Source: Afipia sp.
GTDB taxonomy: Bacteria; Pseudomonadota; Alphaproteobacteria; Rhizobiales; Xanthobacteraceae
Assembly (NCBI GenBank): GCA_016201045.1
Contig: JACQDM010000002.1
Coordinates: 124,001 to 188,000 of the forward strand
DNA length: 64,000 bases
Direction of reading: 5' to 3'
This document shows, one piece after another, positions 1 through 64,000 of this stretch (positions within the stretch are counted from its first letter, which is position 1; each line of letters starts with the position of its first letter). The notes below the pieces were generated by a model that saw only the letters and a program-made list of their open reading frames with translations, was not told the origin of the DNA and did not search any database. The translations under genes and the position numbers were made by a program.

Positions 1-176
1 CGTCATTGCGGATCATGCCGATCCCTGAAGGCGTCGCGATCCCGAACTTCTTCGAAAACATCGACAAGGCGAGCGGCGCGTTCACATCGAACGAACTGAT
101 GGATGCGTCCGTTAAGACCATGCTCGACGAACTGGCGAAATGGTCGTCGGCATTGAAACCGATGCGCGCGGCCTGA
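1..176 (+). CDS. C-terminus of probable NAD(P)H-dependent FMN reductase (5' truncated)
   Basis: The frame is open from the window edge to a TGA at 174-176 and encodes the last 57 residues of a protein. The tail ends in a helix of the form MLDELAKWSSALKP, and an AIPNFFENIDKASGAF-like segment precedes it. Both resemble the C-terminus of flavodoxin-fold NADPH-dependent FMN reductases. The catalytic and FMN-binding parts lie outside the window, so the assignment rests on the tail only and is tentative. Confidence 0.45.
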   Translation, partial: SLRIMPIPEGVAIPNFFENIDKASGAFTSNELMDASVKTMLDELAKWSSALKPMRAA

Positions 177-217
177 ACTTCGGGCGCAGGCGATCTGGAA
201 ATCCTTCTGTCACATCG

Positions 218-790
218 TCAGAACGGATTCCAGGTCGAGCGCGGTGTGAATTTGAGATAGCCGATGTTGGCACCCAATCGCAGACCGACGCCGGAGCGGA
301 TCGGCACGACGACGATGCCGCTTGCGGTCAGCGCCGTCATGCCGAAGCCGCCGATGAAATAGGCCGAGCCGTCGATGCCCGCGAAGCGCTGATAGATCGC
401 GTCGGTCGCCGGCAGATTGTAGACGAGCATCATGGTGCGCGCGCCGTCGCCACCCCAGTCGAAGCCGACCGAAGGGCCTTGCCAATAGACGCGCAGGTCG
501 CCGGCGTTCTTGGTATAGAGCGTGCCTTCGCCGTAACGCAGCCCTGCGACGAACGCGCCCGAACCTTCTTCGCCGAGCACATAGCCGTTGGGCAGACCCC
601 ATTGGCTCACCGCGCGTTCGATGACCGACGCGAGCCCGCGCGACACGTTGCCGAAAAATCTGTGACCGGCACCGACCAGTTCGTCGGCACCGTAAGTACC
701 GCCATCCGAGCGCTGCTGCGCAAAAGCCGGCAGCGTGAAACAGACCATCGCTGCAAACACGATGGCTGCGAGGCGCGATGCAAAACTCAT
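218..790 (-). CDS. DUF1134 (YSC84/SYLF-like) exported protein
   Basis: The 190-residue protein has an N-terminal signal peptide (ASRLAAIVFAAMVCFTLPAFA, cleavage after AFA near residue 24). A glycine-rich domain follows, with segments such as GPSVGFDWGGDGARTMMLV, typical of the DUF1134 family, which is related to lipid-binding SYLF/YSC84 domains. The reading frame extends upstream to 1033, but the ATG at 790 has AAGGGG six bases before it and starts a perfect signal peptide, so it was chosen. It stands alone and is convergent with the preceding gene. The role is unknown; family knowledge suggests a periplasmic or envelope-associated lipid-binding function. Confidence 0.8.
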   Translation of the reverse strand: MSFASRLAAIVFAAMVCFTLPAFAQQRSDGGTYGADELVGAGHRFFGNVSRGLASVIERAVSQWGLPNGYVLGEEGSGAFVAGLRYGEGTLYTKNAGDLRVYWQGPSVGFDWGGDGARTMMLVYNLPATDAIYQRFAGIDGSAYFIGGFGMTALTASGIVVVPIRSGVGLRLGANIGYLKFTPRSTWNPF

Positions 791-905
791 GAAAAGCCCC
801 TTGGGTCGCAATGGCCGGGTTTGGGTTCGCGGCTTAACGCCTTGCTGACCGGCAAGGTGTAAGTTGCGGTTCCACGCCCCGACTCGAAGTTTATCGGCAC
901 CAACT

Positions 906-1409
906 ATGACGGCACCGCGGCAGGAAAACAAAGGCCCAGCCCCCAAAATCGTCCGCCTCGCGGCGATTTCGGGGCTTCTTGCTATGCTGGCGGGGGGTGC
1001 TTTTGCTGCATCCACCGAACGCATCGTGGTCAATCGTCTGACGGCTCTGGCGATCGACGGTTACGACCCCGTCGCCTATTTCACCGACAAGGATGCATTG
1101 CAGGGTCAGCCGGAATTCGAAGCGTCCGATCAGGGCGCGATCTGGCGCTTCCGTAGCGCGGCAAACCGCGCGATCTATCTTGAACATCCCGATATCTACG
1201 GGCCGCGTTTCGGCGGCTACGATCCGACCGCTGTCGCGCGCGGCAAACCCGTTCCGGGTCGCGCGCAGATCTGGCTGATCGATCACGAGCGGCTTTATTT
1301 GTTCAGCCGCGAGGAAAGCCGCGACCAGTTCGCTGCCTCGCCGCAGCGCCTTCTCGAGCAGGCCGATGCGAAATGGCCTGCGCTCGTGGAGACTCTGTCG
1401 AACTACTAG
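906..1409 (+). CDS. YHS domain exported protein
   Basis: The 167-residue protein carries a hydrophobic export segment near residues 17-35 (LAAISGLLAMLAGGAFAAS). The YHS domain that follows includes the signature LAIDGYDPVAYFTD and a GPRFGGYDP loop. Proteins of this type are periplasmic and are proposed to bind metal or act near copper proteins, but no enzymatic role is established. A TTG further upstream (864) is in frame; the ATG at 906 better fits the signal peptide. Its stop overlaps the stop of the convergent cysQ by four bases. Confidence 0.75.
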   Translation: MTAPRQENKGPAPKIVRLAAISGLLAMLAGGAFAASTERIVVNRLTALAIDGYDPVAYFTDKDALQGQPEFEASDQGAIWRFRSAANRAIYLEHPDIYGPRFGGYDPTAVARGKPVPGRAQIWLIDHERLYLFSREESRDQFAASPQRLLEQADAKWPALVETLSNY

Positions 1410-2242
1410 CTGACGGCGCCGGCATCGCCCCAGGCGATGAACTCGGGCACAAGAAATCCCTCGTGCTTCTCGCCGAAGCGCAGCGCGGCACCCTTGCTGT
1501 CGGTGATCGTTCCGCCGGCCGCCGTCACGACGGCTTGCCCGGCGGCGACATCCCATTCCGATGTCGGCGCAAGCCGCGGATAGATGTCGGCACCGCCCTC
1601 GGCCACACGGCAGAATTTAATCGATGAGCCCAGAACCTGCCGGATCGCGCCCGGACGCGCGGCGATGAAGGCTTGCGTGCGCTTGTCCATGTGCGAGCGG
1701 CTGACCGCGACGATCCATGCGCCTCCGGGTCCGGGATGTTGCCGAGTCTTGATCGGTTGGGCGGCACGCGCATGTGCGTCTTTCGTGACGAGCAGACGCT
1801 CCGCGCCGTGACCGACAACGCCGCGCCAGATCAATCCGAGCGCCGGAGCGCCGACAATTCCGAGCACCGGCTGACCGTTCGTGACGAGCGCAAGATTGAT
1901 CGTGAATTCGTCGCGTCCCGCGATGAATTCCGTCGTGCCGTCGAGCGGATCGATAAGGAAGAAGCTGCCTTTGTAGGGGCGTCTCGCCAGATGGGTGCGT
2001 TCCTCGGAAAGCGTCGGCACGTTGGGCAACAGTTTCAAGAGACCGTCGGCAAGAATGCGGTCAGCGGCCATGTCTGCTTCGGTGACGAGAGAGCCGTCAG
2101 GCTTTTTATCGACCTGCATCGATGATCGGACGGTGGATAGAACCGCAGTGCCCGCCTGCGCGACGATGTCCGTCAGCGGTTCGAGCAATTCCATTGCTGC
2201 AGCAGCATCGATCGCCGGTCCGTCACCGGGGATTTCAGTCAT
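1406..2242 (-). CDS. cysQ: 3'(2'),5'-bisphosphate nucleotidase CysQ (inositol monophosphatase family)
   Basis: The 278-residue protein is a full-length IMPase-superfamily phosphatase. Visible metal-binding motifs are LSEE (near residue 78), DPLDGTTEF (near 98-106) and SEWDVAAGQAVVTAAGG near the C-terminus. The combination SLVTEADMAAD, LSEE and DPLDGTTEF is characteristic of CysQ, which hydrolyses PAP released during sulfate assimilation; some relatives dephosphorylate inositol phosphates. It is divergent from chpT and separated from it by 172 bp. The family call is secure; the exact substrate is inferred. Confidence 0.88.
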   Translation of the reverse strand: MTEIPGDGPAIDAAAAMELLEPLTDIVAQAGTAVLSTVRSSMQVDKKPDGSLVTEADMAADRILADGLLKLLPNVPTLSEERTHLARRPYKGSFFLIDPLDGTTEFIAGRDEFTINLALVTNGQPVLGIVGAPALGLIWRGVVGHGAERLLVTKDAHARAAQPIKTRQHPGPGGAWIVAVSRSHMDKRTQAFIAARPGAIRQVLGSSIKFCRVAEGGADIYPRLAPTSEWDVAAGQAVVTAAGGTITDSKGAALRFGEKHEGFLVPEFIAWGDAGAVS

Positions 2243-2414
2243 CGACCGATCTCATTTGCGCGTGCGTCTCCGGTCAATCCGCTGTGGTTCTGGTGGCGGT
2301 CTCGGTAGCAGCAATTCGTGCTGCGGTGTATCAAATCATAAAGCACGCATGATTCGCTGCGTCAGCAGGCTGCGGGCGAAAAATCGAAAGAATACACGCT
2401 CAGGAATACAATAT

Positions 2415-3047
2415 ATGTCCGGTCCCGCTCCCGACCCTCTCGACCTCGCCGCATTGATGTGTTCGCGCGTCTGTCACGACCTCATCAATCCGGTCGGTGC
2501 CATCGTCAACGGACTTGAGGTGCTGGACAGCAGCTCGAAGGACGATGACAAGCAGTTCGCGCTTGATCTCATTCGCAAGAGTGCGCTGTCGACATCGGCA
2601 AGATTGCAATTCTGCCGCATCGCCTATGGTGCCGCCGGGTCTGCCGGCGCGCAAATCGATCTCGGCGAAGCGCAGAAAATCGCGCGCGGTTACATGGAAG
2701 ACGACAAGACCAAGCTGTCGTGGAATCTGCCGCACATGCTGCTGGCGAAGAATCGCGTCAAGCTCCTGCTCAATTTGCTGGTGATCGCCCAGCAGGCCAT
2801 TCCGCGCGGCGGCCAGCTTGCGGTCGATCCGGTCGGCGAAGGCGATGCGATGGGTTTTAAGGTCAGGGCTGCGGGGCCGAACGCCAAGGAGCCGCTTAAC
2901 ATCAACGAGCACCTCAACGTCAAAGATCCTGCATCGGTGACAGCGCACGCCGTTCAGCCCTATTACACGGCTTTGCTTGCGCAGGCGTGCGGATTGAAGG
3001 TCGCACTCGCTGCTGAGACCGATGCGGTGGTTGTGACGGCGTCTTAA
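2415..3047 (+). CDS. chpT: Histidine phosphotransferase ChpT
   Basis: ChpT relays phosphate from the hybrid kinase CckA to the response regulators CtrA and CpdR in alphaproteobacteria. The 210-residue product has the DHp-like helix CSRVCHDLINPVGAI with phosphorylatable His21 followed by Asp22, then a degenerate kinase-like C-terminal domain without recognisable ATP-binding boxes. The open frame extends far upstream, but the part before 2415 is antisense to cysQ; the ATG at 2415 with an AGGA about ten bases upstream starts the conserved protein. Its stop codon lies inside a CtrA binding box, and ctrA itself is 8 kb downstream, so relay and target are in one neighbourhood. Confidence 0.87.
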   Translation: MSGPAPDPLDLAALMCSRVCHDLINPVGAIVNGLEVLDSSSKDDDKQFALDLIRKSALSTSARLQFCRIAYGAAGSAGAQIDLGEAQKIARGYMEDDKTKLSWNLPHMLLAKNRVKLLLNLLVIAQQAIPRGGQLAVDPVGEGDAMGFKVRAAGPNAKEPLNINEHLNVKDPASVTAHAVQPYYTALLAQACGLKVALAAETDAVVVTAS

Positions 3048-3060
3048 CGATTTGTTAACC
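3044..3060 (+). promoter_or_regulatory. CtrA binding box upstream of cheA
   Basis: TTAA, seven bases, then TTAACC: an exact match to the full CtrA consensus TTAA-N7-TTAA(C). It overlaps the chpT stop codon and lies 163 bp before the cheA start. It suggests CtrA control of the chemotaxis operon. Confidence 0.7.
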
Positions 3061-3222
3061 GGCGGCGTGCGGCTGCCGCGCGGCATCCGTAGAACCGCCT
3101 TAGCTCTTTATTGAGTTCGTTCTTTTCCGAATACTCAACCAAATTGAAACGCTTTGCCTTGAAGGTAGCCAGAATCCGGAAGCCCGCGTCGCGTGCTCTC
3201 CTCGTTCTCGAAGGCTGGTTTC

Positions 3223-5913
3223 ATGGACGATCTTCTGCGGGAATTCCTGACCGAGACCAACGAGAGTCTCGACACCGTGGATAATCAGTTGGTGCGGTTC
3301 GAGCAGGATCCCAACAACGCGAAGATCCTCGACAATATTTTTCGTCTGGTTCACACCATCAAGGGCACCTGCGGATTTCTCGGACTGCCGCGCCTCGAAG
3401 CGCTGGCGCACGCCGCCGAAACGCTGATGGGAAAATTCCGCGACGGCATGCCGGTCACCGGCGAAGCCGTGTCGCTGATCCTCTCCACGATTGATCGCAT
3501 CAAAGATATCCTTGGCCAGCTCGAAGCCAACGAGTCAGAGCCGGAAGGCTCCGATCCCGATCTAATCGACGCGCTGCATCACATGGTCGAAGCGGGCATG
3601 GCCGGCATGGTTGCTCCTGCCTCGGCGCCGAAGGCAGACACGAAGACCGAAGGCACGCTGGTCGTACAGACGCTTGAGCGTGAATTGCGCCCCGGCGAAG
3701 TCTCGCTTGACGATCTTGAGCGCGCTTTCCGCGAAACGGCAGTTGAAGTCGAGTCGCCTCCCGTTGCCCCTGCGGCTCCTGCCGCACCGAAAGCAGCTAC
3801 CCCGGCAAAGCCTGCGAAGGCCGCGCCGAAAAAAATTGCCGCCGAAAGCGATACGCCTGAGGGCGACAAGGTCGCCAACCAGTCGATCCGCGTCAACGTC
3901 GATACGCTCGAACATCTGATGACGATGGTGTCGGAACTGGTACTCACGCGTAACCAGTTGCTCGAGATCAGCCGCCGCAACGAAGAAAGCGATTTCAAGG
4001 TCCCGCTGCAGCGCCTCTCCAATGTCACCGCCGAACTGCAGGAAGGCGTCATGAAGACGCGCATGCAGCCGATCGGCAACGCATGGCAGAAGCTGCCGCG
4101 CATCGTGCGCGATCTCTCCAGCGAACTTGGCAAGCAGATCGAGCTGGAAATGCACGGCGCGGATACCGAGCTTGATCGCCAGGTGCTCGACCTCATCAAG
4201 GACCCACTGACCCATATGGTCCGTAACTCGGCCGATCACGGCCTTGAGTCCACCGCCGATCGCGTCGCCGCTGGCAAGCCCGAGCAGGGCACGATCCGCG
4301 TGTCCGCCTATCACGAGGGCGGTCACATCATCATCTGCATCGCCGACAACGGGCGCGGGCTGAACACCGAACGCATCAAGGCGAAAATCATTTCGAACGG
4401 TCTTGCGACCGAGTCAGATGTTGAGAAGATGACCGAAGCGCAGATTCACAAATTCATCTTCGCGCCGGGCTTTTCGACCGCTGCTGCCGTCACAAGCGTA
4501 TCCGGCCGCGGCGTCGGCATGGACGTGGTGCGCACCAACATCGATCAGATCGGCGGCACCATCGACGTAAAGTCGGTGCCGGGCGAGGGTTCGAGCTTCA
4601 CCATCAAGATTCCGCTGACGCTTGCCATCGTTTCGGCACTGATCGTGGAAGCTGCGGGGGATCGTTTTGCGATTCCGCAGCTCTCCGTCGTCGAACTCGT
4701 GCGCGCGCGCGCCAATTCCGAACATCGCATCGAGCGAATCAAGGACACGCCGGTCCTGCGCCTGCGCAACAAGCTCTTGCCGCTGATGCATCTGAAGAAG
4801 CTGCTCAAGATTGAAGACGGAACGTCGTCCGATCCCGAAAACGGTTTCATTGTGGTGACGCAGGTCGGCAGCCAGACTTTCGGCATTGTCGTCGATAGCG
4901 TTTTTCACACCGAGGAAATCGTCGTCAAGCCGATGTCCACCAAGCTGCGCCATATCAACATGTTCTCCGGCAACACCATCCTTGGCGACGGTGCGGTCAT
5001 CATGATTGTCGATCCCAACGGTATCGCGCAGTCGCTTGGAACGTCTGTCGCGGCCCAGAACGACATCTCCGATGAAAACACGGCGGCGAAATCGCTGGCC
5101 GAGGAAAATCGCACGTCGCTCCTCGTCTTCCGCGCAGGGTCGCAGCAGCCGAAGGCCGTGCCGCTGGCGCTGGTGACGCGCCTTGAGGAAATCGCGGTCG
5201 ACAAAATTGAATTCTCGAACGGCCGCCATATGGTTCAGTACCGCGAGCAACTGATGCCGCTGGTGCAGATCGAAGGGATCAAGCTGCGCGAATCCGGCAT
5301 GCAGCCGATCCTGGTATTTGCAGACGATGGCCGCTCGATGGGCCTTGTTGTTGACGAGATCATCGACATTGTCGAAGAGCATCTCGACATCGAGGTCGCG
5401 AGTTCGCAGGACGGCGTTCTTGGTTCGGCGGTCATCAAGGAGCAAGCCACCGAAGTGATCGATGTCGGCCATTTCCTGCCGATGGCTTTCGCGGACTGGT
5501 TTTCGCGAAAGGAAATCCGGGAAAACGCAACGACACAAAGCGTCCTGCTGGTCGATGACTCCGCGTTCTTCCGCAACATGCTGGCGCCCGTGTTGAAGGC
5601 AGCCGGCTATCGCGTGTCGGTGGCGCAGAGTGCGCATGAGGGCCTTGGTCTGTTGAGATCCGGCAAAGAATTCAACGTTGTGCTCACCGATATCGAAATG
5701 CCGGAGATGAACGGCTTTGAATTCGCCGAAGCGATCCGCGCCGACCAGCGCACCAGCGCAATGCCGATCATCGCCCTGTCCTCGTTGATCTCACCGGCCG
5801 CCATCGAGCGCGGCCGTCAGGCTGGCTTCTACGACTACGTCGCAAAGTTCGACAGACCCGGATTGATTGCAGCTCTGAAAGAGCAGACTGCCGAAATGAG
5901 CCAAGCGGCTTAA
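3223..5913 (+). CDS. cheA: Chemotaxis histidine kinase CheA with double CheW module and C-terminal receiver
   Basis: The 896-residue hybrid CheA has, in order: an Hpt domain with the phospho-acceptor in LVHTIKGTCGF (His44); an Ala/Pro-rich linker (about 180-215); a dimerisation helix pair; an HATPase domain with N box (HMVRNSADHGLE), G1 (ADNGRGLN) and GRGVGMDVV; a CheW-like regulatory domain; a second CheW-like segment (about 630-755); and a C-terminal receiver (VLLVDDSAFF, phospho-Asp in LTDIEMPEM). The frame opens at a GTG (3193), but the ATG at 3223 gives the conserved MDDLLREFL start and has GAAGG upstream. It begins the cheAWYBR operon. The attached receiver may act as a phosphate sink or regulator. 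Confidence 0.93.
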   Translation: MDDLLREFLTETNESLDTVDNQLVRFEQDPNNAKILDNIFRLVHTIKGTCGFLGLPRLEALAHAAETLMGKFRDGMPVTGEAVSLILSTIDRIKDILGQLEANESEPEGSDPDLIDALHHMVEAGMAGMVAPASAPKADTKTEGTLVVQTLERELRPGEVSLDDLERAFRETAVEVESPPVAPAAPAAPKAATPAKPAKAAPKKIAAESDTPEGDKVANQSIRVNVDTLEHLMTMVSELVLTRNQLLEISRRNEESDFKVPLQRLSNVTAELQEGVMKTRMQPIGNAWQKLPRIVRDLSSELGKQIELEMHGADTELDRQVLDLIKDPLTHMVRNSADHGLESTADRVAAGKPEQGTIRVSAYHEGGHIIICIADNGRGLNTERIKAKIISNGLATESDVEKMTEAQIHKFIFAPGFSTAAAVTSVSGRGVGMDVVRTNIDQIGGTIDVKSVPGEGSSFTIKIPLTLAIVSALIVEAAGDRFAIPQLSVVELVRARANSEHRIERIKDTPVLRLRNKLLPLMHLKKLLKIEDGTSSDPENGFIVVTQVGSQTFGIVVDSVFHTEEIVVKPMSTKLRHINMFSGNTILGDGAVIMIVDPNGIAQSLGTSVAAQNDISDENTAAKSLAEENRTSLLVFRAGSQQPKAVPLALVTRLEEIAVDKIEFSNGRHMVQYREQLMPLVQIEGIKLRESGMQPILVFADDGRSMGLVVDEIIDIVEEHLDIEVASSQDGVLGSAVIKEQATEVIDVGHFLPMAFADWFSRKEIRENATTQSVLLVDDSAFFRNMLAPVLKAAGYRVSVAQSAHEGLGLLRSGKEFNVVLTDIEMPEMNGFEFAEAIRADQRTSAMPIIALSSLISPAAIERGRQAGFYDYVAKFDRPGLIAALKEQTAEMSQAA

Positions 5914-5923
5914 GGATATGACG

Positions 5924-6394
5924 ATGAACGAGCAACTCGACGCAACCGACAATGGCGTCACCGAATACGTTACCGCGATGATTGGCGGCCAGCTTTTCGG
6001 TCTCCCGATTTCGCGCGTGCAGGATGTGTTCATGCCCGAGCGCATGACCCGCGTGCCGCTGGCGTCGGACGATGTTGCCGGTGTCCTCAATCTGCGCGGC
6101 CGCATCGTGACTGCGATCGACATGCGCGCGCGGCTCGGATTGGCAAAGAACGAAGACAGCGCCGAACTGATGGCGATCGGTGTCGATCTGCGTGGCGAAT
6201 CCTACGGTTTGCTGATCGACAACATCGGTGAAGTCATGAAATTGCGGGACGACGGTTGCGAGGTGAACCCCGTCAATCTCGACCCGCGCATGGCGAAGGT
6301 GGCGGGAGGCGTTCATCGGCTCGAGGGTCAGTTGATGGTTGTGCTCGACGTCGATCGCGTTCTGGAGATCAATTCCGACAAGATCGCCGCCTAA
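5924..6394 (+). CDS. cheW: Chemotaxis coupling protein CheW
   Basis: The 156-residue CheW couples chemoreceptors to CheA. The whole protein is one CheW/SH3-like fold: TAMIGGQLFGLPISRVQDV at the start, GVLNLRGRIVTAIDMR in the middle and LMVVLDVDRVL at the end. Two ATGs are possible (5918 and 5924). The AAGGA at 5912-5916 is only one base from the first but seven from the second, so 5924 was chosen. It follows cheA by ten bases and is surely co-transcribed. Confidence 0.92.
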   Translation: MNEQLDATDNGVTEYVTAMIGGQLFGLPISRVQDVFMPERMTRVPLASDDVAGVLNLRGRIVTAIDMRARLGLAKNEDSAELMAIGVDLRGESYGLLIDNIGEVMKLRDDGCEVNPVNLDPRMAKVAGGVHRLEGQLMVVLDVDRVLEINSDKIAA

Positions 6395-6459
6395 GACGGC
6401 GAAACGCAAGCGAAATAGGAAACGCCCCTTCGGGGGATATGAAATGCAGAGGCAGTAAC

Positions 6460-6825
<366 letters not shown>

Positions 6826-6886
6826 TGTCTGTCCGCTTTCGGGCGGGCGGGAGTTTTTTGTTCAGTTGCGTTGAGTGAAGTTTGCA

Positions 6887-8062
6887 ATGAGTAACGTTAT
6901 CGCGGAACCGACGCCTTCCCCGACAGTGTCTGGCGACGCGCTTCGCGTCATGGTGGTCGACGATTCAGCCGTGATACGCGGACTGATCACCCGCTGGATC
7001 GATTCCGAAATCGACATTAAGGTTGCGGCGTCGATCCGCACCGGGCTCGATGCCGTCAATCAGGTCGATCGCGTCGATCCTGATGTTGTCGTGCTGGACA
7101 TCGAAATGCCGGACATGGACGGCATTTCGGCTCTGCCGTTGCTGCTGAAGAAAAAGCCGAAACTCGTCGTTATCATGGCTTCGACGCTTACCCGCCGCAA
7201 CGCGGAGATCAGCTTCAAGGCACTTTCGCTTGGTGCGTCAGACTACATCCCGAAGCCCGAAAGTACGCGCGAGATCGGTGCTGCGGATACCTTCAAGCGC
7301 GATCTGATCGAAAAAATCCGTCACCTTGGCGCGCGTGCCCGCCGGCCGGTCACGATTGCAAGCCCTTCGATTGCGCCGGCTGCGCCGGCAGCAAGCGCGC
7401 CGCTACCCAAGACCTCGCTCGGCAACATGCCGCGCGTCGCGCAGCCGAAACTGATGCTTCGTCCGTTCGGTGCGGCCGCGCCGCGCGCGCTGCTGATCGG
7501 ATCGTCCACCGGCGGTCCGCAGGCGTTGATGACGCTCGTTGCAGGCATCAAGCCTGTGATTGAAAAGTTTCCGGTGCTGATCACGCAGCACATGCCGCCG
7601 ACGTTCACTACGATTCTCGCCGAGCACCTCGCACGCAGCAGCGGGTCTCCGGTCCATGAAGGCGTCGACGGCGAACCCGTCAAGCCTGGACAGATTTATC
7701 TGGCACCCGGCGGTCACCACATGCGCGTCGTTCGCGCTGGAACGGGTGCAGCGATTGCGCTTGGTGACGATGCTCAGATCAATTTCTGCAAACCTGCGGT
7801 CGATCCGATGTTCAAGTCGGCGATCGACGTCTGGCAGGGCGGCATCATGGCCGTGGTACTGACCGGCATGGGTTCGGACGGCATGCGTGCCGGCAAAGAG
7901 GTCGTTGCGGCCGGCGGCAGTCTGATTGCACAGGACGAAGCGACGAGCGTCGTCTGGGGTATGCCCGGCTCGGCAGCAAATGCAGGAATTTGCGCGGCCG
8001 TACTGCCGCTCGATCAAATCGGACCGAAACTTGTTCGGCTGTTTTCAGGAGTTCGGTCGTGA
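6887..8062 (+). CDS. cheB: Chemotaxis response regulator / protein-glutamate methylesterase CheB
   Basis: The 391-residue CheB removes methyl groups from (or deamidates) chemoreceptor glutamates when phosphorylated. An N-terminal receiver ([12 protein letters not shown], phospho-Asp71 in [11 protein letters not shown]) is joined by an Ala/Pro linker to a methylesterase domain with the catalytic triad motifs SSTGGPQAL (Ser), TQHMP (His) and TGMGSDG (Asp). A GTG four codons upstream is in frame, but the ATG at 6887 follows a GAAG with normal spacing. Its TGA overlaps the GTG start of cheR (GTGA), so the two are translationally coupled. Confidence 0.93.
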
Positions 8063-8937
8063 CGCCTCAAGAGTATGAGTATCTCTGTAAGACGCTGAAG
8101 GACCGCTCCGGTCTCCTGCTGGCGGCCGACAAACAATACCTCGTCGAGAGCCGTCTGCTGCCGCTCGCGCGCCGTTCAGGTCTGAGCGGCATCACTGAGC
8201 TTGTGCAGAAGATGAAGGGCGGTGCTGATGGGCTGATCGTCGAAGTGGTCGAAGCTATGACCACCAACGAGACGTTTTTCTTCCGCGACAAGATTCCGTT
8301 CGATAATTTCAAGGACTCGATCATTCCCGATCTGATCAAGGCGCGCGCAGCGCGCAAGAGCCTGCGCATCTGGTGCGCGGCTGCTTCGACTGGGCAAGAG
8401 CCGTACTCGCTGGCGATGCTGTTGAAGGAGATGGGACCGGCGTTGTCGGGATGGCGCGTCGAGATCGTTGCCAGCGATCTATCGCAGGAAGTTCTGGAGA
8501 AATCCAAATCCGGCATCTACAGCCAGTTCGAAGTGCAGCGCGGTCTGCCCATTCAACTGCTGGTCAAGCATTTCGATCAGGTCGGCGAGTTCTGGCAGCT
8601 CAAGCCGGAAGTGCGTTCGATGGTGCAATTCCGCCAATTGAATTTGCTCAAGGACTTCGCCCATCTCGGAAAGTTCGACGTCATCTTCTGCCGCAACGTG
8701 CTGATCTACTTCGATCAGGAAACGAAGGTCGATGTCTTCAACCGCCTGCTCAAGGCCAACGAGACCGACGGCTATCTGCTGCTCGGTGCGGCGGAGACGG
8801 TGGTCGGCCTCACCAACGGCTACCGGCCCTGCCAGCAGCGCCGCGGTGTCTATGTGCCGAACCTCGCTGCGGCACCTTCGATCGCGCCCGCGATGTCAGT
8901 GGGTGGCAATAGCCTGACATCGCGCGGCGTCCACTAA
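8059..8937 (+). CDS. cheR: Chemotaxis protein methyltransferase CheR
   Basis: The 292-residue SAM-dependent methyltransferase methylates chemoreceptors. The N-terminal helical domain ([26 protein letters not shown]) is followed by the Rossmann domain with the SAM motif [17 protein letters not shown] and the [14 protein letters not shown] motif. The GTG start overlaps the cheB stop and is preceded by AGGAG. It is the last gene of the che operon; no receptor gene, cheD or cheX is present in the window. Confidence 0.93.
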
Positions 8938-9095
8938 CGCCGACACGTTTGGGCCGGGTGAGCCTTTGCAGTCATTTGCCGTAACGTCGTTGACAAGCGC
9001 TGAACCCTTTGGAATAAATCGGACATGGGGATTTGCGATCTCCCCACGAGGCGACAAGCCCAAGAATCGCGTCCCGTTGATACGAGGGCGCAGCA

Positions 9096-9917
9096 ATGTC
9101 GTCATACACCTCAATCTCCGTTGAAAAACTTGGACGCCTCATCGGCACGGCCAATGCGCCGATGTTGATCGATGTCCGCACTGAAAACGATTTCAAGGCC
9201 GACCCACGCTTGATACCCGGCTCGATTCGCCGTTCGCACGAGCGTGTCGCCGAATGGACATCCGGTGTAACGGGATCGGCTGTCATCATTTGCCAGAAAG
9301 GCGGAAAGCTTGCAGAGGGCACGGCCGCGTGGCTGCGTCACGAGGGCCTGCATGCCGAAACGCTCGACGGCGGCTTTGACGAATGGAAATCCGCCAAACT
9401 TCCGCTCGTCCCGGCTGACAAACTTCCTGCACGGGATGCGCGGGGGCGGACAATCTGGGTTACACGCTCGCGGCCGAAGATCGACCGCATTGCCTGCCCT
9501 TGGCTGATCCGCCGGTTTGTCGATCCAAACGCAGTTTTTCTTTTCGTGACGCCTTCGGAGGTCGAGGAGGTCGGTAAGCGTTTCGGTGCGGCACCGTTCG
9601 ACATTGAAAACGTGTTCTGGAGTCATCGCGGAGAGCTTTGCACCTTCGACGTGATGATCGATGAGTTTGGGTTGGCGATGCCGCCATTGTTGCGGCTCGG
9701 CAAAATGGTCCGCGCTGCCGACACCGGGCGGCTTGATCTATCGCCGGAAGCGCCCGGACTGCTTGCCGCGTCACTCGGTCTTTCGCGTATGTACGACGAC
9801 GATCTGGCGCAACTCGAAGCGGGCATTGCGCTTTACGACGCATTCTATCGCTGGTGCCGCGACGCGACCGGCGAAACGCATAACTGGCCAAACCACAGAG
9901 CAAAGGTCCCTGCGTGA
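9096..9917 (+). CDS. Rhodanese-ChrB fusion (chromate resistance regulator/sensor-like protein)
   Basis: The 273-residue protein joins an N-terminal rhodanese domain (PMLIDVRTENDF; candidate active Cys in VIICQKGGKLAEG) to a C-terminal ChrB domain (VTRSRPKIDRIACPWLIRRFVDPNA, SHRGELCTFDVMIDEFGL). This fusion is commonly encoded next to ChrA chromate exporters. The four-base GTGA overlap with the following gene makes a two-gene operon nearly certain. Start ATG is preceded by GAGGG. Whether it is regulatory or assists resistance biochemically is not known for this subtype. Confidence 0.85.
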   Translation: MSSYTSISVEKLGRLIGTANAPMLIDVRTENDFKADPRLIPGSIRRSHERVAEWTSGVTGSAVIICQKGGKLAEGTAAWLRHEGLHAETLDGGFDEWKSAKLPLVPADKLPARDARGRTIWVTRSRPKIDRIACPWLIRRFVDPNAVFLFVTPSEVEEVGKRFGAAPFDIENVFWSHRGELCTFDVMIDEFGLAMPPLLRLGKMVRAADTGRLDLSPEAPGLLAASLGLSRMYDDDLAQLEAGIALYDAFYRWCRDATGETHNWPNHRAKVPA

Positions 9918-11263
9918 CCGAGATGCCGGCTGAAAGGCCAATTACAGGAAAGGACGAAAGTCACGGCGTGTCGTTCCGTGACGCGTTCGTTGTGTGGGCC
10001 AGGGTTGCGATGCTGAGTTTCGGCGGCCCCGCCGGACAAATCGCAGTGATGCATCGTATCCTTGTCGATGAGAAGCGCTGGATTTCCGAGAGCAGATTCT
10101 TGCATGCGTTGAACTACTGCATGCTGCTGCCGGGGCCGGAGGCGCAGCAGCTTGCGACTTATATCGGCTGGCTGATGCATCGCACCGCAGGCGGTATCAT
10201 GGCCGGCGGGTTGTTCATCCTGCCCGGTGTCATCGCCATCATGGGCTTGAGCTACATCTATGCGGCGTTCGGCAATGTGGGTTTTATCGAAGCGCTGTTT
10301 TTCGGGCTGAAGGCGGCGGTGCTTGCCATCGTCATTCAGGCGGTGGTGCGCATCGGCAAGCGTGCGTTACGCAACAAAATCATGATCGGGCTTGCGGTTG
10401 TCGCATTTGTCGGAATCTTCTTTTTCAATGTGCCGTTTCCGGCCATCATCATCGCTGCCGGATTGATCGGCTTCATCGGTGCGAAATCGGGACGGCCGGA
10501 ATTCGAGGCGGTCGCGCATGGCGGCGGCAAGCAGACGGCGCTGGTCGATAATCTGTTGACCGACGAGTTGCCCGAACATGTGCGCCCGAGCGTGGCGCGC
10601 GCATTGAAAGTCAGCGCGATCTGGTTGTTGCTCTGGCTGGTGCCGGTCGCCGCATTACTGCTCGCGCTGGGGCAGGCCAATGTATTCAGCCAGATCGCGA
10701 TCTTTTTCTCGAAGATGGCGATGGTGACGTTCGGCGGCGCCTATGCGGTCCTCGCCTATGTGGCTCAGCAGGCGGTCGATCACTATCACTGGGTCAACCC
10801 GCGCGAGATGCTGGACGGGCTCGGCATGGCGGAGACGACGCCGGGTCCGCTCATCATGGTGTTGCAATTCGTGGGCTTCATGGCGGCGTTTCGCGATGCA
10901 GGCGCGCTGCCGCCGATGCTGGCCGGGACGCTCGGCGGACTATTGGCGACATGGGTGACGTTTACGCCCTGCTTTCTCTGGATATTCCTCGGGGCTCCCT
11001 TCATCGAGGCTTTGCGCGGTAACAAGGCGCTGGCCGGCGCTTTATCAGCAATAACAGCAGCAGTCGTCGGCGTGATTCTCAATCTGTCGATCTGGTTTGC
11101 TATCCACACTGAGATCAAACAAAAACCCCGCCATTTGCGGCGGGGTTATAGTCGGGAGGAGAGAGCAGACACGCTCTCGAGAAAACCCGTTAGGCTGGAA
11201 TGCGCTCTTCGTGCTCGTGCGGCTCGCGCAGCACGTAACCGCGGCCCCACACCGTCTCGATGA
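9914..11263 (+). CDS. chrA: Chromate transporter ChrA, with unusual C-terminal extension
   Basis: ChrA (CHR family) exports chromate at the inner membrane. Both homologous halves are visible: [16 protein letters not shown]...[11 protein letters not shown] in the first and [20 protein letters not shown]...[17 protein letters not shown] in the second, with about ten membrane segments. The conserved part ends near SIWFAIHTE (position 11115). The frame then continues through a hairpin that serves ctrA and 74 bp into the antisense of ctrA, adding about 45 basic residues not typical of the family. A small indel that removed the natural stop is possible. The GTG start overlaps the upstream gene. Confidence 0.88.
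11121..11150 (-). terminator. Rho-independent terminator for ctrA
   Basis: Nine-base stem AACCCCGCC / GGCGGGGTT with loop ATTTGC. Read on the minus strand it is followed by TTTGTTTG, so it terminates ctrA, 40 bp after its stop. It lies inside the extended chrA reading frame. Confidence 0.8.
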
Positions 11264-11891
11264 AGTTACGGCCTTCTGAGGCGTTCGCGAGCTTCTTGCG
11301 CAGTTTGCAGATGAACACGTCGATGATCTTGAGTTCAGGCTCGTCCATGCCGCCGTAGAGATGATTGAGGAACATCTCCTTGGTGAGGGTGGTGCCCTTG
11401 CGGAGCGAGAGCAGCTCGAGCATCTGGTATTCTTTTCCGGTGAGATGCACGCGCTGGCCGCCGACTTCGACCGTCTTGGTGTCGAGATTGACGACGAGAT
11501 CGCCGGTCTGGATGACCGACTGTGCATGACCCTTGGAGCGGCGGACGATCGCGTGGATGCGGGCGACCAGTTCGTCCTTGTGGAAAGGCTTGGTCATGTA
11601 GTCGTCGGCACCGACGCCGAGACCCTTGACCTTGTCCTCGATACCGGCGAGGCCGGAGAGGATCAGAATGGGTGTCTTGATTTTGGAGACACGCAGCTGC
11701 TTGAGAACATCGTAGCCGGACATGTCCGGGAGGTTCAGGTCGAGCAGGATGATGTCGTAGTCGTAAAGTTTACCGAGATCGACGCCTTCTTCTCCGAGGT
11801 CTGTCGTGTAGACGTTGAAGCTCTCGGATTTGAGCATCAGCTCGATCGACTGCGCAGTGGCGCTGTCATCTTCTATCAGCAATACGCGCAT
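11190..11891 (-). CDS. ctrA: Cell cycle master response regulator CtrA
   Basis: The 233-residue OmpR-type regulator matches CtrA throughout: [20 protein letters not shown] at the N-terminus, phospho-acceptor Asp51 in [14 protein letters not shown], and a winged-helix domain with [20 protein letters not shown] and GRGYVLREP. It controls cell cycle, division and motility genes by binding TTAA-N7-TTAA sites. The C-terminus ends in IPA rather than the AA degradation tag known from Caulobacter. SD GGGGA precedes the ATG. It is divergent from fliI over a region with several GANTC and TTAACC sites, and the relay gene chpT is nearby. Confidence 0.95.
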
Positions 11892-11993
11892 GCCAGTCCC
11901 CTATAGGTCGCCGCTGTGGGCGTCAGGCCGGCCGCATATCTGCGGCACTGGAAAAACGCCTTTGCACAACTGATTCGGATCCTGACGAGATAT

Positions 11994-12000
11994 GGTTAAC
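11994..12000 (-). promoter_or_regulatory. CtrA half-site upstream of ctrA
   Basis: GTTAACC on the minus strand, about 105 bp upstream of the ctrA start; the distal half (ATCA instead of TTAA at the N7 spacing) is degenerate. It is a candidate for CtrA autoregulation, as known in other alphaproteobacteria. Confidence 0.4.
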
Positions 12001-12207
12001 AAATGCTGATTCTGGTCTGCAAGCTCAATCGTGCAATTTTTGTCGAATCGCCCTAAGATGTTGCGTACAGGCAGCTTTTCTAACCGTATCCGTTCGTAAT
12101 CCACATTAAGAGTCGGGCCTAACCGACTCTCGCGACTCACCCTTTTTTCTGAAGGGCCAGGCGCTCTCAGTCATCAAAGACAGTGACGTAATGATTAACG
12201 ATGCGGG

Positions 12208-12222
12208 TAAACACAGGGTTAA
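12208..12222 (+). promoter_or_regulatory. CtrA-like box upstream of fliI
   Basis: TAAA-N7-TTAA, one base off the CtrA consensus, 57 bp before the fliI start. A separate TTAACG lies just upstream at 12195-12200. Confidence 0.4.
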
Positions 12223-12278
12223 GGGATGGTGCCGGAATCGTCGAAATTTAAGGTTTTCGCAATGAAGGCAGCTTTTGC

Positions 12279-13607
12279 GTGAAAGCGCTCGCCGAGCAGA
12301 TCACCGATTTGGACGGTGCCACGATTTACGGCCGCGTCGTCGGCGTGCGCGGACTGATGGTGGAGATCGCCGGTCCCATTCACGCAATGTCGGTCGGCGC
12401 GCGTATCGTCATCGAGACCGGCACAAATCGATTCATTCCGTGTGAAGTCATCGGTTTTTCCGGCAGCAACGCCGTGGTGATGCCCTTTGCGGGACTCGAA
12501 GGCGTGCGGCGCGGCTGCCGCGCGGTGATTGCGAACGCAGCGAGCCAGGTACGCCCATCGGCGTCATGGCTCGGACGCGTGCTGAACGCGATGGGCGAGC
12601 CAATCGACGGCAAGGGGCCGCTGACCCAAGGTGCGGAGCCGATGCCCTATCGAAATTCGCCGCCGCCTGCACATTCTCGCAAGCGCGTCGGCGAGCCGCT
12701 CGATCTCGGGGTGCGCGCGCTCAACACATTCCTCACCTGCTGTCGCGGCCAGCGCATGGGCATCTTCGCAGGCTCGGGCGTCGGCAAATCCGTGTTGCTG
12801 TCGATGCTCGCGCGCAATGTGGACGCGGATATTTCGGTGATCGGTCTGGTCGGCGAACGCGGCCGCGAAGTGCAGGAATTTTTGCAGGACGATCTCGGCG
12901 AGGAAGGCTTGGCGCGCTCGGTGGTGGTCGTCGCGACGTCCGACGAACCCGCTTTGGCGCGGCGGCAAGCGGCTTACTTGACGCTCGCCATCTCCGAATA
13001 TTTCCGCGACGAGGGCAAGGACGTGCTGTGCCTGATGGATTCCGTCACGCGCTTTGCAATGGCCCAGCGCGAGATCGGCCTGTCTGCTGGCGAACCGCCG
13101 ACCGCCAAAGGCTATACGCCGACGGTGTTCACGGAATTGCCGAAGCTGCTCGAGCGCGCCGGTCCCGGCATGGGCGAGGGCACGATCACCGGCATCTTCA
13201 CGGTTCTGGTCGATGGCGACGATCATAATGAGCCAGTCGCGGACGCCGTTCGCGGCATTCTCGACGGCCACATCGTGATGGAGCGTGCCATCGCCGAGCG
13301 CGGACGCTACCCGGCCATCAACATTCTGAAGTCGGTTTCGCGCACCATGCCGCGCTCGGCCGATCCGGCGTTCCTGCCGATTATCACCAGAGGCCGTCAG
13401 GTCATGGCGACCTACGCCGACATGGAAGAACTGATCCGGCTGGGGGCCTACCGGGCGGGGTCCAGCGCCGAGGTCGATGAGGCCATCCGGCTTCATGAGC
13501 CCCTTGAGGACTTCTTAAGGCAGGCCAAGGACGAGGCCACGGGGCTGGGGGAAGGATACCGTCGTCTGGAGGAAATATTGCAGGTTCCTCAAGCGGTTGA
13601 ATCTTAG
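12279..13607 (+). CDS. fliI: Flagellar export ATPase FliI
   Basis: The 442-residue protein is the ATPase of the flagellar type III export apparatus. It has an N-terminal beta-barrel domain, Walker A in [12 protein letters not shown], Walker B in [21 protein letters not shown], the type III ATPase signature, and a C-terminal helical domain that contacts FliJ. The GTG start overlaps the stop of a six-codon upstream frame (GTGA); whether that frame is translated is unknown. fliJ follows 127 bp downstream. Confidence 0.94.
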
Positions 13608-13734
13608 ATTTTGGAAACGGAACGCTAACTTTGTCGCGCCATGATCCCGCCATCTGTGTCCGACCGGAAGGGCCCTTGCGGGATGCCGGTCACTGTCCCG
13701 CTGAAAATTTGGGACTTCTGGGGAGTATGAGTCG

Positions 13735-14154
13735 ATGAAGTCACGAGAAACGCTGATCCGGCTTAAGAAATTTCAGGTCGACGAGAAGCGCCGCCGCGTC
13801 GCCCAAATCGAGGGGATGATCGCCGATTTCCAGCGCATGTCCGTCGATCTTGAGCGTGAAATCCAGACCGAGCAGGATCGCGCCGGTATCCAGGATCCGT
13901 CCCATTTCGCCTATCCGACCTACGCCAAGGCGGCCATCCAGCGTCGCGAGAACCTGACCCGCTCCGCCGACGAATTGCGGGTGCAGCTTGAGGAAGCCAA
14001 AGCGCTTCTCGGCGAGGCCTTCGAGGAACTGAAGAAGGTGGAGCTGCTCGACGAGCGCGATCAGGCGCGCGAACGGGCCGAGGAAAATGCCCGCGAACAG
14101 GCCGACATGGACTCCATCGGATTGATGCGCTCGCAGATCGGCGCGCTGGCCTGA
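13735..14154 (+). CDS. fliJ: Flagellar export protein FliJ
   Basis: The 139-residue protein is almost entirely charged coiled coil (LKKFQVDEKRRRVAQIEGMI, then LRVQLEEAKALLGEAFEELKKVE), as in FliJ, the stalk that links the FliI ring to the FlhA export gate. It has the family's typical length and lies after fliI, ending at a strong terminator 45 bp downstream. Sequence conservation in this family is low, so position adds much to the call. Confidence 0.85.
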   Translation: MKSRETLIRLKKFQVDEKRRRVAQIEGMIADFQRMSVDLEREIQTEQDRAGIQDPSHFAYPTYAKAAIQRRENLTRSADELRVQLEEAKALLGEAFEELKKVELLDERDQARERAEENAREQADMDSIGLMRSQIGALA

Positions 14155-14198
14155 CGCCAGGCCGACCTCATCCGAAAGTCATCGTTTCGAGATCAATG

Positions 14199-14228
14199 AC
14201 CCGAGCCCGTTGGCTCGGGTTTTCTTTG
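14199..14228 (+). terminator. Rho-independent terminator after fliJ
   Basis: Stem CCCGAGCC / GGCTCGGG (14200-14207, 14212-14219), loop CGTT, followed by TTTTCTTTG. Confidence 0.85.
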
Positions 14229-14385
14229 TCTGCCGTTCCGGATTCTGGACCCTGAGAGGGTGGACCGGCCCTCCGCAAGATGTGATACGAATGGCCAAAT
14301 CTTTCTGAACCAAGCCTCGGCGATCAAGAGGCGCTGGCAACATATTCCTGCGTGATTTGAAGACTATGAAGTTCAAGGACGATGA

Positions 14386-14943
14386 ATGCTGACGCCGGCT
14401 GAACTGATCTGGCTGCTCGCATCGGTTGCGAAGGGCGATGAGGCTGCTTTCGAGCGGCTCTATCAGAACACGCGCGCGAAACTCTTCGGCGTGGTTCTCC
14501 GTATCTTGCGGCGTCAGGACCTTGCTGAGGAAGTCATTCAGGAGGCTTACGTCAAGATCTGGAACAGCGCGGGACAATTCAATCCCGGTCTGGCGTCCCC
14601 GATCACCTGGATGGTTTCGATTGCGCGGAACCGGGCGATCGACGTGGTGCGCAAGCGCACCGAGACGTCGATCGAGGAAGAGCCTGCGGCGATGGAAGTC
14701 GCATCCGACACGCCCGAGCCTCTGGCGCGGCGCGAGATGACGGAAGAATTGAAGCGCATTCTCGAATGCGTGGGACAGTTGGATCCGGAGCGGCAGAAGC
14801 TGGTTCTGCTCGCCTATTACAACGGCTGGAGCCGCGAGCAGCTCGCCGAAAAGTTCGATACGCCGCTGAACACGGTGAAGACGTGGCTGCGGCGAAGCAT
14901 GATCGAGATTCGTGAATGTCTCGGTCTGGACCTGGTGAGATGA
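14386..14943 (+). CDS. ECF-type RNA polymerase sigma factor
   Basis: The 185-residue protein has sigma region 2 (YQNTRAKLFGVVLRILRRQDLAEEVIQEAYVKIWN, TWMVSIARNRAIDVVRKR) and region 4 (QLDPERQKLVLLAYYNGWSREQLAEKFDTPLNTVKTWLRR), with no region 3, as in ECF factors of the SigK/RpoE type. It overlaps the start of its anti-sigma gene by four bases (ATGA), so the pair is translationally coupled. The signal it responds to is not evident. Confidence 0.92.
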   Translation: MLTPAELIWLLASVAKGDEAAFERLYQNTRAKLFGVVLRILRRQDLAEEVIQEAYVKIWNSAGQFNPGLASPITWMVSIARNRAIDVVRKRTETSIEEEPAAMEVASDTPEPLARREMTEELKRILECVGQLDPERQKLVLLAYYNGWSREQLAEKFDTPLNTVKTWLRRSMIEIRECLGLDLVR

Positions 14944-15989
14944 CGTACAGCGAAGACCACATCGCGCTCGCGGCAGAATACGCACTCGGCACCCTCGATG
15001 CCGACGAGCGTGCTTTGGTCGAGACCATGATGATCGTCGATCGCGGTTTCATGGACGTGGTCGCGGCATGGGAGCACAAGCTCGCCCCGCTGCATCAGAT
15101 GGTCGGGCCGATCGAGCCGCCGCCGCATGTCTGGGACAACATCAAGGCCGCCGCGGGACTGACCGGAAAACAACTCCCGATGTCGGAAATGCCAAAATTC
15201 GTCGAGCCGCCGCAGGTTGAGGACGAGGCATCCGCCTATGTCCCCGAAATGCCGCCGCCCAGCTACGGACATCTTGCGCCACCGGAAGCCGAGATTGCGC
15301 GCGCAAGAGCGGAGCTTGAAGCGGCTGCACGCGCATCGCAGCCTCAAAGGATCGAACCCGAGATTTCGGTCGCGCCTGTTCCGCCGCCAGAAGCTGTTGC
15401 GCCACCGCCGCCGCGCATCGAACCCGAGCGGTCCAACGTCGTCGACATGTCGAGCCGCCGCCGCGGCGCGCCGGTCTATGGCTTCCTGATGACGGCCGTT
15501 GCCGCATCGCTCGCCGCTGTCGTTGCGCTTCAGGCGTATCGGCCGGAGCTGCTTCCCGAACAGTTGCGCATCAAGCCGAAGATTCAGACCGTCGAGATCA
15601 AGACGCCGCCGCCTCCGGCTGGCGCGCAGTACGTTGCGCTGCTGCAACAGGACACTTCTTTGCCTGCGTTTATTCTGACGGTCGATACCGCGACCAAGAA
15701 TTTCACTGTCCGCAAGGTCGGCGCGGTGGCGGAGCCGGGCAAGAGCTACGAGTTGTGGCTGATTTCCGACAAGCTGCAGAAGCCGCGTTCGCTCGGCGTG
15801 ATCGGTAACAGCGACTTCACGATCCGCCCGTCGCTTGCCGCCTACGACAACGACACGATCAACAAGGCGACTTACGCCGTGACAGTGGAGCAGGAAGGCG
15901 GCTCGACGTCCGGCGCGCCGACATCTGCACCCATTTTCACCGGCAAGCTCGTCGAGAGCGTGCCGTCACTGCCGGCCACCAACCGCTAA
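14940..15989 (+). CDS. Membrane anti-sigma factor, RskA family
   Basis: The 349-residue protein has an N-terminal anti-sigma region (IALAAEYALGTLDADERALVE), a Pro/Glu-rich linker with many PPP and VAP repeats, one membrane helix near residues 180-200 (VYGFLMTAVAASLAAVVAL) and a periplasmic RskA domain (YELWLISDKLQKPRSLGVI). RskA proteins hold their partner ECF factor at the membrane until proteolysis. No HxxxCxxC zinc motif is seen in the N-terminal region. The linker is longer than usual. Confidence 0.88.
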   Translation: MTYSEDHIALAAEYALGTLDADERALVETMMIVDRGFMDVVAAWEHKLAPLHQMVGPIEPPPHVWDNIKAAAGLTGKQLPMSEMPKFVEPPQVEDEASAYVPEMPPPSYGHLAPPEAEIARARAELEAAARASQPQRIEPEISVAPVPPPEAVAPPPPRIEPERSNVVDMSSRRRGAPVYGFLMTAVAASLAAVVALQAYRPELLPEQLRIKPKIQTVEIKTPPPPAGAQYVALLQQDTSLPAFILTVDTATKNFTVRKVGAVAEPGKSYELWLISDKLQKPRSLGVIGNSDFTIRPSLAAYDNDTINKATYAVTVEQEGGSTSGAPTSAPIFTGKLVESVPSLPATNR

Positions 15990-16011
15990 ATTCCTCAGCT
16001 TAGGACAACAA

Positions 16012-16039
16012 AAAACCCCCGTGGGGAGCGGGGGCTTTT
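16012..16039 (+). terminator. Rho-independent terminator after anti-sigma gene
   Basis: CCCCC (16016-16020) pairs with GGGGG (16030-16034), followed by CTTTTC. It ends the ECF operon. Confidence 0.65.
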
Positions 16040-16124
16040 CGTTGACTCAGACTTGGGGACTCTGAGCAATCACGAGGCGACTTCGGGGGGCGGGGAAGAG
16101 TGCCTCATGAGTTCGAAAATTCTG

Positions 16125-16328
16125 TCAGCGGATCACCCGCTGGTCGGAGTTAGCCGTGATGACCGTCTTGGTAGCCTTCACCACCGGAATGGACGCCTGC
16201 GCGTAGCTGTCATCGGACGTCACGCGCGCTGAAATTCCGGCGCCCGCGACACCGATCGCGGCCACAAGCGCCACCACCACGATCTTGAGGTGGGTCATAC
16301 GGTCGGCGCTGTAAAACGAATGGTTCAT
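16125..16328 (-). CDS. Small membrane-anchored or exported protein
   Basis: The 67-residue protein starts MNHSFYSADRMTHLKIVVVA, with a single hydrophobic segment at about residues 14-33 and a short polar tail. A strong GGGAGAG precedes the ATG. It resembles short hypothetical proteins I associate with Bradyrhizobium relatives, from memory only. The N-terminal HSFYSADR block before the hydrophobic helix would be cytoplasmic if the helix is a membrane anchor. Function unknown. Confidence 0.65.
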   Translation of the reverse strand: MNHSFYSADRMTHLKIVVVALVAAIGVAGAGISARVTSDDSYAQASIPVVKATKTVITANSDQRVIR

Positions 16329-16626
16329 CGCACTCTCCCGTCTGCTGTGGGCCGAACATTGGTTTGTTCTTTGGCCGCCGGTTCAACGTCTCGCTGCTCT
16401 CAACGTAGACCTCGGGCTTTTGTTTCCTAGGGGGTCTCACAAACCAGTGAATTGTGTTGAGGCCGCCCGATGCACCCAAAATGCCAGAAAAATTTCCGAG
16501 GAAAGTCAGGGTGTTCCAAAACCGGCGCGATCACAGGGACAGGTTTGCTGACCCAAGAGGAATCGCAGAAACCCCTTGTCTGTGGTCGTTTTGTCGCAGC
16601 CGGAAGCCCTGTTTGGGCCCCGCCGC

Positions 16627-18753
16627 CTACACGCTGCCGACAGTTTTCAGCCGTGCGCGCGGATGAATTTCGGCTTGCGACAGAACCGTTGTTTGCGCGC
16701 GGAACCGTTCGACCAGTGAGCGCACGAACGGACGTATCGCAGCAGACGTGACCAGTACCGGACCTTCGCCTTCGCGCGCGGCCTGCTCGAATTTCTCGCG
16801 GACCGCCGCCATGAACTCGGACAACTTCGAAGGCTGCATCGCGAGGCTGCGTTCTTCGCCGGTGCCGATGATGGATTCGGCGAACGCCTGTTCCCATTTC
16901 GCGCTGAGCGCGATCAGCGGCAGATATCCGTTGATCGACGTGTTCTGCGCGCAGATTTGCCGCGCAAGCCGCGCGCGGACGTGTTCGACGAGCGTTGCCG
17001 GATTGCGCGAGAAGGCGAGCGCATCCGCGATGCCTTCGAGAATCGTCGACAAATCTCTGATGGACACGCGCTCGGCGAGCAGCAGTTGCAGCACGCGCTG
17101 GATACCGGACACGGTGATCTGGCTCGGCACGATATCCTTGACCAGTTCGCTCTGCTCCTTCGGCAGTTCCTTTAGCAGCTTCTGAACTTCGCCATAGGAC
17201 AACAAGTCCGACATGTTGTTCTTGAGCAGTTCCGTGAGATGTGTGGAAAGCACGGTCGGGGAATCGACGACGGTGTAACCCTTAAGCGAGGCTTCTTCCT
17301 TGAGCGATGCTTCGACCCACGTCGCAGGCAGACCGAACGTCGGTTCGGTGGTGTGAGTGCCCGGCACGTCGACCTGATTGCCTGCGGGGTCCATGACCAT
17401 GAACTGATTGGCCCAGATGCGGCCGGTGCCCGCGTCCACTTCCTTGATCTTGATGACGTAGGTGTTGGCCTCTAACTGCACGTTGTCGAGGATGCGCACC
17501 GCAGGCATCACGAAACCCATTTCGATCGCGAGCGAGCGCCGCAGCGCCTTGATCTGCTCGGTGAGGCGGTCAGTCCCGTCCGGTCCGTTGACCAGCGGCA
17601 GCAGCGCGTAGCCGAGTTCGATCTTGAGGTCGTCGATCTTGAGCGCCGTGGAGATCGGCTCCTCAGCAGCGGCTGCAGCGGCAGCCGCTGCGGGTTCGGC
17701 TGCAACGCGCGCTTCCTCGACCTTGGCCGCGCGGTTGCGGTTCTGTGCAGTCCAGGCGAGATAGCCGGCACCACCACCGAGCAGCAGAAACGGAATCATC
17801 GGAATGCCGGGCAGCATCGCCAGTACCAGCATGACGCCCGACGACATGCCGAGCGCCTGCGGATAGCCGGAGAGCTGCCTCATCATCGCCTTGTCGGCAG
17901 CGCCGCTGACGCCGGCCTTCGACACAAGCAGACCTGCGGCGGTCGAGACGATCAGCGCGGGGATTTGCGTGACGAGACCGTCGCCGACGGTGAGCAGGGT
18001 GTAGGTCTTGGCCGCATCGCCGAAGCCCATGCCTTGTTGGGCGATACCGATGATCATGCCGCCGAGTACGTTGATGAACACGACGAGCAGGCCGGCGATG
18101 GCATCGCCGCGGACGAATTTCGAGGCACCGTCCATCGCGCCGAAGAAACCGCTTTCGTCTTCCAGTTCCTTGCGGCGCTGCTTGGCGGTCTTCTCGTCGA
18201 TCAAACCTGCGGACAGATCGGCGTCGATCGCCATCTGCTTGCCGGGCATCGAATCTAGGTGAAAGCGTGCCGCGACTTCGGCGATGCGGCCCGAACCCTT
18301 GGTGATGACGACGAAGTTCACGATCACCAGAATTGTAAAGACGATGATGCCGATGACGAAATTGCCGCCCATCACGAAATTGCCGAACGCCTCGATCACG
18401 TGACCGGCGGCGGCGGTGCCTTCGTGACCGTGAGAGAGGATGAGGCGGGTCGAGGCGAGATTCAGCGACAGACGCAGCATGGTCGAAATCAGCAGGATGG
18501 TCGGGAACGCCGAGAACTCCAGCGGCGCCTGAATGAACAGTGCAGTCATCAGGATCAGGATCGACAGCGTAATCGAGATCGCCAGAAACAGATCGAGCAC
18601 CACCGATGGCAACGGCAGGATCAGAACGACGAGGATGGTCAGAACGCCGAAGGCCAGCGCGAGATCGCCGCGCTTGAGCATCGTGCCGATATCGGAAAAA
18701 TTCGGGAATGAAGAAGAGGGCGCGCTGCCCGAACCTGCCGTCACATCAACCAT
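16627..18753 (-). CDS. flhA: Flagellar export gate protein FlhA
   Basis: FlhA is the major membrane component of the flagellar type III export gate. The 708-residue product has about eight membrane segments in the N-terminal half, including the FHIPEP-like signature region (VVITKGSGRIAEVAARFHLDSMPGKQMAIDADL), and a large cytoplasmic domain ending in SQAEIHP. The frame extends to 18855; the ATG at 18753 with GAGG nine bases upstream gives MVDVTAGSG and is preferred. It stands alone in this window, 171 bp downstream of a CtrA-type box, and is convergent with the upstream small gene region. Confidence 0.93.
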   Translation of the reverse strand: MVDVTAGSGSAPSSSFPNFSDIGTMLKRGDLALAFGVLTILVVLILPLPSVVLDLFLAISITLSILILMTALFIQAPLEFSAFPTILLISTMLRLSLNLASTRLILSHGHEGTAAAGHVIEAFGNFVMGGNFVIGIIVFTILVIVNFVVITKGSGRIAEVAARFHLDSMPGKQMAIDADLSAGLIDEKTAKQRRKELEDESGFFGAMDGASKFVRGDAIAGLLVVFINVLGGMIIGIAQQGMGFGDAAKTYTLLTVGDGLVTQIPALIVSTAAGLLVSKAGVSGAADKAMMRQLSGYPQALGMSSGVMLVLAMLPGIPMIPFLLLGGGAGYLAWTAQNRNRAAKVEEARVAAEPAAAAAAAAAEEPISTALKIDDLKIELGYALLPLVNGPDGTDRLTEQIKALRRSLAIEMGFVMPAVRILDNVQLEANTYVIKIKEVDAGTGRIWANQFMVMDPAGNQVDVPGTHTTEPTFGLPATWVEASLKEEASLKGYTVVDSPTVLSTHLTELLKNNMSDLLSYGEVQKLLKELPKEQSELVKDIVPSQITVSGIQRVLQLLLAERVSIRDLSTILEGIADALAFSRNPATLVEHVRARLARQICAQNTSINGYLPLIALSAKWEQAFAESIIGTGEERSLAMQPSKLSEFMAAVREKFEQAAREGEGPVLVTSAAIRPFVRSLVERFRAQTTVLSQAEIHPRARLKTVGSV

Positions 18754-18923
18754 CGTCGCCGCCTCATTCCGTCCGTGGCGCTCGCGGGCGCCAAACGTTT
18801 TCGCGGCGGCCGTGGGGCCCCCGGTCGGGAAGTGGCTCACTGCACTCGCTTCCACAGGGGTACCCCCGCTTGAGACGACTGACGAAACGCGACTTCACCC
18901 GGCAAAATTTGCCCGGTGTATGG

Positions 18924-18940
18924 TTAGTAAAGGGTTAACG
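18924..18940 (+). promoter_or_regulatory. CtrA-type box upstream of flhA
   Basis: TTAG-N7-TTAACG: one mismatch to TTAA-N7-TTAAC. It lies between divergent flhA and the MFS gene, 171 bp from the flhA start, consistent with CtrA control of a flagellar gene. Confidence 0.55.
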
Positions 18941-19048
18941 GTGGCCGTTTCGGCCTCTATGTCACAGGCTTGGACGAACGCGATTCCGGCATAGCCCTTA
19001 TCCCGCTACGCGCTTGACCCGGTTTGACGCGCCGCCCAAGGTGTCGCC

Positions 19049-20281
19049 GTGCCGGTTTCCATCGATTCAGCCTCCCATTCGGATTTTCAGACCGATTCGC
19101 GCGCCGCGTGGATGCGGCTCGTGACTGCGCTTGTCATCGGTTCGATCGGCAGCGTCGGCATGTGGTCGGTGGTGGTGGTGATCCCCATCGTGCAGACGGA
19201 TTTCGGCGCGACGCGGGCCGCTGCGTCGCTGGCCTTTACCTGCGCGATGCTTGGGTTCGGCGCCGGCAACGTCCTGATGGGTAAAATTTCCGATCGATAC
19301 GGCATCGTCGCAGCGATTGCGCTCGGTGTCGGCGTGCTCGGCCTTGGCTATGTCGGCGCATCGTACTCCGCTGCGTTGTGGCAGTTCAATTTGTTTCATA
19401 TCGCCATCGGCTTCGGCGCATCCGCGACCTTCGGTCCTCTGATGGCCGAGGCTTCGCACTGGTTCGAGAAATATCGCGGCTTGGGAGTGACAATCGCGGC
19501 AAGCGGCAATTATGTCGCCGGCACGATCTGGCCGCCCATCGTTGAGCGCGGCACGGCCTTCGCGGGCTGGCGCACGACTCACTTCGCGATCGGAATCGGC
19601 TGCACATTGCTGATGGCGCTATTCATCTACATTTTGCGCAGGCAAATCGGCACCAATGTCGTGCGCAGCCACGCGAATGCTCCGCCGCCCCGCGTCGATC
19701 TTCAACTCAACACCAATACGCTAACGACGCTGCTCGGCATCGCAGCCATCGCCTGCTGTGTCGCGATGTCGATGCCGCAGGTGCATATCGTTGCCTATTG
19801 CGGCGATCTTGGTTACGGCGTCGCGCGCGGAGCGGAAATGCTGTCGCTGATGCTTTCGCTCGGTATCGTCAGCCGTATCGGTTCAGGCTTTCTCGCTGAC
19901 AAAATCGGCGGATTGAAAACGCTGCTGATCGGTTCGATCGCGCAGGGCGTGGCGCTGCTGTTTTATCTCTTCTTCGATAGCCTGACGTCGCTCTATCTGA
20001 TCTCCGCGATGTTCGGCTTGTTTCAGGGCGGCATCGTGCCGAGCTACGCGATTATCGTGCGCGAATCGATGCCAGCCTCCGAAGCTGCAACGCGCGTGGG
20101 CATCGTGATATTCGCATCCGTGATCGGCATGTCGTTCGGCGGCTACATATCCGGCGTGATCTTCGATGCGACGGGATCGTATGCTGCGGCTTTCGCCAAC
20201 GGCGTCGGCTGGAACGCGCTCAACATCACCATCGTTGTCGCGCTGATCCTGCGCGCACGCCGGCGTCTGGCATTTGCCTGA
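19049..20281 (+). CDS. MFS transporter (monocarboxylate/OFA-like)
   Basis: The 410-residue protein has twelve predicted membrane helices and MFS loop motifs (MGKISDRYGIVAAIALGVGV after helix 2, ADKIGGLKTLLIGSI after helix 8). The segment ASHWFEKYRGLGVTIAASGNYVAG resembles the oxalate/formate antiporter and monocarboxylate porter group, but the substrate cannot be told. The GTG start has AAGGTG seven bases upstream. No partner genes are adjacent. Confidence 0.8.
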   Translation: MPVSIDSASHSDFQTDSRAAWMRLVTALVIGSIGSVGMWSVVVVIPIVQTDFGATRAAASLAFTCAMLGFGAGNVLMGKISDRYGIVAAIALGVGVLGLGYVGASYSAALWQFNLFHIAIGFGASATFGPLMAEASHWFEKYRGLGVTIAASGNYVAGTIWPPIVERGTAFAGWRTTHFAIGIGCTLLMALFIYILRRQIGTNVVRSHANAPPPRVDLQLNTNTLTTLLGIAAIACCVAMSMPQVHIVAYCGDLGYGVARGAEMLSLMLSLGIVSRIGSGFLADKIGGLKTLLIGSIAQGVALLFYLFFDSLTSLYLISAMFGLFQGGIVPSYAIIVRESMPASEAATRVGIVIFASVIGMSFGGYISGVIFDATGSYAAAFANGVGWNALNITIVVALILRARRRLAFA

Positions 20282-20384
20282 AACTCGCTGCCGATTTCCG
20301 TTACATTCGGCGACCACGCTGATTGCCGACAGCGCGCTGCCATTGTAATTGATGGTGCAAGCGTCTTCGCCGTCGAACGGCATC

Positions 20385-20460
20385 GGGCCTGTAGCTCAAT
20401 GGTTAGAGCCGACCGCTCATAACGGTCTGGTTGGAGGTTCGAGTCCTCCCGGGCCCACCA
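20385..20460 (+). tRNA. tRNA with CAU anticodon, probable tRNA-Ile2 (lysidine type)
   Basis: A full 76-nt cloverleaf with encoded CCA. The acceptor stem GGGCCTG pairs with CGGGCCC, the anticodon stem GACCG/CGGTC encloses loop CTCATAA, and the T arm has GGTTCGAGTCC. A CAU anticodon can be Met or Ile2. The GGGCC acceptor resembles the Ile2 type (E. coli ileX begins GGCCCC), so Ile2 is favoured over elongator Met. Confidence 0.9.
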
Positions 20461-20472
20461 ATAAAATTGGAA

Positions 20473-21129
20473 TCATGTCCTGGAACGCTCCGGCGTTCGT
20501 CGTCCATCGGAGCGCGATGTTGCAGAAACAGCGCGTTGATCGGCTTTCACCGGCCAATACCGTGCCGCCAGCCAGCCAGCCACGGGCGCGCCGAATGCCA
20601 GTCCCCATATGATTTGTGCAGCGAACGGTGCAACCAGCGCAGTCGCAGTTCCGACGGCGAACACGAGCACAGGAAAGATCGCATTCGCGAGCAGTTCGGG
20701 ATTGCTGCGGCCGCGCAGCGCCAAAATCCAAAGCAGCGCATTCAGGCCGGCGATAACGATCAGATGCACGCCGTAACTTGCGGCGACGACGCTATCGAGC
20801 CGGTAGACGCCGTAGAGCCCGTTCGTCACCGGAAGCATGACGATCGACAGCAGAAAAATCAGATTGAGGAACACTTCGCCGCGCGTGCCTTCCTGCGCGA
20901 AGGCAAGCCGCCGATGATGGCTGAGCCAAAACACGCCGGCGACGATGAAGCTGATCATCAACGCGATGACAGGTTGCGCGTAAGCGTTGAGGAGATCGAT
21001 CCACGATGGCGCATTCACGAATTTGCTTGCCTTCGGCAGGTCGTAGGCGAGCAGCGTCATCGCAACCCCGAAGATGGTGTTGCTCAGCGCCTCCAGCCGC
21101 CGCATCTCGAAATGGCCAATATCCTTCAA
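20473..21129 (-). CDS. TMEM175-like (DUF1211) potassium channel family membrane protein
   Basis: The 218-residue protein begins with the family's hallmark first helix MRRLEALSNTIFGVAMTLLAYDL (RxxAxSDxxFAIxxTLL type) and has six predicted membrane segments, as in bacterial TMEM175 subunits, which assemble as tetrameric cation channels. The last 25 residues are polar and basic. The TTG start at 21129 is preceded by GGAAGGAAGGG, better than the ATG eight codons later. Function in bacteria is poorly known. Confidence 0.85.
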   Translation of the reverse strand: MKDIGHFEMRRLEALSNTIFGVAMTLLAYDLPKASKFVNAPSWIDLLNAYAQPVIALMISFIVAGVFWLSHHRRLAFAQEGTRGEVFLNLIFLLSIVMLPVTNGLYGVYRLDSVVAASYGVHLIVIAGLNALLWILALRGRSNPELLANAIFPVLVFAVGTATALVAPFAAQIIWGLAFGAPVAGWLAARYWPVKADQRAVSATSRSDGRRTPERSRT

Positions 21130-21159
21130 TCTTGTTTCCCTTCCTTCCGATGGCAGGCT

Positions 21160-21648
21160 TTATCGCGAAATCGCATTTCCTGGAACGATCCGGCACGATG
21201 TCGAGCGGATCGAACTGCTGACGTTCCCGGTCTGTGGACTGTTGAAACGCGACGATTGAACAAGGCTGCATTCGTCGCCCGATATCGTGATTGTCATCGA
21301 CATCGAGTCCGACGTCGAAATCGACGGACATGTGCTGGCGGTGCCCAGCGTCAGGACGTTTCCGGACAGCGCGGAGGTGGATGTGACCTGACAGCCCTTG
21401 TGATTCTCGCCGAGCGAGCCGTTCAGTTTGAACCGGACACCCTTGTCCTTTCCGCCCAGTCCGATGAAATCGGCCGTCGCGCTCCAGAATATCGTGCCGG
21501 TCGCCGCAATATACAGATAGCCTTTCAGTTCATTGTCGACCGCCTGATAGAGGATGGATTTGTTCCTGAGATTGACGGTCTGAGAATAGGCGATCGCTGG
21601 CGCGATCAACGTGCAGATCAATCCTGTCGAGACAATCAACTGGTGCAT
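21160..21648 (-). CDS. Exported protein of unknown function
   Basis: The 162-residue protein starts MHQLIVSTGLICTLIAPAIA, a clear signal peptide, followed by a Ser/Thr-rich body with few charged residues and three cysteines (GCQV, STCPS, DECSL) plus STSCR near the end, which could form disulfides. The frame extends to 21834; the ATG at 21648 with AGAGAG upstream fits the signal peptide. It is divergent from the DUF4864 gene. No family recognised. Confidence 0.65.
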   Translation of the reverse strand: MHQLIVSTGLICTLIAPAIAYSQTVNLRNKSILYQAVDNELKGYLYIAATGTIFWSATADFIGLGGKDKGVRFKLNGSLGENHKGCQVTSTSALSGNVLTLGTASTCPSISTSDSMSMTITISGDECSLVQSSRFNSPQTGNVSSSIRSTSCRIVPGNAISR

Positions 21649-21790
21649 CGAGCTCTCTGGGAAAATTGTTAAGCGGAAAATTTTGACGATGAATTTTCTT
21701 ATCTTACGGCGCGTGACAGTATATTCAAAGACGTGAAACTCTTTTGATGCGATGCCGTTTCTCTGAAGATCGTTGAGAAGGGCTGCTGCG

Positions 21791-22195
21791 ATGCACGCGC
21801 GAATTATCCTTGTTGCGGCCTTGCTGATAGGCATGACCTCATCCGTTTACGCCGATGACGTGGCTGATGCGCAGACGCTGATCCGCGCGCAGGACGAAGC
21901 GATCAGCCGCGACGATGCCGCTGGTGCATATTTCTATGCCGCGCCCGTCATCAAACGTGTTTTCCCGGAGCCGGCGATTTTCATGACGATGGTGCGTCAT
22001 GGCTACGCGCCGCTCTATAAGCCAAAGCAATTTGAATTCGGAAAAGGGCAGGCGCTCGACGGCGGCGTGGCACAACTCGTGTATTTGGTCGATAGCGACG
22101 GCGTCGCGTGGGAAGCGCTCTATATGCTTGAGAAACAGCCGGATGGAAGTTTGAAAATCACCGGCTGCACGATCAGAAAAGCAACGACGGCCTGA
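21791..22195 (+). CDS. DUF4864 exported protein
   Basis: The 134-residue protein has a signal peptide (MHARIILVAALLIGMTSSVYA) and a domain starting with LIRAQDEAISRDDAAGAYFYAAP, matching the DUF4864 pattern of an NTF2-like helix with a single beta-sheet ending in GSLKITGC. The ATG has GAAGGG upstream. Function unknown; exported and probably periplasmic. Confidence 0.72.
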   Translation: MHARIILVAALLIGMTSSVYADDVADAQTLIRAQDEAISRDDAAGAYFYAAPVIKRVFPEPAIFMTMVRHGYAPLYKPKQFEFGKGQALDGGVAQLVYLVDSDGVAWEALYMLEKQPDGSLKITGCTIRKATTA

Positions 22196-22563
22196 CATTT
22201 CTCGTCGGCGGCCGTCCTGTGTCAGCCTATGCAGGCACTGCGCACTACTTGTGCACTGTGCATAGTCTCGCGTCATTTGTCCTCAGGCGCATGGCCGCGC
22301 ATTTTCGGTTTTTAAGAAAAACACTTAGTTTCCCTAGTCTTGCTGACGGTGCCGAGTGCTGGCACGGCGATTGCTCATGTCTTGCCCAGTCAACGAAGAC
22401 TGCCGTCCCAAGGGTCGCTCAAGCCAATCTGGCCAGCCACCGGGTTCGTTGCGAATCGATCCGTACGGCTGGTCCCGCGCAGATTTCCGCAAACAACTTC
22501 CGACATAACCGGCCCATCGGGAGCGGACGCTTTTCCATTTTTTCTTCAACGAGGGGATCTGCA
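22196..22563. other. 368-bp gene-free leader before the FNT gene
   Basis: No convincing ORF or RNA gene is seen. The first part contains overlapping GTGC/GCAC repeats (around 22235-22263), and an A/T-rich stretch (TTTTTAAGAAAAACACTTAG) lies near 22309-22328, which could hold the promoter. No FNR box was found. Confidence 0.35.
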
Positions 22564-23382
22564 ATGTCGTATTTAGCGCCTTCAGAATTCGTCGCCAAAA
22601 TGGTGGACGCTGGAGAATCGAAAATTTTCATGTCGACGAGGGACACGGTGATCCGCGCCTATATGGCCGGCGCCATCCTCGCACTGGCGGCCTGGATGGC
22701 AGTCACGATCAACGTCAATACGGGTCAGCCGCTCGTCGGCGCGTTGCTGTTTCCTGTCGGATTCGTGATGCTGTATCTGCTCGGCTTCGATCTTCTGACC
22801 GGCGTATTCGTCCTTTCCCCGCTAGCGTTGATCGACAAACGGCCGGGCGTAACGCTCGGGGGCGTGCTGCGTAACTGGGGCTTGGTGTTCATCGGCAACT
22901 TTGCCGGCTCGCTCACGACGGCGTTTCTGATGGCGTTTGTGACCACGTTCGGGTTCACGCAAGACCCGGACAAGGTCGGACAGGTTATCGGCAACATCGG
23001 TGAAGGCCGGACGCTCGGCTACGCAGCGCACGGCGCAGCCGGCATGGCGACGCTGTTCTTCCGCGGCATGCTGTGCAACTGGATGGTTTCGACCGGCGTC
23101 GTCGGCGCGATGATCTCGACCTCTGTGCCCGGCAAGGTCATCGCAATGTGGATGCCCATTTTCGTGTTCTTCTACATGGTCTTCGAGCATTCGGTCGTGA
23201 ACATGTTCCTGTTCCCGTCCGGCCTGATGCTGCATGCGAAGTTCTCGATCATGGATTACTTCATCTGGAACGAGATCCCGACCGTTCTCGGCAACCTTGT
23301 CGGCGGCCTCGCGTTTACCGGCCTGACGCTCTACACCACGCACGTCATGACGGCGCCGAAGCGCCGCGCCAAGGCGGCGTAA
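22564..23382 (+). CDS. Formate/nitrite transporter family channel
   Basis: The 272-residue protein has six membrane helices and FNT motifs: AGAILALAAW, VGFVMLYLLGFDLLTGVF, RNWGLVFIGNFAG, FFRGMLCNWMVSTGV and FEHSVVNMFLF. The family forms pentameric channels for formate, nitrite, or related anions. Formate would fit the oxalate locus 5-15 kb away; nitrite or nitrate assimilation would fit the kinase-phosphatase gene that follows. GAGGGG precedes the ATG. A terminator separates it from the next gene, only 80 bp away. Confidence 0.9.
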   Translation: MSYLAPSEFVAKMVDAGESKIFMSTRDTVIRAYMAGAILALAAWMAVTINVNTGQPLVGALLFPVGFVMLYLLGFDLLTGVFVLSPLALIDKRPGVTLGGVLRNWGLVFIGNFAGSLTTAFLMAFVTTFGFTQDPDKVGQVIGNIGEGRTLGYAAHGAAGMATLFFRGMLCNWMVSTGVVGAMISTSVPGKVIAMWMPIFVFFYMVFEHSVVNMFLFPSGLMLHAKFSIMDYFIWNEIPTVLGNLVGGLAFTGLTLYTTHVMTAPKRRAKAA

Positions 23383-23415
23383 GGCGGCGCGGTTATTGCC
23401 CGAACAATACAACGG

Positions 23416-23452
23416 AGCCTCACCCTGCTAGGGTGAGGTTCTTTTCTTTTTT
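23416..23452 (+). terminator. Rho-independent terminator after FNT gene
   Basis: Stem CCTCACCC / GGGTGAGG with loop TGCTA (23418-23438), followed by TTCTTTTCTTTTTT. It ends eleven bases before the next start codon, so it may also act as an attenuator. Confidence 0.88.
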
Positions 23453-23462
23453 GGCGGTTGCG

Positions 23463-25190
23463 ATGCCGGGTGAACTGAGAATTTCGATCGGACAATATTC
23501 CGACAAGGGCCGCAAGGAGATCAATCAGGATTTCCACGGAGTATTGATTCCGTCCGAGCCACTGCTCGGCGTGAAAGGAATCTCCGTTTGTCTGGCGGAC
23601 GGGATCAGCAGCAGCAATGTCAGCCAGATCGCAAGCGAGTCGGCGGTCAAGAGTTTCCTGACCGACTATTACTGCACATCGGAATCGTGGTCCGTTAAAA
23701 CGTCCGCGCATCGCGTCATGGCGGCGACGAATTCCTGGCTTTATGCCGAAACGCGGCGAAGCCAGTTTCGCTATGACATGGATCGGGGCTATGTCTGCAC
23801 ACTGACTGCGATGGTCATCAAGTCGGCCACTGCGCATATTTTTCATGTCGGCGACGCGCGCGTGTATCGGCTGTCTGGCAATTCGCTCGAACAACTTACC
23901 GACGATCATCGGGTCATCGTTTCATCCGAGCAGAACTATCTCGGCCGTGCGCTGGGCATGAACTCCGAAATCGAGATCGACTATCGCCCGATTCAGATCC
24001 ATGCCGGCGACCTGTTTGTGATGCTGACCGACGGCGTTTATGAATTTGCCGATGACCGCTTCATCGCCGGGGCTATCGGCGGCGCAGGAAATCTCGACGA
24101 AGCAGCGAGTGCGATCGGGCACGAGGCTTTCCGGCGCGGCAGCGGCGACAATCTCACCGTTCAGATCGTCCGCATCGACGAAGTCCCCTATGGCGAGGCA
24201 AAAGACATTCTCGGGCAGGCCACGCAGCTGCCTTTGCCGCCTCTCCTGGAGTCGGACAGGGATTTCGACGGTTACCGAATTGTGCGGGACATTCACGCCA
24301 GCAGCCGCAGCCATATTTATCTCGGCATCGACAGCGAGACGAATGAGATCGCCGCCATCAAGATTCCCTCGATCGATCTGCGTGACAATCCGGCCTATAT
24401 CCGGCGCCTGATGATGGAGGAATGGGTGGCACGGCGGATCGACAGTCCGCACGTTCTCAAGCCGGCCCAGCAATCGCGGAAACGGAACTTTCTCTACGTC
24501 GTATCAGAGTTCATCGACGGCAAGACATTGACGCAATGGATGCTCGACAATCCAAAGCCCGACATCGAATCCGTGCGCGGATTGGTCGAACAGGTCGCCA
24601 AGGGTCTGCGCGCCTTTCACCGCAAGGAAATGGTGCATCAGGATTTGCGTCCCGAAAACATCATGATCGACAAGCTCGGTACAGTGAAGATCATCGATTT
24701 CGGATCGACGAAAGTCGCGGGCGTTGCCGAGGCCTCGCCGCTCGCCGACTATGAGGAAATTCTCGGCACGGTGCAGTATACCGCCCCGGAATATTTTCTG
24801 GGGGAGGGTGGAACGCCGCGTTCGGATTTCTTTTCCCTCGGCGTCATCGCCTACCAGATGCTGACGGGGAAACTGCCTTACGGCGCGGACGCCGCCAAAA
24901 TGCGAACCAGGTCGCAGTTCCGTAATTTACGTTACAGGACGGCGCTCGACGACAACCGGGCCATTCCGGCCTGGGTCGATGGCGTGCTGGAAAAAGCGGT
25001 GAGCGTGGATCCCGGCAGGCGCTACGAGAGCCTGTCCGAATTCATTTTCGACCTGCGGCATCCGAACGCCAAATATCTGCGTTCGACATCGGCGCCGCTG
25101 CTCGAACGCAATCCATTGCTGTTCTGGAAAGCCGTATCGGGCATTCTCGCGTTCATCGTTCTGTTCTTGTTGATTAGAATGAATCGCTGA
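23463..25190 (+). CDS. Bifunctional PP2C phosphatase / Ser-Thr protein kinase fusion
   Basis: The 575-residue protein has an N-terminal PP2C domain (INQDFHGVL, CLADGISSS, VGDARVYRL, LTDGVYEF, SGDNLTVQIV carrying the metal-binding Asp residues) and a C-terminal Hanks-type kinase (AAIKIPS lysine, HQDLRPENIMIDKLG catalytic loop with Asp-Leu-Arg rather than Asp-Leu-Lys, IIDFGSTK in place of DFG-V/I, GTVQYTAPEYF). A C-terminal membrane helix (LLFWKAVSGILAFIVLFLLI) anchors it. Similar fusions sit beside nitrate/nitrite transporters in other proteobacteria, so control of the adjacent FNT channel is a plausible but untested role. Ribosome site is weak. Confidence 0.9.
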   Translation: MPGELRISIGQYSDKGRKEINQDFHGVLIPSEPLLGVKGISVCLADGISSSNVSQIASESAVKSFLTDYYCTSESWSVKTSAHRVMAATNSWLYAETRRSQFRYDMDRGYVCTLTAMVIKSATAHIFHVGDARVYRLSGNSLEQLTDDHRVIVSSEQNYLGRALGMNSEIEIDYRPIQIHAGDLFVMLTDGVYEFADDRFIAGAIGGAGNLDEAASAIGHEAFRRGSGDNLTVQIVRIDEVPYGEAKDILGQATQLPLPPLLESDRDFDGYRIVRDIHASSRSHIYLGIDSETNEIAAIKIPSIDLRDNPAYIRRLMMEEWVARRIDSPHVLKPAQQSRKRNFLYVVSEFIDGKTLTQWMLDNPKPDIESVRGLVEQVAKGLRAFHRKEMVHQDLRPENIMIDKLGTVKIIDFGSTKVAGVAEASPLADYEEILGTVQYTAPEYFLGEGGTPRSDFFSLGVIAYQMLTGKLPYGADAAKMRTRSQFRNLRYRTALDDNRAIPAWVDGVLEKAVSVDPGRRYESLSEFIFDLRHPNAKYLRSTSAPLLERNPLLFWKAVSGILAFIVLFLLIRMNR

Positions 25191-25209
25191 CGCGAGGTTC
25201 GATCCGCCT

Positions 25210-26817
25210 TCACTTCGCCGCCACGAAATAGAAATCCTGCCGGCCCGACAGCGAACCGTAGCTGAACGGCTGCTGCTTCTGTGCGGTCGCGTCCATCACG
25301 TCGTCACGCACATAGTCGAACAGGCGGCGCACTTCGAGGCCGGGCGTCTGCATGTTCTTCACGAGCGCCGCGGCGAACGGACTGTTATTGCCGCTGCCGT
25401 CGGCGGCGGTTTCGCCGTCCTTCGCCGCATAGACGATGAGCGTGCCTGCTTCCGGTTCGACGGAAGCCAAGCCGCGCGAGACGGAGCGCGACGCGACCGT
25501 CAGCGAGCGCTTCATCTGGTTGGCGAACGGGTTGTCGCGGCAGGCGTCGAGCACGATCAGCCGCAAACGTTTCGCGCGGTTGACGACATTGCGGACCAGA
25601 TCGAGCGAAATGCCCTCGAAGTTGATATCGCTGTCGACTGCGATCTTGGCATCGATGGGAAGGAGGTAGTTAGTGCCGGCGATCTCCATGCCGTGACCGG
25701 CGTAGTAGATCATCGCCCAGTCTGCGTCGACCGCCTGTTGCGCGAAGTCGCGCAGCGCATTCATCATTCCGTCGCGGCCGAGGTTGGTCTGCAGCGTGAC
25801 GGTCTGGAATCCGACTTTGCGAAGGGTGTTTGCCAGCAAGGCGGCATCGCGTTGCGGGTTGGGAAGCGCCGGAACATTCTTGTATTGGGAATTGCCGATG
25901 ACCAGCGCCACGCGCCGTCCGGCGTTGCTCGTCACCGACGGCGTTGAAATGACCGGCTGCGGCTCGGGCGGAGCGGATGCGACCGCCTGCTGGCGCGCCA
26001 CGGCATTCGCCCGGTTCGATTTGGCGAGGGCATTGTTCGGATCGATAGCGAGCGCGCGGTCGTAGTCGGCGATGGCGGTGGTGTAGTCTTTCTTGTCGGA
26101 ATAGATGTTGCCGCGTGCCACATACCCGTCGGGATCTTTCGGCGTCAGGCTAATATACTGATTGTAGTCGGCGATGGCCTTGTCGGACTCCGATTTCTTG
26201 CGCCACGTCACGCCGCGATTGTAATAGGCGAGGCCGGAGCTGGAATTGATGCTCAGCGCCTTGTCGTAATCGGCCATCGCCAGGTCGTAATTGGTAAGCG
26301 TCTTGTAGATATTGCCCCGCGCGACGTAGGCGTTGACGTATTGCGGCATCAGGCTGATCGCCTGCGTGTAATCGGAGATAGCCTTGTCGTTCTCGTTCTT
26401 GTCGCGCCAGCTGTTGCCGCGATTGTAGTAGGCAAGGCCGGCCTTCGGCGGATCGAGCGAAATCGCCTTATTGTAGTCGGCGATGGCGTCGTCTGGCCGG
26501 TTTTTGAGCTTCAGCGCGTTGCCGCGGCTGATATAGGCGTTCTGATAATCCGGATTGATCTTGAGCGAGGCGTTGTAGTCCGCGAGCGCCTTGTCGGTTT
26601 CATTCTTCTTCGCCCACGCAAGCCCGCGGTCGTAATAGGCGATGGCGAGGCTTCGGCCCGCCGCGATCTCGACGTTGCAGGCTTGGATGGCGACGTCGGG
26701 GTCGGGGGTATTGTCAGGATTGCAGAGATAGACGGCGTGCGCAGGGGCTGCGCTCAAGAGAGCAGCAGCGACAATCATGAACGATACGACGCCCCTCAAC
26801 CGCTTCAGCATTCTCAT
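25210..26817 (-). CDS. Exported TPR-caspase (metacaspase-like) protein
   Basis: The roughly 535-residue protein has a signal peptide (VVSFMIVAAALLSAAPAHA), then seven tetratricopeptide repeats with the recurring pattern AYYDRG/AYISRGN...DKAIADYN...SLDP, and a C-terminal caspase domain. The catalytic dyad is visible: His in MIYYAGHGMEIAG and Cys in LIVLDACRDNPF. The domain begins RVALVIGNSQYKNVPALPNP. Start choice between 26838, 26817 and 26811 is uncertain; 26817 has GGGG upstream. It would act in the periplasm. Family members are widespread in rhizobia, with unknown targets. It is convergent with the kinase fusion. Confidence 0.88.
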   Translation of the reverse strand: MRMLKRLRGVVSFMIVAAALLSAAPAHAVYLCNPDNTPDPDVAIQACNVEIAAGRSLAIAYYDRGLAWAKKNETDKALADYNASLKINPDYQNAYISRGNALKLKNRPDDAIADYNKAISLDPPKAGLAYYNRGNSWRDKNENDKAISDYTQAISLMPQYVNAYVARGNIYKTLTNYDLAMADYDKALSINSSSGLAYYNRGVTWRKKSESDKAIADYNQYISLTPKDPDGYVARGNIYSDKKDYTTAIADYDRALAIDPNNALAKSNRANAVARQQAVASAPPEPQPVISTPSVTSNAGRRVALVIGNSQYKNVPALPNPQRDAALLANTLRKVGFQTVTLQTNLGRDGMMNALRDFAQQAVDADWAMIYYAGHGMEIAGTNYLLPIDAKIAVDSDINFEGISLDLVRNVVNRAKRLRLIVLDACRDNPFANQMKRSLTVASRSVSRGLASVEPEAGTLIVYAAKDGETAADGSGNNSPFAAALVKNMQTPGLEVRRLFDYVRDDVMDATAQKQQPFSYGSLSGRQDFYFVAAK

Positions 26818-26911
26818 CACCCCGTTTGACCGGAGCATCTTTTACCACCGGCGAATGTCACATGCGCGGATTTTTTGTGCGGCCGGAGATCTGCCAAAAG
26901 CCAGGGTTCCA

Positions 26912-26941
26912 AACGAAAACGGCCCCGGACATCCGGGGCCG
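26912..26941 (-). terminator. Rho-independent terminator
   Basis: Stem GGCCCCGGA / TCCGGGGCC (26921-26940). On the minus strand it is followed by GTTTTCGTTT, so it ends transcripts from the LysR gene or the short frame after it. Confidence 0.7.
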
Positions 26942-26967
26942 CCAGTATTGCTAAGCGAGGCAAGGGG

Positions 26968-27030
26968 TCAGGACTTGCCCATGCATTCTTCGATGTAGAA
27001 CCAGCGATCGTCGCCGGTCAGAATGCACAT
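26968..27030 (-). CDS. Possible 20-aa ORF downstream of LysR gene
   Basis: ATG to TGA on the minus strand encodes a 20-residue peptide with two cysteines (CILTGDDRWFYIEECMGKS after the Met). It lies between the LysR stop and the terminator, 27 bp after the LysR gene. No ribosome site is visible and the frame is closed by a stop seven codons upstream. It could be a real small protein or a remnant. Confidence 0.25.
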   Translation of the reverse strand: MCILTGDDRWFYIEECMGKS

Positions 27031-27056
27031 GGTCGAATGTACAGATGATCACGACC

Positions 27057-27995
27057 CTACGTTTCCAGCGTCGGCGCGACTTCTCGTGCCACGTCAACGA
27101 GAGCTGAGACGAGCGATGTCATCGGATCGCGCTGAGGAATGACAAGACCGACACGGTAGGTCACGAACGGGTCGACGATCGGAATCGACCGCACTGCTTC
27201 CGAGAAACCGAGCGTATCGGCAAGTTTCGCGGGCATCACCGTGGACCAGCGGCCTGTCTTCACATGTGTATAAAGCACGATGATCGAGTTCGATGTCAGC
27301 GTCGGATGCGGCGAGGCACCGGCTGCGAGCAGCGCGCGGTCGATGATGCGGCGGTTCTGCATGTCCGGCGTCAGCAGGCACAGCGGAATCTTTCCGACTT
27401 CTTCCCATGTGACATTGTCGCGGTCGCCGAACATTCCATCCGGCGAGGTCAAAAGCCGGTAGCTCTCATTATAAAGAGGAACGGAGCGAACCTTTCCGAC
27501 GGGCTCGTTGTCGATGTAGGTCAGTCCCGCATCGACTTCGAGATTTTCCAGAAGACCGAGCACATCGGACGACGTGCACGACACGATCTTGAATCGCACA
27601 TTGGGATGGCGCTCGCGGAACGGTGTCGTCAGCGTCGCGACCATTCCGAGCACCGTAGGAATCGCTGCGAGCCGCAATTCGCCGGTCAGACCCTCCTTGA
27701 GCGTGTTGATTTCCTGCCGCATGCCGCGCACGTCGCCGACGATGCGCCGTGCCCATTCCAGCGTGCGCTCGCCCTCCGGCGTGAAATCGACGAAACGCGA
27801 GCCGCGCTGCACCAACATCACGCCGAGATATTCCTCGAGCTGCTTCAGACTCGTCGACATCGTAGGCTGCGTCACGCCGCACGCTTCAGCGGCACGGCCG
27901 AAATGCCGTTCCTTTGACAAGGCGATTAAAAGTTCGAGTTTTTCGATCAACTGTGAAACCTTCGCGCCGGGCGCACTCTCGTGCAAACGCGGCAC
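27057..27995 (-). CDS. LysR-family regulator resembling formate dehydrogenase regulator FdsR
   Basis: The 312-residue regulator has the N-terminal winged helix (LIALSKERHFGRAAEACGVTQPTMSTSLKQLEEYLGVMLVQRGSR) and a LysR substrate domain. The sequence KERHFGRAAEACGVTQPT...RGSRFVDFTPEGERTLEWARRIVGD strongly resembles the regulators encoded beside NAD-dependent formate dehydrogenase (fds) operons. No fds genes are in the window; instead gcl lies directly upstream on the same strand, 103 bp from this start. It may sense oxalate or formate metabolism. The first 16 residues may be replaced by an internal start. Confidence 0.85.
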   Translation of the reverse strand: MPRLHESAPGAKVSQLIEKLELLIALSKERHFGRAAEACGVTQPTMSTSLKQLEEYLGVMLVQRGSRFVDFTPEGERTLEWARRIVGDVRGMRQEINTLKEGLTGELRLAAIPTVLGMVATLTTPFRERHPNVRFKIVSCTSSDVLGLLENLEVDAGLTYIDNEPVGKVRSVPLYNESYRLLTSPDGMFGDRDNVTWEEVGKIPLCLLTPDMQNRRIIDRALLAAGASPHPTLTSNSIIVLYTHVKTGRWSTVMPAKLADTLGFSEAVRSIPIVDPFVTYRVGLVIPQRDPMTSLVSALVDVAREVAPTLET

Positions 27996-28098
27996 AATGG
28001 CAAAATTGTCCTCGCTGCGCCATCCATCTTGCAGCGGATCGCGGGCGCGAACGGCGCTTTCGGCAGACAGAACCTCTCTCTCTCGATTGCGTCGGACA

Positions 28099-29898
28099 TT
28101 AGACTGGGAGGAGCGCGTCTTCGCGCTTCATATCGGTGTTTTGGGGAACTGCATCGAGAGGCAGGTCGAGCACATCCTCGAATTCGACGATGTTGTCGAT
28201 CTCGGTGCCCATCGCGATGTTGGTGACGCGTTCCAGAATGAACTCGATCACCACGGGAACGCTGTAGTCGCGAATCCATTGCCGCGCGGTCGCGAACGCT
28301 GCCTGCGCGTCTTTCGGATCGGTGACACGGATCGCCTTGCAGCCGAGACCCTCGGCCACCGCGACGTGATCGACGCCGTACACACCGATCTCCGGCGCGT
28401 TGATGTTTTCGAACGACAATTGCACGTGATAGTCCATCTCGAAGCCGCGCTGTGCCTGACGGATCAGGCCCAAATATGAGTTGTTCACGACCACGTGGAT
28501 GTACGGCAGCTTGAATTGCGCACCGACCGCCAATTCCTCGATCAAAAACTGGAAATCGTAGTCGCCCGACAGCGCGACGATCTCACGCTTGGGATCGGCA
28601 GCGCGGACGCCGAGCGCGGCGGGCAGCGTCCAGCCGAGCGGCCCCGCTTGTCCCGCGTTGATCCAGTTGCGCGGCTTGTAGACATTCAGAAACTGCGCGC
28701 CGGCGATCTGCGAAAGTCCGATCACACTGACGTAACAGGTGTCGCGGCCGAATGCCTTGCTCATCTCCTCGTAAACGCGCTGCGGCTTGATCGGCACGTT
28801 GTCGAAATGACTCTTGCGCAGCATCGTGCGCTTGCGATCCTGGCACGCAGCCGGCCATGACTGGCGCTCCTTCAACCGGCCCGCCTTGCGCCATTCCTTG
28901 GCGACGTTGACGAACAGTTCGAGCGCGGCCTTCGCATCCGAGACGATTCCGAAATCGGGGTTGAACACGCGGCCGATCTGCGTCGGCTCGATGTCGACGT
29001 GAACGAACTTGCGGCCCTTGGTATAGGTCTCGATCGAACCTGTGTGGCGGTTGGCCCAGCGGTTGCCGATGCCGAGCACGAAATCCGAGTCGAGCATGTT
29101 GGCGTTGCCGTAGCGGTGGCTGGTCTGCAATCCGACCATGCCCGCCATCAGCACGTGATCGTCGGGGATCGCGCCCCATCCCATTAGTGTCGGCACGACC
29201 GGCACGTTGAGAATTTCGGCGAACTGCACGAGCAGATGCGAGGCGTCGGCATTGATGACGCCGCCGCCCGCAACGATCAGCGGACGCTCCGAAGCGTTCA
29301 GTATCTCCATCGCCTTTTCGATCTGGCGGCGCGTTGCTGCGGGTTTGTAAACCGGAAGCGGCTCGTAGGTGGTTTCGTCGAATTCGATTTCGGCGAGTTG
29401 CACGTCGAGCGGCAGATCGATCAGCACCGGACCCGGACGGCCCGAGCGCATCACGTGAAACGCCTGACTGAACACGCGCGGCACCAATGCAGGTTCGCGC
29501 ACGGTGACGGCCCATTTGGTTACCGGCTTCGCTATCGATTCAATATCGACCGCCTGAAAGTCCTCTTTATAGAGGCGTGCGCGGGGTGCTTGCCCCGTGA
29601 TGCAAAGAATTGGAACGGAGTCTGCAATCGCCGAGTAAAGCCCCGTAATCATGTCGGTGCCGGCGGGACCGGACGTGCCGATGCAAACGCCGATGTTTCC
29701 GGCCTTCGCGCGCGTATAGCCTTCCGCCATGTGGGATGCGCCTTCGACATGGCGCGCGAGGATGTGGCTGATCGAGCCGCGTTTTTTCAGCGCTGAGTAG
29801 AGCGGGTTGATCGCCGCGCCCGGTACGCCGAAAGCGGTCGTGACACCTTCCTTTTCGAGAATCCGCACCGCGGCATCGATCGCGCGCATCTTGGCCAT
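28099..29898 (-). CDS. gcl: Glyoxylate carboligase (tartronate-semialdehyde synthase)
   Basis: Gcl condenses two glyoxylates to tartronate semialdehyde and CO2 using ThDP and FAD. The 599-residue product matches E. coli Gcl over its length, from [18 protein letters not shown] through [35 protein letters not shown] and [20 protein letters not shown] to the ThDP motif [19 protein letters not shown]. As in known Gcl, the usual ThDP-activating glutamate is absent at the [10 protein letters not shown] position. AAAGGATG precedes the ATG at 29898; the longer frame is not needed. Neighbouring hyi, glxR and glycerate kinase are missing here, so the downstream steps must be encoded elsewhere. Confidence 0.95.
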
Positions 29899-29923
29899 TG
29901 CACTGCATCCTTTCCGTTGACGC

Positions 29924-29939
29924 TTGCAATGTGATGCAA
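29924..29939 (-). promoter_or_regulatory. Inverted repeat upstream of gcl, possible LysR site
   Basis: TTGCA-N6-TGCAA lies 26 bp upstream of the gcl start, within the common LysR T-N11-A layout. Either neighbouring LysR protein could bind it. Confidence 0.35.
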
Positions 29940-29998
29940 TTCCGCGCGCCTGCGAACGCAAGGTGGCCGATTTCACTTATTCCGATTCGGAAAGCGCC

Positions 29999-30925
29999 TC
30001 AGTGCGGCGGCGACTGGCTGCGTGCGGCGTCCCACCATTCACCCTCGAAGCGCGGCAGAAGAAAGCGGATGAATGCGCTGACTTTCTCAGGCACCAGTTT
30101 CGGCGACGGAAACACCGCATGCAGTTCCTGTTGCGGCAGAATGTAGTCGTCGAGGATCGAAACGACGCGTCTGTCTTTCAACGAGGCCGACGCGACATAG
30201 AGCGGCAGGATCGCAATGCCTTGGCTCAGATGAACGGCGGAAAGCACTGTCGAAAGATTGTTCGAGCGCAATCGTCCGTTGGCGATGATGACGTGGTTTT
30301 TGCCTTCGCGTGATCGCAACTGCCATACCGCATCGCCCTGCACGCTGGAATACACGATGCAGTCGTGATCGTTGAGGTCTTCGGGTATCTGCGGCGTGCC
30401 CTGTTCGGCAAGGTATGAAGGCGAGGCGACCATCACCCATGGATTCGAGCCGATGTAGCGGCCACCCAACGATGAGTCCGCTAGGCGCCCCATGCGCAGC
30501 GCGATGTCGATGCCGCGCGACACGAGATCGACGTAAGCATCCTCGCAGGTAACGTCGATCTTCAGTTGCGGGTGTTCGCGCATGAAATCGATCAGGATCG
30601 GCGAGATGATGCGGCGTCCGAACGCGACTGACGTTGAGACGCGCAGCGTCCCCGATAGTCCTTCGCTGCGATGGCCGACGAGGGCACCGGCGTCATCGAC
30701 CTCTTTGAGGATGACTTTGCAGCGCTCGTAATAAAGTCCGCCGGCCTCAGTCAGGCTGACGCCGCGGGTGTTGCGGTTGAGCAACCGCGCGCCGAGATGC
30801 TGTTCGAGCCAGCCGATCTGCTTGGTTGCGGTGGATTGCGACACCGTCAGGTCATCGGCGGCTTTGGAAAAGCTGCCGAGTTCGACCACGCGGGTGAAAA
30901 TGCGGATGCCTGTGAGATGATCCAT
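29999..30925 (-). CDS. LysR-family transcriptional regulator
   Basis: The 308-residue protein has an N-terminal winged helix (RVVELGSFSKAADDLTVSQSTATKQIGWLEQHLGARLLNRNTRGVSLTEAG) and a PBP2-type effector domain of the CrgA/YafC group (SEGLSGTLRVSTSVAFGRRIISP). It is in line with gcl, 100 bp upstream, and may be transcribed with it or act on it. The terminator of the acyl-CoA synthetase gene lies just upstream. Effector unknown. Confidence 0.88.
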   Translation of the reverse strand: MDHLTGIRIFTRVVELGSFSKAADDLTVSQSTATKQIGWLEQHLGARLLNRNTRGVSLTEAGGLYYERCKVILKEVDDAGALVGHRSEGLSGTLRVSTSVAFGRRIISPILIDFMREHPQLKIDVTCEDAYVDLVSRGIDIALRMGRLADSSLGGRYIGSNPWVMVASPSYLAEQGTPQIPEDLNDHDCIVYSSVQGDAVWQLRSREGKNHVIIANGRLRSNNLSTVLSAVHLSQGIAILPLYVASASLKDRRVVSILDDYILPQQELHAVFPSPKLVPEKVSAFIRFLLPRFEGEWWDAARSQSPPH

Positions 30926-30962
30926 GCCGTTGAGCCGCAGGTTGAGCGATCAAGTGGATCGA

Positions 30963-31002
30963 AAAGAAAAACGCCGCCCCGAATTTCCGGAGCGGCGTTT
31001 CC
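30963..31002 (-). terminator. Rho-independent terminator for the acyl-CoA synthetase gene
   Basis: A 12-bp stem with one mismatch, AACGCCGCTCCG / CGGGGCGGCGTT on the minus strand, followed by TTTCTTTTC. It lies just after the stop at 31009. Confidence 0.85.
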
Positions 31003-31008
31003 GTTGTC

Positions 31009-33138
31009 TTAAAGCAGGCCCGCGCCGCGCGCCCACTTGTATTTCGCGCCGAGCACTTCGACCGGAATTTCTGTCGAGTAGGCGTAGGCCGGAATGCCGT
31101 TCTGATAGAGATATTCAGCGGCCTCCTCGACTTCGATGTCGCCTGCGAGAGACGCGACGATCGGCTTCTCGATGCCTTTCGCCTTCATCTCGTTCTTGAC
31201 CTCGACCATGTTCTTGGCGAACACCATCGGCGGCGTGACGATCGTGTGCCAGTAACCGAGGATCAGCGAGTGGATGCGCTCGTCCGAAAGGCCGAGCTTC
31301 ACCGTGTTGATATAGGTGATCGGCGGTTCGCCGCCGGTAATGTCGACCGGGTTGCCGGCCGCACCGAACGGCGGAATGAACTTGCGGAACGCGGCATCGA
31401 GGTCCGGCGGCATCGCCATCAGCGACAGGCCGTTGTCGACAACTGCGTCCGAAAGCAGCACGCCCGATCCGCCCGCGCCCGTAATGATGAGCACGTTCTC
31501 GCCCTTCGGCGTCGGCAGCACAGGGATGCCGCGCGCGAATTCGAGAAGCTGACGGAGCGAGCGGGCACGAATGACGCCCGACTGTGCAAGGACGTCTTCG
31601 TAAATCTTGTCGTTACCGGCGAGCGCGCCGGTGTGCGACGACGCAGCCTTCGCGCCGGCCGAGGTGCGGCCCGCTTTCAGAACGACGACCGGCTTCTTCT
31701 TGGAGACGCGCTTGGCGGCTTCCGCGAAGGCACGGCCGTCTTTCAGATCTTCACAGTGCTGCGCGATGATCGTGGTGTTCGGGTCCTGCTCGAAGAATGC
31801 CAGCAGATCGTCCTCGTCGATGTCCGACTTGTTGCCGAGACCGACGATGGCGGAGACGCCCATCTTCGCCGAGCGTGAGAAGCCGATGATCGCCATGCCG
31901 ATGCCGCCGGACTGCGACGACAGCGCGGCGTGACCCTTCACATCGTAGGCCGTGCAGAACGTCGCGCAGAGGTTCGACCACGTGTAGTAGAAGCCGTAGA
32001 TGTTCGGGCCCATCAGGCGGATGTTGTGCTTCAATCCGACCTTGACGATTTCTTCCTGCAGTTCAGGCGCGCCGGCTTCGGCGAAGCCCGACGGAATGAG
32101 AACCGCGCCCGGAATTTTCTTCTCGCCGCACTCTTCGAGTGCGCCCGCAACGAACTTCGCAGGGATCGCGAACACGGCGACATCGATCACGCCCGGAACG
32201 TCCTTGACGCTCTTGTAGGCCTTGCGGCCCAGGATTTCGTCCGCCTTCGGATGGATTGGATAGATTTCGCCTTTATATCCGCCGTTGATGAGGTTTTTCA
32301 TCACGGAGTTGCCGATCTTGCCGTCTTCAGACGACGCGCCGATCACGGCGACCGATTTCGGCATCATGATGCGGTTCATCGCTTTTACGATTTCGTCGTT
32401 CGAGCGCGGAGCCGGGCGCGGCTTGTAGTTGAAGTCGACGACGATGCGCACGTCGGCGGCAATCGCGTCTTTCTTTGTTGCGAATACCGGATTGAGGTCG
32501 AGTTCGACGATTTCGGGGAAATCCGTGACGAGCTGCGAGACTTTCACAATGACGTCGGCCAGCGCGTCGCGGTTCACCGGATCGCCGCCGCGCACGCCGT
32601 GCAGCATTTCCTTGGCCTGGATGCCGTCGAGCATCGACAGTGCATCGGCTTTGGTCGCGGGAGCAAGACGGAAGGTCACGTCCTTGAGCACTTCGACGAG
32701 TACGCCGCCGAGGCCGAACGCGACCAGCTTGCCGAACGAATTGTCGGTGATGGAGCCGACGATCACCTCGGTGCCGCCCATCAACATCTGCTGGATCTGC
32801 ACGCCTTCGATCTTGGCGTCGGCTTTATATTTCTTCGCGTTGGCGAGAATCTGGTCGTAGGCCTTCTGCGCGCCGTCGGCGTCTTTCACGCCGACCATCA
32901 CGCCACCGGCTTCGGTCTTGTGGAGAATGTCCGGCGAGACGATCTTCATCACCACCGGGAAGCCCATGCCGCCCGCGAGCTTTGCGGCATCTGCGGCGGA
33001 CTTGGCGAGGCCCTCTTTCGGGACCGGAATTCCGTAGGCGTCGCAGACGATCTTGCCTTCCGGCGCCGTCAGACTGTTGCGTTTGTCCGCCTTGACGGCG
33101 TCCAAAATCTTGCGAACTTCAGTTTTGGCCTGCGACAT
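31009..33138 (-). CDS. ADP-forming acyl-CoA synthetase family protein, oxalate-locus associated
   Basis: The 709-residue protein belongs to the NDP-forming acyl-CoA synthetase superfamily but with the ATP-grasp domain first (LTAPEGKIVCDAYGIPVPKEG, PVVMKIVSPDILHKTEAGGV, residues about 10-225). A CoA-binding domain (KSVAVIGASSEDGKIGNSVMKNL, about 250-345) and succinyl-CoA-ligase-like domains (SQSGGIGMAI; phospho-His candidate in SSHTGALAGND) follow. The usual GPNCLG loop reads GPNIYG. It is divergent from the GntR regulator over a region with operator repeats. Oxalate activation to oxalyl-CoA, or ATP recovery from formyl-CoA, are both conceivable; substrate unproven. GGGAGAGAG precedes the ATG. 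Confidence 0.82.
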   Translation of the reverse strand: MSQAKTEVRKILDAVKADKRNSLTAPEGKIVCDAYGIPVPKEGLAKSAADAAKLAGGMGFPVVMKIVSPDILHKTEAGGVMVGVKDADGAQKAYDQILANAKKYKADAKIEGVQIQQMLMGGTEVIVGSITDNSFGKLVAFGLGGVLVEVLKDVTFRLAPATKADALSMLDGIQAKEMLHGVRGGDPVNRDALADVIVKVSQLVTDFPEIVELDLNPVFATKKDAIAADVRIVVDFNYKPRPAPRSNDEIVKAMNRIMMPKSVAVIGASSEDGKIGNSVMKNLINGGYKGEIYPIHPKADEILGRKAYKSVKDVPGVIDVAVFAIPAKFVAGALEECGEKKIPGAVLIPSGFAEAGAPELQEEIVKVGLKHNIRLMGPNIYGFYYTWSNLCATFCTAYDVKGHAALSSQSGGIGMAIIGFSRSAKMGVSAIVGLGNKSDIDEDDLLAFFEQDPNTTIIAQHCEDLKDGRAFAEAAKRVSKKKPVVVLKAGRTSAGAKAASSHTGALAGNDKIYEDVLAQSGVIRARSLRQLLEFARGIPVLPTPKGENVLIITGAGGSGVLLSDAVVDNGLSLMAMPPDLDAAFRKFIPPFGAAGNPVDITGGEPPITYINTVKLGLSDERIHSLILGYWHTIVTPPMVFAKNMVEVKNEMKAKGIEKPIVASLAGDIEVEEAAEYLYQNGIPAYAYSTEIPVEVLGAKYKWARGAGLL

Positions 33139-33172
33139 CGTCTCTCTCCCTAACGTCTTCTTGCGAGGATTT

Positions 33173-33191
33173 TTGGCATTTGGTATGCCAA
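33173..33191. promoter_or_regulatory. Putative GntR operator 1 (acyl-CoA synthetase promoter side)
   Basis: TTGGCAT-N5-ATGCCAA inverted repeat, with an embedded TTGGTATGCCAA palindrome, 35 bp from the acyl-CoA synthetase start. It continues into AGAAC, shared with operator 2. Confidence 0.7.
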
Positions 33192-33253
33192 GAACATTGT
33201 TGTCAAGCGTGTTCCACAGCCGCAATGCAGCATGAGGTCCGATCCTTGACACT

Positions 33254-33272
33254 TTGGCATTTGGCATGCCAA
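33254..33272. promoter_or_regulatory. Putative GntR operator 2 (GntR promoter side)
   Basis: TTGGCAT-N5-ATGCCAA, differing from operator 1 at a single base over the 19-bp core and followed by the same AGAAC. It lies 57 bp before the GntR start. A half-site TGGTATAAC follows at 33294-33302. Confidence 0.7.
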
Positions 33273-33328
33273 GAACCTGAGATTGCGCCCTCGTGGTATA
33301 ACTGAATCCCCACAGAGGCGAGGGAATC

Positions 33329-34069
33329 ATGGCGGCACAGAAAACAACCAAGGCAGCGGCAACGGTAGGCGGCGACTCCGATCTCGCCATCGTCCGTATC
33401 GCGCCTGAAACGAGTTTCAAGAATAAAGCGTATGAAGCGCTCAAGGATGCCATCCTGAAGATGGACATCTATACGACGCAAGACCCCGTGATGCTCGACG
33501 AGCGCGCGCTGTCGGAGCGTCTCGGTGTGTCGCGCACGCCGATCCGTGAAGCCATAGCGATGCTTGAGCAGGACGGCTTCGTCAAAACCGTGCCGCGCCG
33601 TGGCATCAGCGTTGTGCGAAAGACGAAGGCGGAAATCGTCGACATGATCCGCGCATGGGCCGCGCTCGAAAGCATGGCCGCGCGACTGATCACGACGACC
33701 GCGCGCAAGAAAGACATCACGGCGCTGCGCGATTTCTTCAAGAACTTCAATAAGGATCGTCTTCCGCAGGATCACCGCGTCGAGTACTCGAAAGCCAACA
33801 TCGCGTTTCATCAGGCGCTGATCGGGCTCAGCGAGTCGCCGACGCTGATTGAAATGACCAACGATATACTTCTGCATGTGCGCGGCTTCCGCCAGCTCAC
33901 CATCGGGCGCACGGATCGCACCGCCGCCTCGCTGCCTGAACATCTTGCAATCATCGAAGCGCTGGAAGAACGCGATACTGAACTGGCCGAGAAGCGCGCA
34001 CGCGATCACACGCTGGGCCTTGCGACCTATGTTGAAACACACGGCCAGGAACTTTTTACGGCGACGTAA
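33329..34069 (+). CDS. GntR-family (FCD/FadR subfamily) regulator of the oxalate locus
   Basis: The 246-residue regulator has a winged helix with LDERALSERLGVSRTPIREAIAMLEQDGFVKTVPRRGISVV and an all-helical FCD ligand domain (AALESMAARLI; metal-ligand histidines likely in NIAFHQALIG, LPEHLAIIEAL and ARDHTLG). The position between the acyl-CoA synthetase and oxc-frc, with paired palindromes in its promoter, points to local control. FCD ligands are often small carboxylates, so oxalate, oxalyl-CoA or glyoxylate are candidates. GAGGG precedes the ATG; oxc follows 47 bp downstream and is probably in the same transcript. Confidence 0.88.
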   Translation: MAAQKTTKAAATVGGDSDLAIVRIAPETSFKNKAYEALKDAILKMDIYTTQDPVMLDERALSERLGVSRTPIREAIAMLEQDGFVKTVPRRGISVVRKTKAEIVDMIRAWAALESMAARLITTTARKKDITALRDFFKNFNKDRLPQDHRVEYSKANIAFHQALIGLSESPTLIEMTNDILLHVRGFRQLTIGRTDRTAASLPEHLAIIEALEERDTELAEKRARDHTLGLATYVETHGQELFTAT

Positions 34070-34116
34070 ATCGAACGACGAAACGACAAGCATAAAAAAT
34101 ATCAGGGAGAAGCGGT

Positions 34117-35850
34117 ATGTCCGCAGTAGTTCAGAGCATCAATCCGGCAGCCGAAGAAGAATTGACGGATGGCTTCCATCTGATCATCGACGCGCTCAAG
34201 CTCAACGGCCTCAACACGATCTATGGCGTGCCCGGAATTCCGATCACGGATTTCGGCCGCATGGCGCAGGCGGAAGGCATCCGCGTGCTGTCGTTCCGTC
34301 ACGAGCAGGCCGCGGGTTACGCCGCTTCCATCGCGGGCTTCCTCACCAAAAAACCGGGCGTGTGTCTGACGGTTTCCGCGCCGGGCTTCCTCAATGGCCT
34401 CACCGCGCTCGCTCACGCGACCACGAACTGCTTCCCGATGATTCTGATTTCCGGCTCGTCGGAGCGCGAGATCGTCGACCTGCAGCAGGGCGACTACGAA
34501 GAAATGGACCAGCTCGCGATCGCCAAGCCTCTGTGTAAGGCGGCGTTCCGTGTTCTTCATGCGCAGGACATCGGCATCGGCCTCGCACGCGCGATCCGCG
34601 CGGCGGTTTCGGGCCGTCCCGGCGGCGTCTATCTCGATCTTCCGGCGAAACTGTTCGGCCAGGTGATGAACGCAGAAGCCGGCAAGAAGTCGCTGGTGAA
34701 AGTCATCGACGCTGCACCGGCGCAAATTCCCGCGCCGGATTCAGTGAAGCGTGCGCTCGACGTGCTCAAGAGCGCCAAGAAGCCGCTGATCATTCTCGGC
34801 AAGGGCGCGGCTTACGCGCAGGCCGACGAGGCGATCAAGAATTTCGTCGAGAAGAGCGGCGTTCCGTTCCTCCCCATGAGCATGGGCAAGGGCCTGCTGC
34901 CGGACACGCATCCGCAATGCGCGGGTGCTGCGCGCTCGACCGTCCTGAAAGACTCCGACGTCGTCATGTTGATTGGCGCTCGTCTGAACTGGCTGTTGTC
35001 GCACGGCAAGGGCAAGACGTGGGGCGACGCGCCGAAGAAGTTCATCCAAATTGATATTGAACCTCGCGAAATGGATTCGAACGTCGAGATCGTGGCACCT
35101 GTGGTCGGCGATATCGGCTCGTGTGTGACTGCGATGCTGAATGCAATGGGCAATAGCTGGAGCGCGCCATCGGCCGACTGGACAAAGGCCGTTCAGACCA
35201 AGCGCGACGACAACGTCGCAAAAATGGCGCCGAAGCTGATGAACAACAACTCGCCGATGGATTATCACGGCGCGCTCGGTGTTCTCCGCACCATCGTCAA
35301 GGAGCGCCCCGACGCGATCCTCGTCAACGAAGGTGCCAACACGCTCGACCTCGCGCGCGGCATTATCGACATGTACAAGCCGCGCAAGCGCATCGATGTC
35401 GGCACCTGGGGCATCATGGGTATCGGAATGGGCTACTGCATCGCCGCCGCCGTCGAAACCGGCAAGCCCGTGCTCGCGGTTGAAGGCGACTCGGCATTTG
35501 GTTTTTCGGGAATGGAGGTCGAAACGATCTGCCGTTACAACCTGCCGGTTTGCGTCGTCGTCTTTAATAACGATGGCATCTATCGCGGCACCGACGTCAA
35601 TCCGACGGGTGGCGCGGACGTTGCGCCGACGGTGTTCGTCAAGGGCGCGCGCTACGACAAGATGATGGAGGCTTTCGGCGGCGTTGGCGTCAATGCGACT
35701 TCGCCGGACGAGTTGAAGCGTGCCGTGAATGCTGCAATGGATTCCGGCAAGCCGACGCTCATCAACGCGGTTCTGGATCCGGCCGCAGGAAGCGAAAGCG
35801 GCCGCATCGGCAACCTCAATCCGCAAAGTGCTTTGAAGAAAAAGAAGTAA
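34117..35850 (+). CDS. oxc: Oxalyl-CoA decarboxylase
   Basis: Oxc converts oxalyl-CoA to formyl-CoA and CO2 using ThDP and is activated by ADP. The 577-residue protein has the N-terminal PYR domain ([19 protein letters not shown], catalytic glutamate Glu63 in [11 protein letters not shown]) and the C-terminal ThDP motif [19 protein letters not shown]...[12 protein letters not shown]. Length and motifs match Oxalobacter Oxc. CAGGGAGAAG precedes the ATG. It sits between the GntR regulator and frc and provides the energy-yielding decarboxylation when coupled to oxalate/formate exchange. Confidence 0.95.
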
Positions 35851-35930
35851 GTCGTCGTCCGGAGCTGGGGCACCGGGTTTGTATCATTCAACGTGGCGTC
35901 AGAGGGCGTCACTGCTATGGAGTTAAGACA

Positions 35931-37211
35931 ATGACACAGGCGCTGAAGGGCGTTCGCATTCTCGATTTCACGCACGTCCAGTCGGGACCAACCTGCACGC
36001 AGTTGCTGGCCTGGTTCGGCGCGGACGTCATCAAGGTCGAACGTCCAGGCGTCGGCGATATTACGCGTGGCCAGCTGATCGACGTTCCGAACGCCGACAG
36101 CCTCTATTTCACGATGCTGAACCACAACAAGCGCTCGATCACGCTCGACACCAAGAACCCGAAGGGCAAGGAAGTCCTCACCGCGCTTATCAAGAAGTGC
36201 GACGTGCTGGTGGAGAATTTCGGTCCCGGCGTGCTCGATCGCATGGGCTTTCCGTGGGAAACGATCCAGAAGATCAACCCGAAGCTGATCGTCGCTTCGA
36301 TCAAGGGTTTCGGTCCCGGTCCATATGAGGACTGCAAGGTTTACGAGAACGTCGCGCAGTGCACCGGCGGCTCGGCATCGACCACCGGCTTCCGCGACGG
36401 CCTACCGCTCGTGACCGGCGCGCAGATCGGCGACTCGGGCACCGGATTGCATCTCGCTCTTGGCATCGTCACCGCGCTTTATCACCGCACGCATTCCGGC
36501 GTCGGTCAGCGCGTTACGGTGGCGATGCAGGACGGCGTGTTGAATCTGGCGCGCGTCAAGCTGCGCGATCAGCAGCGCCTCGCGCATGGTCCGCTGAAAG
36601 AATACAGCCAGTTCGGCGAGGGCATTCCGTTCGGCGATGCTGTGCCGCGCGCAGGCAACGATTCCGGTGGCGGACAGCCGGGCCGCATTTTGAAGTGCAA
36701 GGGCTGGGAAACCGACCCGAACGCCTATCTGTATTTCATCACGCAGGCTCCCGTGTGGGAGAAGATCTGCGATGTGATCGGCGAGCCCGGCTGGAAGACC
36801 CACCCGGATTACGCCAAGCCGCCGGCGCGCCTGTCGCGTCTGAACGAAATCTTCGCGCGCATCGAACAGTGGACGATGACCAAGACCAAGTTCGAGGCGA
36901 TGGACATCCTCAACAAGGATGACATCCCGTGCGGCCCGATCCTGTCGATGAAGGAATTGGCCGAAGACCAGTCGCTGCGTGCGACCGGCACCGTCGTCGA
37001 AGTCGATCATCCCAAGCGCGGCAAATATCTGTCGGTCGGCAATCCGATCAAGCTGTCGGCGTCGCCGAGCGATGTGAAGCGTTCGCCGCTGCTTGGCGAG
37101 CACACCGACGAGATCCTCAAGCAGGTTCTCGAATTCAACGATAGCCAGGTGGCCGAGATCCATGCGTCGGGCGCGCTTACCCCGCCGCCGAAGGTTCAGG
37201 CCGCCGAATAA
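35931..37211 (+). CDS. frc: Formyl-CoA:oxalate CoA-transferase
   Basis: Frc moves CoA from formyl-CoA to oxalate, closing the oxalyl-CoA cycle with Oxc. The 426-residue class III CoA-transferase has the conserved N-terminus [34 protein letters not shown], the active-site aspartate Asp168 in [17 protein letters not shown], and a glycine loop ([16 protein letters not shown]) typical of Frc. It follows oxc by 80 bp and ends at a strong terminator, so GntR-oxc-frc form one unit. It would need a starter oxalyl-CoA, possibly from the acyl-CoA synthetase. Confidence 0.95.
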
Positions 37212-37234
37212 TCCGGCGAGTTGCAACAGCAACG

Positions 37235-37268
37235 AAAGACCGGCGGATTGTCCGCCGGTCTTTTCGTT
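37235..37268 (+). terminator. Rho-independent terminator after frc
   Basis: Stem GACCGGCGGA / TCCGCCGGTC with loop TTG (37238-37260), followed by TTTTCGTTTT. Confidence 0.9.
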
Positions 37269-37308
37269 TTCGGCGTTCATTGGGGCCGCTTGCATATGCG
37301 AGGGGACC

Positions 37309-37359
37309 CGCCACAGTCCCGCCACTCGATTCCAAGTCCGTCACCGTTTCGCCATTGCG
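37309..37359 (+). repeat. 51-bp dispersed repeat, copy 1
   Basis: It is identical at 50 of 51 positions to 63820-63870, in the same orientation; the core includes CCACTCGATTCCAAGTCCGT. It lies after the frc terminator. Read on the minus strand both copies encode NGETVTDLESSGG, but no ribosome site supports translation. Confidence 0.85.
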
Positions 37360-37473
37360 ATTTTGATAGTTGAACCAAATCGAGTTTTGGCGTTTTGATC
37401 GCAAAAGCCGATTGCGGTATCTTTGGTGCGATGCACCCAATCCTATGCTGCTATGCAAACTCGGCTGTTGTTG

Positions 37474-37490
37474 CTGGCATCTGGTATACG
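37474..37490. promoter_or_regulatory. Putative GntR operator 3 (upstream of the 45-aa gene)
   Basis: TGGCAT-C-TGGTATAC matches the layout TGGCAT-T-TGGTATGC of operator 1 at 13 of 15 positions. It lies 75 bp before the small gene. Confidence 0.6.
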
Positions 37491-37565
37491 TAAAAAGGGC
37501 TTATCGGAGATCGCGGCCGCTCTTTGCGGCTTCCTTCTCAGCATCTGATCCAGAAAGGCCCCACC

Positions 37566-37703
37566 ATGGCTCATACCGCTACCATCCGCCTTGCATCGTC
37601 CAACGGCTTGTTCGCCCGTCTTTTTGCAGCCCTCGACCGCGCTCTGCTGAGCTGGGCCAACGCTGCCATCCGCCGCGGCGATATTCCTTACTTCGGCCTG
37701 TAA
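37566..37703 (+). CDS. 45-aa protein in the oxalate locus
   Basis: The ATG with GAAAGG nine bases upstream opens a 45-residue frame that starts MAHTATIRLASSNGLFARLF and ends IRRGDIPYFGL. It has an amphipathic helix rich in Leu, Ala and Arg (LFARLFAALDRALLSWANAAIRRG), reminiscent of short DUF1127-like proteins. It is bounded by an operator-like site upstream and a hairpin downstream, which supports a separately controlled transcript. Function unknown; it may regulate RNA or a partner protein of the oxalate pathway, but this is only a guess. Confidence 0.7.
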   Translation: MAHTATIRLASSNGLFARLFAALDRALLSWANAAIRRGDIPYFGL

Positions 37704-37782
37704 TTATTGGACTTTCGTCGCAGTCGCGGTTGCGTAACCTGATACCGCGCGACGGAAGTTTGTTTCTCACAACGTTGCAGAC

Positions 37783-37815
37783 AATGGCTCCGGTCTCTGG
37801 AGCCATTTGTCGTTG
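37783..37815 (+). terminator. Probable terminator after the 45-aa gene
   Basis: Nine-base stem AATGGCTCC / GGAGCCATT with loop GGTCTCT, followed by a weak T-rich run TTGTCGTT. Confidence 0.6.
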
Positions 37816-37893
37816 AGATGCCCTGTGCGGCAGTGCAAATCGTTGGCTGCGACATTTCCGCGCGGGTCCTGCTTTTAAGTTCTCATTCCTTCC

Positions 37894-37907
37894 GTGGCAT
37901 ACCAAGA
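37894..37907. promoter_or_regulatory. Putative GntR operator 4 (upstream of first oxlT-like gene)
   Basis: TGGCATACCAAGA matches the TGGCATGCCAAGA core of operator 2 with one change. It is 51 bp before the transporter start. Confidence 0.6.
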
Positions 37908-37957
37908 TGCCTTCCAGACAGCGCTCGGCTCTACAGAAGCGCGTCAGGGGAGGTAAC

Positions 37958-39244
37958 ATGGCTACAATTCAAGCGGCTCCTGCAGCCGGACGGGTCAGCG
38001 ACACCTATCGCTGGATGCAGTTGGTCATCGGCGTCGCCGCAATGGTGATGATCGCCAACTACCAATACGGATGGACGTTCTTCGTCCCCGATATCGAAAA
38101 GAAATTCGGCTGGTCACGCACCGAGATCCAATGGGCGTTCACGCTCTTTGTTCTGTTCGAGACGTGGCTGGTTCCGGTCGAAGGCTGGTTCGTCGACAAA
38201 TACGGCCCGCGCATCGTCGTCTTATTCGGCGGCATCCTGTGCGCGATCGGGTGGGTCATCAACGCCAAGGCCGATACGCTCAGCGGCTACTATCTCGGCA
38301 TGATCGTCGCGGGCATCGGTGCCGGTGGCGTCTACGGGACCTGCGTCGGCAACGCGCTGAAGTGGTTTCCCGACAAGCGCGGTCTCGCAGCGGGCATTAC
38401 CGCAGCCGGTTTTGGTGCCGGTTCGGCACTGACGGTTGCGCCTATCCAGGCGATGATCAAGAACGACGGTTTCCAGAACACGTTCCTGTATTTCGGTCTC
38501 GGACAGGGCATCATCATCGTGATCCTCGCGTTCCTGATGTTCGCGCCGAAGCCGGGTCAGGTGCCGGCCGTCGTGCAGAATGCGAATGTCATCCAAAGCC
38601 GCCGTAACTACGGTCCGACCGAAGTGCTGCGTCAGCCGATCTTCTGGCTGATGTATTTCATGTTCGTGATCGTCGGCGCAGGCGGCCTGATGGTGACGGC
38701 CAACCTCAAGCCGATCGCACTCGACTGGAAGGTCGATGCGATTCCGGTGACGCTGATCGGCATGACCATGACGGCCGTGACGTTCGCAGCGACCATCGAT
38801 CGCGTGCTCAACGGCCTGACACGCCCGTTCTTTGGGTGGGTTTCGGACATGATCGGCCGCGAGAACACGATGTTCATCGCGTTCGGCATCGAAGGCCTCG
38901 GCATCTACGCGCTGTATCTCTACGGCCACGATCCGGTGATGTTCGTGATCCTGTCGGGTCTGGTGTTCTTCGCATGGGGTGAGATCTATTCGCTCTTCCC
39001 ATCGACCTGCACCGACACCTTCGGATCGAAGTTCGCAACCACCAATGCGGGCCTGCTCTACACCGCCAAGGGTACGGCAGCGCTGCTCGTGCCGCTTGCG
39101 AACTATATCCAGCAGACCTCCAAGACGTGGGACACGGTGTTCCTCGTGGCGGCGGGTGCCAACATCCTCGCCTCGCTGCTTGCGATCGCGGTGTTGAAGC
39201 CCTGGCGCAAGCAGGTCGTCGCGAAGGCGGTCGCGTCGTCTTAG
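37958..39244 (+). CDS. Oxalate:formate antiporter (OFA-family MFS), paralogue 1
   Basis: The 428-residue transporter has twelve membrane helices and OFA features: YQYGWTFFVPDIEKKFGWSRTEIQWAFTLFVLFETW in the first two helices, GIGAGGVYGTCVGNALKWFPDKRGLAAGITAAGFGAGSA and FFAWGEIYSLFPSTCTDTFGSKFATTNAGLLYTAKG with a lysine in helix 11, the position of the oxalate-binding lysine of OxlT. It would bring in oxalate in exchange for formate. GGGGAGG precedes the ATG. The frame opens earlier at 37907, but that start has no ribosome site. Confidence 0.92.
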   Translation: MATIQAAPAAGRVSDTYRWMQLVIGVAAMVMIANYQYGWTFFVPDIEKKFGWSRTEIQWAFTLFVLFETWLVPVEGWFVDKYGPRIVVLFGGILCAIGWVINAKADTLSGYYLGMIVAGIGAGGVYGTCVGNALKWFPDKRGLAAGITAAGFGAGSALTVAPIQAMIKNDGFQNTFLYFGLGQGIIIVILAFLMFAPKPGQVPAVVQNANVIQSRRNYGPTEVLRQPIFWLMYFMFVIVGAGGLMVTANLKPIALDWKVDAIPVTLIGMTMTAVTFAATIDRVLNGLTRPFFGWVSDMIGRENTMFIAFGIEGLGIYALYLYGHDPVMFVILSGLVFFAWGEIYSLFPSTCTDTFGSKFATTNAGLLYTAKGTAALLVPLANYIQQTSKTWDTVFLVAAGANILASLLAIAVLKPWRKQVVAKAVASS

Positions 39245-39280
39245 TCAAAGCGCTTCGCGTTCGCAGCGAAGCTCACATCA

Positions 39281-39315
39281 GCGCGCTCAACCCTCGGGTT
39301 GGGCGCGTTTTTGTT
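39281..39315 (+). terminator. Rho-independent terminator after first transporter
   Basis: GCGC-CTCAACCC pairs with GGGTTGGGCGCG across the tight loop TC(G), then TTTTTG. Confidence 0.7.
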
Positions 39316-39432
39316 GGCTCGATCATTTTAGAGCAAGGGTTGGCGCGAAGAAATTGCCGCGCTGCAAAACGACTTTGTTCCGAAGAAAAAATGAAGCGAT
39401 AGACGAACGGCGTGCTTGCTTCGTGGAATATC

Positions 39433-39483
39433 TTATACCAGTGTCCCCTTGACGCTTGCGGCAATTGGTCACAGCCTTGTGAC
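39433..39483. promoter_or_regulatory. Control sites upstream of second oxlT-like gene
   Basis: Half-site TTATACCA (39433-39440) is the reverse complement of TGGTATAA seen at other operators. A separate inverted repeat GTCACA-GCCT-TGTGAC (39468-39483) lies 36 bp before the start codon and resembles a CRP/FNR-type symmetric site. Confidence 0.4.
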
Positions 39484-39518
39484 AATTTGCCACAACAAGA
39501 AGCGCACTGGGAGAGAAC

Positions 39519-40823
39519 ATGAGCACAGCATCGAAAGCCGCAGGCAGCCCGTCCGTATCGGACGGCTTCCGTTGGACGCAACTGATCGTCGGCGTCATTT
39601 GCATGGCGATGATCGCAAACCTTCAATATGGCTGGACCTACTTCGTCGGCCCGATGGCGAAAGCCAATTCGTGGGACGTTGCGGGAATCCAGGTCGCATT
39701 CAGCATCTTTGTCGCGCTCGAAACGTGGCTCACTCCGCTCGAGGGCTGGATCGTCGACTCGCTCGGACCGCGCGGTCCGAAACTTATGGTGGCGGCGGGC
39801 GGCGTCTTCGTTGCGATCGGCTGGCTTATCAACGCCAAGGCGACATCGCTTGAAATGCTCTATTTGGGCGCAGTGATCTCCGGCATTGGCGCGGGCGGAA
39901 TTTATGCAACCTGCGTCGGCAACGCCGTGAAGTGGTTTCCGGATCGCCGCGGTCTTGCCGTCGGTCTGACGGCAGCGGGCTTCGGAGCCGGTGCCGCGGT
40001 CACCGTCATACCGATCCAGAAAATGATCGAGTCGATTGGCTACGCCGATACGTTCTTCTGGTTCGCGATCGGGCAGGGCGCGGTCATCTTCGTGCTTGCA
40101 TGGCTGTTGCGTCCGCCGGTTGCCGGCGAGGTGCCCACCGGCTCCGCCGTGAAGGTGCTTCAGTCGAAGACCAGCAGCACGCCTGGCCAGATGTTGAAGT
40201 CGCCAGTGTTCTGGCTGCTGTATGCGATGTTCGTTCTGGTCTCGGCCAGCGGCCTCATGGTGGCAGCGCAGATTGCGCTGATTGCAAAGGACTACGGCGT
40301 CGCATCGACGGTCGTCCTGTTCGGCGCAACCACGCTTATCGTGTCGGGCGTAATCGACAACCTTGCCAACGGCGGCGCGCGTCCGTTCTTCGGCTGGGTG
40401 TCCGACCAGATCGGCCGAGAGTTCACGATGGCAATCGCGTTCACTGCGGGCGGCATCGCGTACTGGTTGCTCGGAAATTTCGGGACGACACCGTGGACCT
40501 TCGTGATCTGCGCCGCGCTCATCTTCTTCACCTGGGGTGAGATTTTCAGCCTGTTTCCGTCAACCTGCACGGACATGTTCGGTCCGAAATACGCGACCAC
40601 CAATACGAGCCTGCTCTATACGGCAAAAGGTCTTTCCGCCTTCGTGGTCCCCCTCGCGAACGTGTTGAAGACCTATACCGGCAACTGGCATGCGGTGTTC
40701 ATCGCCGCCGCGATTATGAACTTCGCCGTCGTTTTGATGGCGCTGTTCATCGTGCGGCCGATGCGCATTTCGATCAGCAAGTCGGAAGATACCAGAGGCG
40801 CGATCGGCCAGGCGGCCGAGTAA
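39519..40823 (+). CDS. Oxalate:formate antiporter (OFA-family MFS), paralogue 2
   Basis: The 434-residue transporter is clearly paralogous to the preceding one: NLQYGWTYFVGPMAKANSWDVAGIQVAFSIFVALETWLTPLEGW, GIGAGGIYATCVGNAVKWFPDRRGLAVGLTAAGFGAG, and FTWGEIFSLFPSTCTDMFGPKYATTNTSLLYTAKGLSAF with the helix-11 lysine kept. Tandem duplication followed by divergence is likely. It has its own promoter region and terminator, so the two may serve different conditions or one may take a different dicarboxylate. GGGAGA precedes the ATG. Confidence 0.9.
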   Translation: MSTASKAAGSPSVSDGFRWTQLIVGVICMAMIANLQYGWTYFVGPMAKANSWDVAGIQVAFSIFVALETWLTPLEGWIVDSLGPRGPKLMVAAGGVFVAIGWLINAKATSLEMLYLGAVISGIGAGGIYATCVGNAVKWFPDRRGLAVGLTAAGFGAGAAVTVIPIQKMIESIGYADTFFWFAIGQGAVIFVLAWLLRPPVAGEVPTGSAVKVLQSKTSSTPGQMLKSPVFWLLYAMFVLVSASGLMVAAQIALIAKDYGVASTVVLFGATTLIVSGVIDNLANGGARPFFGWVSDQIGREFTMAIAFTAGGIAYWLLGNFGTTPWTFVICAALIFFTWGEIFSLFPSTCTDMFGPKYATTNTSLLYTAKGLSAFVVPLANVLKTYTGNWHAVFIAAAIMNFAVVLMALFIVRPMRISISKSEDTRGAIGQAAE

Positions 40824-40851
40824 GCGTCCCAACTTGATCGATGAAAGATCG

Positions 40852-40882
40852 AAAGGGCGCACCTCGGTGCGCCCTTTTTGTT
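40852..40882 (+). terminator. Rho-independent terminator after second transporter
   Basis: AAAGGGCGCAC pairs with GTGCGCCCTTT around CTCG, followed by TTGTTTT. Confidence 0.9.
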
Positions 40883-40981
40883 TTGCAGCTCCGCATTTCA
40901 GCAACGTTGGAATTGCAAAGGTCAGCGGTACTGACCCTCACGCCAAATAATTTGTCTGCAAGCGAACACCGCCGTTGACAG

Positions 40982-41000
40982 TTGGTATAATGTATACCAA
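40982..41000. promoter_or_regulatory. Perfect palindrome, putative GntR operator 5 (upstream of CBS gene)
   Basis: TTGGTATA-ATG-TATACCAA: eight-base perfect arms with a three-base spacer, 34 bp before the CBS gene. The centre contains TATAAT, and a TTGACA lies directly before it, so it may sit inside a promoter. Confidence 0.65.
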
Positions 41001-41034
41001 ACTTTGGCAACTTAACCTGCTAGGGAGGCTGACG

Positions 41035-41451
41035 ATGAAAGTCGAAGATATCCTGCGCGGAAAAGGTACGAAGATCGCAACGGTCCGCATGAACGAGACC
41101 GTGGAGACAGCGTCCAAGCTGCTGCGATCGGAAAACACCAGCGCTCTCGTCGTGAAGGATGTGTGCCGGACCGAAGGAAATGTCGTCGTCGGAATGTTCT
41201 CCGAGCGCGATGTCGTGCGCGCGGTGGCCGAGCACGGTGCCAAGGCTTCGGCAGTGAAGATCTCCTCGCTCATCTCTGTACAGAGGCTGATCTCGTGCTC
41301 GCAGTCCGACAGCATCGAGCATGTTAGCCAACTCATGCGCGACAATCACATCAGGCATTTGCCTGTTCTCGAAGACGGACGGCTTGTCGGCGTCATCAGC
41401 ATCCGCGACCTCGTGGTTGCACACGAGACGCACGAGCCAGCGCACGCCTAG
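41035..41451 (+). CDS. CBS-domain pair protein
   Basis: The 138-residue protein consists of two CBS domains (about 1-62 and 70-132; DILRGKGTKIATVRMNETVETASKLL, VVGMFSERDVVRAVAEHG, MRDNHIRHLPVLEDGRLVGVISIRDLV). Such stand-alone pairs bind adenine nucleotides and often sense energy status. TAGGGAGG precedes the ATG. The operator-like palindrome in its promoter ties it to the oxalate regulon, possibly to tune metabolism to ADP or AMP, which would fit the ADP dependence of Oxc. That link is speculative. Confidence 0.85.
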   Translation: MKVEDILRGKGTKIATVRMNETVETASKLLRSENTSALVVKDVCRTEGNVVVGMFSERDVVRAVAEHGAKASAVKISSLISVQRLISCSQSDSIEHVSQLMRDNHIRHLPVLEDGRLVGVISIRDLVVAHETHEPAHA

Positions 41452-41562
41452 TACGGTTGCGCTTCGGCGCAGTTGTTTTGGAGTCTGACTGAAAACTGAA
41501 CAATGACCGCCGCCTCAAAGCTGCGGTAACGAGCTTCCATGTTTTTGGGGGAACGCAGTCGC

Positions 41563-42543
41563 ATGAAGATTTGTATCTACGGAGCCGGAGCTATCGGCGG
41601 CTATCTCGCAGTTCAGCTTGCGCAAGCAGGCGCGGAAGTAAGTCTCGTCGCCCGCGGGCCGCATCTGGCCGCGATGAAGGAAAGGGGCCTTAAGCTCCTG
41701 ATCGGCGACGAAGAGCGCGTTATCAAGCCCAACTGCACCGACAATCCCGCCGATCTCGGCGTGCAGGATGTCGTCATCGTCTGCCTTAAAGCACATTCGA
41801 TCACCGGCGTTATCGAGCAGATGAAGCCGCTGCTCGGTTCGCACACGCGCATTGTCACAGCGGTCAACGGCATTCCCTATTGGTATTTCTACAAGCACGG
41901 CGGCAACGAGTTCGAGGGCAAAACTCTGGAGAGTATCGATCCCGGCGGCCGCCAATGGAACGAACTTGGCGCAGAGCGTGCCATCGGCTGCATCGTCTAT
42001 CCGGCGACGGAAATCGAAGCGCCCGGCGTTATCAAGCACGTCTATGGCGACCGCTTTCCGCTCGGCGAACCCTCGGGCGAGAAGTCATCCGACGTCGAGG
42101 GTCTGTCGGCGATGTTCACCAAGGCGGGCCTTCAGGCTCCGGTGCTGGATCGCATTCGCGACGAAATCTGGCTGAAGCTGTGGGGTAACGTTTCCTTCAA
42201 CCCGATCAGCGCGCTGACCCACGCAACACTGGATGTTTTGTGCAGCGATCCCGGCACAAAGGCCGTCACGCGTTCGATGATGGTGGAAGCGCAGCAGATC
42301 GCCGAAACCTTCGGCGTGAAATTCCGCGTCGATGTCGACCGCCGCATCGAAGGCGGCCGCAAGGTCGGTGCTCACAAGACGTCGATGCTTCAGGATTTAG
42401 AACGCGGCCGGCCGATGGAAATCGATCCGTTGGTGACGGTGGTTCAGGAAATGGGCCGCATGACGCAAATCCCGACGCCGACCATCGACACGGTATTGGC
42501 GCTGACGATCCAACGCGCGAAGGTTGCAGGGCTTTATTCTTAG
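41563..42543 (+). CDS. 2-dehydropantoate 2-reductase (ketopantoate reductase) family protein
   Basis: The 326-residue NADP-dependent reductase has the Rossmann motif KICIYGAGAIGGYLAVQLAQAGAEV, catalytic lysine candidates in VIVCLKAHSI and IWLKLWGNVSFNPISALT, and the family tail KTSMLQDLERGRPMEIDPL. It could be PanE for pantothenate synthesis. Being at the end of an oxalate locus, it could also reduce a 2-oxo acid such as tartronate semialdehyde or glyoxylate; the sequence cannot decide. The ATG at 41563 gives the canonical start; an ATG at 41539 is also in frame. Its stop overlaps the next, convergent gene. Confidence 0.82.
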   Translation: MKICIYGAGAIGGYLAVQLAQAGAEVSLVARGPHLAAMKERGLKLLIGDEERVIKPNCTDNPADLGVQDVVIVCLKAHSITGVIEQMKPLLGSHTRIVTAVNGIPYWYFYKHGGNEFEGKTLESIDPGGRQWNELGAERAIGCIVYPATEIEAPGVIKHVYGDRFPLGEPSGEKSSDVEGLSAMFTKAGLQAPVLDRIRDEIWLKLWGNVSFNPISALTHATLDVLCSDPGTKAVTRSMMVEAQQIAETFGVKFRVDVDRRIEGGRKVGAHKTSMLQDLERGRPMEIDPLVTVVQEMGRMTQIPTPTIDTVLALTIQRAKVAGLYS

Positions 42544-43256
42544 TTTGCGTTCGCGACCTCGGCGCCGGAAAACAGCTCGTTCACGACCGAGCCGAGCCCC
42601 GCCATGTTGGCCATCACGATGACAGTTGATTTCTGGTCATCGCGCAATTGTGCCAGCAGGGGTACAGCGGCGGACTTCAGGTCTTCGACCTGCGCGGCTT
42701 CCGCCACATATTTCTCGTCGCGCGTGCGCTTGGCGAGTTTGCGGTACTCGACAACGCGCTCGCTCAGTCCGCGCAGCGCCTTTTCGACCGCAGGCCAATA
42801 GCGCTCCTGTGCGGAGGTCAGCGCGAGGCGCTGCTTGATTCCGGAAATCTGGTAGTCGCTCAACAGCGCCCGGCCGATTTTCTCGATCTTGGCCATCGCT
42901 TTGGGCTTCGGCGCGGGCTGCGGCGCAGGCGTAAGTTCCGCGCGGGCTTCCTGCAAATCAGGTTTCTGCAAGACGGGCTGAGCGGCCGGCTGCGGGTCCG
43001 GCTCGATTCGCGCGAGCGCGAGTATGGGGGCGTTGCTGTCGGCAGGGGGAGTTTCGGCACGCGGGGTGACGACGAATTCACGGTCGCGCTTGGCGTCGCG
43101 GTTCGACATCTGCAAGGTGTCGCTGGAAATGTACCGCGATTTCGCGAAGGCGGCTTCAGCGCTGCGCAGGAAAAGTTCGTCGCCGACTTTCCAGCCAGAG
43201 ACGGCGGCGAGTGCGCCAGCGCAGCAAATCAAAAAGAGATTGGACTTGATTGCCAA
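42540..43256 (-). CDS. Exported or anchored LTxxQ-motif protein
   Basis: The 238-residue protein has an N-terminal hydrophobic segment (LFLICCAGALAAVSGW), a Pro/Ala-rich middle (about 60-120) and a helical C-terminal region with LSDYQISGIKQRLALTSAQERYWPAVEKAL. The LTSAQ within that stretch fits the LTxxQ pattern of Spy/CpxP-like periplasmic proteins. The middle contains APILALARIEP, echoed as PMLSLARVDP in the protein at 52374. It would be periplasmic, perhaps a stress chaperone or metal-related; function unproven. Confidence 0.65.
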   Translation of the reverse strand: MAIKSNLFLICCAGALAAVSGWKVGDELFLRSAEAAFAKSRYISSDTLQMSNRDAKRDREFVVTPRAETPPADSNAPILALARIEPDPQPAAQPVLQKPDLQEARAELTPAPQPAPKPKAMAKIEKIGRALLSDYQISGIKQRLALTSAQERYWPAVEKALRGLSERVVEYRKLAKRTRDEKYVAEAAQVEDLKSAAVPLLAQLRDDQKSTVIVMANMAGLGSVVNELFSGAEVANAN

Positions 43257-43390
43257 GGTGCCTCCCGACTGCCGGGGTCCGTGATGCCGCTGTCTTGTGC
43301 CTGGCGAATGTGGCTTCCCGCGTTCGGGAATATGTCGGCACTGAGTCGCGAGCCAGCGATGGGACTTGGCCTAGGGTTACGGAAATAGGG

Positions 43391-43406
43391 TAAACGAGGT
43401 CTTAAC
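43391..43406 (+). promoter_or_regulatory. CtrA-like box
   Basis: TAAA-N7-TTAAC, one base off the consensus, between the LTxxQ gene (135 bp) and the glutathione peroxidase gene (24 bp). It may be chance. Confidence 0.3.
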
Positions 43407-43429
43407 AGGCAGCGCGCGAGGTTTCGGAA

Positions 43430-43924
43430 ATGGCGGCGAAGAGTGTTTTCGATTTCTCGGCGATGTCGCTCGACGGTCGCGATGTTCCGCTGCGACAATT
43501 CGAGGGTCAGGCGCTGCTGATCGTGAACACGGCGAGCGCATGCGGGTTCACGCCGCAGTATGAGGCGCTCGAACAGGTTCATCGAACTTACTCGCCACGC
43601 AGCTTCTCCGTGCTTGGCTTTCCCTGCAACCAGTTCGGCGGGCAGGAACCGGGCGACGCCCGCGCCATCGCGGATTTCTGCAAACAGAATTACGACGTCA
43701 CGTTCCCCCTGTTCGCCAAGATCGAGGTCAATGGCGAGAACGCCCATCCGCTTTTCAAATATCTGACCGGCGAGAAACCGGGCCTGTTGGGCACGAAGGC
43801 GATCAAATGGAACTTTACAAAGTTCATCGTGGACCGCTACGGAAGGGCCGTGGCGCGTCATGGTCCGGCGACGAGCCCATCTGCGCTGACGCGAGAGATC
43901 GAAAGCCTGCTTGAGCAGAATTAA
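43430..43924 (+). CDS. Glutathione peroxidase family protein
   Basis: The 164-residue thiol peroxidase has the peroxidatic cysteine in VNTASACGFTPQYEALE, the LGFPCNQFGGQEPG motif carrying the second cysteine and glutamine, and WNFTKFIVDRYGR with the catalytic tryptophan and asparagine. Bacterial members usually reduce hydroperoxides with thioredoxin rather than glutathione. DUF3297 follows 17 bp downstream and is probably co-transcribed. Confidence 0.93.
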   Translation: MAAKSVFDFSAMSLDGRDVPLRQFEGQALLIVNTASACGFTPQYEALEQVHRTYSPRSFSVLGFPCNQFGGQEPGDARAIADFCKQNYDVTFPLFAKIEVNGENAHPLFKYLTGEKPGLLGTKAIKWNFTKFIVDRYGRAVARHGPATSPSALTREIESLLEQN

Positions 43925-43941
43925 TTGAGAATGAGATTGCG

Positions 43942-44193
43942 ATGACCGACACCGCCGATGTGCTGCCAGATCGTCTCTCCAGCGATCCGAAGAGCCCTTA
44001 CTATAACGACGCGATACTCGCGCGCGATGTCGGCATCCGCTTCAAGGGCGTCGAGAAGAACAATGTCGAGGAATACTGTGTGAGCGAGGGATGGATTCGC
44101 GTCACCGCTGGATCGTCCAAGGATCGTTACGGCAATCCACTGACCATCAAACTCAATGGGCCGGTCGAGCCGTATTTCCGGAGCGTGAAGTAA
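43942..44193 (+). CDS. DUF3297 protein
   Basis: The 83-residue protein shows the DUF3297 pattern: PDRLSSDPKSPYYNDAILARDVGIRFKG, then VEEYCVSEGWIRV and DRYGNPLTIKLNGPVEPYF. It is a small cytoplasmic protein of unknown function. It is close behind the glutathione peroxidase gene in the same direction. Confidence 0.85.
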   Translation: MTDTADVLPDRLSSDPKSPYYNDAILARDVGIRFKGVEKNNVEEYCVSEGWIRVTAGSSKDRYGNPLTIKLNGPVEPYFRSVK

Positions 44194-44199
44194 CTGCGC

Positions 44200-44334
44200 C
44201 TAGCGCGTCACGATCCAATAGCCGCCAACGACCAGAATAACGGCGAGCGTGACAATAACGCCCAGCACGGCGGCGGCGATTGCGCCGAGACCGTGAGAAT
44301 TGAGCCAGTCCTGAATTGCGTTTCCCATTCTCAT
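44200..44334 (-). CDS. 44-aa single-pass membrane protein
   Basis: A minus-strand frame encodes MRMGNAIQDWLNSHGLG, then one membrane helix (IAAAVLGVIVTLAVILVVGG), then YWIVTR. Start may be the ATG at 44334 or 44328; the ribosome site is weak. Composition and the clean helix argue for a real small protein. It is convergent with DUF3297 and 49 bp downstream of the DUF2188 gene, with which it may be transcribed. Confidence 0.55.
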   Translation of the reverse strand: MRMGNAIQDWLNSHGLGAIAAAVLGVIVTLAVILVVGGYWIVTR

Positions 44335-44382
44335 TGCATCACTTTAGATGACGCAGAGCCGGGCTGCAAATCGCTATCGAAA

Positions 44383-44628
44383 TCAGGATTTATCGACGAC
44401 CTCGGTGGAGGGGCGGTCAGAGCCGCGCGCCGTCTCCTGATGCCACTTGCCGGCACCGTCTTCGTATTGGATTTCTTCGGTCCGGCCGGGCACGCGCTGT
44501 TCTGCAGCGGCGCGTTCTGCGGCGGCGTGCGCCGCCTTTTGCGTGGGGAAAGTCTCCGAGAAGACGCCATTGTATTTGTAGGCCCATCCGCCGTCGTGCT
44601 CGACGACCTCATAGACAACCTTTGCCAT
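44383..44628 (-). CDS. DUF2188 protein
   Basis: The 81-residue protein starts MAKVVYEVVEHDGGWAYKYN and continues with SETFPTQKAAHAAAERAAAEQ, the DUF2188 layout of a beta-hairpin and one helix. AGAGGA precedes the ATG at 44628. Function unknown; cytoplasmic. Confidence 0.8.
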   Translation of the reverse strand: MAKVVYEVVEHDGGWAYKYNGVFSETFPTQKAAHAAAERAAAEQRVPGRTEEIQYEDGAGKWHQETARGSDRPSTEVVDKS

Positions 44629-44665
44629 TGGGAATCCTCTGGGACAATCCATTGCGCCGGATAAC

Positions 44666-44685
44666 GCGAAGCCGCGCGGCTTCGT
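44666..44685 (-). terminator. Possible hairpin terminator after the DapA-like gene
   Basis: The perfect palindrome CGAAGCCGCGCGGCTTCG lies 16 bp after the stop on the minus strand, without a clear T run. Confidence 0.4.
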
Positions 44686-44700
44686 TCCCTATAAAGTGCG

Positions 44701-45576
44701 TCAGGCGATATCCCGCAAGAGCGTCTCGATGATCTGGCGTTCGTCGGGATTGAGAGCTGCCTGCGGCGCTATGGGATCGCCGACGCGGTAGCCCTGAATC
44801 TCGAGGCCGGCCTTGATGCAGGCGGCGAGGTTGAACCGCGCGAACACCTCGTTGACGCGCCACAATTTGCGCTGAAGCGCCATTGCTTCGTCCCAGCGCT
44901 TGGCTCTGCACAGGTCGTAGAGCTTCACGCTTTCGCGCGGCACGATGCAGGCCGGCCCGGCCATCCAGCCGACGCCGCCGATCATCATCACGGCTGCGGG
45001 AATGTGAGCGGACGCCGCGAAGATTTTCAGTTTGTCGCCGCAGCGGTTCGCGATCGACAGTAACCGTCCAGTGTTGTTCGACGCGTCCTTAATGAACTGA
45101 ATGCGCCGATGCTCGGCGAGACGCGCGATCACATCCAATGTGAGATCCGAGCGCTGAAAATTCGGATTGGTGTAGATCACGACCGGAATATCGACGGCGT
45201 CGGCAATCGCGCGGAAATAGGATTCGACCTGCGCATCCTTGAGCGGGAAATAGGCTTCCAGAATTGCCAGAATGCCGTCGGCACCGAACTGCTGATAGGC
45301 TTTTGCCTGCATGACGGCATCGTCCGTCGATGTCGACGCCACGCCCGCGACAACCGGCACGCGTTTTTTCGCCGCGTCGACCGTAACCCTCACGATCTCG
45401 GCGCGCTGGTCGCGATCGAGATAGGCGAATTCGCCCGTGGAGCCGAGCGGGGTGAGGCCATGAACGCCTGCGGCGATCAGGTCGCCGCACAGTTTACTTA
45501 AAACATCCGACTTGATCTGGCCGTTCGCCGAGACCGGCGAGACGAGATAGGGAAAAACACCGTGGAAATCCGACAT
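44701..45576 (-). CDS. Dihydrodipicolinate synthase/N-acetylneuraminate lyase family aldolase
   Basis: The 291-residue TIM-barrel aldolase has the class I motifs [26 protein letters not shown] (tyrosine) and [15 protein letters not shown] (Schiff-base lysine). It diverges from housekeeping DapA and groups by pattern with lyases acting on 2-oxo acids, but the substrate is not predictable. It is alone on its strand, with a hairpin after it. Confidence 0.85.
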
Positions 45577-45827
45577 CGCTTAATTCGTTCGTTACGAGAT
45601 GCGCCTTAACGATTGAAGCACGTTTCGCGACGATGTGGAAATTCCTCCAGCTTCATCTGGGCGCGGGCGGGCGATGCGACACAAGATGTCGGCGCGAACA
45701 AAACCGAACGTGCTATGAATCTCCGATTCGGACTCTGTTCGTTCCGCGCGCGTTCCGAAACTTAACGATGTCTGATTCGTCGTGTCGCCCGCGTTACGTT
45801 TTGAAACACATGAACAGGAGCGTGCCG

Positions 45828-46157
45828 TTGAAACAGGTTCTGGCAATCTCGCTGGTGATGATGGCCGTCGTATCCGCCGCCGCGCAGGACGTTCCGGGCA
45901 TCGAAATCTGTACCGCCGAGAAAACGATGGAGCGGCGCACGTCGTGCCTGCAGAGCAATATCGACTTTCTGAAAAACACCGTCACCAAGGCGCAACTCGA
46001 CAGCCGACAACGCATCGACGCTGCCAACCGCCAGATCGACGCTTTGAAGGCGACGGTCGCAGCCCTGCAATCGCGGCTCGATGCGCTGGAGAAAAAGCCG
46101 GCAGCGAAGGAGCCGGACAAGGACACGTCGAAAGACGCCAAGCCCGCCGCGAAATGA
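45828..46157 (+). CDS. Exported coiled-coil protein
   Basis: The 109-residue product starts with a signal peptide (KQVLAISLVMMAVVSAAAQ) and has two cysteines (EICTAEKT, TSCLQSN), then a coiled coil (IDAANRQIDALKATVAALQSRLDALEKK) and a Lys/Ala-rich tail. The TTG at 45828 has AGGAG seven bases upstream and gives the best signal peptide; an ATG at 45810 is the alternative. Its stop overlaps the start of the GIY-YIG gene (ATGA). Function unknown. Confidence 0.65.
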   Translation: MKQVLAISLVMMAVVSAAAQDVPGIEICTAEKTMERRTSCLQSNIDFLKNTVTKAQLDSRQRIDAANRQIDALKATVAALQSRLDALEKKPAAKEPDKDTSKDAKPAAK

Positions 46158-46441
46158 GTGCCTTCGTTTACGTTCTCGGCAGCATCCACAAGGGCCGGCA
46201 CATCTCCTATGTCGGCTGGACCAACGATGTCGCCAAGCGCTTCGCAACTCACAATGCCGGGAAGGGCGCGCGTTCGACCAAGGGACGCGTCTGGACGCTG
46301 CTGCACACGGAAGAATTCGAGACGCGCAGCGAGGCGATGAGCCGCGAGTGGCACCTCAAGCGCGACCGTGCGTTTCGCAAGATGCTTCTCGCCAAGATCG
46401 ACACGAAGATAAAATCGTGCCGCGTGAAGGCGAAGCGCTAG
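46154..46441 (+). CDS. GIY-YIG nuclease family protein
   Basis: The 95-residue protein is one GIY-YIG domain: FVYVLGSIHKGRHISYVGWTNDVAKRFATHNAGKGARSTK, with the YVL/YVG pair, the catalytic arginine in KRFATH and a glutamate in SREWHLKRD. It resembles the UPF0213/YhbQ group of small putative endonucleases. It is translationally coupled to the exported protein gene upstream, an odd pairing. Confidence 0.88.
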   Translation: MSAFVYVLGSIHKGRHISYVGWTNDVAKRFATHNAGKGARSTKGRVWTLLHTEEFETRSEAMSREWHLKRDRAFRKMLLAKIDTKIKSCRVKAKR

Positions 46442-46508
46442 GCATTTGCAATTTCTCCCGATAGCTTTCGCCCCAACAAACGGCGAAAGAAAAATTCGGG
46501 AGGCCACA

Positions 46509-47435
46509 ATGCCCAAAGCGCGCGTGATCGCGACCGACCTGCAATTTCCTGAAGGGCCGGTGGTGATGCCGGACGGCTCGGTCGTCCTGGTCGAAATCCG
46601 CCGCAAGACTCTGACGCGCGTTTATCCCGATGGCCGCAAGGACATCGTCGCGGAAGTACCGGGCGGGCCGAACGGTGCTGCGCTCGGTCCAGACGGCAAA
46701 ATCTACATCTGCAACAATGGCGGCTTCTCGTGGACCCCGTCCAGGATCGGAATCATTCCCGGCGCGCCGGCCGCGCATGAATATATCGGCGGCTCGATCC
46801 AGCGCATCGATCTGCAATCAGGCAAAATCGAAACGCTGTTCACCCATTGCGGTGAGCATCCGCTCAAAGGCCCGAACGATCTTGTGTTCGACAGACATGG
46901 CGGACTCTGGTTTAGCGATCTCGGCAAGCGCCGCGCGCGCGATCTCGATGTCGGAGCGTTCTACTATATCAAGCCGGGCTTCGAGGAGATCGTCGAAGGC
47001 CATCACGGCATGATGCCCGCGAATGGCATCGGTCTTTCGCCGGATGAAAAGACGGTGTATGTCGCCGAGACGCCAACGGCGCGCCTTTGGGCGTTCACGG
47101 TGACGGCGGGCGAAGTGAAGCCATCCGAAGTGATCTATCGCGGCGAGCGCGGCAAACCGATCTGCGGTCTCGGCGGTTACCAGATGTTCGACTCGCTTGC
47201 GGTGGAAGCGGGCGGCAATGTCTGCGTTGCTACGCTGATCAGCGGCAACATTTCGGTGATCGCGCCGGACGGAAAACTCGTCGAACAGATTCCGACGGGC
47301 GATTCCGTGACGACCAACATTGCCTTCGGCGGCGAGGGGTTGAAAACCGCCTACATAACGCTGTCCGGCAAGGGGGAACTCGTGGCGATGGACTGGCCGC
47401 GCGGCGGCCTGCCGCTGAACTTTCTGAACAAATAA
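46509..47435 (+). CDS. SMP-30/gluconolactonase family protein
   Basis: The 308-residue six-bladed propeller protein has the metal and catalytic motifs LQFPEGPVVMPDG (glutamate), GGPNGAALGPDGKIYICNN, KGPNDLVFDRHGGLWFSD (asparagine) and ANGIGLSPDEKTVYVAET. The family hydrolyses sugar lactones and related esters. GGGAGG precedes the ATG. No sugar-metabolism genes are adjacent, so the lactone is unknown. Confidence 0.9.
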   Translation: MPKARVIATDLQFPEGPVVMPDGSVVLVEIRRKTLTRVYPDGRKDIVAEVPGGPNGAALGPDGKIYICNNGGFSWTPSRIGIIPGAPAAHEYIGGSIQRIDLQSGKIETLFTHCGEHPLKGPNDLVFDRHGGLWFSDLGKRRARDLDVGAFYYIKPGFEEIVEGHHGMMPANGIGLSPDEKTVYVAETPTARLWAFTVTAGEVKPSEVIYRGERGKPICGLGGYQMFDSLAVEAGGNVCVATLISGNISVIAPDGKLVEQIPTGDSVTTNIAFGGEGLKTAYITLSGKGELVAMDWPRGGLPLNFLNK

Positions 47436-47518
47436 TTCGCTGCGCTCTGCATCCACGCTGAAACCTCTTTATTATCCGGCCGTAGCCGGTAGTATTGGGG
47501 GATTGCGCGGAGGAATTC

Positions 47519-47827
47519 ATGAGGCTCGCCATTTTTTGCATTGCCATTGCATTTGCATCTCCGGCGAATGCGCAATCCGTGACCAGCCGCGTGACGGGTG
47601 CCGTCGGCGGCGCAACAGCAGCCGTTGGCGGGGCGGCGAACTCGGCCGCGAGCGGCGCGACCGATTTCTCGGTTCTGAATTCGACGCCGGGAAGCGCCCC
47701 GATGGGCGGCGACTGGAATGGCGGCGCGAAGACACGTATCGGCGGCAAGGACGTGACGATACGTGGCGCAGTCGCGAGCGAAGGCAGCAGCAGCGCCTTC
47801 AAGGCCGGCGCAGGATTCGGCTTCTAA
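47519..47827 (+). CDS. Small Gly/Ala-rich exported protein
   Basis: The 102-residue protein has a signal peptide (MRLAIFCIAIAFASPANA) followed by a low-complexity Gly/Ala/Ser region (VTGAVGGATAAVGGAANSA) and a tail with GGDWNGGAKTRIGGKDVTIRG. GGAGG precedes the ATG. No family recognised; likely periplasmic or surface-associated. Confidence 0.65.
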   Translation: MRLAIFCIAIAFASPANAQSVTSRVTGAVGGATAAVGGAANSAASGATDFSVLNSTPGSAPMGGDWNGGAKTRIGGKDVTIRGAVASEGSSSAFKAGAGFGF

Positions 47828-47830
47828 ACT

Positions 47831-48613
47831 TTACGCCGATTTCGGAAATGGCGTCAGCGCGACCGCCATCGAGACGTTTCCGATCTCGCCATGGACATCC
47901 ATGATCGTGCCGTCGCCGACACCGACGCCGCGCGCGGTGTCCCAGCTGCACAAAGCGCGAATGCCGATCCATCCGCCGCGCGGGGCTTTCAACAGATGCA
48001 CCGTGAGATTCGGATTGGGATCGGCGACAACATTATGCAGCGGCCGCGCGAGGCCGTGAGTCCAGTCGGCGGGACCGAGTACGGCGGACAGATTTTCCGG
48101 CGATGCGCCCTCGATGGTCGGCACGGTCTGGCGAAACCAAAAGACGCCGTCACCGGCGCGAGCCTCCATTGCGTCCATCATCCACGGACGGCCGTGAAAC
48201 GATTTGATGACGCGCTGCGGGTATTTTGACGGATCGATATTCAGCGGTGGCGGTTGCGGAATGTCGGGCGTTTCGATGCTGCGGTCATTGATGAAGGCGA
48301 TCCGTGCAGTGGCGCAGGGGTCGGAATGAACGTCCGCGTATAGAGTATTGTCGATGACGTTGACACGGCCGCCTTCGCGCAATGGCATAATCTGCGTGCG
48401 GAGCGCCGACATCGGCGTCGGCTTGAGAAACGACACCGTGACGCTGATCGCGGTGCCCCATTTGCGCGCGGTCGCGAACGCTTCGGCTTCCGCAGTCAGA
48501 AGGCTCGCAATCGCGCCGCCTTGAAGGCCGCTGAACGGACCGCCTGCGAGTGCGGATGGGGTCCAGACGCCGGGCGCGTCGCCTCTCGCGAAGATCGCGC
48601 CGGGTGCCGTCAT
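47831..48613 (-). CDS. Acyl-CoA thioesterase family protein (TesB-like double hotdog)
   Basis: The 260-residue protein has an N-terminal hotdog half (LAGGPFSGLQGGAIASLLTAEAEAF, ISVTVSFLKPTP) and a C-terminal half (TVHLLKAPRGGWIGIRALCSWDTARGVGVGDGTIMDVHGEIG), as in acyl-CoA thioesterase-like proteins. Its ATG overlaps the stop of the MoxR gene (ATGA), so it is translationally coupled to an AAA+ ATPase. Substrate unknown. Confidence 0.82.
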   Translation of the reverse strand: MTAPGAIFARGDAPGVWTPSALAGGPFSGLQGGAIASLLTAEAEAFATARKWGTAISVTVSFLKPTPMSALRTQIMPLREGGRVNVIDNTLYADVHSDPCATARIAFINDRSIETPDIPQPPPLNIDPSKYPQRVIKSFHGRPWMMDAMEARAGDGVFWFRQTVPTIEGASPENLSAVLGPADWTHGLARPLHNVVADPNPNLTVHLLKAPRGGWIGIRALCSWDTARGVGVGDGTIMDVHGEIGNVSMAVALTPFPKSA

Positions 48614-49452
48614 ACCTCACGGCGGCTGAGGAAAGCGAGCCGCTCGAACAGATGCACGTCCTGCTCGTTCTTGAGCAGCGCGCCATGCAGCGGCGGAATG
48701 AGCTTGCGAGGATCGCGTTCGCGCAACTGCTCGGCGGTCATCTCTTCGTTCATCAGCAGCTTGAGCCAGTCGAGCAGTTCGGATGTCGAAGGTTTTTTCT
48801 TCAAGCCCGGCACATCGCGCACCTCGAAGAAAATCTTCATCGCTTCGGAGACCAGCCGTTTCTGGATGCCGGGGAAGTGGACATCGACGATGGCGTTCAT
48901 CGTGTCGATATCGGGGAACTTGATGTAGTGGAAAAAGCAACGGCGCAGAAACGCGTCCGGCAATTCCTTCTCGTTGTTCGAGGTAATCATCATGATCGGG
49001 CGCTGCTTGGCCTTGATCGTCTCGCCGGTCTCGTAGACGTAGAATTCCATGCGATCCAATTCCAGAAGAAGGTCGTTGGGGAATTCGATGTCGGCCTTGT
49101 CCACTTCGTCGATCAGCAGCACCGGGCGCTTTTCGGATGTGAACGCGTCCCACAATTTGCCGCGCTTGATGTAGTTGGAAATATCCGACACGCGCGGATC
49201 GCCGAGCTGGCTGTCGCGCAGGCGCGAGACGGCGTCGTACTCATAAAGACCCTGCTGCGCTTTCGTGGTGGACTTGATGTGCCAGGTGATGAGCGGCGCA
49301 TTGAGCGCCTTGGCGACTTCTTCGGCCAGCACGGTCTTGCCGGTGCCGGGTTCGCCCTTCACCAGCAGAGGACGTTCCAGAACGATGGCCGCATTCACCG
49401 CGACTTTCAGATCGTCGGTGGCGACATAGTCTTTTGTGCCCTTGAATTTCAT
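48610..49452 (-). CDS. MoxR-family AAA+ ATPase (CoxD-like)
   Basis: The 280-residue ATPase has Walker A LLVKGEPGTGKTVLAEEV, Walker B PVLLIDEVDKADIEF, sensor 1 MMITSNNEKEL and the arginine finger region AFLRRCFF. MoxR proteins act with VWA-domain partners in metal-cofactor insertion or protein maturation; CoxD of CO dehydrogenase is one example. The VWA gene is divergent 520 bp away, past a small membrane-protein gene. No coxMSL genes are present, so the client is unknown. Confidence 0.92.
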   Translation of the reverse strand: MKFKGTKDYVATDDLKVAVNAAIVLERPLLVKGEPGTGKTVLAEEVAKALNAPLITWHIKSTTKAQQGLYEYDAVSRLRDSQLGDPRVSDISNYIKRGKLWDAFTSEKRPVLLIDEVDKADIEFPNDLLLELDRMEFYVYETGETIKAKQRPIMMITSNNEKELPDAFLRRCFFHYIKFPDIDTMNAIVDVHFPGIQKRLVSEAMKIFFEVRDVPGLKKKPSTSELLDWLKLLMNEEMTAEQLRERDPRKLIPPLHGALLKNEQDVHLFERLAFLSRREV

Positions 49453-49495
49453 CGTGCGAACGCCCTTGCAGTCCGAATGAGTCGTCTTGTTTCAA

Positions 49496-49526
49496 ACAAG
49501 AAACGACCGCCGTAAGGCGGTCGCTT
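49496..49526 (-). terminator. Rho-independent terminator after GlsB/YeaQ gene
   Basis: Stem CGACCGCC / GGCGGTCG with loop GTAA (49504-49523); on the minus strand it is followed by TTTCTTGTTT. Confidence 0.8.
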
Positions 49527-49544
49527 CCGAGATCGTTTAGTGCC

Positions 49545-49790
49545 TCAGGCGCGCCGGAGCAATCCGATAATGACGAGCACCAGCACTGCGCCGATCAGGG
49601 CGTTGATGATTTCGCCGACCATACCGACGCCGAGACGGACGCCGAGCTGCGGCAAGAGCCAGCCGGCGACGACTGCGCCGACGATGCCAACCACGATGTT
49701 GCCGAGCAGCCCAAAGCCAAAGCCGCGGACAACCATCCCTGCAAGCCAGCCCGCAATCGCGCCGACGATAAGCCAAGCAATAATACCCAT
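49545..49790 (-). CDS. GlsB/YeaQ/YmgE-family stress membrane protein
   Basis: The 81-residue protein has three hydrophobic glycine-zipper helices: IIAWLIVGAIAGWLAGMVV, GLLGNIVVGIVGAVVAGWLLP and EIINALIGAVLVLVIIGLL. This is the transglycosylase-associated (GlsB/YeaQ/YmgE) pattern, linked to general stress in several bacteria. GGGGAG precedes the ATG at 49790; the longer frame upstream is not conserved in character. Confidence 0.9.
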   Translation of the reverse strand: MGIIAWLIVGAIAGWLAGMVVRGFGFGLLGNIVVGIVGAVVAGWLLPQLGVRLGVGMVGEIINALIGAVLVLVIIGLLRRA

Positions 49791-49975
49791 TTGAAATGTC
49801 TCCCCGGTTTGGACGCGGCCGGCCCCGGCCGTCGTCAAACAACAGTTTAATTAAATCGGGGAGGCGGTCTAGGCAGGCCCGAGCGCAGTTTTCAGGCAGC
49901 AAGCCTGCATTGCATTGCGTCACGCATTGCCGGCCCACCCTTGACGGGGGCTGCGTCGCGCGCGATTTACTCTCT

Positions 49976-51151
49976 ATGTTCCTGCAATTTTTCACATCGC
50001 TGCGCGACGCGCAGGTGCCGGTCACGTTGCGTGAATATCTCACGCTGATGGAGGCGCTCGACCGCGACGTCGCCGACACATCGGTGGAGAATTTCTACTA
50101 TCTCGCGCGTGCTTCATTGGTGAAGGACGAGCGCAATCTCGACAAGTTCGACCGCGTGTTCGGCGCGACCTTCAAGGGCCTGGAAAATCTACTCGACGCG
50201 ATGGAGAAGGCGGAGATTCCCGCCGAGTGGCTGAAGAAACTCGCCGAGAAATATCTCACCGAGGAAGAGAAGAAACAGATCGAGGCGATGGGCTGGGACA
50301 AGCTCATGGAGACCTTGAAGAAGCGCCTCGAGGAACAGAAGAAGCGCCATCAGGGCGGCAACAAGTGGATCGGCACCGCCGGCACCTCGCCGTTCGGTGC
50401 GGAAGGCTATAATCCCGAGGGCGTGCGGATCGGTCAGGAAAAGAGCCGTCACCAGCGTGCGGTGAAAGTCTGGGACCGCCGCGAGTTCAAGGATCTCGAC
50501 GGCAACGTCGAGCTGGGCATCCGCAACATCAAGGTCGCGCTAAGACGCTTGCGCAAATTCGCGCGCACGGGCGCGCCGGACGAACTCGATCTCGACACGA
50601 CTATTAAAGAGACGGCGAACCACGGCTATCTCGACGTCCACATGCGCCCTGAGCGGCGCAACGCCGTGAAGGTTCTGATCTTCTTTGACATCGGCGGTTC
50701 GATGGACGGCCATATCGCACAGGTCGAGGAATTGTTCTCGGCGGCGAAGACCGAATTCAAGCACATGGAATATTTCTACTTCCACAACTGTCTTTATGAA
50801 GGCGTGTGGAAGCAGAACAAAAGGCGCTTCTCGGATCGCACGCCGACCTGGGATATTCTCCATAAATATCCGCACGATTATAAGGTCGTGTTCGTCGGCG
50901 ACGCGTCGATGTCGCCTTATGAGATCGTCGTGCCCGGCGGCTCGGTCGAACACGTCAACGAAGAACCCGGTTCGGTGTGGCTGGAGCGCGTGACGCGCAC
51001 CTATCCGCATGCGGTCTGGCTCAATCCTGTCGCGCGCAAGCATTGGGATTATTCGGAATCCACCACCATCATCCGCCGCCTGTTCTCCGAGCGCATGTTC
51101 CCGCTGACGCTCGAAGGCCTCGAAGGCGCGATGCGCGAACTGACGCGGTAA
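49976..51151 (+). CDS. VWA-domain protein, CoxE-like
   Basis: The 391-residue protein has an N-terminal helical region (FFTSLRDAQVPVTLREYLTLMEALDRDV) with a charged coiled segment (KLAEKYLTEEEKKQIEAMGWDKLMETLKKRLEEQKKRH) and a C-terminal VWA domain. The MIDAS reads FFDIGGSMDGH, a variant of DxSxS with Gly in place of the first Ser. It is the partner type for the divergent MoxR ATPase. The ATG at 49976 has no clear ribosome site; the upstream extension from 49796 lacks conserved features. Confidence 0.88.
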   Translation: MFLQFFTSLRDAQVPVTLREYLTLMEALDRDVADTSVENFYYLARASLVKDERNLDKFDRVFGATFKGLENLLDAMEKAEIPAEWLKKLAEKYLTEEEKKQIEAMGWDKLMETLKKRLEEQKKRHQGGNKWIGTAGTSPFGAEGYNPEGVRIGQEKSRHQRAVKVWDRREFKDLDGNVELGIRNIKVALRRLRKFARTGAPDELDLDTTIKETANHGYLDVHMRPERRNAVKVLIFFDIGGSMDGHIAQVEELFSAAKTEFKHMEYFYFHNCLYEGVWKQNKRRFSDRTPTWDILHKYPHDYKVVFVGDASMSPYEIVVPGGSVEHVNEEPGSVWLERVTRTYPHAVWLNPVARKHWDYSESTTIIRRLFSERMFPLTLEGLEGAMRELTR

Positions 51152-51171
51152 CTTTCTCCCACGGAAATCCC

Positions 51172-51585
51172 ATGCCCCCAAAAATAACACGCGGCATCAA
51201 GCCGATGCTCGACGAAGCCAACGCGCAGATCGAGACGATGGATGTCGCGCAGGTCGTCGAAGCGATGAAGGGCGACGACGTCGTGCTGATCGACATCCGC
51301 GATCCGCGCGAGATCGAGCGCGACGGCCGCATTCCCGGTGCGTTCCATTGCACGCGCGGCATGCTCGAATTCTGGATCGATCCGGAGTCGTCCTATGCCA
51401 AGCCGGTGTTCCAGCAGGACAAGAAATACATCTTCCACTGCGCGGGCGGATTGCGCTCCGCGCTCGCGGCGAAAACCGCCGAAGACATGGGGCTGAAACC
51501 CGTCGCGCATCTCGGCGGCGGATTCGCCGCGTGGAAAAAAGAGGGCGGGCCGGTCGAGGCTTACGTGCCGAAGGACAAGAAATGA
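51172..51585 (+). CDS. Rhodanese-like sulfurtransferase
   Basis: The 137-residue single-domain rhodanese has VVLIDIRDPREIERDGRIPGAFHCTRGMLEFWIDP and the active-site loop FHCAGGLRSALAAKT with catalytic cysteine, ending in LGGGFAAWKKEGGPV. The stop overlaps the ATG of the next sulfurtransferase gene, so sulfur handling by the two enzymes is probably linked. Confidence 0.9.
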   Translation: MPPKITRGIKPMLDEANAQIETMDVAQVVEAMKGDDVVLIDIRDPREIERDGRIPGAFHCTRGMLEFWIDPESSYAKPVFQQDKKYIFHCAGGLRSALAAKTAEDMGLKPVAHLGGGFAAWKKEGGPVEAYVPKDKK

Positions 51586-52424
51586 CCGATCCCCTCGTCT
51601 CCACGCAATGGCTTGCCGACAATCTGAAGAACGTCCGCGTCCTCGATGCGACGTTCAAGCTGCCCGGTGTGCTGCCGCTGCCGAAGGATGATTTTCTGCA
51701 GGTGCATATTCCGGGCGCTGTGTTCTTCGATGTCGACGCGGTGTCGGATCGTTCCATCGACCTGCCGCATATGTTTCCATCGGCCGAACAGTTCGGCCGC
51801 GATGCCGGCGCGCTTGGTATTTCCAACAATGACACCGTTGTCGTCTACGACAACGGCACGTGGACCGCGGCACCGCGCGCGTGGTGGATGTTTCTGTCGT
51901 TCGGCCACAAGAATATCCGCGTGCTCGATGGCGGATTGAAGAAGTGGCTCGCCGAAGGCCGCGCCACCGAAAAGGGCGAGGCGAAACCGAAGCCGAAAAC
52001 TTATCGGGCGAGTTTCGATGCCGCGCGCGTGCGCTCGATGCAGCACATGATCGGCAATCTGGAATCGAAGGCCGAGCAGGTGATCGACGCGCGCCCGGCC
52101 GGCCGGTTTGAAGGCACGGCCCCTGAGCCGCGTGCGGGTCTGCGCGGCGGCCATATTCCCGGCAGCCGCAGCGTGCCCTATGCGATGCTCTATGATGCGA
52201 ACACCGGCGCGATGAAATCGCTCGATGATCTGCGTGCGGCATTTTCAGGCGCGGGCGTCGATCTGAAAAAGCCCATCGTCACAAGTTGCGGCTCGGGCGT
52301 CTCGGCGGGCGTGCTGACGCTCGCGCTCTATCGCCTCGGCGTCACCGATACGTCGCTCTACGACGGCTCGTGGTCAGAATGGGGAGCTGGTGGCGGTCCG
52401 CCGGTTGCTGCTGGTCCCGCTTGA
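51582..52424 (+). CDS. sseA: 3-mercaptopyruvate sulfurtransferase / thiosulfate sulfurtransferase
   Basis: The 280-residue protein has two rhodanese domains: an inactive N-terminal one (VRVLDATFKLPG, HIPGAVFFDVDAVSD, WWMFLSFGHKNIRVLDGGLKKW) and an active C-terminal one with CGSGVSAGVLTLAL. The CGSGVSA loop is typical of SseA, which moves sulfur from 3-mercaptopyruvate. It is coupled to the preceding rhodanese. Its last 51 bp overlap the end of the convergent gene. Confidence 0.92.
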   Translation: MTDPLVSTQWLADNLKNVRVLDATFKLPGVLPLPKDDFLQVHIPGAVFFDVDAVSDRSIDLPHMFPSAEQFGRDAGALGISNNDTVVVYDNGTWTAAPRAWWMFLSFGHKNIRVLDGGLKKWLAEGRATEKGEAKPKPKTYRASFDAARVRSMQHMIGNLESKAEQVIDARPAGRFEGTAPEPRAGLRGGHIPGSRSVPYAMLYDANTGAMKSLDDLRAAFSGAGVDLKKPIVTSCGSGVSAGVLTLALYRLGVTDTSLYDGSWSEWGAGGGPPVAAGPA

Positions 52425-52949
52425 CACCTGATCGGCGGATCCAAATCCGGCGAAAGGCGAATTGGTGGCGAGCGGCTGTTGCTCCTGCGTGGAGATGCGG
52501 GGCGCGCGCCAGTGGCGGATCGTTGTTCCGGTTGCGGCGCGCGTCCGCTTGGCCTTGCGTAGTCGCGGTTTTCTCTGAACCTTCGGCGTCTCTTCGGCAT
52601 CTGCCTTTTCGGCGATGACCTCTTTGGTCGTGACCTGCGTATCGAGAGCAGCGGTCTTTGTTTGCTCCACAGGCTTGTCTTCCGCCGGCGAAATTTCCAG
52701 CGTGCCCCCGACGGGTTTGATGTCGTCTTTCACGATGGGCGGTGCCTGCGGATCGACGCGCGCCAGCGACAGCATCGGCCGGTTGGTATCGAACGCGGGT
52801 GCCATCGGCTGCTGGGCCGCGCGCCATGCCGGGACGCCGACGAATTCCTCGTGCGCGGAACGCAGCAGCGCCGCCGCGCCGAGCCCGAAAATCAGCACCG
52901 ACGCCGAGAGGATGAAGGTTCCGAAGAGCAGTCGAATTCCGGGCAACAT
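52374..52949 (-). CDS. Membrane-anchored protein with Pro/Lys-rich periplasmic tail
   Basis: The 191-residue protein begins with a membrane helix (LLFGTFILSASVLIFGLGAAALL), then a periplasmic part with PMLSLARVDPQAPP, and a basic C-terminus (KPRLRKAKRTRAATG). AGGA lies about eight bases before the ATG at 52949; the frame continues upstream to 53270 without supporting features. It overlaps sseA by 51 bp at the 3' ends. The LARxxP motif recalls the protein at 42540. Function unknown. Confidence 0.6.
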   Translation of the reverse strand: MLPGIRLLFGTFILSASVLIFGLGAAALLRSAHEEFVGVPAWRAAQQPMAPAFDTNRPMLSLARVDPQAPPIVKDDIKPVGGTLEISPAEDKPVEQTKTAALDTQVTTKEVIAEKADAEETPKVQRKPRLRKAKRTRAATGTTIRHWRAPRISTQEQQPLATNSPFAGFGSADQVSSGTSSNRRTATSSPF

Positions 52950-53285
52950 CTGATGTGTCCTGCTTTCGCCGCCGGAGGGCGCAAAAGTGTCTTGAACGCA
53001 TTGACGCTTACGGGAACCGGGCCGACTCGGCGGTTCGCTGCGGGTGCTGCGCGCGGCGAATCGGGCAGAAATGAGAATACTCCAAACGCTACAAACCGCC
53101 TTAAAAAAGTGCGGAGGATCAAAGGCTTCGCCGCAGCGCGGAAAGCCGTCGCGGGAACTGGAAATCTCTCGAAAAAGTAACGTCCGGCGCCTGCGTTTTT
53201 GCGACAAATGTCTTGAATGTGCCGCTATCCTAAGCGATCTGCCGTTAACGTTGCGGTGTCGGGTCCGCACTATACAAGGGGCATG
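52950..53285. other. 336-bp divergent intergenic region
   Basis: It lies between the membrane-anchored protein gene and the L,D-transpeptidase gene. It holds a single CtrA half-site TTAACG (53245-53250) and no ORF that looks coding. Confidence 0.35.
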
Positions 53286-54512
53286 ATGTTCAATCGCCTG
53301 TTAGCGACGACCGCGCTTTTGTCGGCGGGTGTGGCAGCAATGCCGCTCCTTGCGACGTCATCTTCGGCACAATCCTATCCGCCGCCGCCCGGTTACTCGC
53401 AGCCGCTGCAGACCGCGCCCTACGACTCGCCGCCTGTTGTCGGTGACGCTCGCGGTGCGCCCGACTTCGACCGCCTCGACGACGAAGACGGCATGGATCG
53501 CGGCACCTCGTTGTCGCCGCCGGGTTATCAGCAGCAGCCGAACTATCGGCAGGCGACTCCGCGCCAGCCGCTGACCTACGAACAGCAGGGCTATACCGGC
53601 CCGATCCTGTCGCCTGACGATCCGCGTTACGGAAAACCAGCCGGTGCGCCGGTTCCGCCGCATTATTCGGATCGCGGTCCGCCGCAGCAATCGGGTGCTC
53701 CGCAAGACGGCAGCCCGCGTCCACCGGGTGCGATCGATGCCAACCAGACCGGCGCGGTTGAACCGCGCGGACCTGCGGCAGTCGGTGCCGACGGCAAGAC
53801 GTCGGTGATGTCGATTTTGCCGGCCGACGAACAACCCGAGACCGGCCCGCGCAAGCAACTCGATGCGCGTCTGCGCCGTCAGGAAGTGAACTATCCGACC
53901 AAGGAGCCTGCGGGCACCATCATCGTCGATACGCCGAACACGCAGCTCTATTACATTCTGGGCGGTGGCCGCGCCATCCGCTACGGCGTGCGCGTCGGAC
54001 GCGACGGCTTCACTTGGACCGGCGTGCAGAAGATCACGCGCAAGGCCGAGTGGCCGGACTGGCATCCGCCGCCGGAGATGATCGACCGCCAGCCTTATCT
54101 GCCGCGCTTCATGGCAGGCGGCGACGGCAATCCGCTCGGCGCGCGCGCGATGTATCTCGGCAATACCGTCTATCGCATCCACGGCACCAACCAGCCGTCC
54201 ACCATCGGCAAGTTCGTCTCGTCAGGCTGCATCGGCATGCTGAACGAAGACGTGACCGATCTTTTCGACCGCGTGAAAGTCGGCACGCGCGTTGTGGTGC
54301 TTCCGGGCGGACCCCCGCCGGGCGCTGTCACGGCATCCGCCACGCCGCAATCGAGCACGGGCTACGGACCGGGCGCGAACGGCGCGCCGGGTGCGGTTCC
54401 TGCTGCCAATGGCGGCGGACCTGTCGTGCCCGCGCCGAACGCTGCGATGGGCGTTCCCAATCAGGGGCCGACCGTCGTGCCGCCACTGCCTGCGCCGGTG
54501 GTCGTGCGCTAA
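53286..54512 (+). CDS. L,D-transpeptidase (YkuD) with proline-rich region
   Basis: The 408-residue exported protein has a signal peptide (ATTALLSAGVAAMPLLATSSSA), a long Pro/Gln/Gly-rich linker (about 30-190) and a YkuD domain with IIVDTPNTQLYYILGGGRAIRYGVRVG and the catalytic HGTNQPSTIGKFVSSGCIGML (His and Cys). It crosslinks peptidoglycan or attaches outer-membrane proteins to it. Two adjacent ATGs exist; AAGGGG suits the second. A Pro/Ala tail follows the domain. Confidence 0.92.
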   Translation: MFNRLLATTALLSAGVAAMPLLATSSSAQSYPPPPGYSQPLQTAPYDSPPVVGDARGAPDFDRLDDEDGMDRGTSLSPPGYQQQPNYRQATPRQPLTYEQQGYTGPILSPDDPRYGKPAGAPVPPHYSDRGPPQQSGAPQDGSPRPPGAIDANQTGAVEPRGPAAVGADGKTSVMSILPADEQPETGPRKQLDARLRRQEVNYPTKEPAGTIIVDTPNTQLYYILGGGRAIRYGVRVGRDGFTWTGVQKITRKAEWPDWHPPPEMIDRQPYLPRFMAGGDGNPLGARAMYLGNTVYRIHGTNQPSTIGKFVSSGCIGMLNEDVTDLFDRVKVGTRVVVLPGGPPPGAVTASATPQSSTGYGPGANGAPGAVPAANGGGPVVPAPNAAMGVPNQGPTVVPPLPAPVVVR

Positions 54513-54535
54513 ATCGGATTTCTCGTAAAATTAAG

Positions 54536-54566
54536 AAAAGCCCGGCGATCGCGCCGGGCTTTTTGT
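54536..54566 (+). terminator. Rho-independent terminator after L,D-transpeptidase gene
   Basis: Stem AAGCCCGGCG / CGCCGGGCTT with loop ATCG (54538-54561), then TTTG. Confidence 0.9.
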
Positions 54567-54678
54567 TTGTGGAGACGACCAATTTGAGTTCCATTGTTGC
54601 ATCGGCGCTACATCGCTGGACGACCAGAATACTTACCCTCAGGCCAGATTCTGAAGTTTTTTTGGGGTTGGGAATTTC

Positions 54679-55563
54679 ATGAAAGCCGCTTTTCTCGCTG
54701 CGTCAATCGCAGCGCTTTGCTTGAGCACTGTCAGTGCCAGCGCGCAGTCCAGATCAAGCCTCGCCTTCAACCGCGCTCCAATGGCAACGACAGCGACGTG
54801 GACCGGCTGGTATGGCGGTTTCAATGGCGGTGCTATCGCTGACCTTGGCTCACAGATTTCCGCCAGCGGCACGGTCACGAGTTTCACGGGCTTTCCGGCA
54901 ACAGGAACGGCGCTGGGACAGAGCATTCCTTCGCGGGAAGATCCCGGTGCTGGCGCGCTCTTCGGAGTCCAATTTGGATACAATTATCAATTTTCGCCTA
55001 AGTATGTTGTTGGCTTTGAAGCGGATCTCCAGGCCGTTTCGAGTCTCGACACAAGCGGAACGGCCTCCGCACTTGTTGCGGGTGGAGGCGGTGCCGGATT
55101 TACGACCACAGTATCGACCTCGCGCCAGTACGACTATCTCGGAACGCTGCGTGCGCGGCTCGGCGTCACTTACACGCCGACGACCTTATTCTATGTCACT
55201 GGCGGCTTGGCCTACGGCGGTGTCAATTCGTCCACGAGCGTGGTCAGCACTCCATTCGTGGCCGGAATCGTCCCGCCACGCACGGGACCAAACGTTTTCG
55301 GCGGATCGTTTTCTGGCACCCGCGTAGGCTACGCAATTGGCACCGGCGGCGAGTGGATGCTCATGCGCAACTGGAGCGTCAAGGCCGAGTATCTCTATGT
55401 CGATCTTGGCACGGTGTCCTACGCGACGGGCACTCAAGGGTTTGACGTCGGCCCGTCGAACTTTCCGAGCTTCGGCACGGCATCGGTCAATACAAGTTCC
55501 AGCGTTCGTCTCGCGGATCACATCTTCCGCTTCGGTGCGAACTACCATTTCTACGGACCTTAG
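54679..55563 (+). CDS. Outer membrane beta-barrel protein (Omp25/31-like), paralogue 1
   Basis: The 294-residue protein has a signal peptide (KAAFLAASIAALCLSTVSASA), the motif WTGWYGGFNGGAI, alternating beta-strands with GYNYQFSPKYVVGFEADLQ, TLRARLGVTYTPTTLFYVTGGLAYG and YLYVDLG, and a C-terminal strand ending in FRFGANYHFYGP. This matches the eight-stranded Omp25/31 porin-like barrels abundant in this order. The last residue is Pro rather than the usual Phe. A nested-hairpin terminator separates it from the next barrel gene. Confidence 0.9.
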   Translation: MKAAFLAASIAALCLSTVSASAQSRSSLAFNRAPMATTATWTGWYGGFNGGAIADLGSQISASGTVTSFTGFPATGTALGQSIPSREDPGAGALFGVQFGYNYQFSPKYVVGFEADLQAVSSLDTSGTASALVAGGGGAGFTTTVSTSRQYDYLGTLRARLGVTYTPTTLFYVTGGLAYGGVNSSTSVVSTPFVAGIVPPRTGPNVFGGSFSGTRVGYAIGTGGEWMLMRNWSVKAEYLYVDLGTVSYATGTQGFDVGPSNFPSFGTASVNTSSSVRLADHIFRFGANYHFYGP

Positions 55564-55586
55564 ATTCCGTTATTGCAAAAAGAAAA

Positions 55587-55656
55587 AAAGCCCGGCCCAT
55601 AGCAGTCTGCCTCGCGCAGACTGCGTAAACTTGTCTGCGCTGCCGGGCTTTTGCTT
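55587..55656 (+). terminator. Nested-hairpin terminator with alternative pairing
   Basis: The outer stem AAAGCCCGGC / GCCGGGCTTT (55587-55596, 55642-55651) encloses an inner stem GCAGTCTGC / GCAGACTGC (55602-55610, 55616-55624). GCGCAGAC (55614-55621) can instead pair with GTCTGCGC (55633-55640), excluding the inner stem. TGCTTT follows. Confidence 0.7.
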
Positions 55657-55789
55657 TAAGGGTTGCGACAACCCGCCGCAGGGTCAAAGGGGCATTCAAA
55701 GCGCCTGTTGCGCTTCGGCTACATCATTGTTCTTCGGTGCTTTTTATTCTCGCCGCAGTATTTGACCGATCTCGGTGGGACTTGATTTC

Positions 55790-56611
55790 ATGAAAAAGAT
55801 TTTGATCGCTGCTGCCGTTGCCGTCCTTTGTGCAACCGGCGCGAATGCGGCCGACTTGAAGGCCCGCACCTACACCAAGGCGCCGCCGATCGCACCGGCC
55901 TATAGCTGGACCGGGTTCTATGCCGGCGTGAACGTCGGATACGGCTTCAACGATCCGACGGTGAGTTATGTGGCTGGCGATCCTCTGTTTGCGGGCATCG
56001 TTGCGGCTCCCTCCGCATCTTACGATGTTAAGGGCGTGATCGGCGGCGGACAAATCGGTTACAACTGGCAGTTCTCCCCGACCTGGCTCTGGGGGTTGGA
56101 AGCTGATTTCAACGGATCGGATATCAGGGGAACCGGCAATTCGGCTTTCACCATGGGCGGCTTTCCGTCGCAAATCGTCGCAAACCAGAGTGTTGAATGG
56201 TTTGGAACGGTTCGTGCCCGCCTCGGCTGGTTACCGGCGTCCAACTTGCTGGTTTATGGTACCGGCGGCTTCGCCTATGGCTCTGTAAAGGAAAACGTCA
56301 CGCTGAACACAGTCGCCGGCGTCGGCGGAATTGGCTTCGGATTTTCCTTTACTTGTCCCACGGGCACCAACTGCTTCCTCGGATCGTCGTCGAACATTGC
56401 GACGGGTTACACCGCAGGTGCTGGCCTTGAGTACGCTTTCTGGAAGAATGTCACCCTCAAGGTCGAATACCTCTATGTGAACCTCGGTTCGCAGGCGAGC
56501 GTGCGCTCAGTTGCGGTCAATAATTTCGGGACGCCCTCGTCGTCATTCATCGCAAACTTCAGCGATCTTGATTTCAACGTCGTTCGCGTCGGCGCAAACT
56601 ATCGCTTCTGA
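55790..56611 (+). CDS. Outer membrane beta-barrel protein (Omp25/31-like), paralogue 2
   Basis: The 273-residue protein has a classic signal peptide (KKILIAAAVAVLCATGANA) followed by ADLKARTYTKAPPIAP, the N-terminal hallmark of this family, then SWTGFYAGVNVGYG and barrel strands including GGGQIGYNWQFSPTWLWGLEADF, TVRARLGWLPASNLLVYGTGGFAYG and the C-terminal RVGANYRF, which ends with the phenylalanine recognised by the BAM machinery. It is a diverged paralogue of the preceding gene. GGTGGGA lies ten bases before the ATG. Confidence 0.93.
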   Translation: MKKILIAAAVAVLCATGANAADLKARTYTKAPPIAPAYSWTGFYAGVNVGYGFNDPTVSYVAGDPLFAGIVAAPSASYDVKGVIGGGQIGYNWQFSPTWLWGLEADFNGSDIRGTGNSAFTMGGFPSQIVANQSVEWFGTVRARLGWLPASNLLVYGTGGFAYGSVKENVTLNTVAGVGGIGFGFSFTCPTGTNCFLGSSSNIATGYTAGAGLEYAFWKNVTLKVEYLYVNLGSQASVRSVAVNNFGTPSSSFIANFSDLDFNVVRVGANYRF

Positions 56612-56631
56612 TCTGATTTTTTGACCTATGG

Positions 56632-56664
56632 AGAAAGCCCGGCCGTCGCGCCGGGCTTTTTTGT
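56632..56664 (+). terminator. Rho-independent terminator after second barrel gene
   Basis: Stem AAAGCCCGGC / GCCGGGCTTT with loop CGTCGC (56634-56659), then TTTG. Confidence 0.9.
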
Positions 56665-56731
56665 CGCGCACAAAATGCTGGCTCGTGCGTTATCCGCCCA
56701 CTACGACAGCGACGAACGAGGGAGAGTTCCG

Positions 56732-57211
56732 ATGAGCAAGAACAAGAGCACGATCTGCGTCTGGTACGACAAGGATGCGGAGGAAGCCGCGACGTTTTAC
56801 GCAAGCGTGTTCCCCAACAGCAAAGTCAACGCCGTGCACAAGGCGCCGACCGATTATCCCTCCGGCAAGAAGGGCGATGTCATCACGGTGGATTTCACTG
56901 TAGCGGGCATTCCCTATATCGGCCTGAACGGCGGGCCGATCTTCAAACACAATGAAGCGTTCTCGATCTGCATCGCGACCGACGATCAGGCGGAGACCGA
57001 CAAGTACTGGAACGCCATCGTCGGCAATGGCGGACAGGAAAGCGCCTGCGGCTGGTGCAAGGACAAATGGGGCATCTCGTGGCAGATCACGCCGCGCGTT
57101 CTCACCGACGCGATGGCCAAGGGCGGCGAGGACGCGCAGCGAGCATTCACCGCGATGATGGACATGAAAAAGATCGACGTCGCCAAGATCGAGAAGGCGG
57201 TGCGCGGCTGA
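56732..57211 (+). CDS. VOC superfamily protein (PhnB-like)
   Basis: The 159-residue protein has paired beta-alpha-beta units of the vicinal-oxygen-chelate fold: TICVWYDKDAEEAATFYASVFPNSKV, IPYIGLNGGPIFKHNEAFSICIAT and WGISWQITPRVLTDAM. This is the PhnB/3-demethylubiquinone methyltransferase-like group, which mostly lacks a known activity. GAGGGAGAG precedes the ATG; the frame upstream of it is partly antisense to the terminator. Confidence 0.87.
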   Translation: MSKNKSTICVWYDKDAEEAATFYASVFPNSKVNAVHKAPTDYPSGKKGDVITVDFTVAGIPYIGLNGGPIFKHNEAFSICIATDDQAETDKYWNAIVGNGGQESACGWCKDKWGISWQITPRVLTDAMAKGGEDAQRAFTAMMDMKKIDVAKIEKAVRG

Positions 57212-57232
57212 ATCGCAAGCAGTCTTCATATG

Positions 57233-57268
57233 AAAAAAAGCCCGGCATGGTTGCCGGGCTTTTTGTTT
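57233..57268 (+). terminator. Rho-independent terminator after VOC gene
   Basis: Stem AAAAAGCCCGGC / GCCGGGCTTTTT with loop ATGGTT (57235-57264). It also lies 13 bp beyond the stop of the convergent DUF3303 gene. Confidence 0.9.
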
Positions 57269-57280
57269 GCGGCAATCTAA

Positions 57281-57595
57281 CTAGCTTTTTTTGAGGCTGT
57301 CGCGCCAAGCGATCACTTCGAGTTCGACGCGGACGGCGTCCATCACGGGCACGACAGGCCGCGCTTCAAAGGCGAAGGCGGGCAACATCGAACACATTTT
57401 GTGAACCTCAAGTGGATCGTTGCAATCCACTAGCATATAGCCGCCCCAGTCGCCGACACGCACGACGAACATTTCAATCTTGAGATTGGATGGTGCGGTC
57501 CATTTCGTAAAAACGTCGAGGATGCGCTTCTGCGCGTTCTCATATTCCATCGGCGATCCTTGCGAACGCTCATTCCAGGTAACGACGTATTTCAT
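57281..57595 (-). CDS. DUF3303 protein
   Basis: The 104-residue protein begins KYVVTWNERSQGSPMEYENAQKRIL and contains WTAPSNLKIEMFVVRVGDWGGYMLVDCNDP, the ferredoxin-like dimeric alpha/beta-barrel type fold assigned to DUF3303. Function unknown. It is convergent with the VOC gene and in line with the dehydrogenase gene upstream. Confidence 0.8.
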   Translation of the reverse strand: MKYVVTWNERSQGSPMEYENAQKRILDVFTKWTAPSNLKIEMFVVRVGDWGGYMLVDCNDPLEVHKMCSMLPAFAFEARPVVPVMDAVRVELEVIAWRDSLKKS

Positions 57596-57662
57596 CGGTC
57601 TGTTCCTTAGCTCAAATTAAATTAAATAACTTTCGCAGTAGAAACCGGCACGATTTTTTTGT

Positions 57663-58622
57663 CTACGTCATCACCCGCACGGGTACGCCGTTGAACCACG
57701 CCGAAATGTTCTCGACCATGTCGCTGTAATAGCGCCGATAGTTGTCTTCGGTGACGTAACCCAGATGCGGCGTCAGCACGACATTGTCGAGCTTGCGCAG
57801 CGGGTGATCGACTGGCAGCGGCTCGATGGAAAACGTATCGAGGCCCGCGCCTGCTATTTTCTTTTTTTGCAAGACTTCGAACAGGGCGTCTTCGTCGACA
57901 ATCGGTCCGCGCGCGGCGTTGATGAGATACGCCGTCGGCTTCATGCGCGCGAGGTCGTCCTTGGTGACGAGGCCGCGAGAGCGCTTCGACAGCACGACGT
58001 GAATCGAGATGACATCGGCCTTAGCGAACAGGTCTTCCTTCGTCGCGTAGCCGACGCCGGCCTCGTCGCATTTTTCCTTCGTCAGATTCTGGCTCCACGC
58101 AATCACGTTCATGCCGAGTGTCTTCGCAATAGTCGCAACCTTGATGCCGAGTTTGCCTAAGCCCAAAATGCCGAGCGTCATGCCTTCGATGTCGCGGCCC
58201 ATCGTGATCTGCCACGGCTCGCCCGCATGCATGCGGGCGTTTTCATATCCGATATGGCGCGTCAGTTCGAGCATCAGTCCGATGGTCAGTCCGGCGGTGG
58301 CATTGCCGACGCCGCCGGTGCCGCAGACGGTGACACCGCGGGCTTTCGCAGCGTCCAGATCGAACGAGGCGTTGCGCATGCCCGACGTGAGCAGCAATTT
58401 GAGTTCAGGCAGCGCCTCGATCACCTCGCGCGAAAACGGCGTACGTTCGCGCATTGCGCAGATGATTTCAAAATCCTTCAGCGCCTCGATCGCCTCTGCT
58501 TGCGAGGCAAATGGCTTGTCGAAGACCGTGATGCCGATCTTGTCCTTAAGCTGCGACCAGTCGGCAAATTTGAGGGCGACGTTCTGATAGTCGTCGAGGA
58601 TCGCGCAGCGCAGTTTGGTCAT
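57663..58622 (-). CDS. D-2-hydroxyacid dehydrogenase family protein
   Basis: The 319-residue NAD(P)-dependent dehydrogenase has the Rossmann motif LGILGLGKLGIKVATIAKTLGM, the substrate/active-site arginine region NAARGPIVDEDAL, a glutamate in DTFSIEPLPVDHPLRKLDNVV and catalytic histidine in LTPHLGYVTEDNYRR. The TSGMRNASFDLDAAKARGVTVCGT region is typical. Candidate substrates include glyoxylate/hydroxypyruvate or phosphoglycerate-like acids; a glyoxylate reductase would complement Gcl, but this is inference only. Confidence 0.88.
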   Translation of the reverse strand: MTKLRCAILDDYQNVALKFADWSQLKDKIGITVFDKPFASQAEAIEALKDFEIICAMRERTPFSREVIEALPELKLLLTSGMRNASFDLDAAKARGVTVCGTGGVGNATAGLTIGLMLELTRHIGYENARMHAGEPWQITMGRDIEGMTLGILGLGKLGIKVATIAKTLGMNVIAWSQNLTKEKCDEAGVGYATKEDLFAKADVISIHVVLSKRSRGLVTKDDLARMKPTAYLINAARGPIVDEDALFEVLQKKKIAGAGLDTFSIEPLPVDHPLRKLDNVVLTPHLGYVTEDNYRRYYSDMVENISAWFNGVPVRVMT

Positions 58623-58701
58623 GGGTCGGTCCGGTCAGCGATGGGCGCGAACCATCGCCCGCATCGTCGCGCGATGCAAGCTAACCGGGATCACGGAGTG
58701 T

Positions 58702-58899
58702 TCAGGAATTCAGCGCAGCTTTGGCGGCGCAGGCGGGGCCGGGGCCGCGCATATAGTGCTGTTCGGGATGATAGGGATCGAATACGGCCTTGTAGAAGGC
58801 TCGCTCGAATTCCCGGAGCTTCAAAATCCACACGATCGGCCCGAGCGACACCGGCGCGACGGTGCAACGGCCTGTAAGCAGCGTGACAAGTGCGGTCAT
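58702..58899 (-). CDS. Small conserved-looking protein
   Basis: The 65-residue frame encodes MTALVTLLTGRCTVAPVSLG, then IVWILKLREFERAFYKAVFDPYHPEQHYMRGPGPACAAK. The ordered middle with many aromatics and the clean end suggest a real protein rather than noise, though the ribosome site is weak and a longer frame to 59103 exists. No function recognised. Confidence 0.5.
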   Translation of the reverse strand: MTALVTLLTGRCTVAPVSLGPIVWILKLREFERAFYKAVFDPYHPEQHYMRGPGPACAAKAALNS

Positions 58900-59124
58900 G
58901 GCGTCTTTGCGACTTTCTGTTTCTTGACGCCACGGCTTCTGTCGTGACGCGCTCCCCGTAAACTGAGGCGGCCACCATCGCGCGGCGGCGATTAACAAGT
59001 GCTTTTCGCCATCTTCTCGCGGGGGATTCGTCGCCGTTAGGCTTTCCAAATGGTTGCCCTTTGCGGTTAGCGTCGCTACATCAGGCGGCAATTCCCCGCA
59101 CAAACGCTCGATTCAAGGACCGTG

Positions 59125-60774
<1,650 letters not shown>

Positions 60775-61545
60775 ATGTCCGGCTGGAACGCCGAGCAATA
60801 TCTGAAGTTCGAGGACGAGCGCACCCGCGCCGCGCGCGATCTGCTTGCGCAGGTTCCGCTGTCGTCCGCGCGTCACGCCGTCGATATCGGCTGCGGCCCC
60901 GGCAATTCGACCGAGCTTCTTGCGCAACGATGGCCGGATGCGAAAATCACCGGCATCGACACGTCGGCCGACATGCTGCGCCAGGCGCGCGAGCGGCTGC
61001 CGAAGGCGAATTTCATCGAGGCCAGTGTCTCGCACTGGGTCGCTCCGAAAGATGCGGACGCGCTGTTCGCCAACGCCGTGTTTCAGTGGGTGCCCGATCA
61101 CCTCAAGCATCTCAAGCGCCTGGTCACGGCGTTGCCCGAAGGCGGCGTGCTCGCCGTGCAGATGCCGGACAACATGTCCGAGAATTCGCACGTGCTGATG
61201 CGCGAAGTGGCTCAGCTCCCGGCGTTCCACGAACAGCTATCGAAGGCAGCGACGGCGCGCGACGATCTGCCCGCGCCCAGTGTCTATTACGATGCACTGA
61301 GGCCGCTCTGCCAGAAGCTCGACATCTGGCACACGGTTTATAACCACGTGATGCCGGACGCGACCGCCATCGTCGAATGGTTCAAGGGCACGGGGCTGCG
61401 CCCGTTCCTCGACCCTCTGGAATTTCCCGAGCGCAAGAAATTTCTCGAAGCCTACACCGCGCGCATCGCGGCGAGCTATCTGCCGCAGCAGGACGGCAAG
61501 GTGCTGCTGCCGTTTCCGCGCCTGTTCATCGTCGCCGTGCGGTGA
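60775..61545 (+). CDS. tam: Trans-aconitate 2-methyltransferase-like SAM methyltransferase
   Basis: The 256-residue enzyme has the SAM motif [35 protein letters not shown] and [13 protein letters not shown], both typical of Tam, which methylates trans-aconitate formed spontaneously from cis-aconitate. [25 protein letters not shown] at the start and [17 protein letters not shown] agree with the family. The start codon follows the ettA stop with no gap (TAAATG), so expression is coupled. Confidence 0.92.
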
Positions 61546-61728
61546 ATTCTAAGAAATCGAAATCCGGCACCCGCTCGCATAGCGGATAATTGCTGTCGAA
61601 AACGAAATCGGCTATTTTGGCGTTCGGTCCTGCGCCCACATTGCCGTAGCGTAGAGAAAGCGGTGTGCGTAGATTAGTCGCGGGCTTTAAGCCGGACTAT
61701 TCATCAGGACCACCTCACGCCCCGCCCG

Positions 61729-62292
61729 CTAAAAAATCGAAAACCGATAGCCGCTGGTGTGGCAGGCTTGCAAACCACACTGCAAAACCACCGACACGAA
61801 ATTGACCACGCAGATCGCGACGACGTAGGCGCTCAATAGCTTCGCCGCGCTGCTGAACAGTTGCGGTTTATCGTCGTCGCGCAGGTCTTCACCGCCGAGC
61901 ACCATGATCTTGACGGTAAACGCGAGCAGGATCGCAACCGCGATAATCACCGACCACACCGGCATGTGCAGGCCGAACACCGCGCTGCCGATATAGTCGT
62001 GGCCGGGGCGCGGATAGATGTCGAGCAGCGTCTGCCGCACCGAGACGATCAGGAGAAACAGCGCGAACAACATGCTGATCCCTTCGTTTCGAGCCGAATA
62101 GCCGCTGCGGAAATGCAGAATGATCCCGACGCAGACGCCGAACATCGCGACCCGCTGCAAAAGGCACAGCGGGCAGGGGATTTCGCCGCCGCGATATTGC
62201 AGGATCATCGCGAAGGTTAGGATCTCCGCGATCACCAGCATCATCGCAAACAGAAAAAGATCGTTGAGCAGGGCGGGGAGGCGCGGGTTCAT
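61729..62292 (-). CDS. DsbB-family disulfide bond formation protein
   Basis: The 187-residue inner-membrane protein has four main helices and the quinone-side CxxC in IPCPLCLLQRVAMFG, as in DsbB. The second periplasmic loop (RPGHDYIGSAVFGLHMPVW) lacks the cysteine pair that passes electrons to DsbA in E. coli DsbB; instead two cysteines occur at the C-terminus (VLQCGLQACHTSG). It overlaps the DUF5993 gene by four bases. Some relatives show a similar layout, so it may be a distinct subgroup. Confidence 0.88.
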   Translation of the reverse strand: MNPRLPALLNDLFLFAMMLVIAEILTFAMILQYRGGEIPCPLCLLQRVAMFGVCVGIILHFRSGYSARNEGISMLFALFLLIVSVRQTLLDIYPRPGHDYIGSAVFGLHMPVWSVIIAVAILLAFTVKIMVLGGEDLRDDDKPQLFSSAAKLLSAYVVAICVVNFVSVVLQCGLQACHTSGYRFSIF

Positions 62293-62495
62293 GCCACGCC
62301 TCCCATCGCCGGTACAATCAGCCGCACCTGCAGCCAGGGCATGCGGAAGCCATAGTCGGGGCTATAAATCTCGTAGAGAAAAAGTCCGACCGACAGTCCG
62401 AGGCACACGAGCACGAACGAAATCGCAAGCCATCGCGGCCCGGTGAATCCGAAAAGAAACGCCAGCAACAGCGTGGCGAAGATCGCCGTCATCAT
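62289..62495 (-). CDS. DUF5993 small membrane protein
   Basis: The 68-residue protein has two membrane helices (MMTAIFATLLLAFLFGF; LAISFVLVCLGLSVGLFLYEI) and a short polar end (SPDYGFRMPWLQVRL). A small two-helix protein encoded just before a DsbB-type gene, with a four-base overlap (ATGA), fits DUF5993. It is probably an accessory subunit of the DsbB-like protein. Confidence 0.75.
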   Translation of the reverse strand: MMTAIFATLLLAFLFGFTGPRWLAISFVLVCLGLSVGLFLYEIYSPDYGFRMPWLQVRLIVPAMGGVA

Positions 62496-62580
62496 CCGTA
62501 AGCCCCCGGCCGAGAATCGCTTTATGGTTCGATCACGCTTCCCCAACTTCAACGATACATTGGGCTGCCGGATATTGAAG

Positions 62581-63819
62581 ATGAATATGAAGCTCGTCGC
62601 GAAAATCCTCTTTGCCGTTATTGCGGTGCAGCTTTTTGCCGTTCCCGTGCATGCCGCGCCGGATACCGGCTTCACCCAATTCATCGCGTCGCTGTGGCCG
62701 GACGCGCAGAAGGCCGGCGTGTCGCGCGAGACGTTCGATCGCGAAACCCGCGGGCTCGAGCCGGACTACAAATTGCCCGATCTGATTTTGCCGGGACGTC
62801 CAGCCACCGGCGCGCCGTCGCAGGCCGAGTTCGTTCAGGTGCCTGCGGACTACGTCAAGGAATCCAGCATTGCGCGGCTCGCGGATGAGGGGCAGCGGCT
62901 TCGCGAGAAATACCGCTCGACGCTCGACGCCATCGAGAAGCGCTTCGGCGTGCCCGGCGCCATCATTCTTGCGATCTGGGGACGCGAAACCGACTATGGC
63001 CGTTATGCGCTGCCATATGATGGATTGCGCGTGCTGGCAACGCAGGCCTATGTCGGCCGGCGCAAGGATCAGTATCGCACCGAATTCATCGAAGGTCTCA
63101 AGCTCCTGAACGACGGCAATGTGACTCGCAGGAATTTCACGGCGTCATGGGGCGGTGCCACCGGGCTCACGCAATTTCTGCCGTCCGAACTCGCCAAGCA
63201 CGGCGTCGATTTCGACGGTGACGGCCGCGTCGACATCTGGAAGTCGGTGCCCGATGCGCTGGCGTCAGCCGCGCAGCAGCTCGTCAACAAGGGTTGGCAG
63301 CGCGGCCTGCGCTGGGCCTATGAGGTGACAGCGCCCGCCAATGTCGATTGCACGTCCGGCGTCCCCGAAGTGACGAAGCCGATCGGCGAATGGCTGCGCG
63401 CGGGTTTCGTGCCGGTGCACGGCTTGAAGCTGAGCGCGGAGGAGCAGAAGCAGGATGCGTCGCTGTTGCAGCCGGAGGGAATTTACGGTCCGTCGTTTCT
63501 GACAACGAAGAATTACTTCGTCATCAAGGAATATAATTTTTCCGACCTGTATGTTTTGTTCGTCGGCCATCTTGGCGACCGCATGAACAGCCCACAGAGT
63601 TTCGCGACGCCGTGGTCGGCATCGCGGCAGTTGCGCTCGGCCGATGTCGAGGCGATGCAGAAAAACCTGACGAGACTCGGTCTCTACAGTTCAAAGATCG
63701 ACGGTAAGGCAGGAATGCAGACGCGCTCCGCACTCGGCGCGTATCAGAAATCGGCGGGGCTGAAGGTCGATTGCTGGCCGAGCGAAGCGGTGCTGAAGGC
63801 GATGAGCGCGAGGCGATAG
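62581..63819 (+). CDS. Lytic murein transglycosylase, MltB type, with PG-binding domain
   Basis: The 412-residue exported enzyme has a signal peptide (VAKILFAVIAVQLFAVPVHA), an SLT_2/MltB catalytic domain with the catalytic glutamate in IILAIWGRETDYGRYAL and SWGGATGLTQFLPSELAKHGVDFDGDGRVDIW, and a C-terminal peptidoglycan-binding domain (VEAMQKNLTRLGLYSSKIDGKAGMQTRSALGAYQKSAGL). It cleaves glycan strands to 1,6-anhydro ends. There is no lipobox, so it is soluble in the periplasm. The ATG at 62581 or 62587 is the start. The dispersed repeat begins at the base after its stop. Confidence 0.93.
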   Translation: MNMKLVAKILFAVIAVQLFAVPVHAAPDTGFTQFIASLWPDAQKAGVSRETFDRETRGLEPDYKLPDLILPGRPATGAPSQAEFVQVPADYVKESSIARLADEGQRLREKYRSTLDAIEKRFGVPGAIILAIWGRETDYGRYALPYDGLRVLATQAYVGRRKDQYRTEFIEGLKLLNDGNVTRRNFTASWGGATGLTQFLPSELAKHGVDFDGDGRVDIWKSVPDALASAAQQLVNKGWQRGLRWAYEVTAPANVDCTSGVPEVTKPIGEWLRAGFVPVHGLKLSAEEQKQDASLLQPEGIYGPSFLTTKNYFVIKEYNFSDLYVLFVGHLGDRMNSPQSFATPWSASRQLRSADVEAMQKNLTRLGLYSSKIDGKAGMQTRSALGAYQKSAGLKVDCWPSEAVLKAMSARR

Positions 63820-63870
63820 CGCCACATTCCCGCCACTCGATTCCAAGTCCGTCACCGTTTCGCCATTGCG
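63820..63870 (+). repeat. 51-bp dispersed repeat, copy 2
   Basis: It differs from 37309-37359 at one base and begins immediately after the transglycosylase stop codon. No similarity continues on either flank. Confidence 0.85.
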
Positions 63871-63906
63871 TGTGAGAATCGCCGCTAACGCACGGAGAGA
63901 AAACGA

Positions 63907-63932
63907 AAAACCCGGCCGCGCGGCCGGGTTTT
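63907..63932 (-). terminator. Terminator hairpin, usable from both sides
   Basis: Stem AAACCCGGCCG / CGGCCGGGTTT with an A/T run on both sides. It would end the partial gene at the right edge and possibly the transglycosylase gene. Confidence 0.85.
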
Positions 63933-63961
63933 CCAATTTCAAGCGCGGAGGTGCGACAGGC

Positions 63962-64000
63962 TCAGTAGCCCGGGCAGACCTTCACGTTGCGATAGACGTT
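63962..64000 (-). CDS. C-terminus of a gene running off the right edge
   Basis: The last 12 residues, NVYRNVKVCPGY, precede a TGA at 63964-63962 on the minus strand, 30 bp before a strong terminator. The tail resembles small exported proteins of this group with a cysteine near the end, but identity cannot be told. Confidence 0.5.
   Translation of the reverse strand, partial: NVYRNVKVCPGY

Follow-up and report, generated by a model that had tools for sequence, protein, structure and literature searches.

NanR of E. coli is an FCD-type GntR repressor that acts at a (GGTATA)3 operator (PMC8012715), and the regulator considered here has the same protein architecture, with an N-terminal extension ahead of the HTH as described for NanR. 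The half-site at this locus, TGG(C/T)AT, resembles GGTATA, and some promoters carry three half-sites. In contrast to the three direct repeats of NanR, however, the half-sites here are inverted across an N5 spacer, with an additional direct repeat at N1. The genes controlled are also different, and at 60.3 bits against a cut-off of 260 the NCBIfam NanR model (NF003011) does not identify the protein as a NanR orthologue. GlcR of Paracoccus denitrificans, another alphaproteobacterial regulator of the GntR family, represses C2-acid catabolism, as is proposed here, but its target is glycolate oxidase, and within the FadR subfamily it is described as belonging to the clades that contain GlcC, PdhR and LldR (PMC11323563). 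In E. coli, homologues of frc and oxc in the yfdXWUVE genes are controlled by EvgA through inverted repeats, as seems to be the case here, although EvgA is reported to be the response regulator of a two-component system, linked to acid stress, and not an FCD-type GntR protein (PMC3720670). PmiR of P. aeruginosa (PDB 7xp0/7xp1) and VanR Atu1419 (6za3) share the fold, a likeness that shows no function. No dedicated GntR oxalate regulator was found in the open literature searched.

Oxalate use is described as a known trait of Bradyrhizobium (PMC12188714), and the operator described below defines, at the level of sequence, a regulon in Bradyrhizobium and Afipia. The window, the whole 64,000-nucleotide stretch of Afipia sp. 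DNA that was analysed, contains the following features.

31009-33138, minus strand: acs, ADP-forming acyl-CoA synthetase-like (PF13549, PF13380, PF13607, PF19045), divergent from gntR
33173-33191, no strand: operator 1, acs-proximal, TTGGCATTTGGTATGCCAA, perfect match, three half-sites
33201-33206, minus strand: putative -35 box of acs, TTGACA, in a conserved block adjoining operator 1
33246-33251, plus strand: putative -35 box of gntR, TTGACA, upstream of operator 2
33254-33272, no strand: operator 2, gntR-proximal, TTGGCATTTGGCATGCCAA, perfect match, three half-sites
33329-34069, plus strand: gntR, GntR-family regulator with FCD domain (PF00392, PF07729), candidate binder
34117-35850, plus strand: oxc, oxalyl-CoA decarboxylase (TIGR03254, 1031 bits, cut-off 739)
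35931-37211, plus strand: frc, formyl-CoA transferase (TIGR03253, 734 bits, cut-off 504)
37474-37492, no strand: operator 3, upstream of the 45-aa ORF, CTGGCATCTGGTATACGTA, degenerate, 9/12 fixed letters
37566-37703, plus strand: 45-aa small protein, conserved ORF, no known family in Pfam or NCBIfam
37894-37911, no strand: uncertain non-canonical site upstream of transporter 1, TGGCATACCA core plus N6 partner
37958-39244, plus strand: MFS transporter 1, oxalate/formate antiporter-like (TIGR04259, 654 bits, cut-off 335)
39423-39441, no strand: operator 4, upstream of transporter 2, GTGGAATATCTTATACCAG, degenerate, 10/12
39519-40823, plus strand: MFS transporter 2, oxalate/formate antiporter-like (TIGR04259, 526 bits, cut-off 335)
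40975-40980, plus strand: putative -35 box of the CBS gene, TTGACA, upstream of operator 5
40982-41000, no strand: operator 5, upstream of the CBS gene, TTGGTATAATGTATACCAA, perfect match
41035-41451, plus strand: CBS-domain protein (PF00571, two stretches)
41563-42543, plus strand: PanE/ApbA-like reductase (PF02558, PF08546), without an operator of its own

The Oxc and Frc equivalog models both score above cut-off, which identifies an oxalate pathway, and the substrate of the two transporters is predicted from their TIGR04259 matches. None of the NCBIfam models listed reaches its cut-off with the acs product. The small ORF has 45 codons to its stop in 36/36 copies (window included) and an ATG at the aligned start in 35 of them, with a median pN/pS of 0.49 over 596 pairs.

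The operator consensus is a 19-bp inverted repeat, TTGG(C/T)AT-N5-AT(A/G)CCAA, and a scan of the 3,612,112-base genome found perfect TTGGNAT-N5-ATNCCAA only at 33173, 33254 and 40982. In the promoters of acs, gntR, the 45-aa ORF and sucCD the spacer itself holds a third half-site. The initial annotation had proposed a shared palindromic operator in an oxalate gene cluster containing an FCD-GntR gene, and comparison with relatives bears this out. Its sites all fall between called genes, with sequences and positions correctly given, but the list needs amendment. The site at 33294 (TGGTATAAC), with only 57% mean identity to the window across 81 aligned gaps, is dropped as an operator of this kind; that at 37894 is doubtful, having no N5 repeat and a core, TGGCATACCA, that reads TGGTATACCA in one related locus (L007); and the letters quoted at 39433 are the right half of operator 4, which is present. 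The short core TGGTATACCA, allowing two mismatches, was found 7 times in the window against 4.8 expected and was rejected as a motif in its own right.

Conservation in related genomes, which had been named as decisive for the operator, was checked in the best 80 of 121 loci found with GntR as the query, close kin with 83-96% GntR identity, and the sites proved conserved. Both operators of the acs-gntR gap are retained in these 80 loci. Across the 81 aligned gaps (window included), mean identity to the window is 92% for operator 1 and 87% for operator 2, against 42% for the remainder of the gap. Sites matching at least 10/12 letters lie within 200 bp upstream of gntR in 80/80 loci, acs in 76/79, the CBS gene in 28/28, transporter 1 in 37/41 and transporter 2 in 5/5 (in an equivalent position, -80 to -97, in all five). 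No such site lies within that distance of oxc (0/80), frc (0/77), panE (0/8), tctB (0/38), tctA (0/38) or an in-cluster sucD (0/4). The tctC gene has one within 200 bp in 1/35 loci and within 420 bp in 23/39 (-187 to -411), with none for the reversed motif. For the 45-aa ORF, the best match lies at -64 to -87 in 20/32 relatives and elsewhere in 12. More distant orthologues of the regulator (46-53% identity) adjoin oxc, frc or transporter genes; a non-coding site is present in 7/13 of these loci, and in the other 6/13 no non-coding site reaches 10/12.

The motif stands out strongly from its controls in the related loci (1.49 Mb), where sites of at least 10/12 number 344, against 6 with the reversed motif, and the half-sites are separated by N5 in 245 cases, no other spacing between 0 and 20 being seen more than twice. 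In the Afipia genome the degenerate 19-bp pattern gives 4 forward and 0 reversed matches with no mismatch. With one mismatch allowed the count is 10 forward against 7 for the reversed control, so that relaxed matches alone are no proof, and the extra matches were excluded from regulon membership.

The adjacent FCD-type GntR protein is the likely binder of these operators. It has a winged-helix domain (PF00392, 46.5 bits, cut-off 27) and an FCD effector domain (PF07729), and its own promoter carries a palindromic operator sequence, a trait of the FCD (FadR-type) GntR family. All 110 aligned rows share the motif SRTPxREA in the DNA-binding domain. In the metal-binding FCD group the ligand set is Asp-x3-His, His, His. 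Here His161 is constant in the 110 rows, but the Asp four residues ahead of the first His is absent, being Asn157 in 110/110. The assignment of the binder is strengthened by the association of sites with orthologues. Among 61 genomes surveyed, 29 (counting the Afipia genome itself) encode a close orthologue, of 56% identity or more, and all 29 have strict sites; the figure is 4/13 where the orthologue has 46-53% identity and 5/19 where there is none. The association is thus weak outside the close group. The sole same-genus genome without an orthologue has no strict site.

The placement of the operators relative to putative promoter elements suggests repression. An exact TTGACA begins 8 bp upstream of the gntR operator in 80/80 loci, 15-16 bp upstream of operator 1 on the acs strand in 73/78 and 7 bp upstream of the CBS operator in 22/28; a sigma-70 consensus promoter scan found none. 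Since the operator at gntR, acs and CBS begins only 7-16 bp past the start of the -35 box, bound GntR would block RNA polymerase. At the in-cluster sucC of related loci the TTGACA lies 25-30 bp upstream of the operator.

From the arrangement of the DNA we therefore consider it highly likely that the FCD-type gntR product (33329-34069) uses these sites as its operators and is a repressor that also controls its own gene; it very probably switches the neighbouring oxalate genes on and off through the 19-bp operator. By analogy with its fold relatives the protein would be a dimer, binding TGG(C/T)AT half-sites with centres 12 bp apart. On accumulation of oxalate or a product, an intracellular ligand, for which oxalyl-CoA, formyl-CoA, oxalate and glyoxylate are candidates, would free GntR from its operators. 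Release would induce uptake (OxlT-like here, Tct in relatives), activation (Frc, SucCD and acs), decarboxylation (Oxc) and formate oxidation.

The same protein could instead bind mainly as an activator, or act differently by promoter in the manner of E. coli GlcC, which is described as a FadR-subfamily activator (PMC11323563). The transporter 2 operator sits upstream of a conserved TTGACG-like block, so that repression is not necessarily implied there, and no TTGACA at a fixed distance was seen at the transporter or 45-aa ORF operators in related loci. However, at gntR, acs and CBS the operator directly follows the -35 box, a position in which a bound protein ought to obstruct transcription, and we regard this reading as improbable. 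It is less probable still that another regulator reads the sites, either a second FCD protein (a search of the genome with GntR gave two other, weak matches) or the LysR-type protein encoded at 29999-30925, whose gene adjoins acs. A LysR match of at least 60% identity was found only in L007 of the 80 loci, of which several lie on contigs that end too early to show the gene. GntR is present in all 80 because it served as the query, but sites are kept in 7 of the 13 distant loci found through GntR, and the N5 spacing and the SRTPxREA motif co-occur. That the palindromes are RNA hairpins or attenuators, as one scan that lists 33170-33194 as terminator-like might suggest, is hard to credit, since the repeat is fixed next to the -35 box at gntR, acs and CBS and much of it would stay untranscribed. 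Chance or low complexity could produce the short-core and one-mismatch matches, which are not clearly above control, but is contradicted by the conservation, the N5 spacing, the restriction of perfect sites to the locus and the empty reversed controls for the pattern without mismatches in the Afipia and Bradyrhizobium genomes, and can be set aside.

The operator also occurs beyond the locus. Strict forward sites number 3-7 in each of 18 Bradyrhizobium genomes, with 0 of the reversed pattern in all. The operator lies upstream of the succinyl-CoA synthetase genes sucCD in 18/18 and upstream of a formate dehydrogenase operon in 9/15. On the other side, 2/20 of the off-locus strict sites examined from Bradyrhizobium were at neither of these nor at gcl. 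The off-locus SucC (577 bits, cut-off 370) and SucD (459, cut-off 336) are identified as succinate-CoA ligase, the malate-CoA ligase beta model giving 493, under its cut-off of 604. In the Afipia genome, which has sucCD and formate dehydrogenase sites of its own, the formate dehydrogenase alpha gene (TIGR01591, 730 bits, cut-off 666; L310, 3495-6260) lies behind a NuoEF-type subunit gene. The name ‘oxalate regulon’ given initially is too narrow, since the operator is shared by sucCD and the formate dehydrogenase operon: as defined by operator sequence, the regulon is wider than oxalate. It gains the formate dehydrogenase operon, the conserved 45-aa protein and the ADP-forming acyl-CoA synthetase as predicted members.

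An oxalate regulator controlling sucCD is an unexpected link that the operator makes testable. Succinyl-CoA is reported to substitute for formyl-CoA in oxalate activation (PMC12188714), and the operator at sucCD would fit succinyl-CoA as the CoA donor and be a genetic sign of this replacement. With YfdE and UctC, neither of which is Frc, succinyl-CoA and oxalate are reported to have yielded no product (PMC3720670), so that the use of succinyl-CoA should not be taken for granted in transferases of this kind. Tentatively, the repressor may tie the TCA-cycle sucCD to oxalate and sense a CoA thioester. Succinyl-CoA made by SucCD would prime oxalate activation, as would the product of acs, perhaps oxalyl-CoA or formyl-CoA directly, and the FCD pocket, with its metal Asp changed to Asn, would sense the resulting thioester. 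Where a second sucCD arose in the oxalate cluster, the operator would have moved there and left the housekeeping copy.

In the Afipia genome gcl was rejected as a member, its copy (window 28135-29898) having no site. No gcl site was found in 14 loci (L218-L231: 13 genus members, own included, plus G045), against 8/10 in a sister group whose GntR is 56-59% identical; these counts omit the six weakest of 30 loci per set (33-45% identical paralogues). An off-locus candidate at C1:605790 was discarded as lying inside an ORF; others are at C4:644131 and C1:784058. A further, doubtful match, at C1:1115736, precedes a SnoaL_2-domain gene, with a 10/12 site at -106 to -112 in 3/9 orthologues (own included).

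The oxalate locus carries an operator, TTGG(C/T)AT-N5-AT(A/G)CCAA when its sites are combined, that accompanies a gene for an FCD-type GntR regulator and recurs elsewhere in the genome. Within the window (G000:C4:124001-188000, on contig C4 of its own 3.6 Mb, 10-contig genome, G000), genes were assigned with Pfam and NCBIfam models, by which the locus also holds Oxc, Frc, two OxlT-like transporters, a CBS protein and a PanE-like reductase. The features needed here are:

28135-29898: gcl homologue, like the glyoxylate carboligase of the sister group, just past a LysR gene
31009-33138, minus strand: acs, ADP-forming acyl-CoA synthetase-like (Pfam, NCBIfam)
33329-34069: gntR, GntR/FCD regulator (Pfam, NCBIfam)
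37566-37703: 45-aa ORF, without Pfam or NCBIfam family match

The acs gene, which may encode an oxalyl-CoA or formyl-CoA ligase, or a CoA ligase of another kind, is transcribed divergently from gntR in related loci as well. The 45-aa ORF has 45 codons in all 36 copies from oxalate loci (window included); its protein mostly ends in NGDxPxFGL, and an operator of its own often lies upstream.

Perfect operators occur, in the whole own genome, only at 33173, 33254 and 40982. The strict form YTGGHAT-N5-ATRCCAR finds these and one further forward site, C1:674013, and its reversed pattern none in the same genome. Allowing one mismatch gave 10 forward against 7 reversed-control matches, and for this reason membership was restricted to strict or conserved sites. 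Of the sites listed in the initial annotation, the three perfect ones stand, as do 37474 and 39433 with mismatches (the full site at the latter begins at 39423), and 33294 is discarded, failing conservation in the aligned gaps. At 37894 the core TGGCATACCA is present with a spacing of N6 instead of N5; this core is common to the related locus L007, whereas in L006 and L009 the site at that place is canonical.

Relatives were found with the GntR protein as query of genome contigs, the best 80 of 121 being kept, and are mostly Afipia and Bradyrhizobium records. The expectation that the operator would be conserved in orthologous loci was borne out: both operators of the acs-gntR gap are kept in 80/80, usually 81 bp apart, and identity to the window in the gap alignment is 92% and 87% in the operators and 42% in the remainder. 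Upstream regions were scored for at least 10 of the 12 fixed letters within 200 bp of the gene, excluding alignments that begin past residue 15, identities below 45% and upstream stretches under 150 bases. An operator was so found at gntR in 80/80, acs in 76/79, transporter-1-like genes in 37/41, transporter 2 in 5/5 and CBS in 28/28. The 45-aa ORF has one in 11/32 (31/32 at 9/12 or better, the best match lying between -64 and -87 for 20 ORFs and at other positions for 12), the second, in-cluster sucC, where readable in named loci, in 3/11 (10/11 at 9/12 or better), and tctC in 1/35. Control genes gave none (oxc 0/80, frc 0/77, tctB 0/38, tctA 0/38, sucD 0/4, panE 0/8), nor did the reversed motif in any gene class. 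A 9/12 match alone is weak, since at that cut tctA scores in 10/38, and the reversed motif reaches it ahead of acs in 12/79 and ahead of gntR in 11/80. Taken together, the 80 loci hold 344 sites that score 10/12 or better; the reversed motif gives 6.

The half-sites are rigidly spaced. In the 80 loci inverted TGGYAT-N5-ATRCCA occurs 245 times and direct TGGYAT-N1-TGGYAT 210 times, every other inverted spacing from 0 to 20 occurring at most twice and every other direct spacing at most six times. The operators of acs, gntR, the 45-aa ORF and housekeeping sucCD thus contain a third half-site within the spacer; most transporter and CBS operators have two half-sites only. The distance from the start of an exact TTGACA to the operator behind it is 8 bp at gntR (80/80), 15-16 bp at acs (73/78) and 7 bp at CBS (22/28), a placing that fits repression by occlusion at these three promoters. 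The in-cluster sucC operator has TTGACA, with no more than one mismatch, 25-30 bp ahead of it in 10/10; no fixed TTGACA was seen in related loci ahead of the transporter and 45-aa ORF operators.

Strict sites go with the regulator gene, most clearly where the orthologue is close. Among 61 genomes, in groups unmatched for genome size and base composition, strict sites are present in 29/29 whose orthologue reaches 56% identity or more (own genome among them; mean 3.8), in 4/13 with one of 46-53% and in 5/19 without; the reversed pattern is present in 5/61. The same-genus genome G015, without an orthologue, has no strict sites, and 18 Bradyrhizobium genomes, selected from those behind the 80 loci, have 3-7 strict forward sites each and no reversed ones. 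The distant orthologues adjoin oxc, frc or transporter genes, with a non-coding site in 7/13 loci and none in 6; one such locus, L156, has operators ahead of gntR and ahead of sucCD. In a sister group (L208-L217 with L135-L147) a 56-59% identical GntR gene directly follows sucCD, and operators lie ahead of gcl and at oxalate genes.

The GntR protein is the putative ligand-responsive repressor that would bind these sites. Its predicted structure is an FCD fold (mean pLDDT 79; residues 1-27 below 50), closest to PmiR, a Brucella GntR protein, TM0439 and McbR, with VanR lower. In an alignment of 110 rows, which takes in the window and counts a few genes twice, SRTPxREA is invariant, and an Asn lies four residues ahead of the first FCD histidine, where metal-binding FCD proteins, in contrast, have Asp. 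Homologue names are generic among the best 120 of 7986. Autoregulated FCD repressors with palindromic operators are well known as a kind of system. What appears new is the regulon itself, an operator that mixes inverted and direct repeats, and the link to sucCD; a search of open papers found no oxalate regulon under a GntR regulator.

The fourth strict site, G000:C1:674013-674031 (L002 3014), lies 66 bp ahead of housekeeping sucC, a position shared with G023; among 30 copies taken from relatives only these two have the operator, and 12 of the 28 operator-less copies come from genomes that also have a second sucC, 78-81% identical. In Bradyrhizobium the housekeeping sucCD operator (at least 10/12) is at -68 to -79 in 18/18 genomes, or at 18/19 copies, the exception being the additional copy that G068 has. 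An operator at -65 to -105 of sucC is also carried by four genomes from other families, which were preselected for a strict site near that gene, so that no frequency is implied. NCBIfam models identify the operator-bearing genes as SucC and SucD and not as malate-CoA ligase. Part of the oxalyl-CoA is likely to drain from the Frc-Oxc cycle, and an additional CoA donor would therefore be required, which is the likely reason for sucCD membership. Succinyl-CoA is able to substitute for formyl-CoA according to the introduction of one paper (PMC12188714); another paper reports no product from succinyl-CoA and oxalate with YfdE and UctC (PMC3720670).

The regulon seems to extend further in relatives. 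A formate dehydrogenase operon, with a NuoEF-type subunit and then Fdh-alpha above cut-off, lies in the own genome at:

G000:C4:438285-439994: formate dehydrogenase operon (loci L188, L310)

Its own-genome site, GTTGCATCTGGCATGCCAT, is weak (9/12 at -63), and L187 and L199 have 9/12 sites at -63 and -67. An operator of at least 10/12 is present in 11/24 relatives; of the 15 Bradyrhizobium genomes (among 18) with a match to the operon, 9 reach at least 11/12 and the remaining 6 score 8-9/12. Many relatives have strong operators at about the place of the own-genome site. Published protein data from B. diazoefficiens, in which Frc, Oxc, Gcl and the NuoF-like blr2316 were higher or detected only on arabinose, with no difference for Oxc in the membrane fraction (PMC5996035), are consistent with co-regulation of these proteins, blr2316 being taken as NuoF-like only and not equated with the formate dehydrogenase operon.

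A TctCBA transporter operon (Pfam), not found in the window's cluster, has an operator within 420 bp ahead of tctC in 23/39. The distance to the tctC start is about 290-410 bases in most site-bearing relatives (L024 14453-14760 and equivalents), and this unusually long leader may contain another element. An operator at gcl is confined to the sister group (8/10), and none precedes the window's gcl homologue. The 20 fetched off-locus strict Bradyrhizobium sites comprise 14 before sucCD, 4, in as many genomes, about 1.1 kb upstream of gcl, and 2 with no assignment. In L174 a site lies near the start of a glycerate-kinase-like gene (DUF4147, MOFRL; under NCBIfam cut-offs). A near-operator, TTGGTATAATGTATGTCAG, at G000:C1:1115736-1115754 (L003 3237) lies ahead of a SnoaL_2-domain gene and is kept in few relatives.
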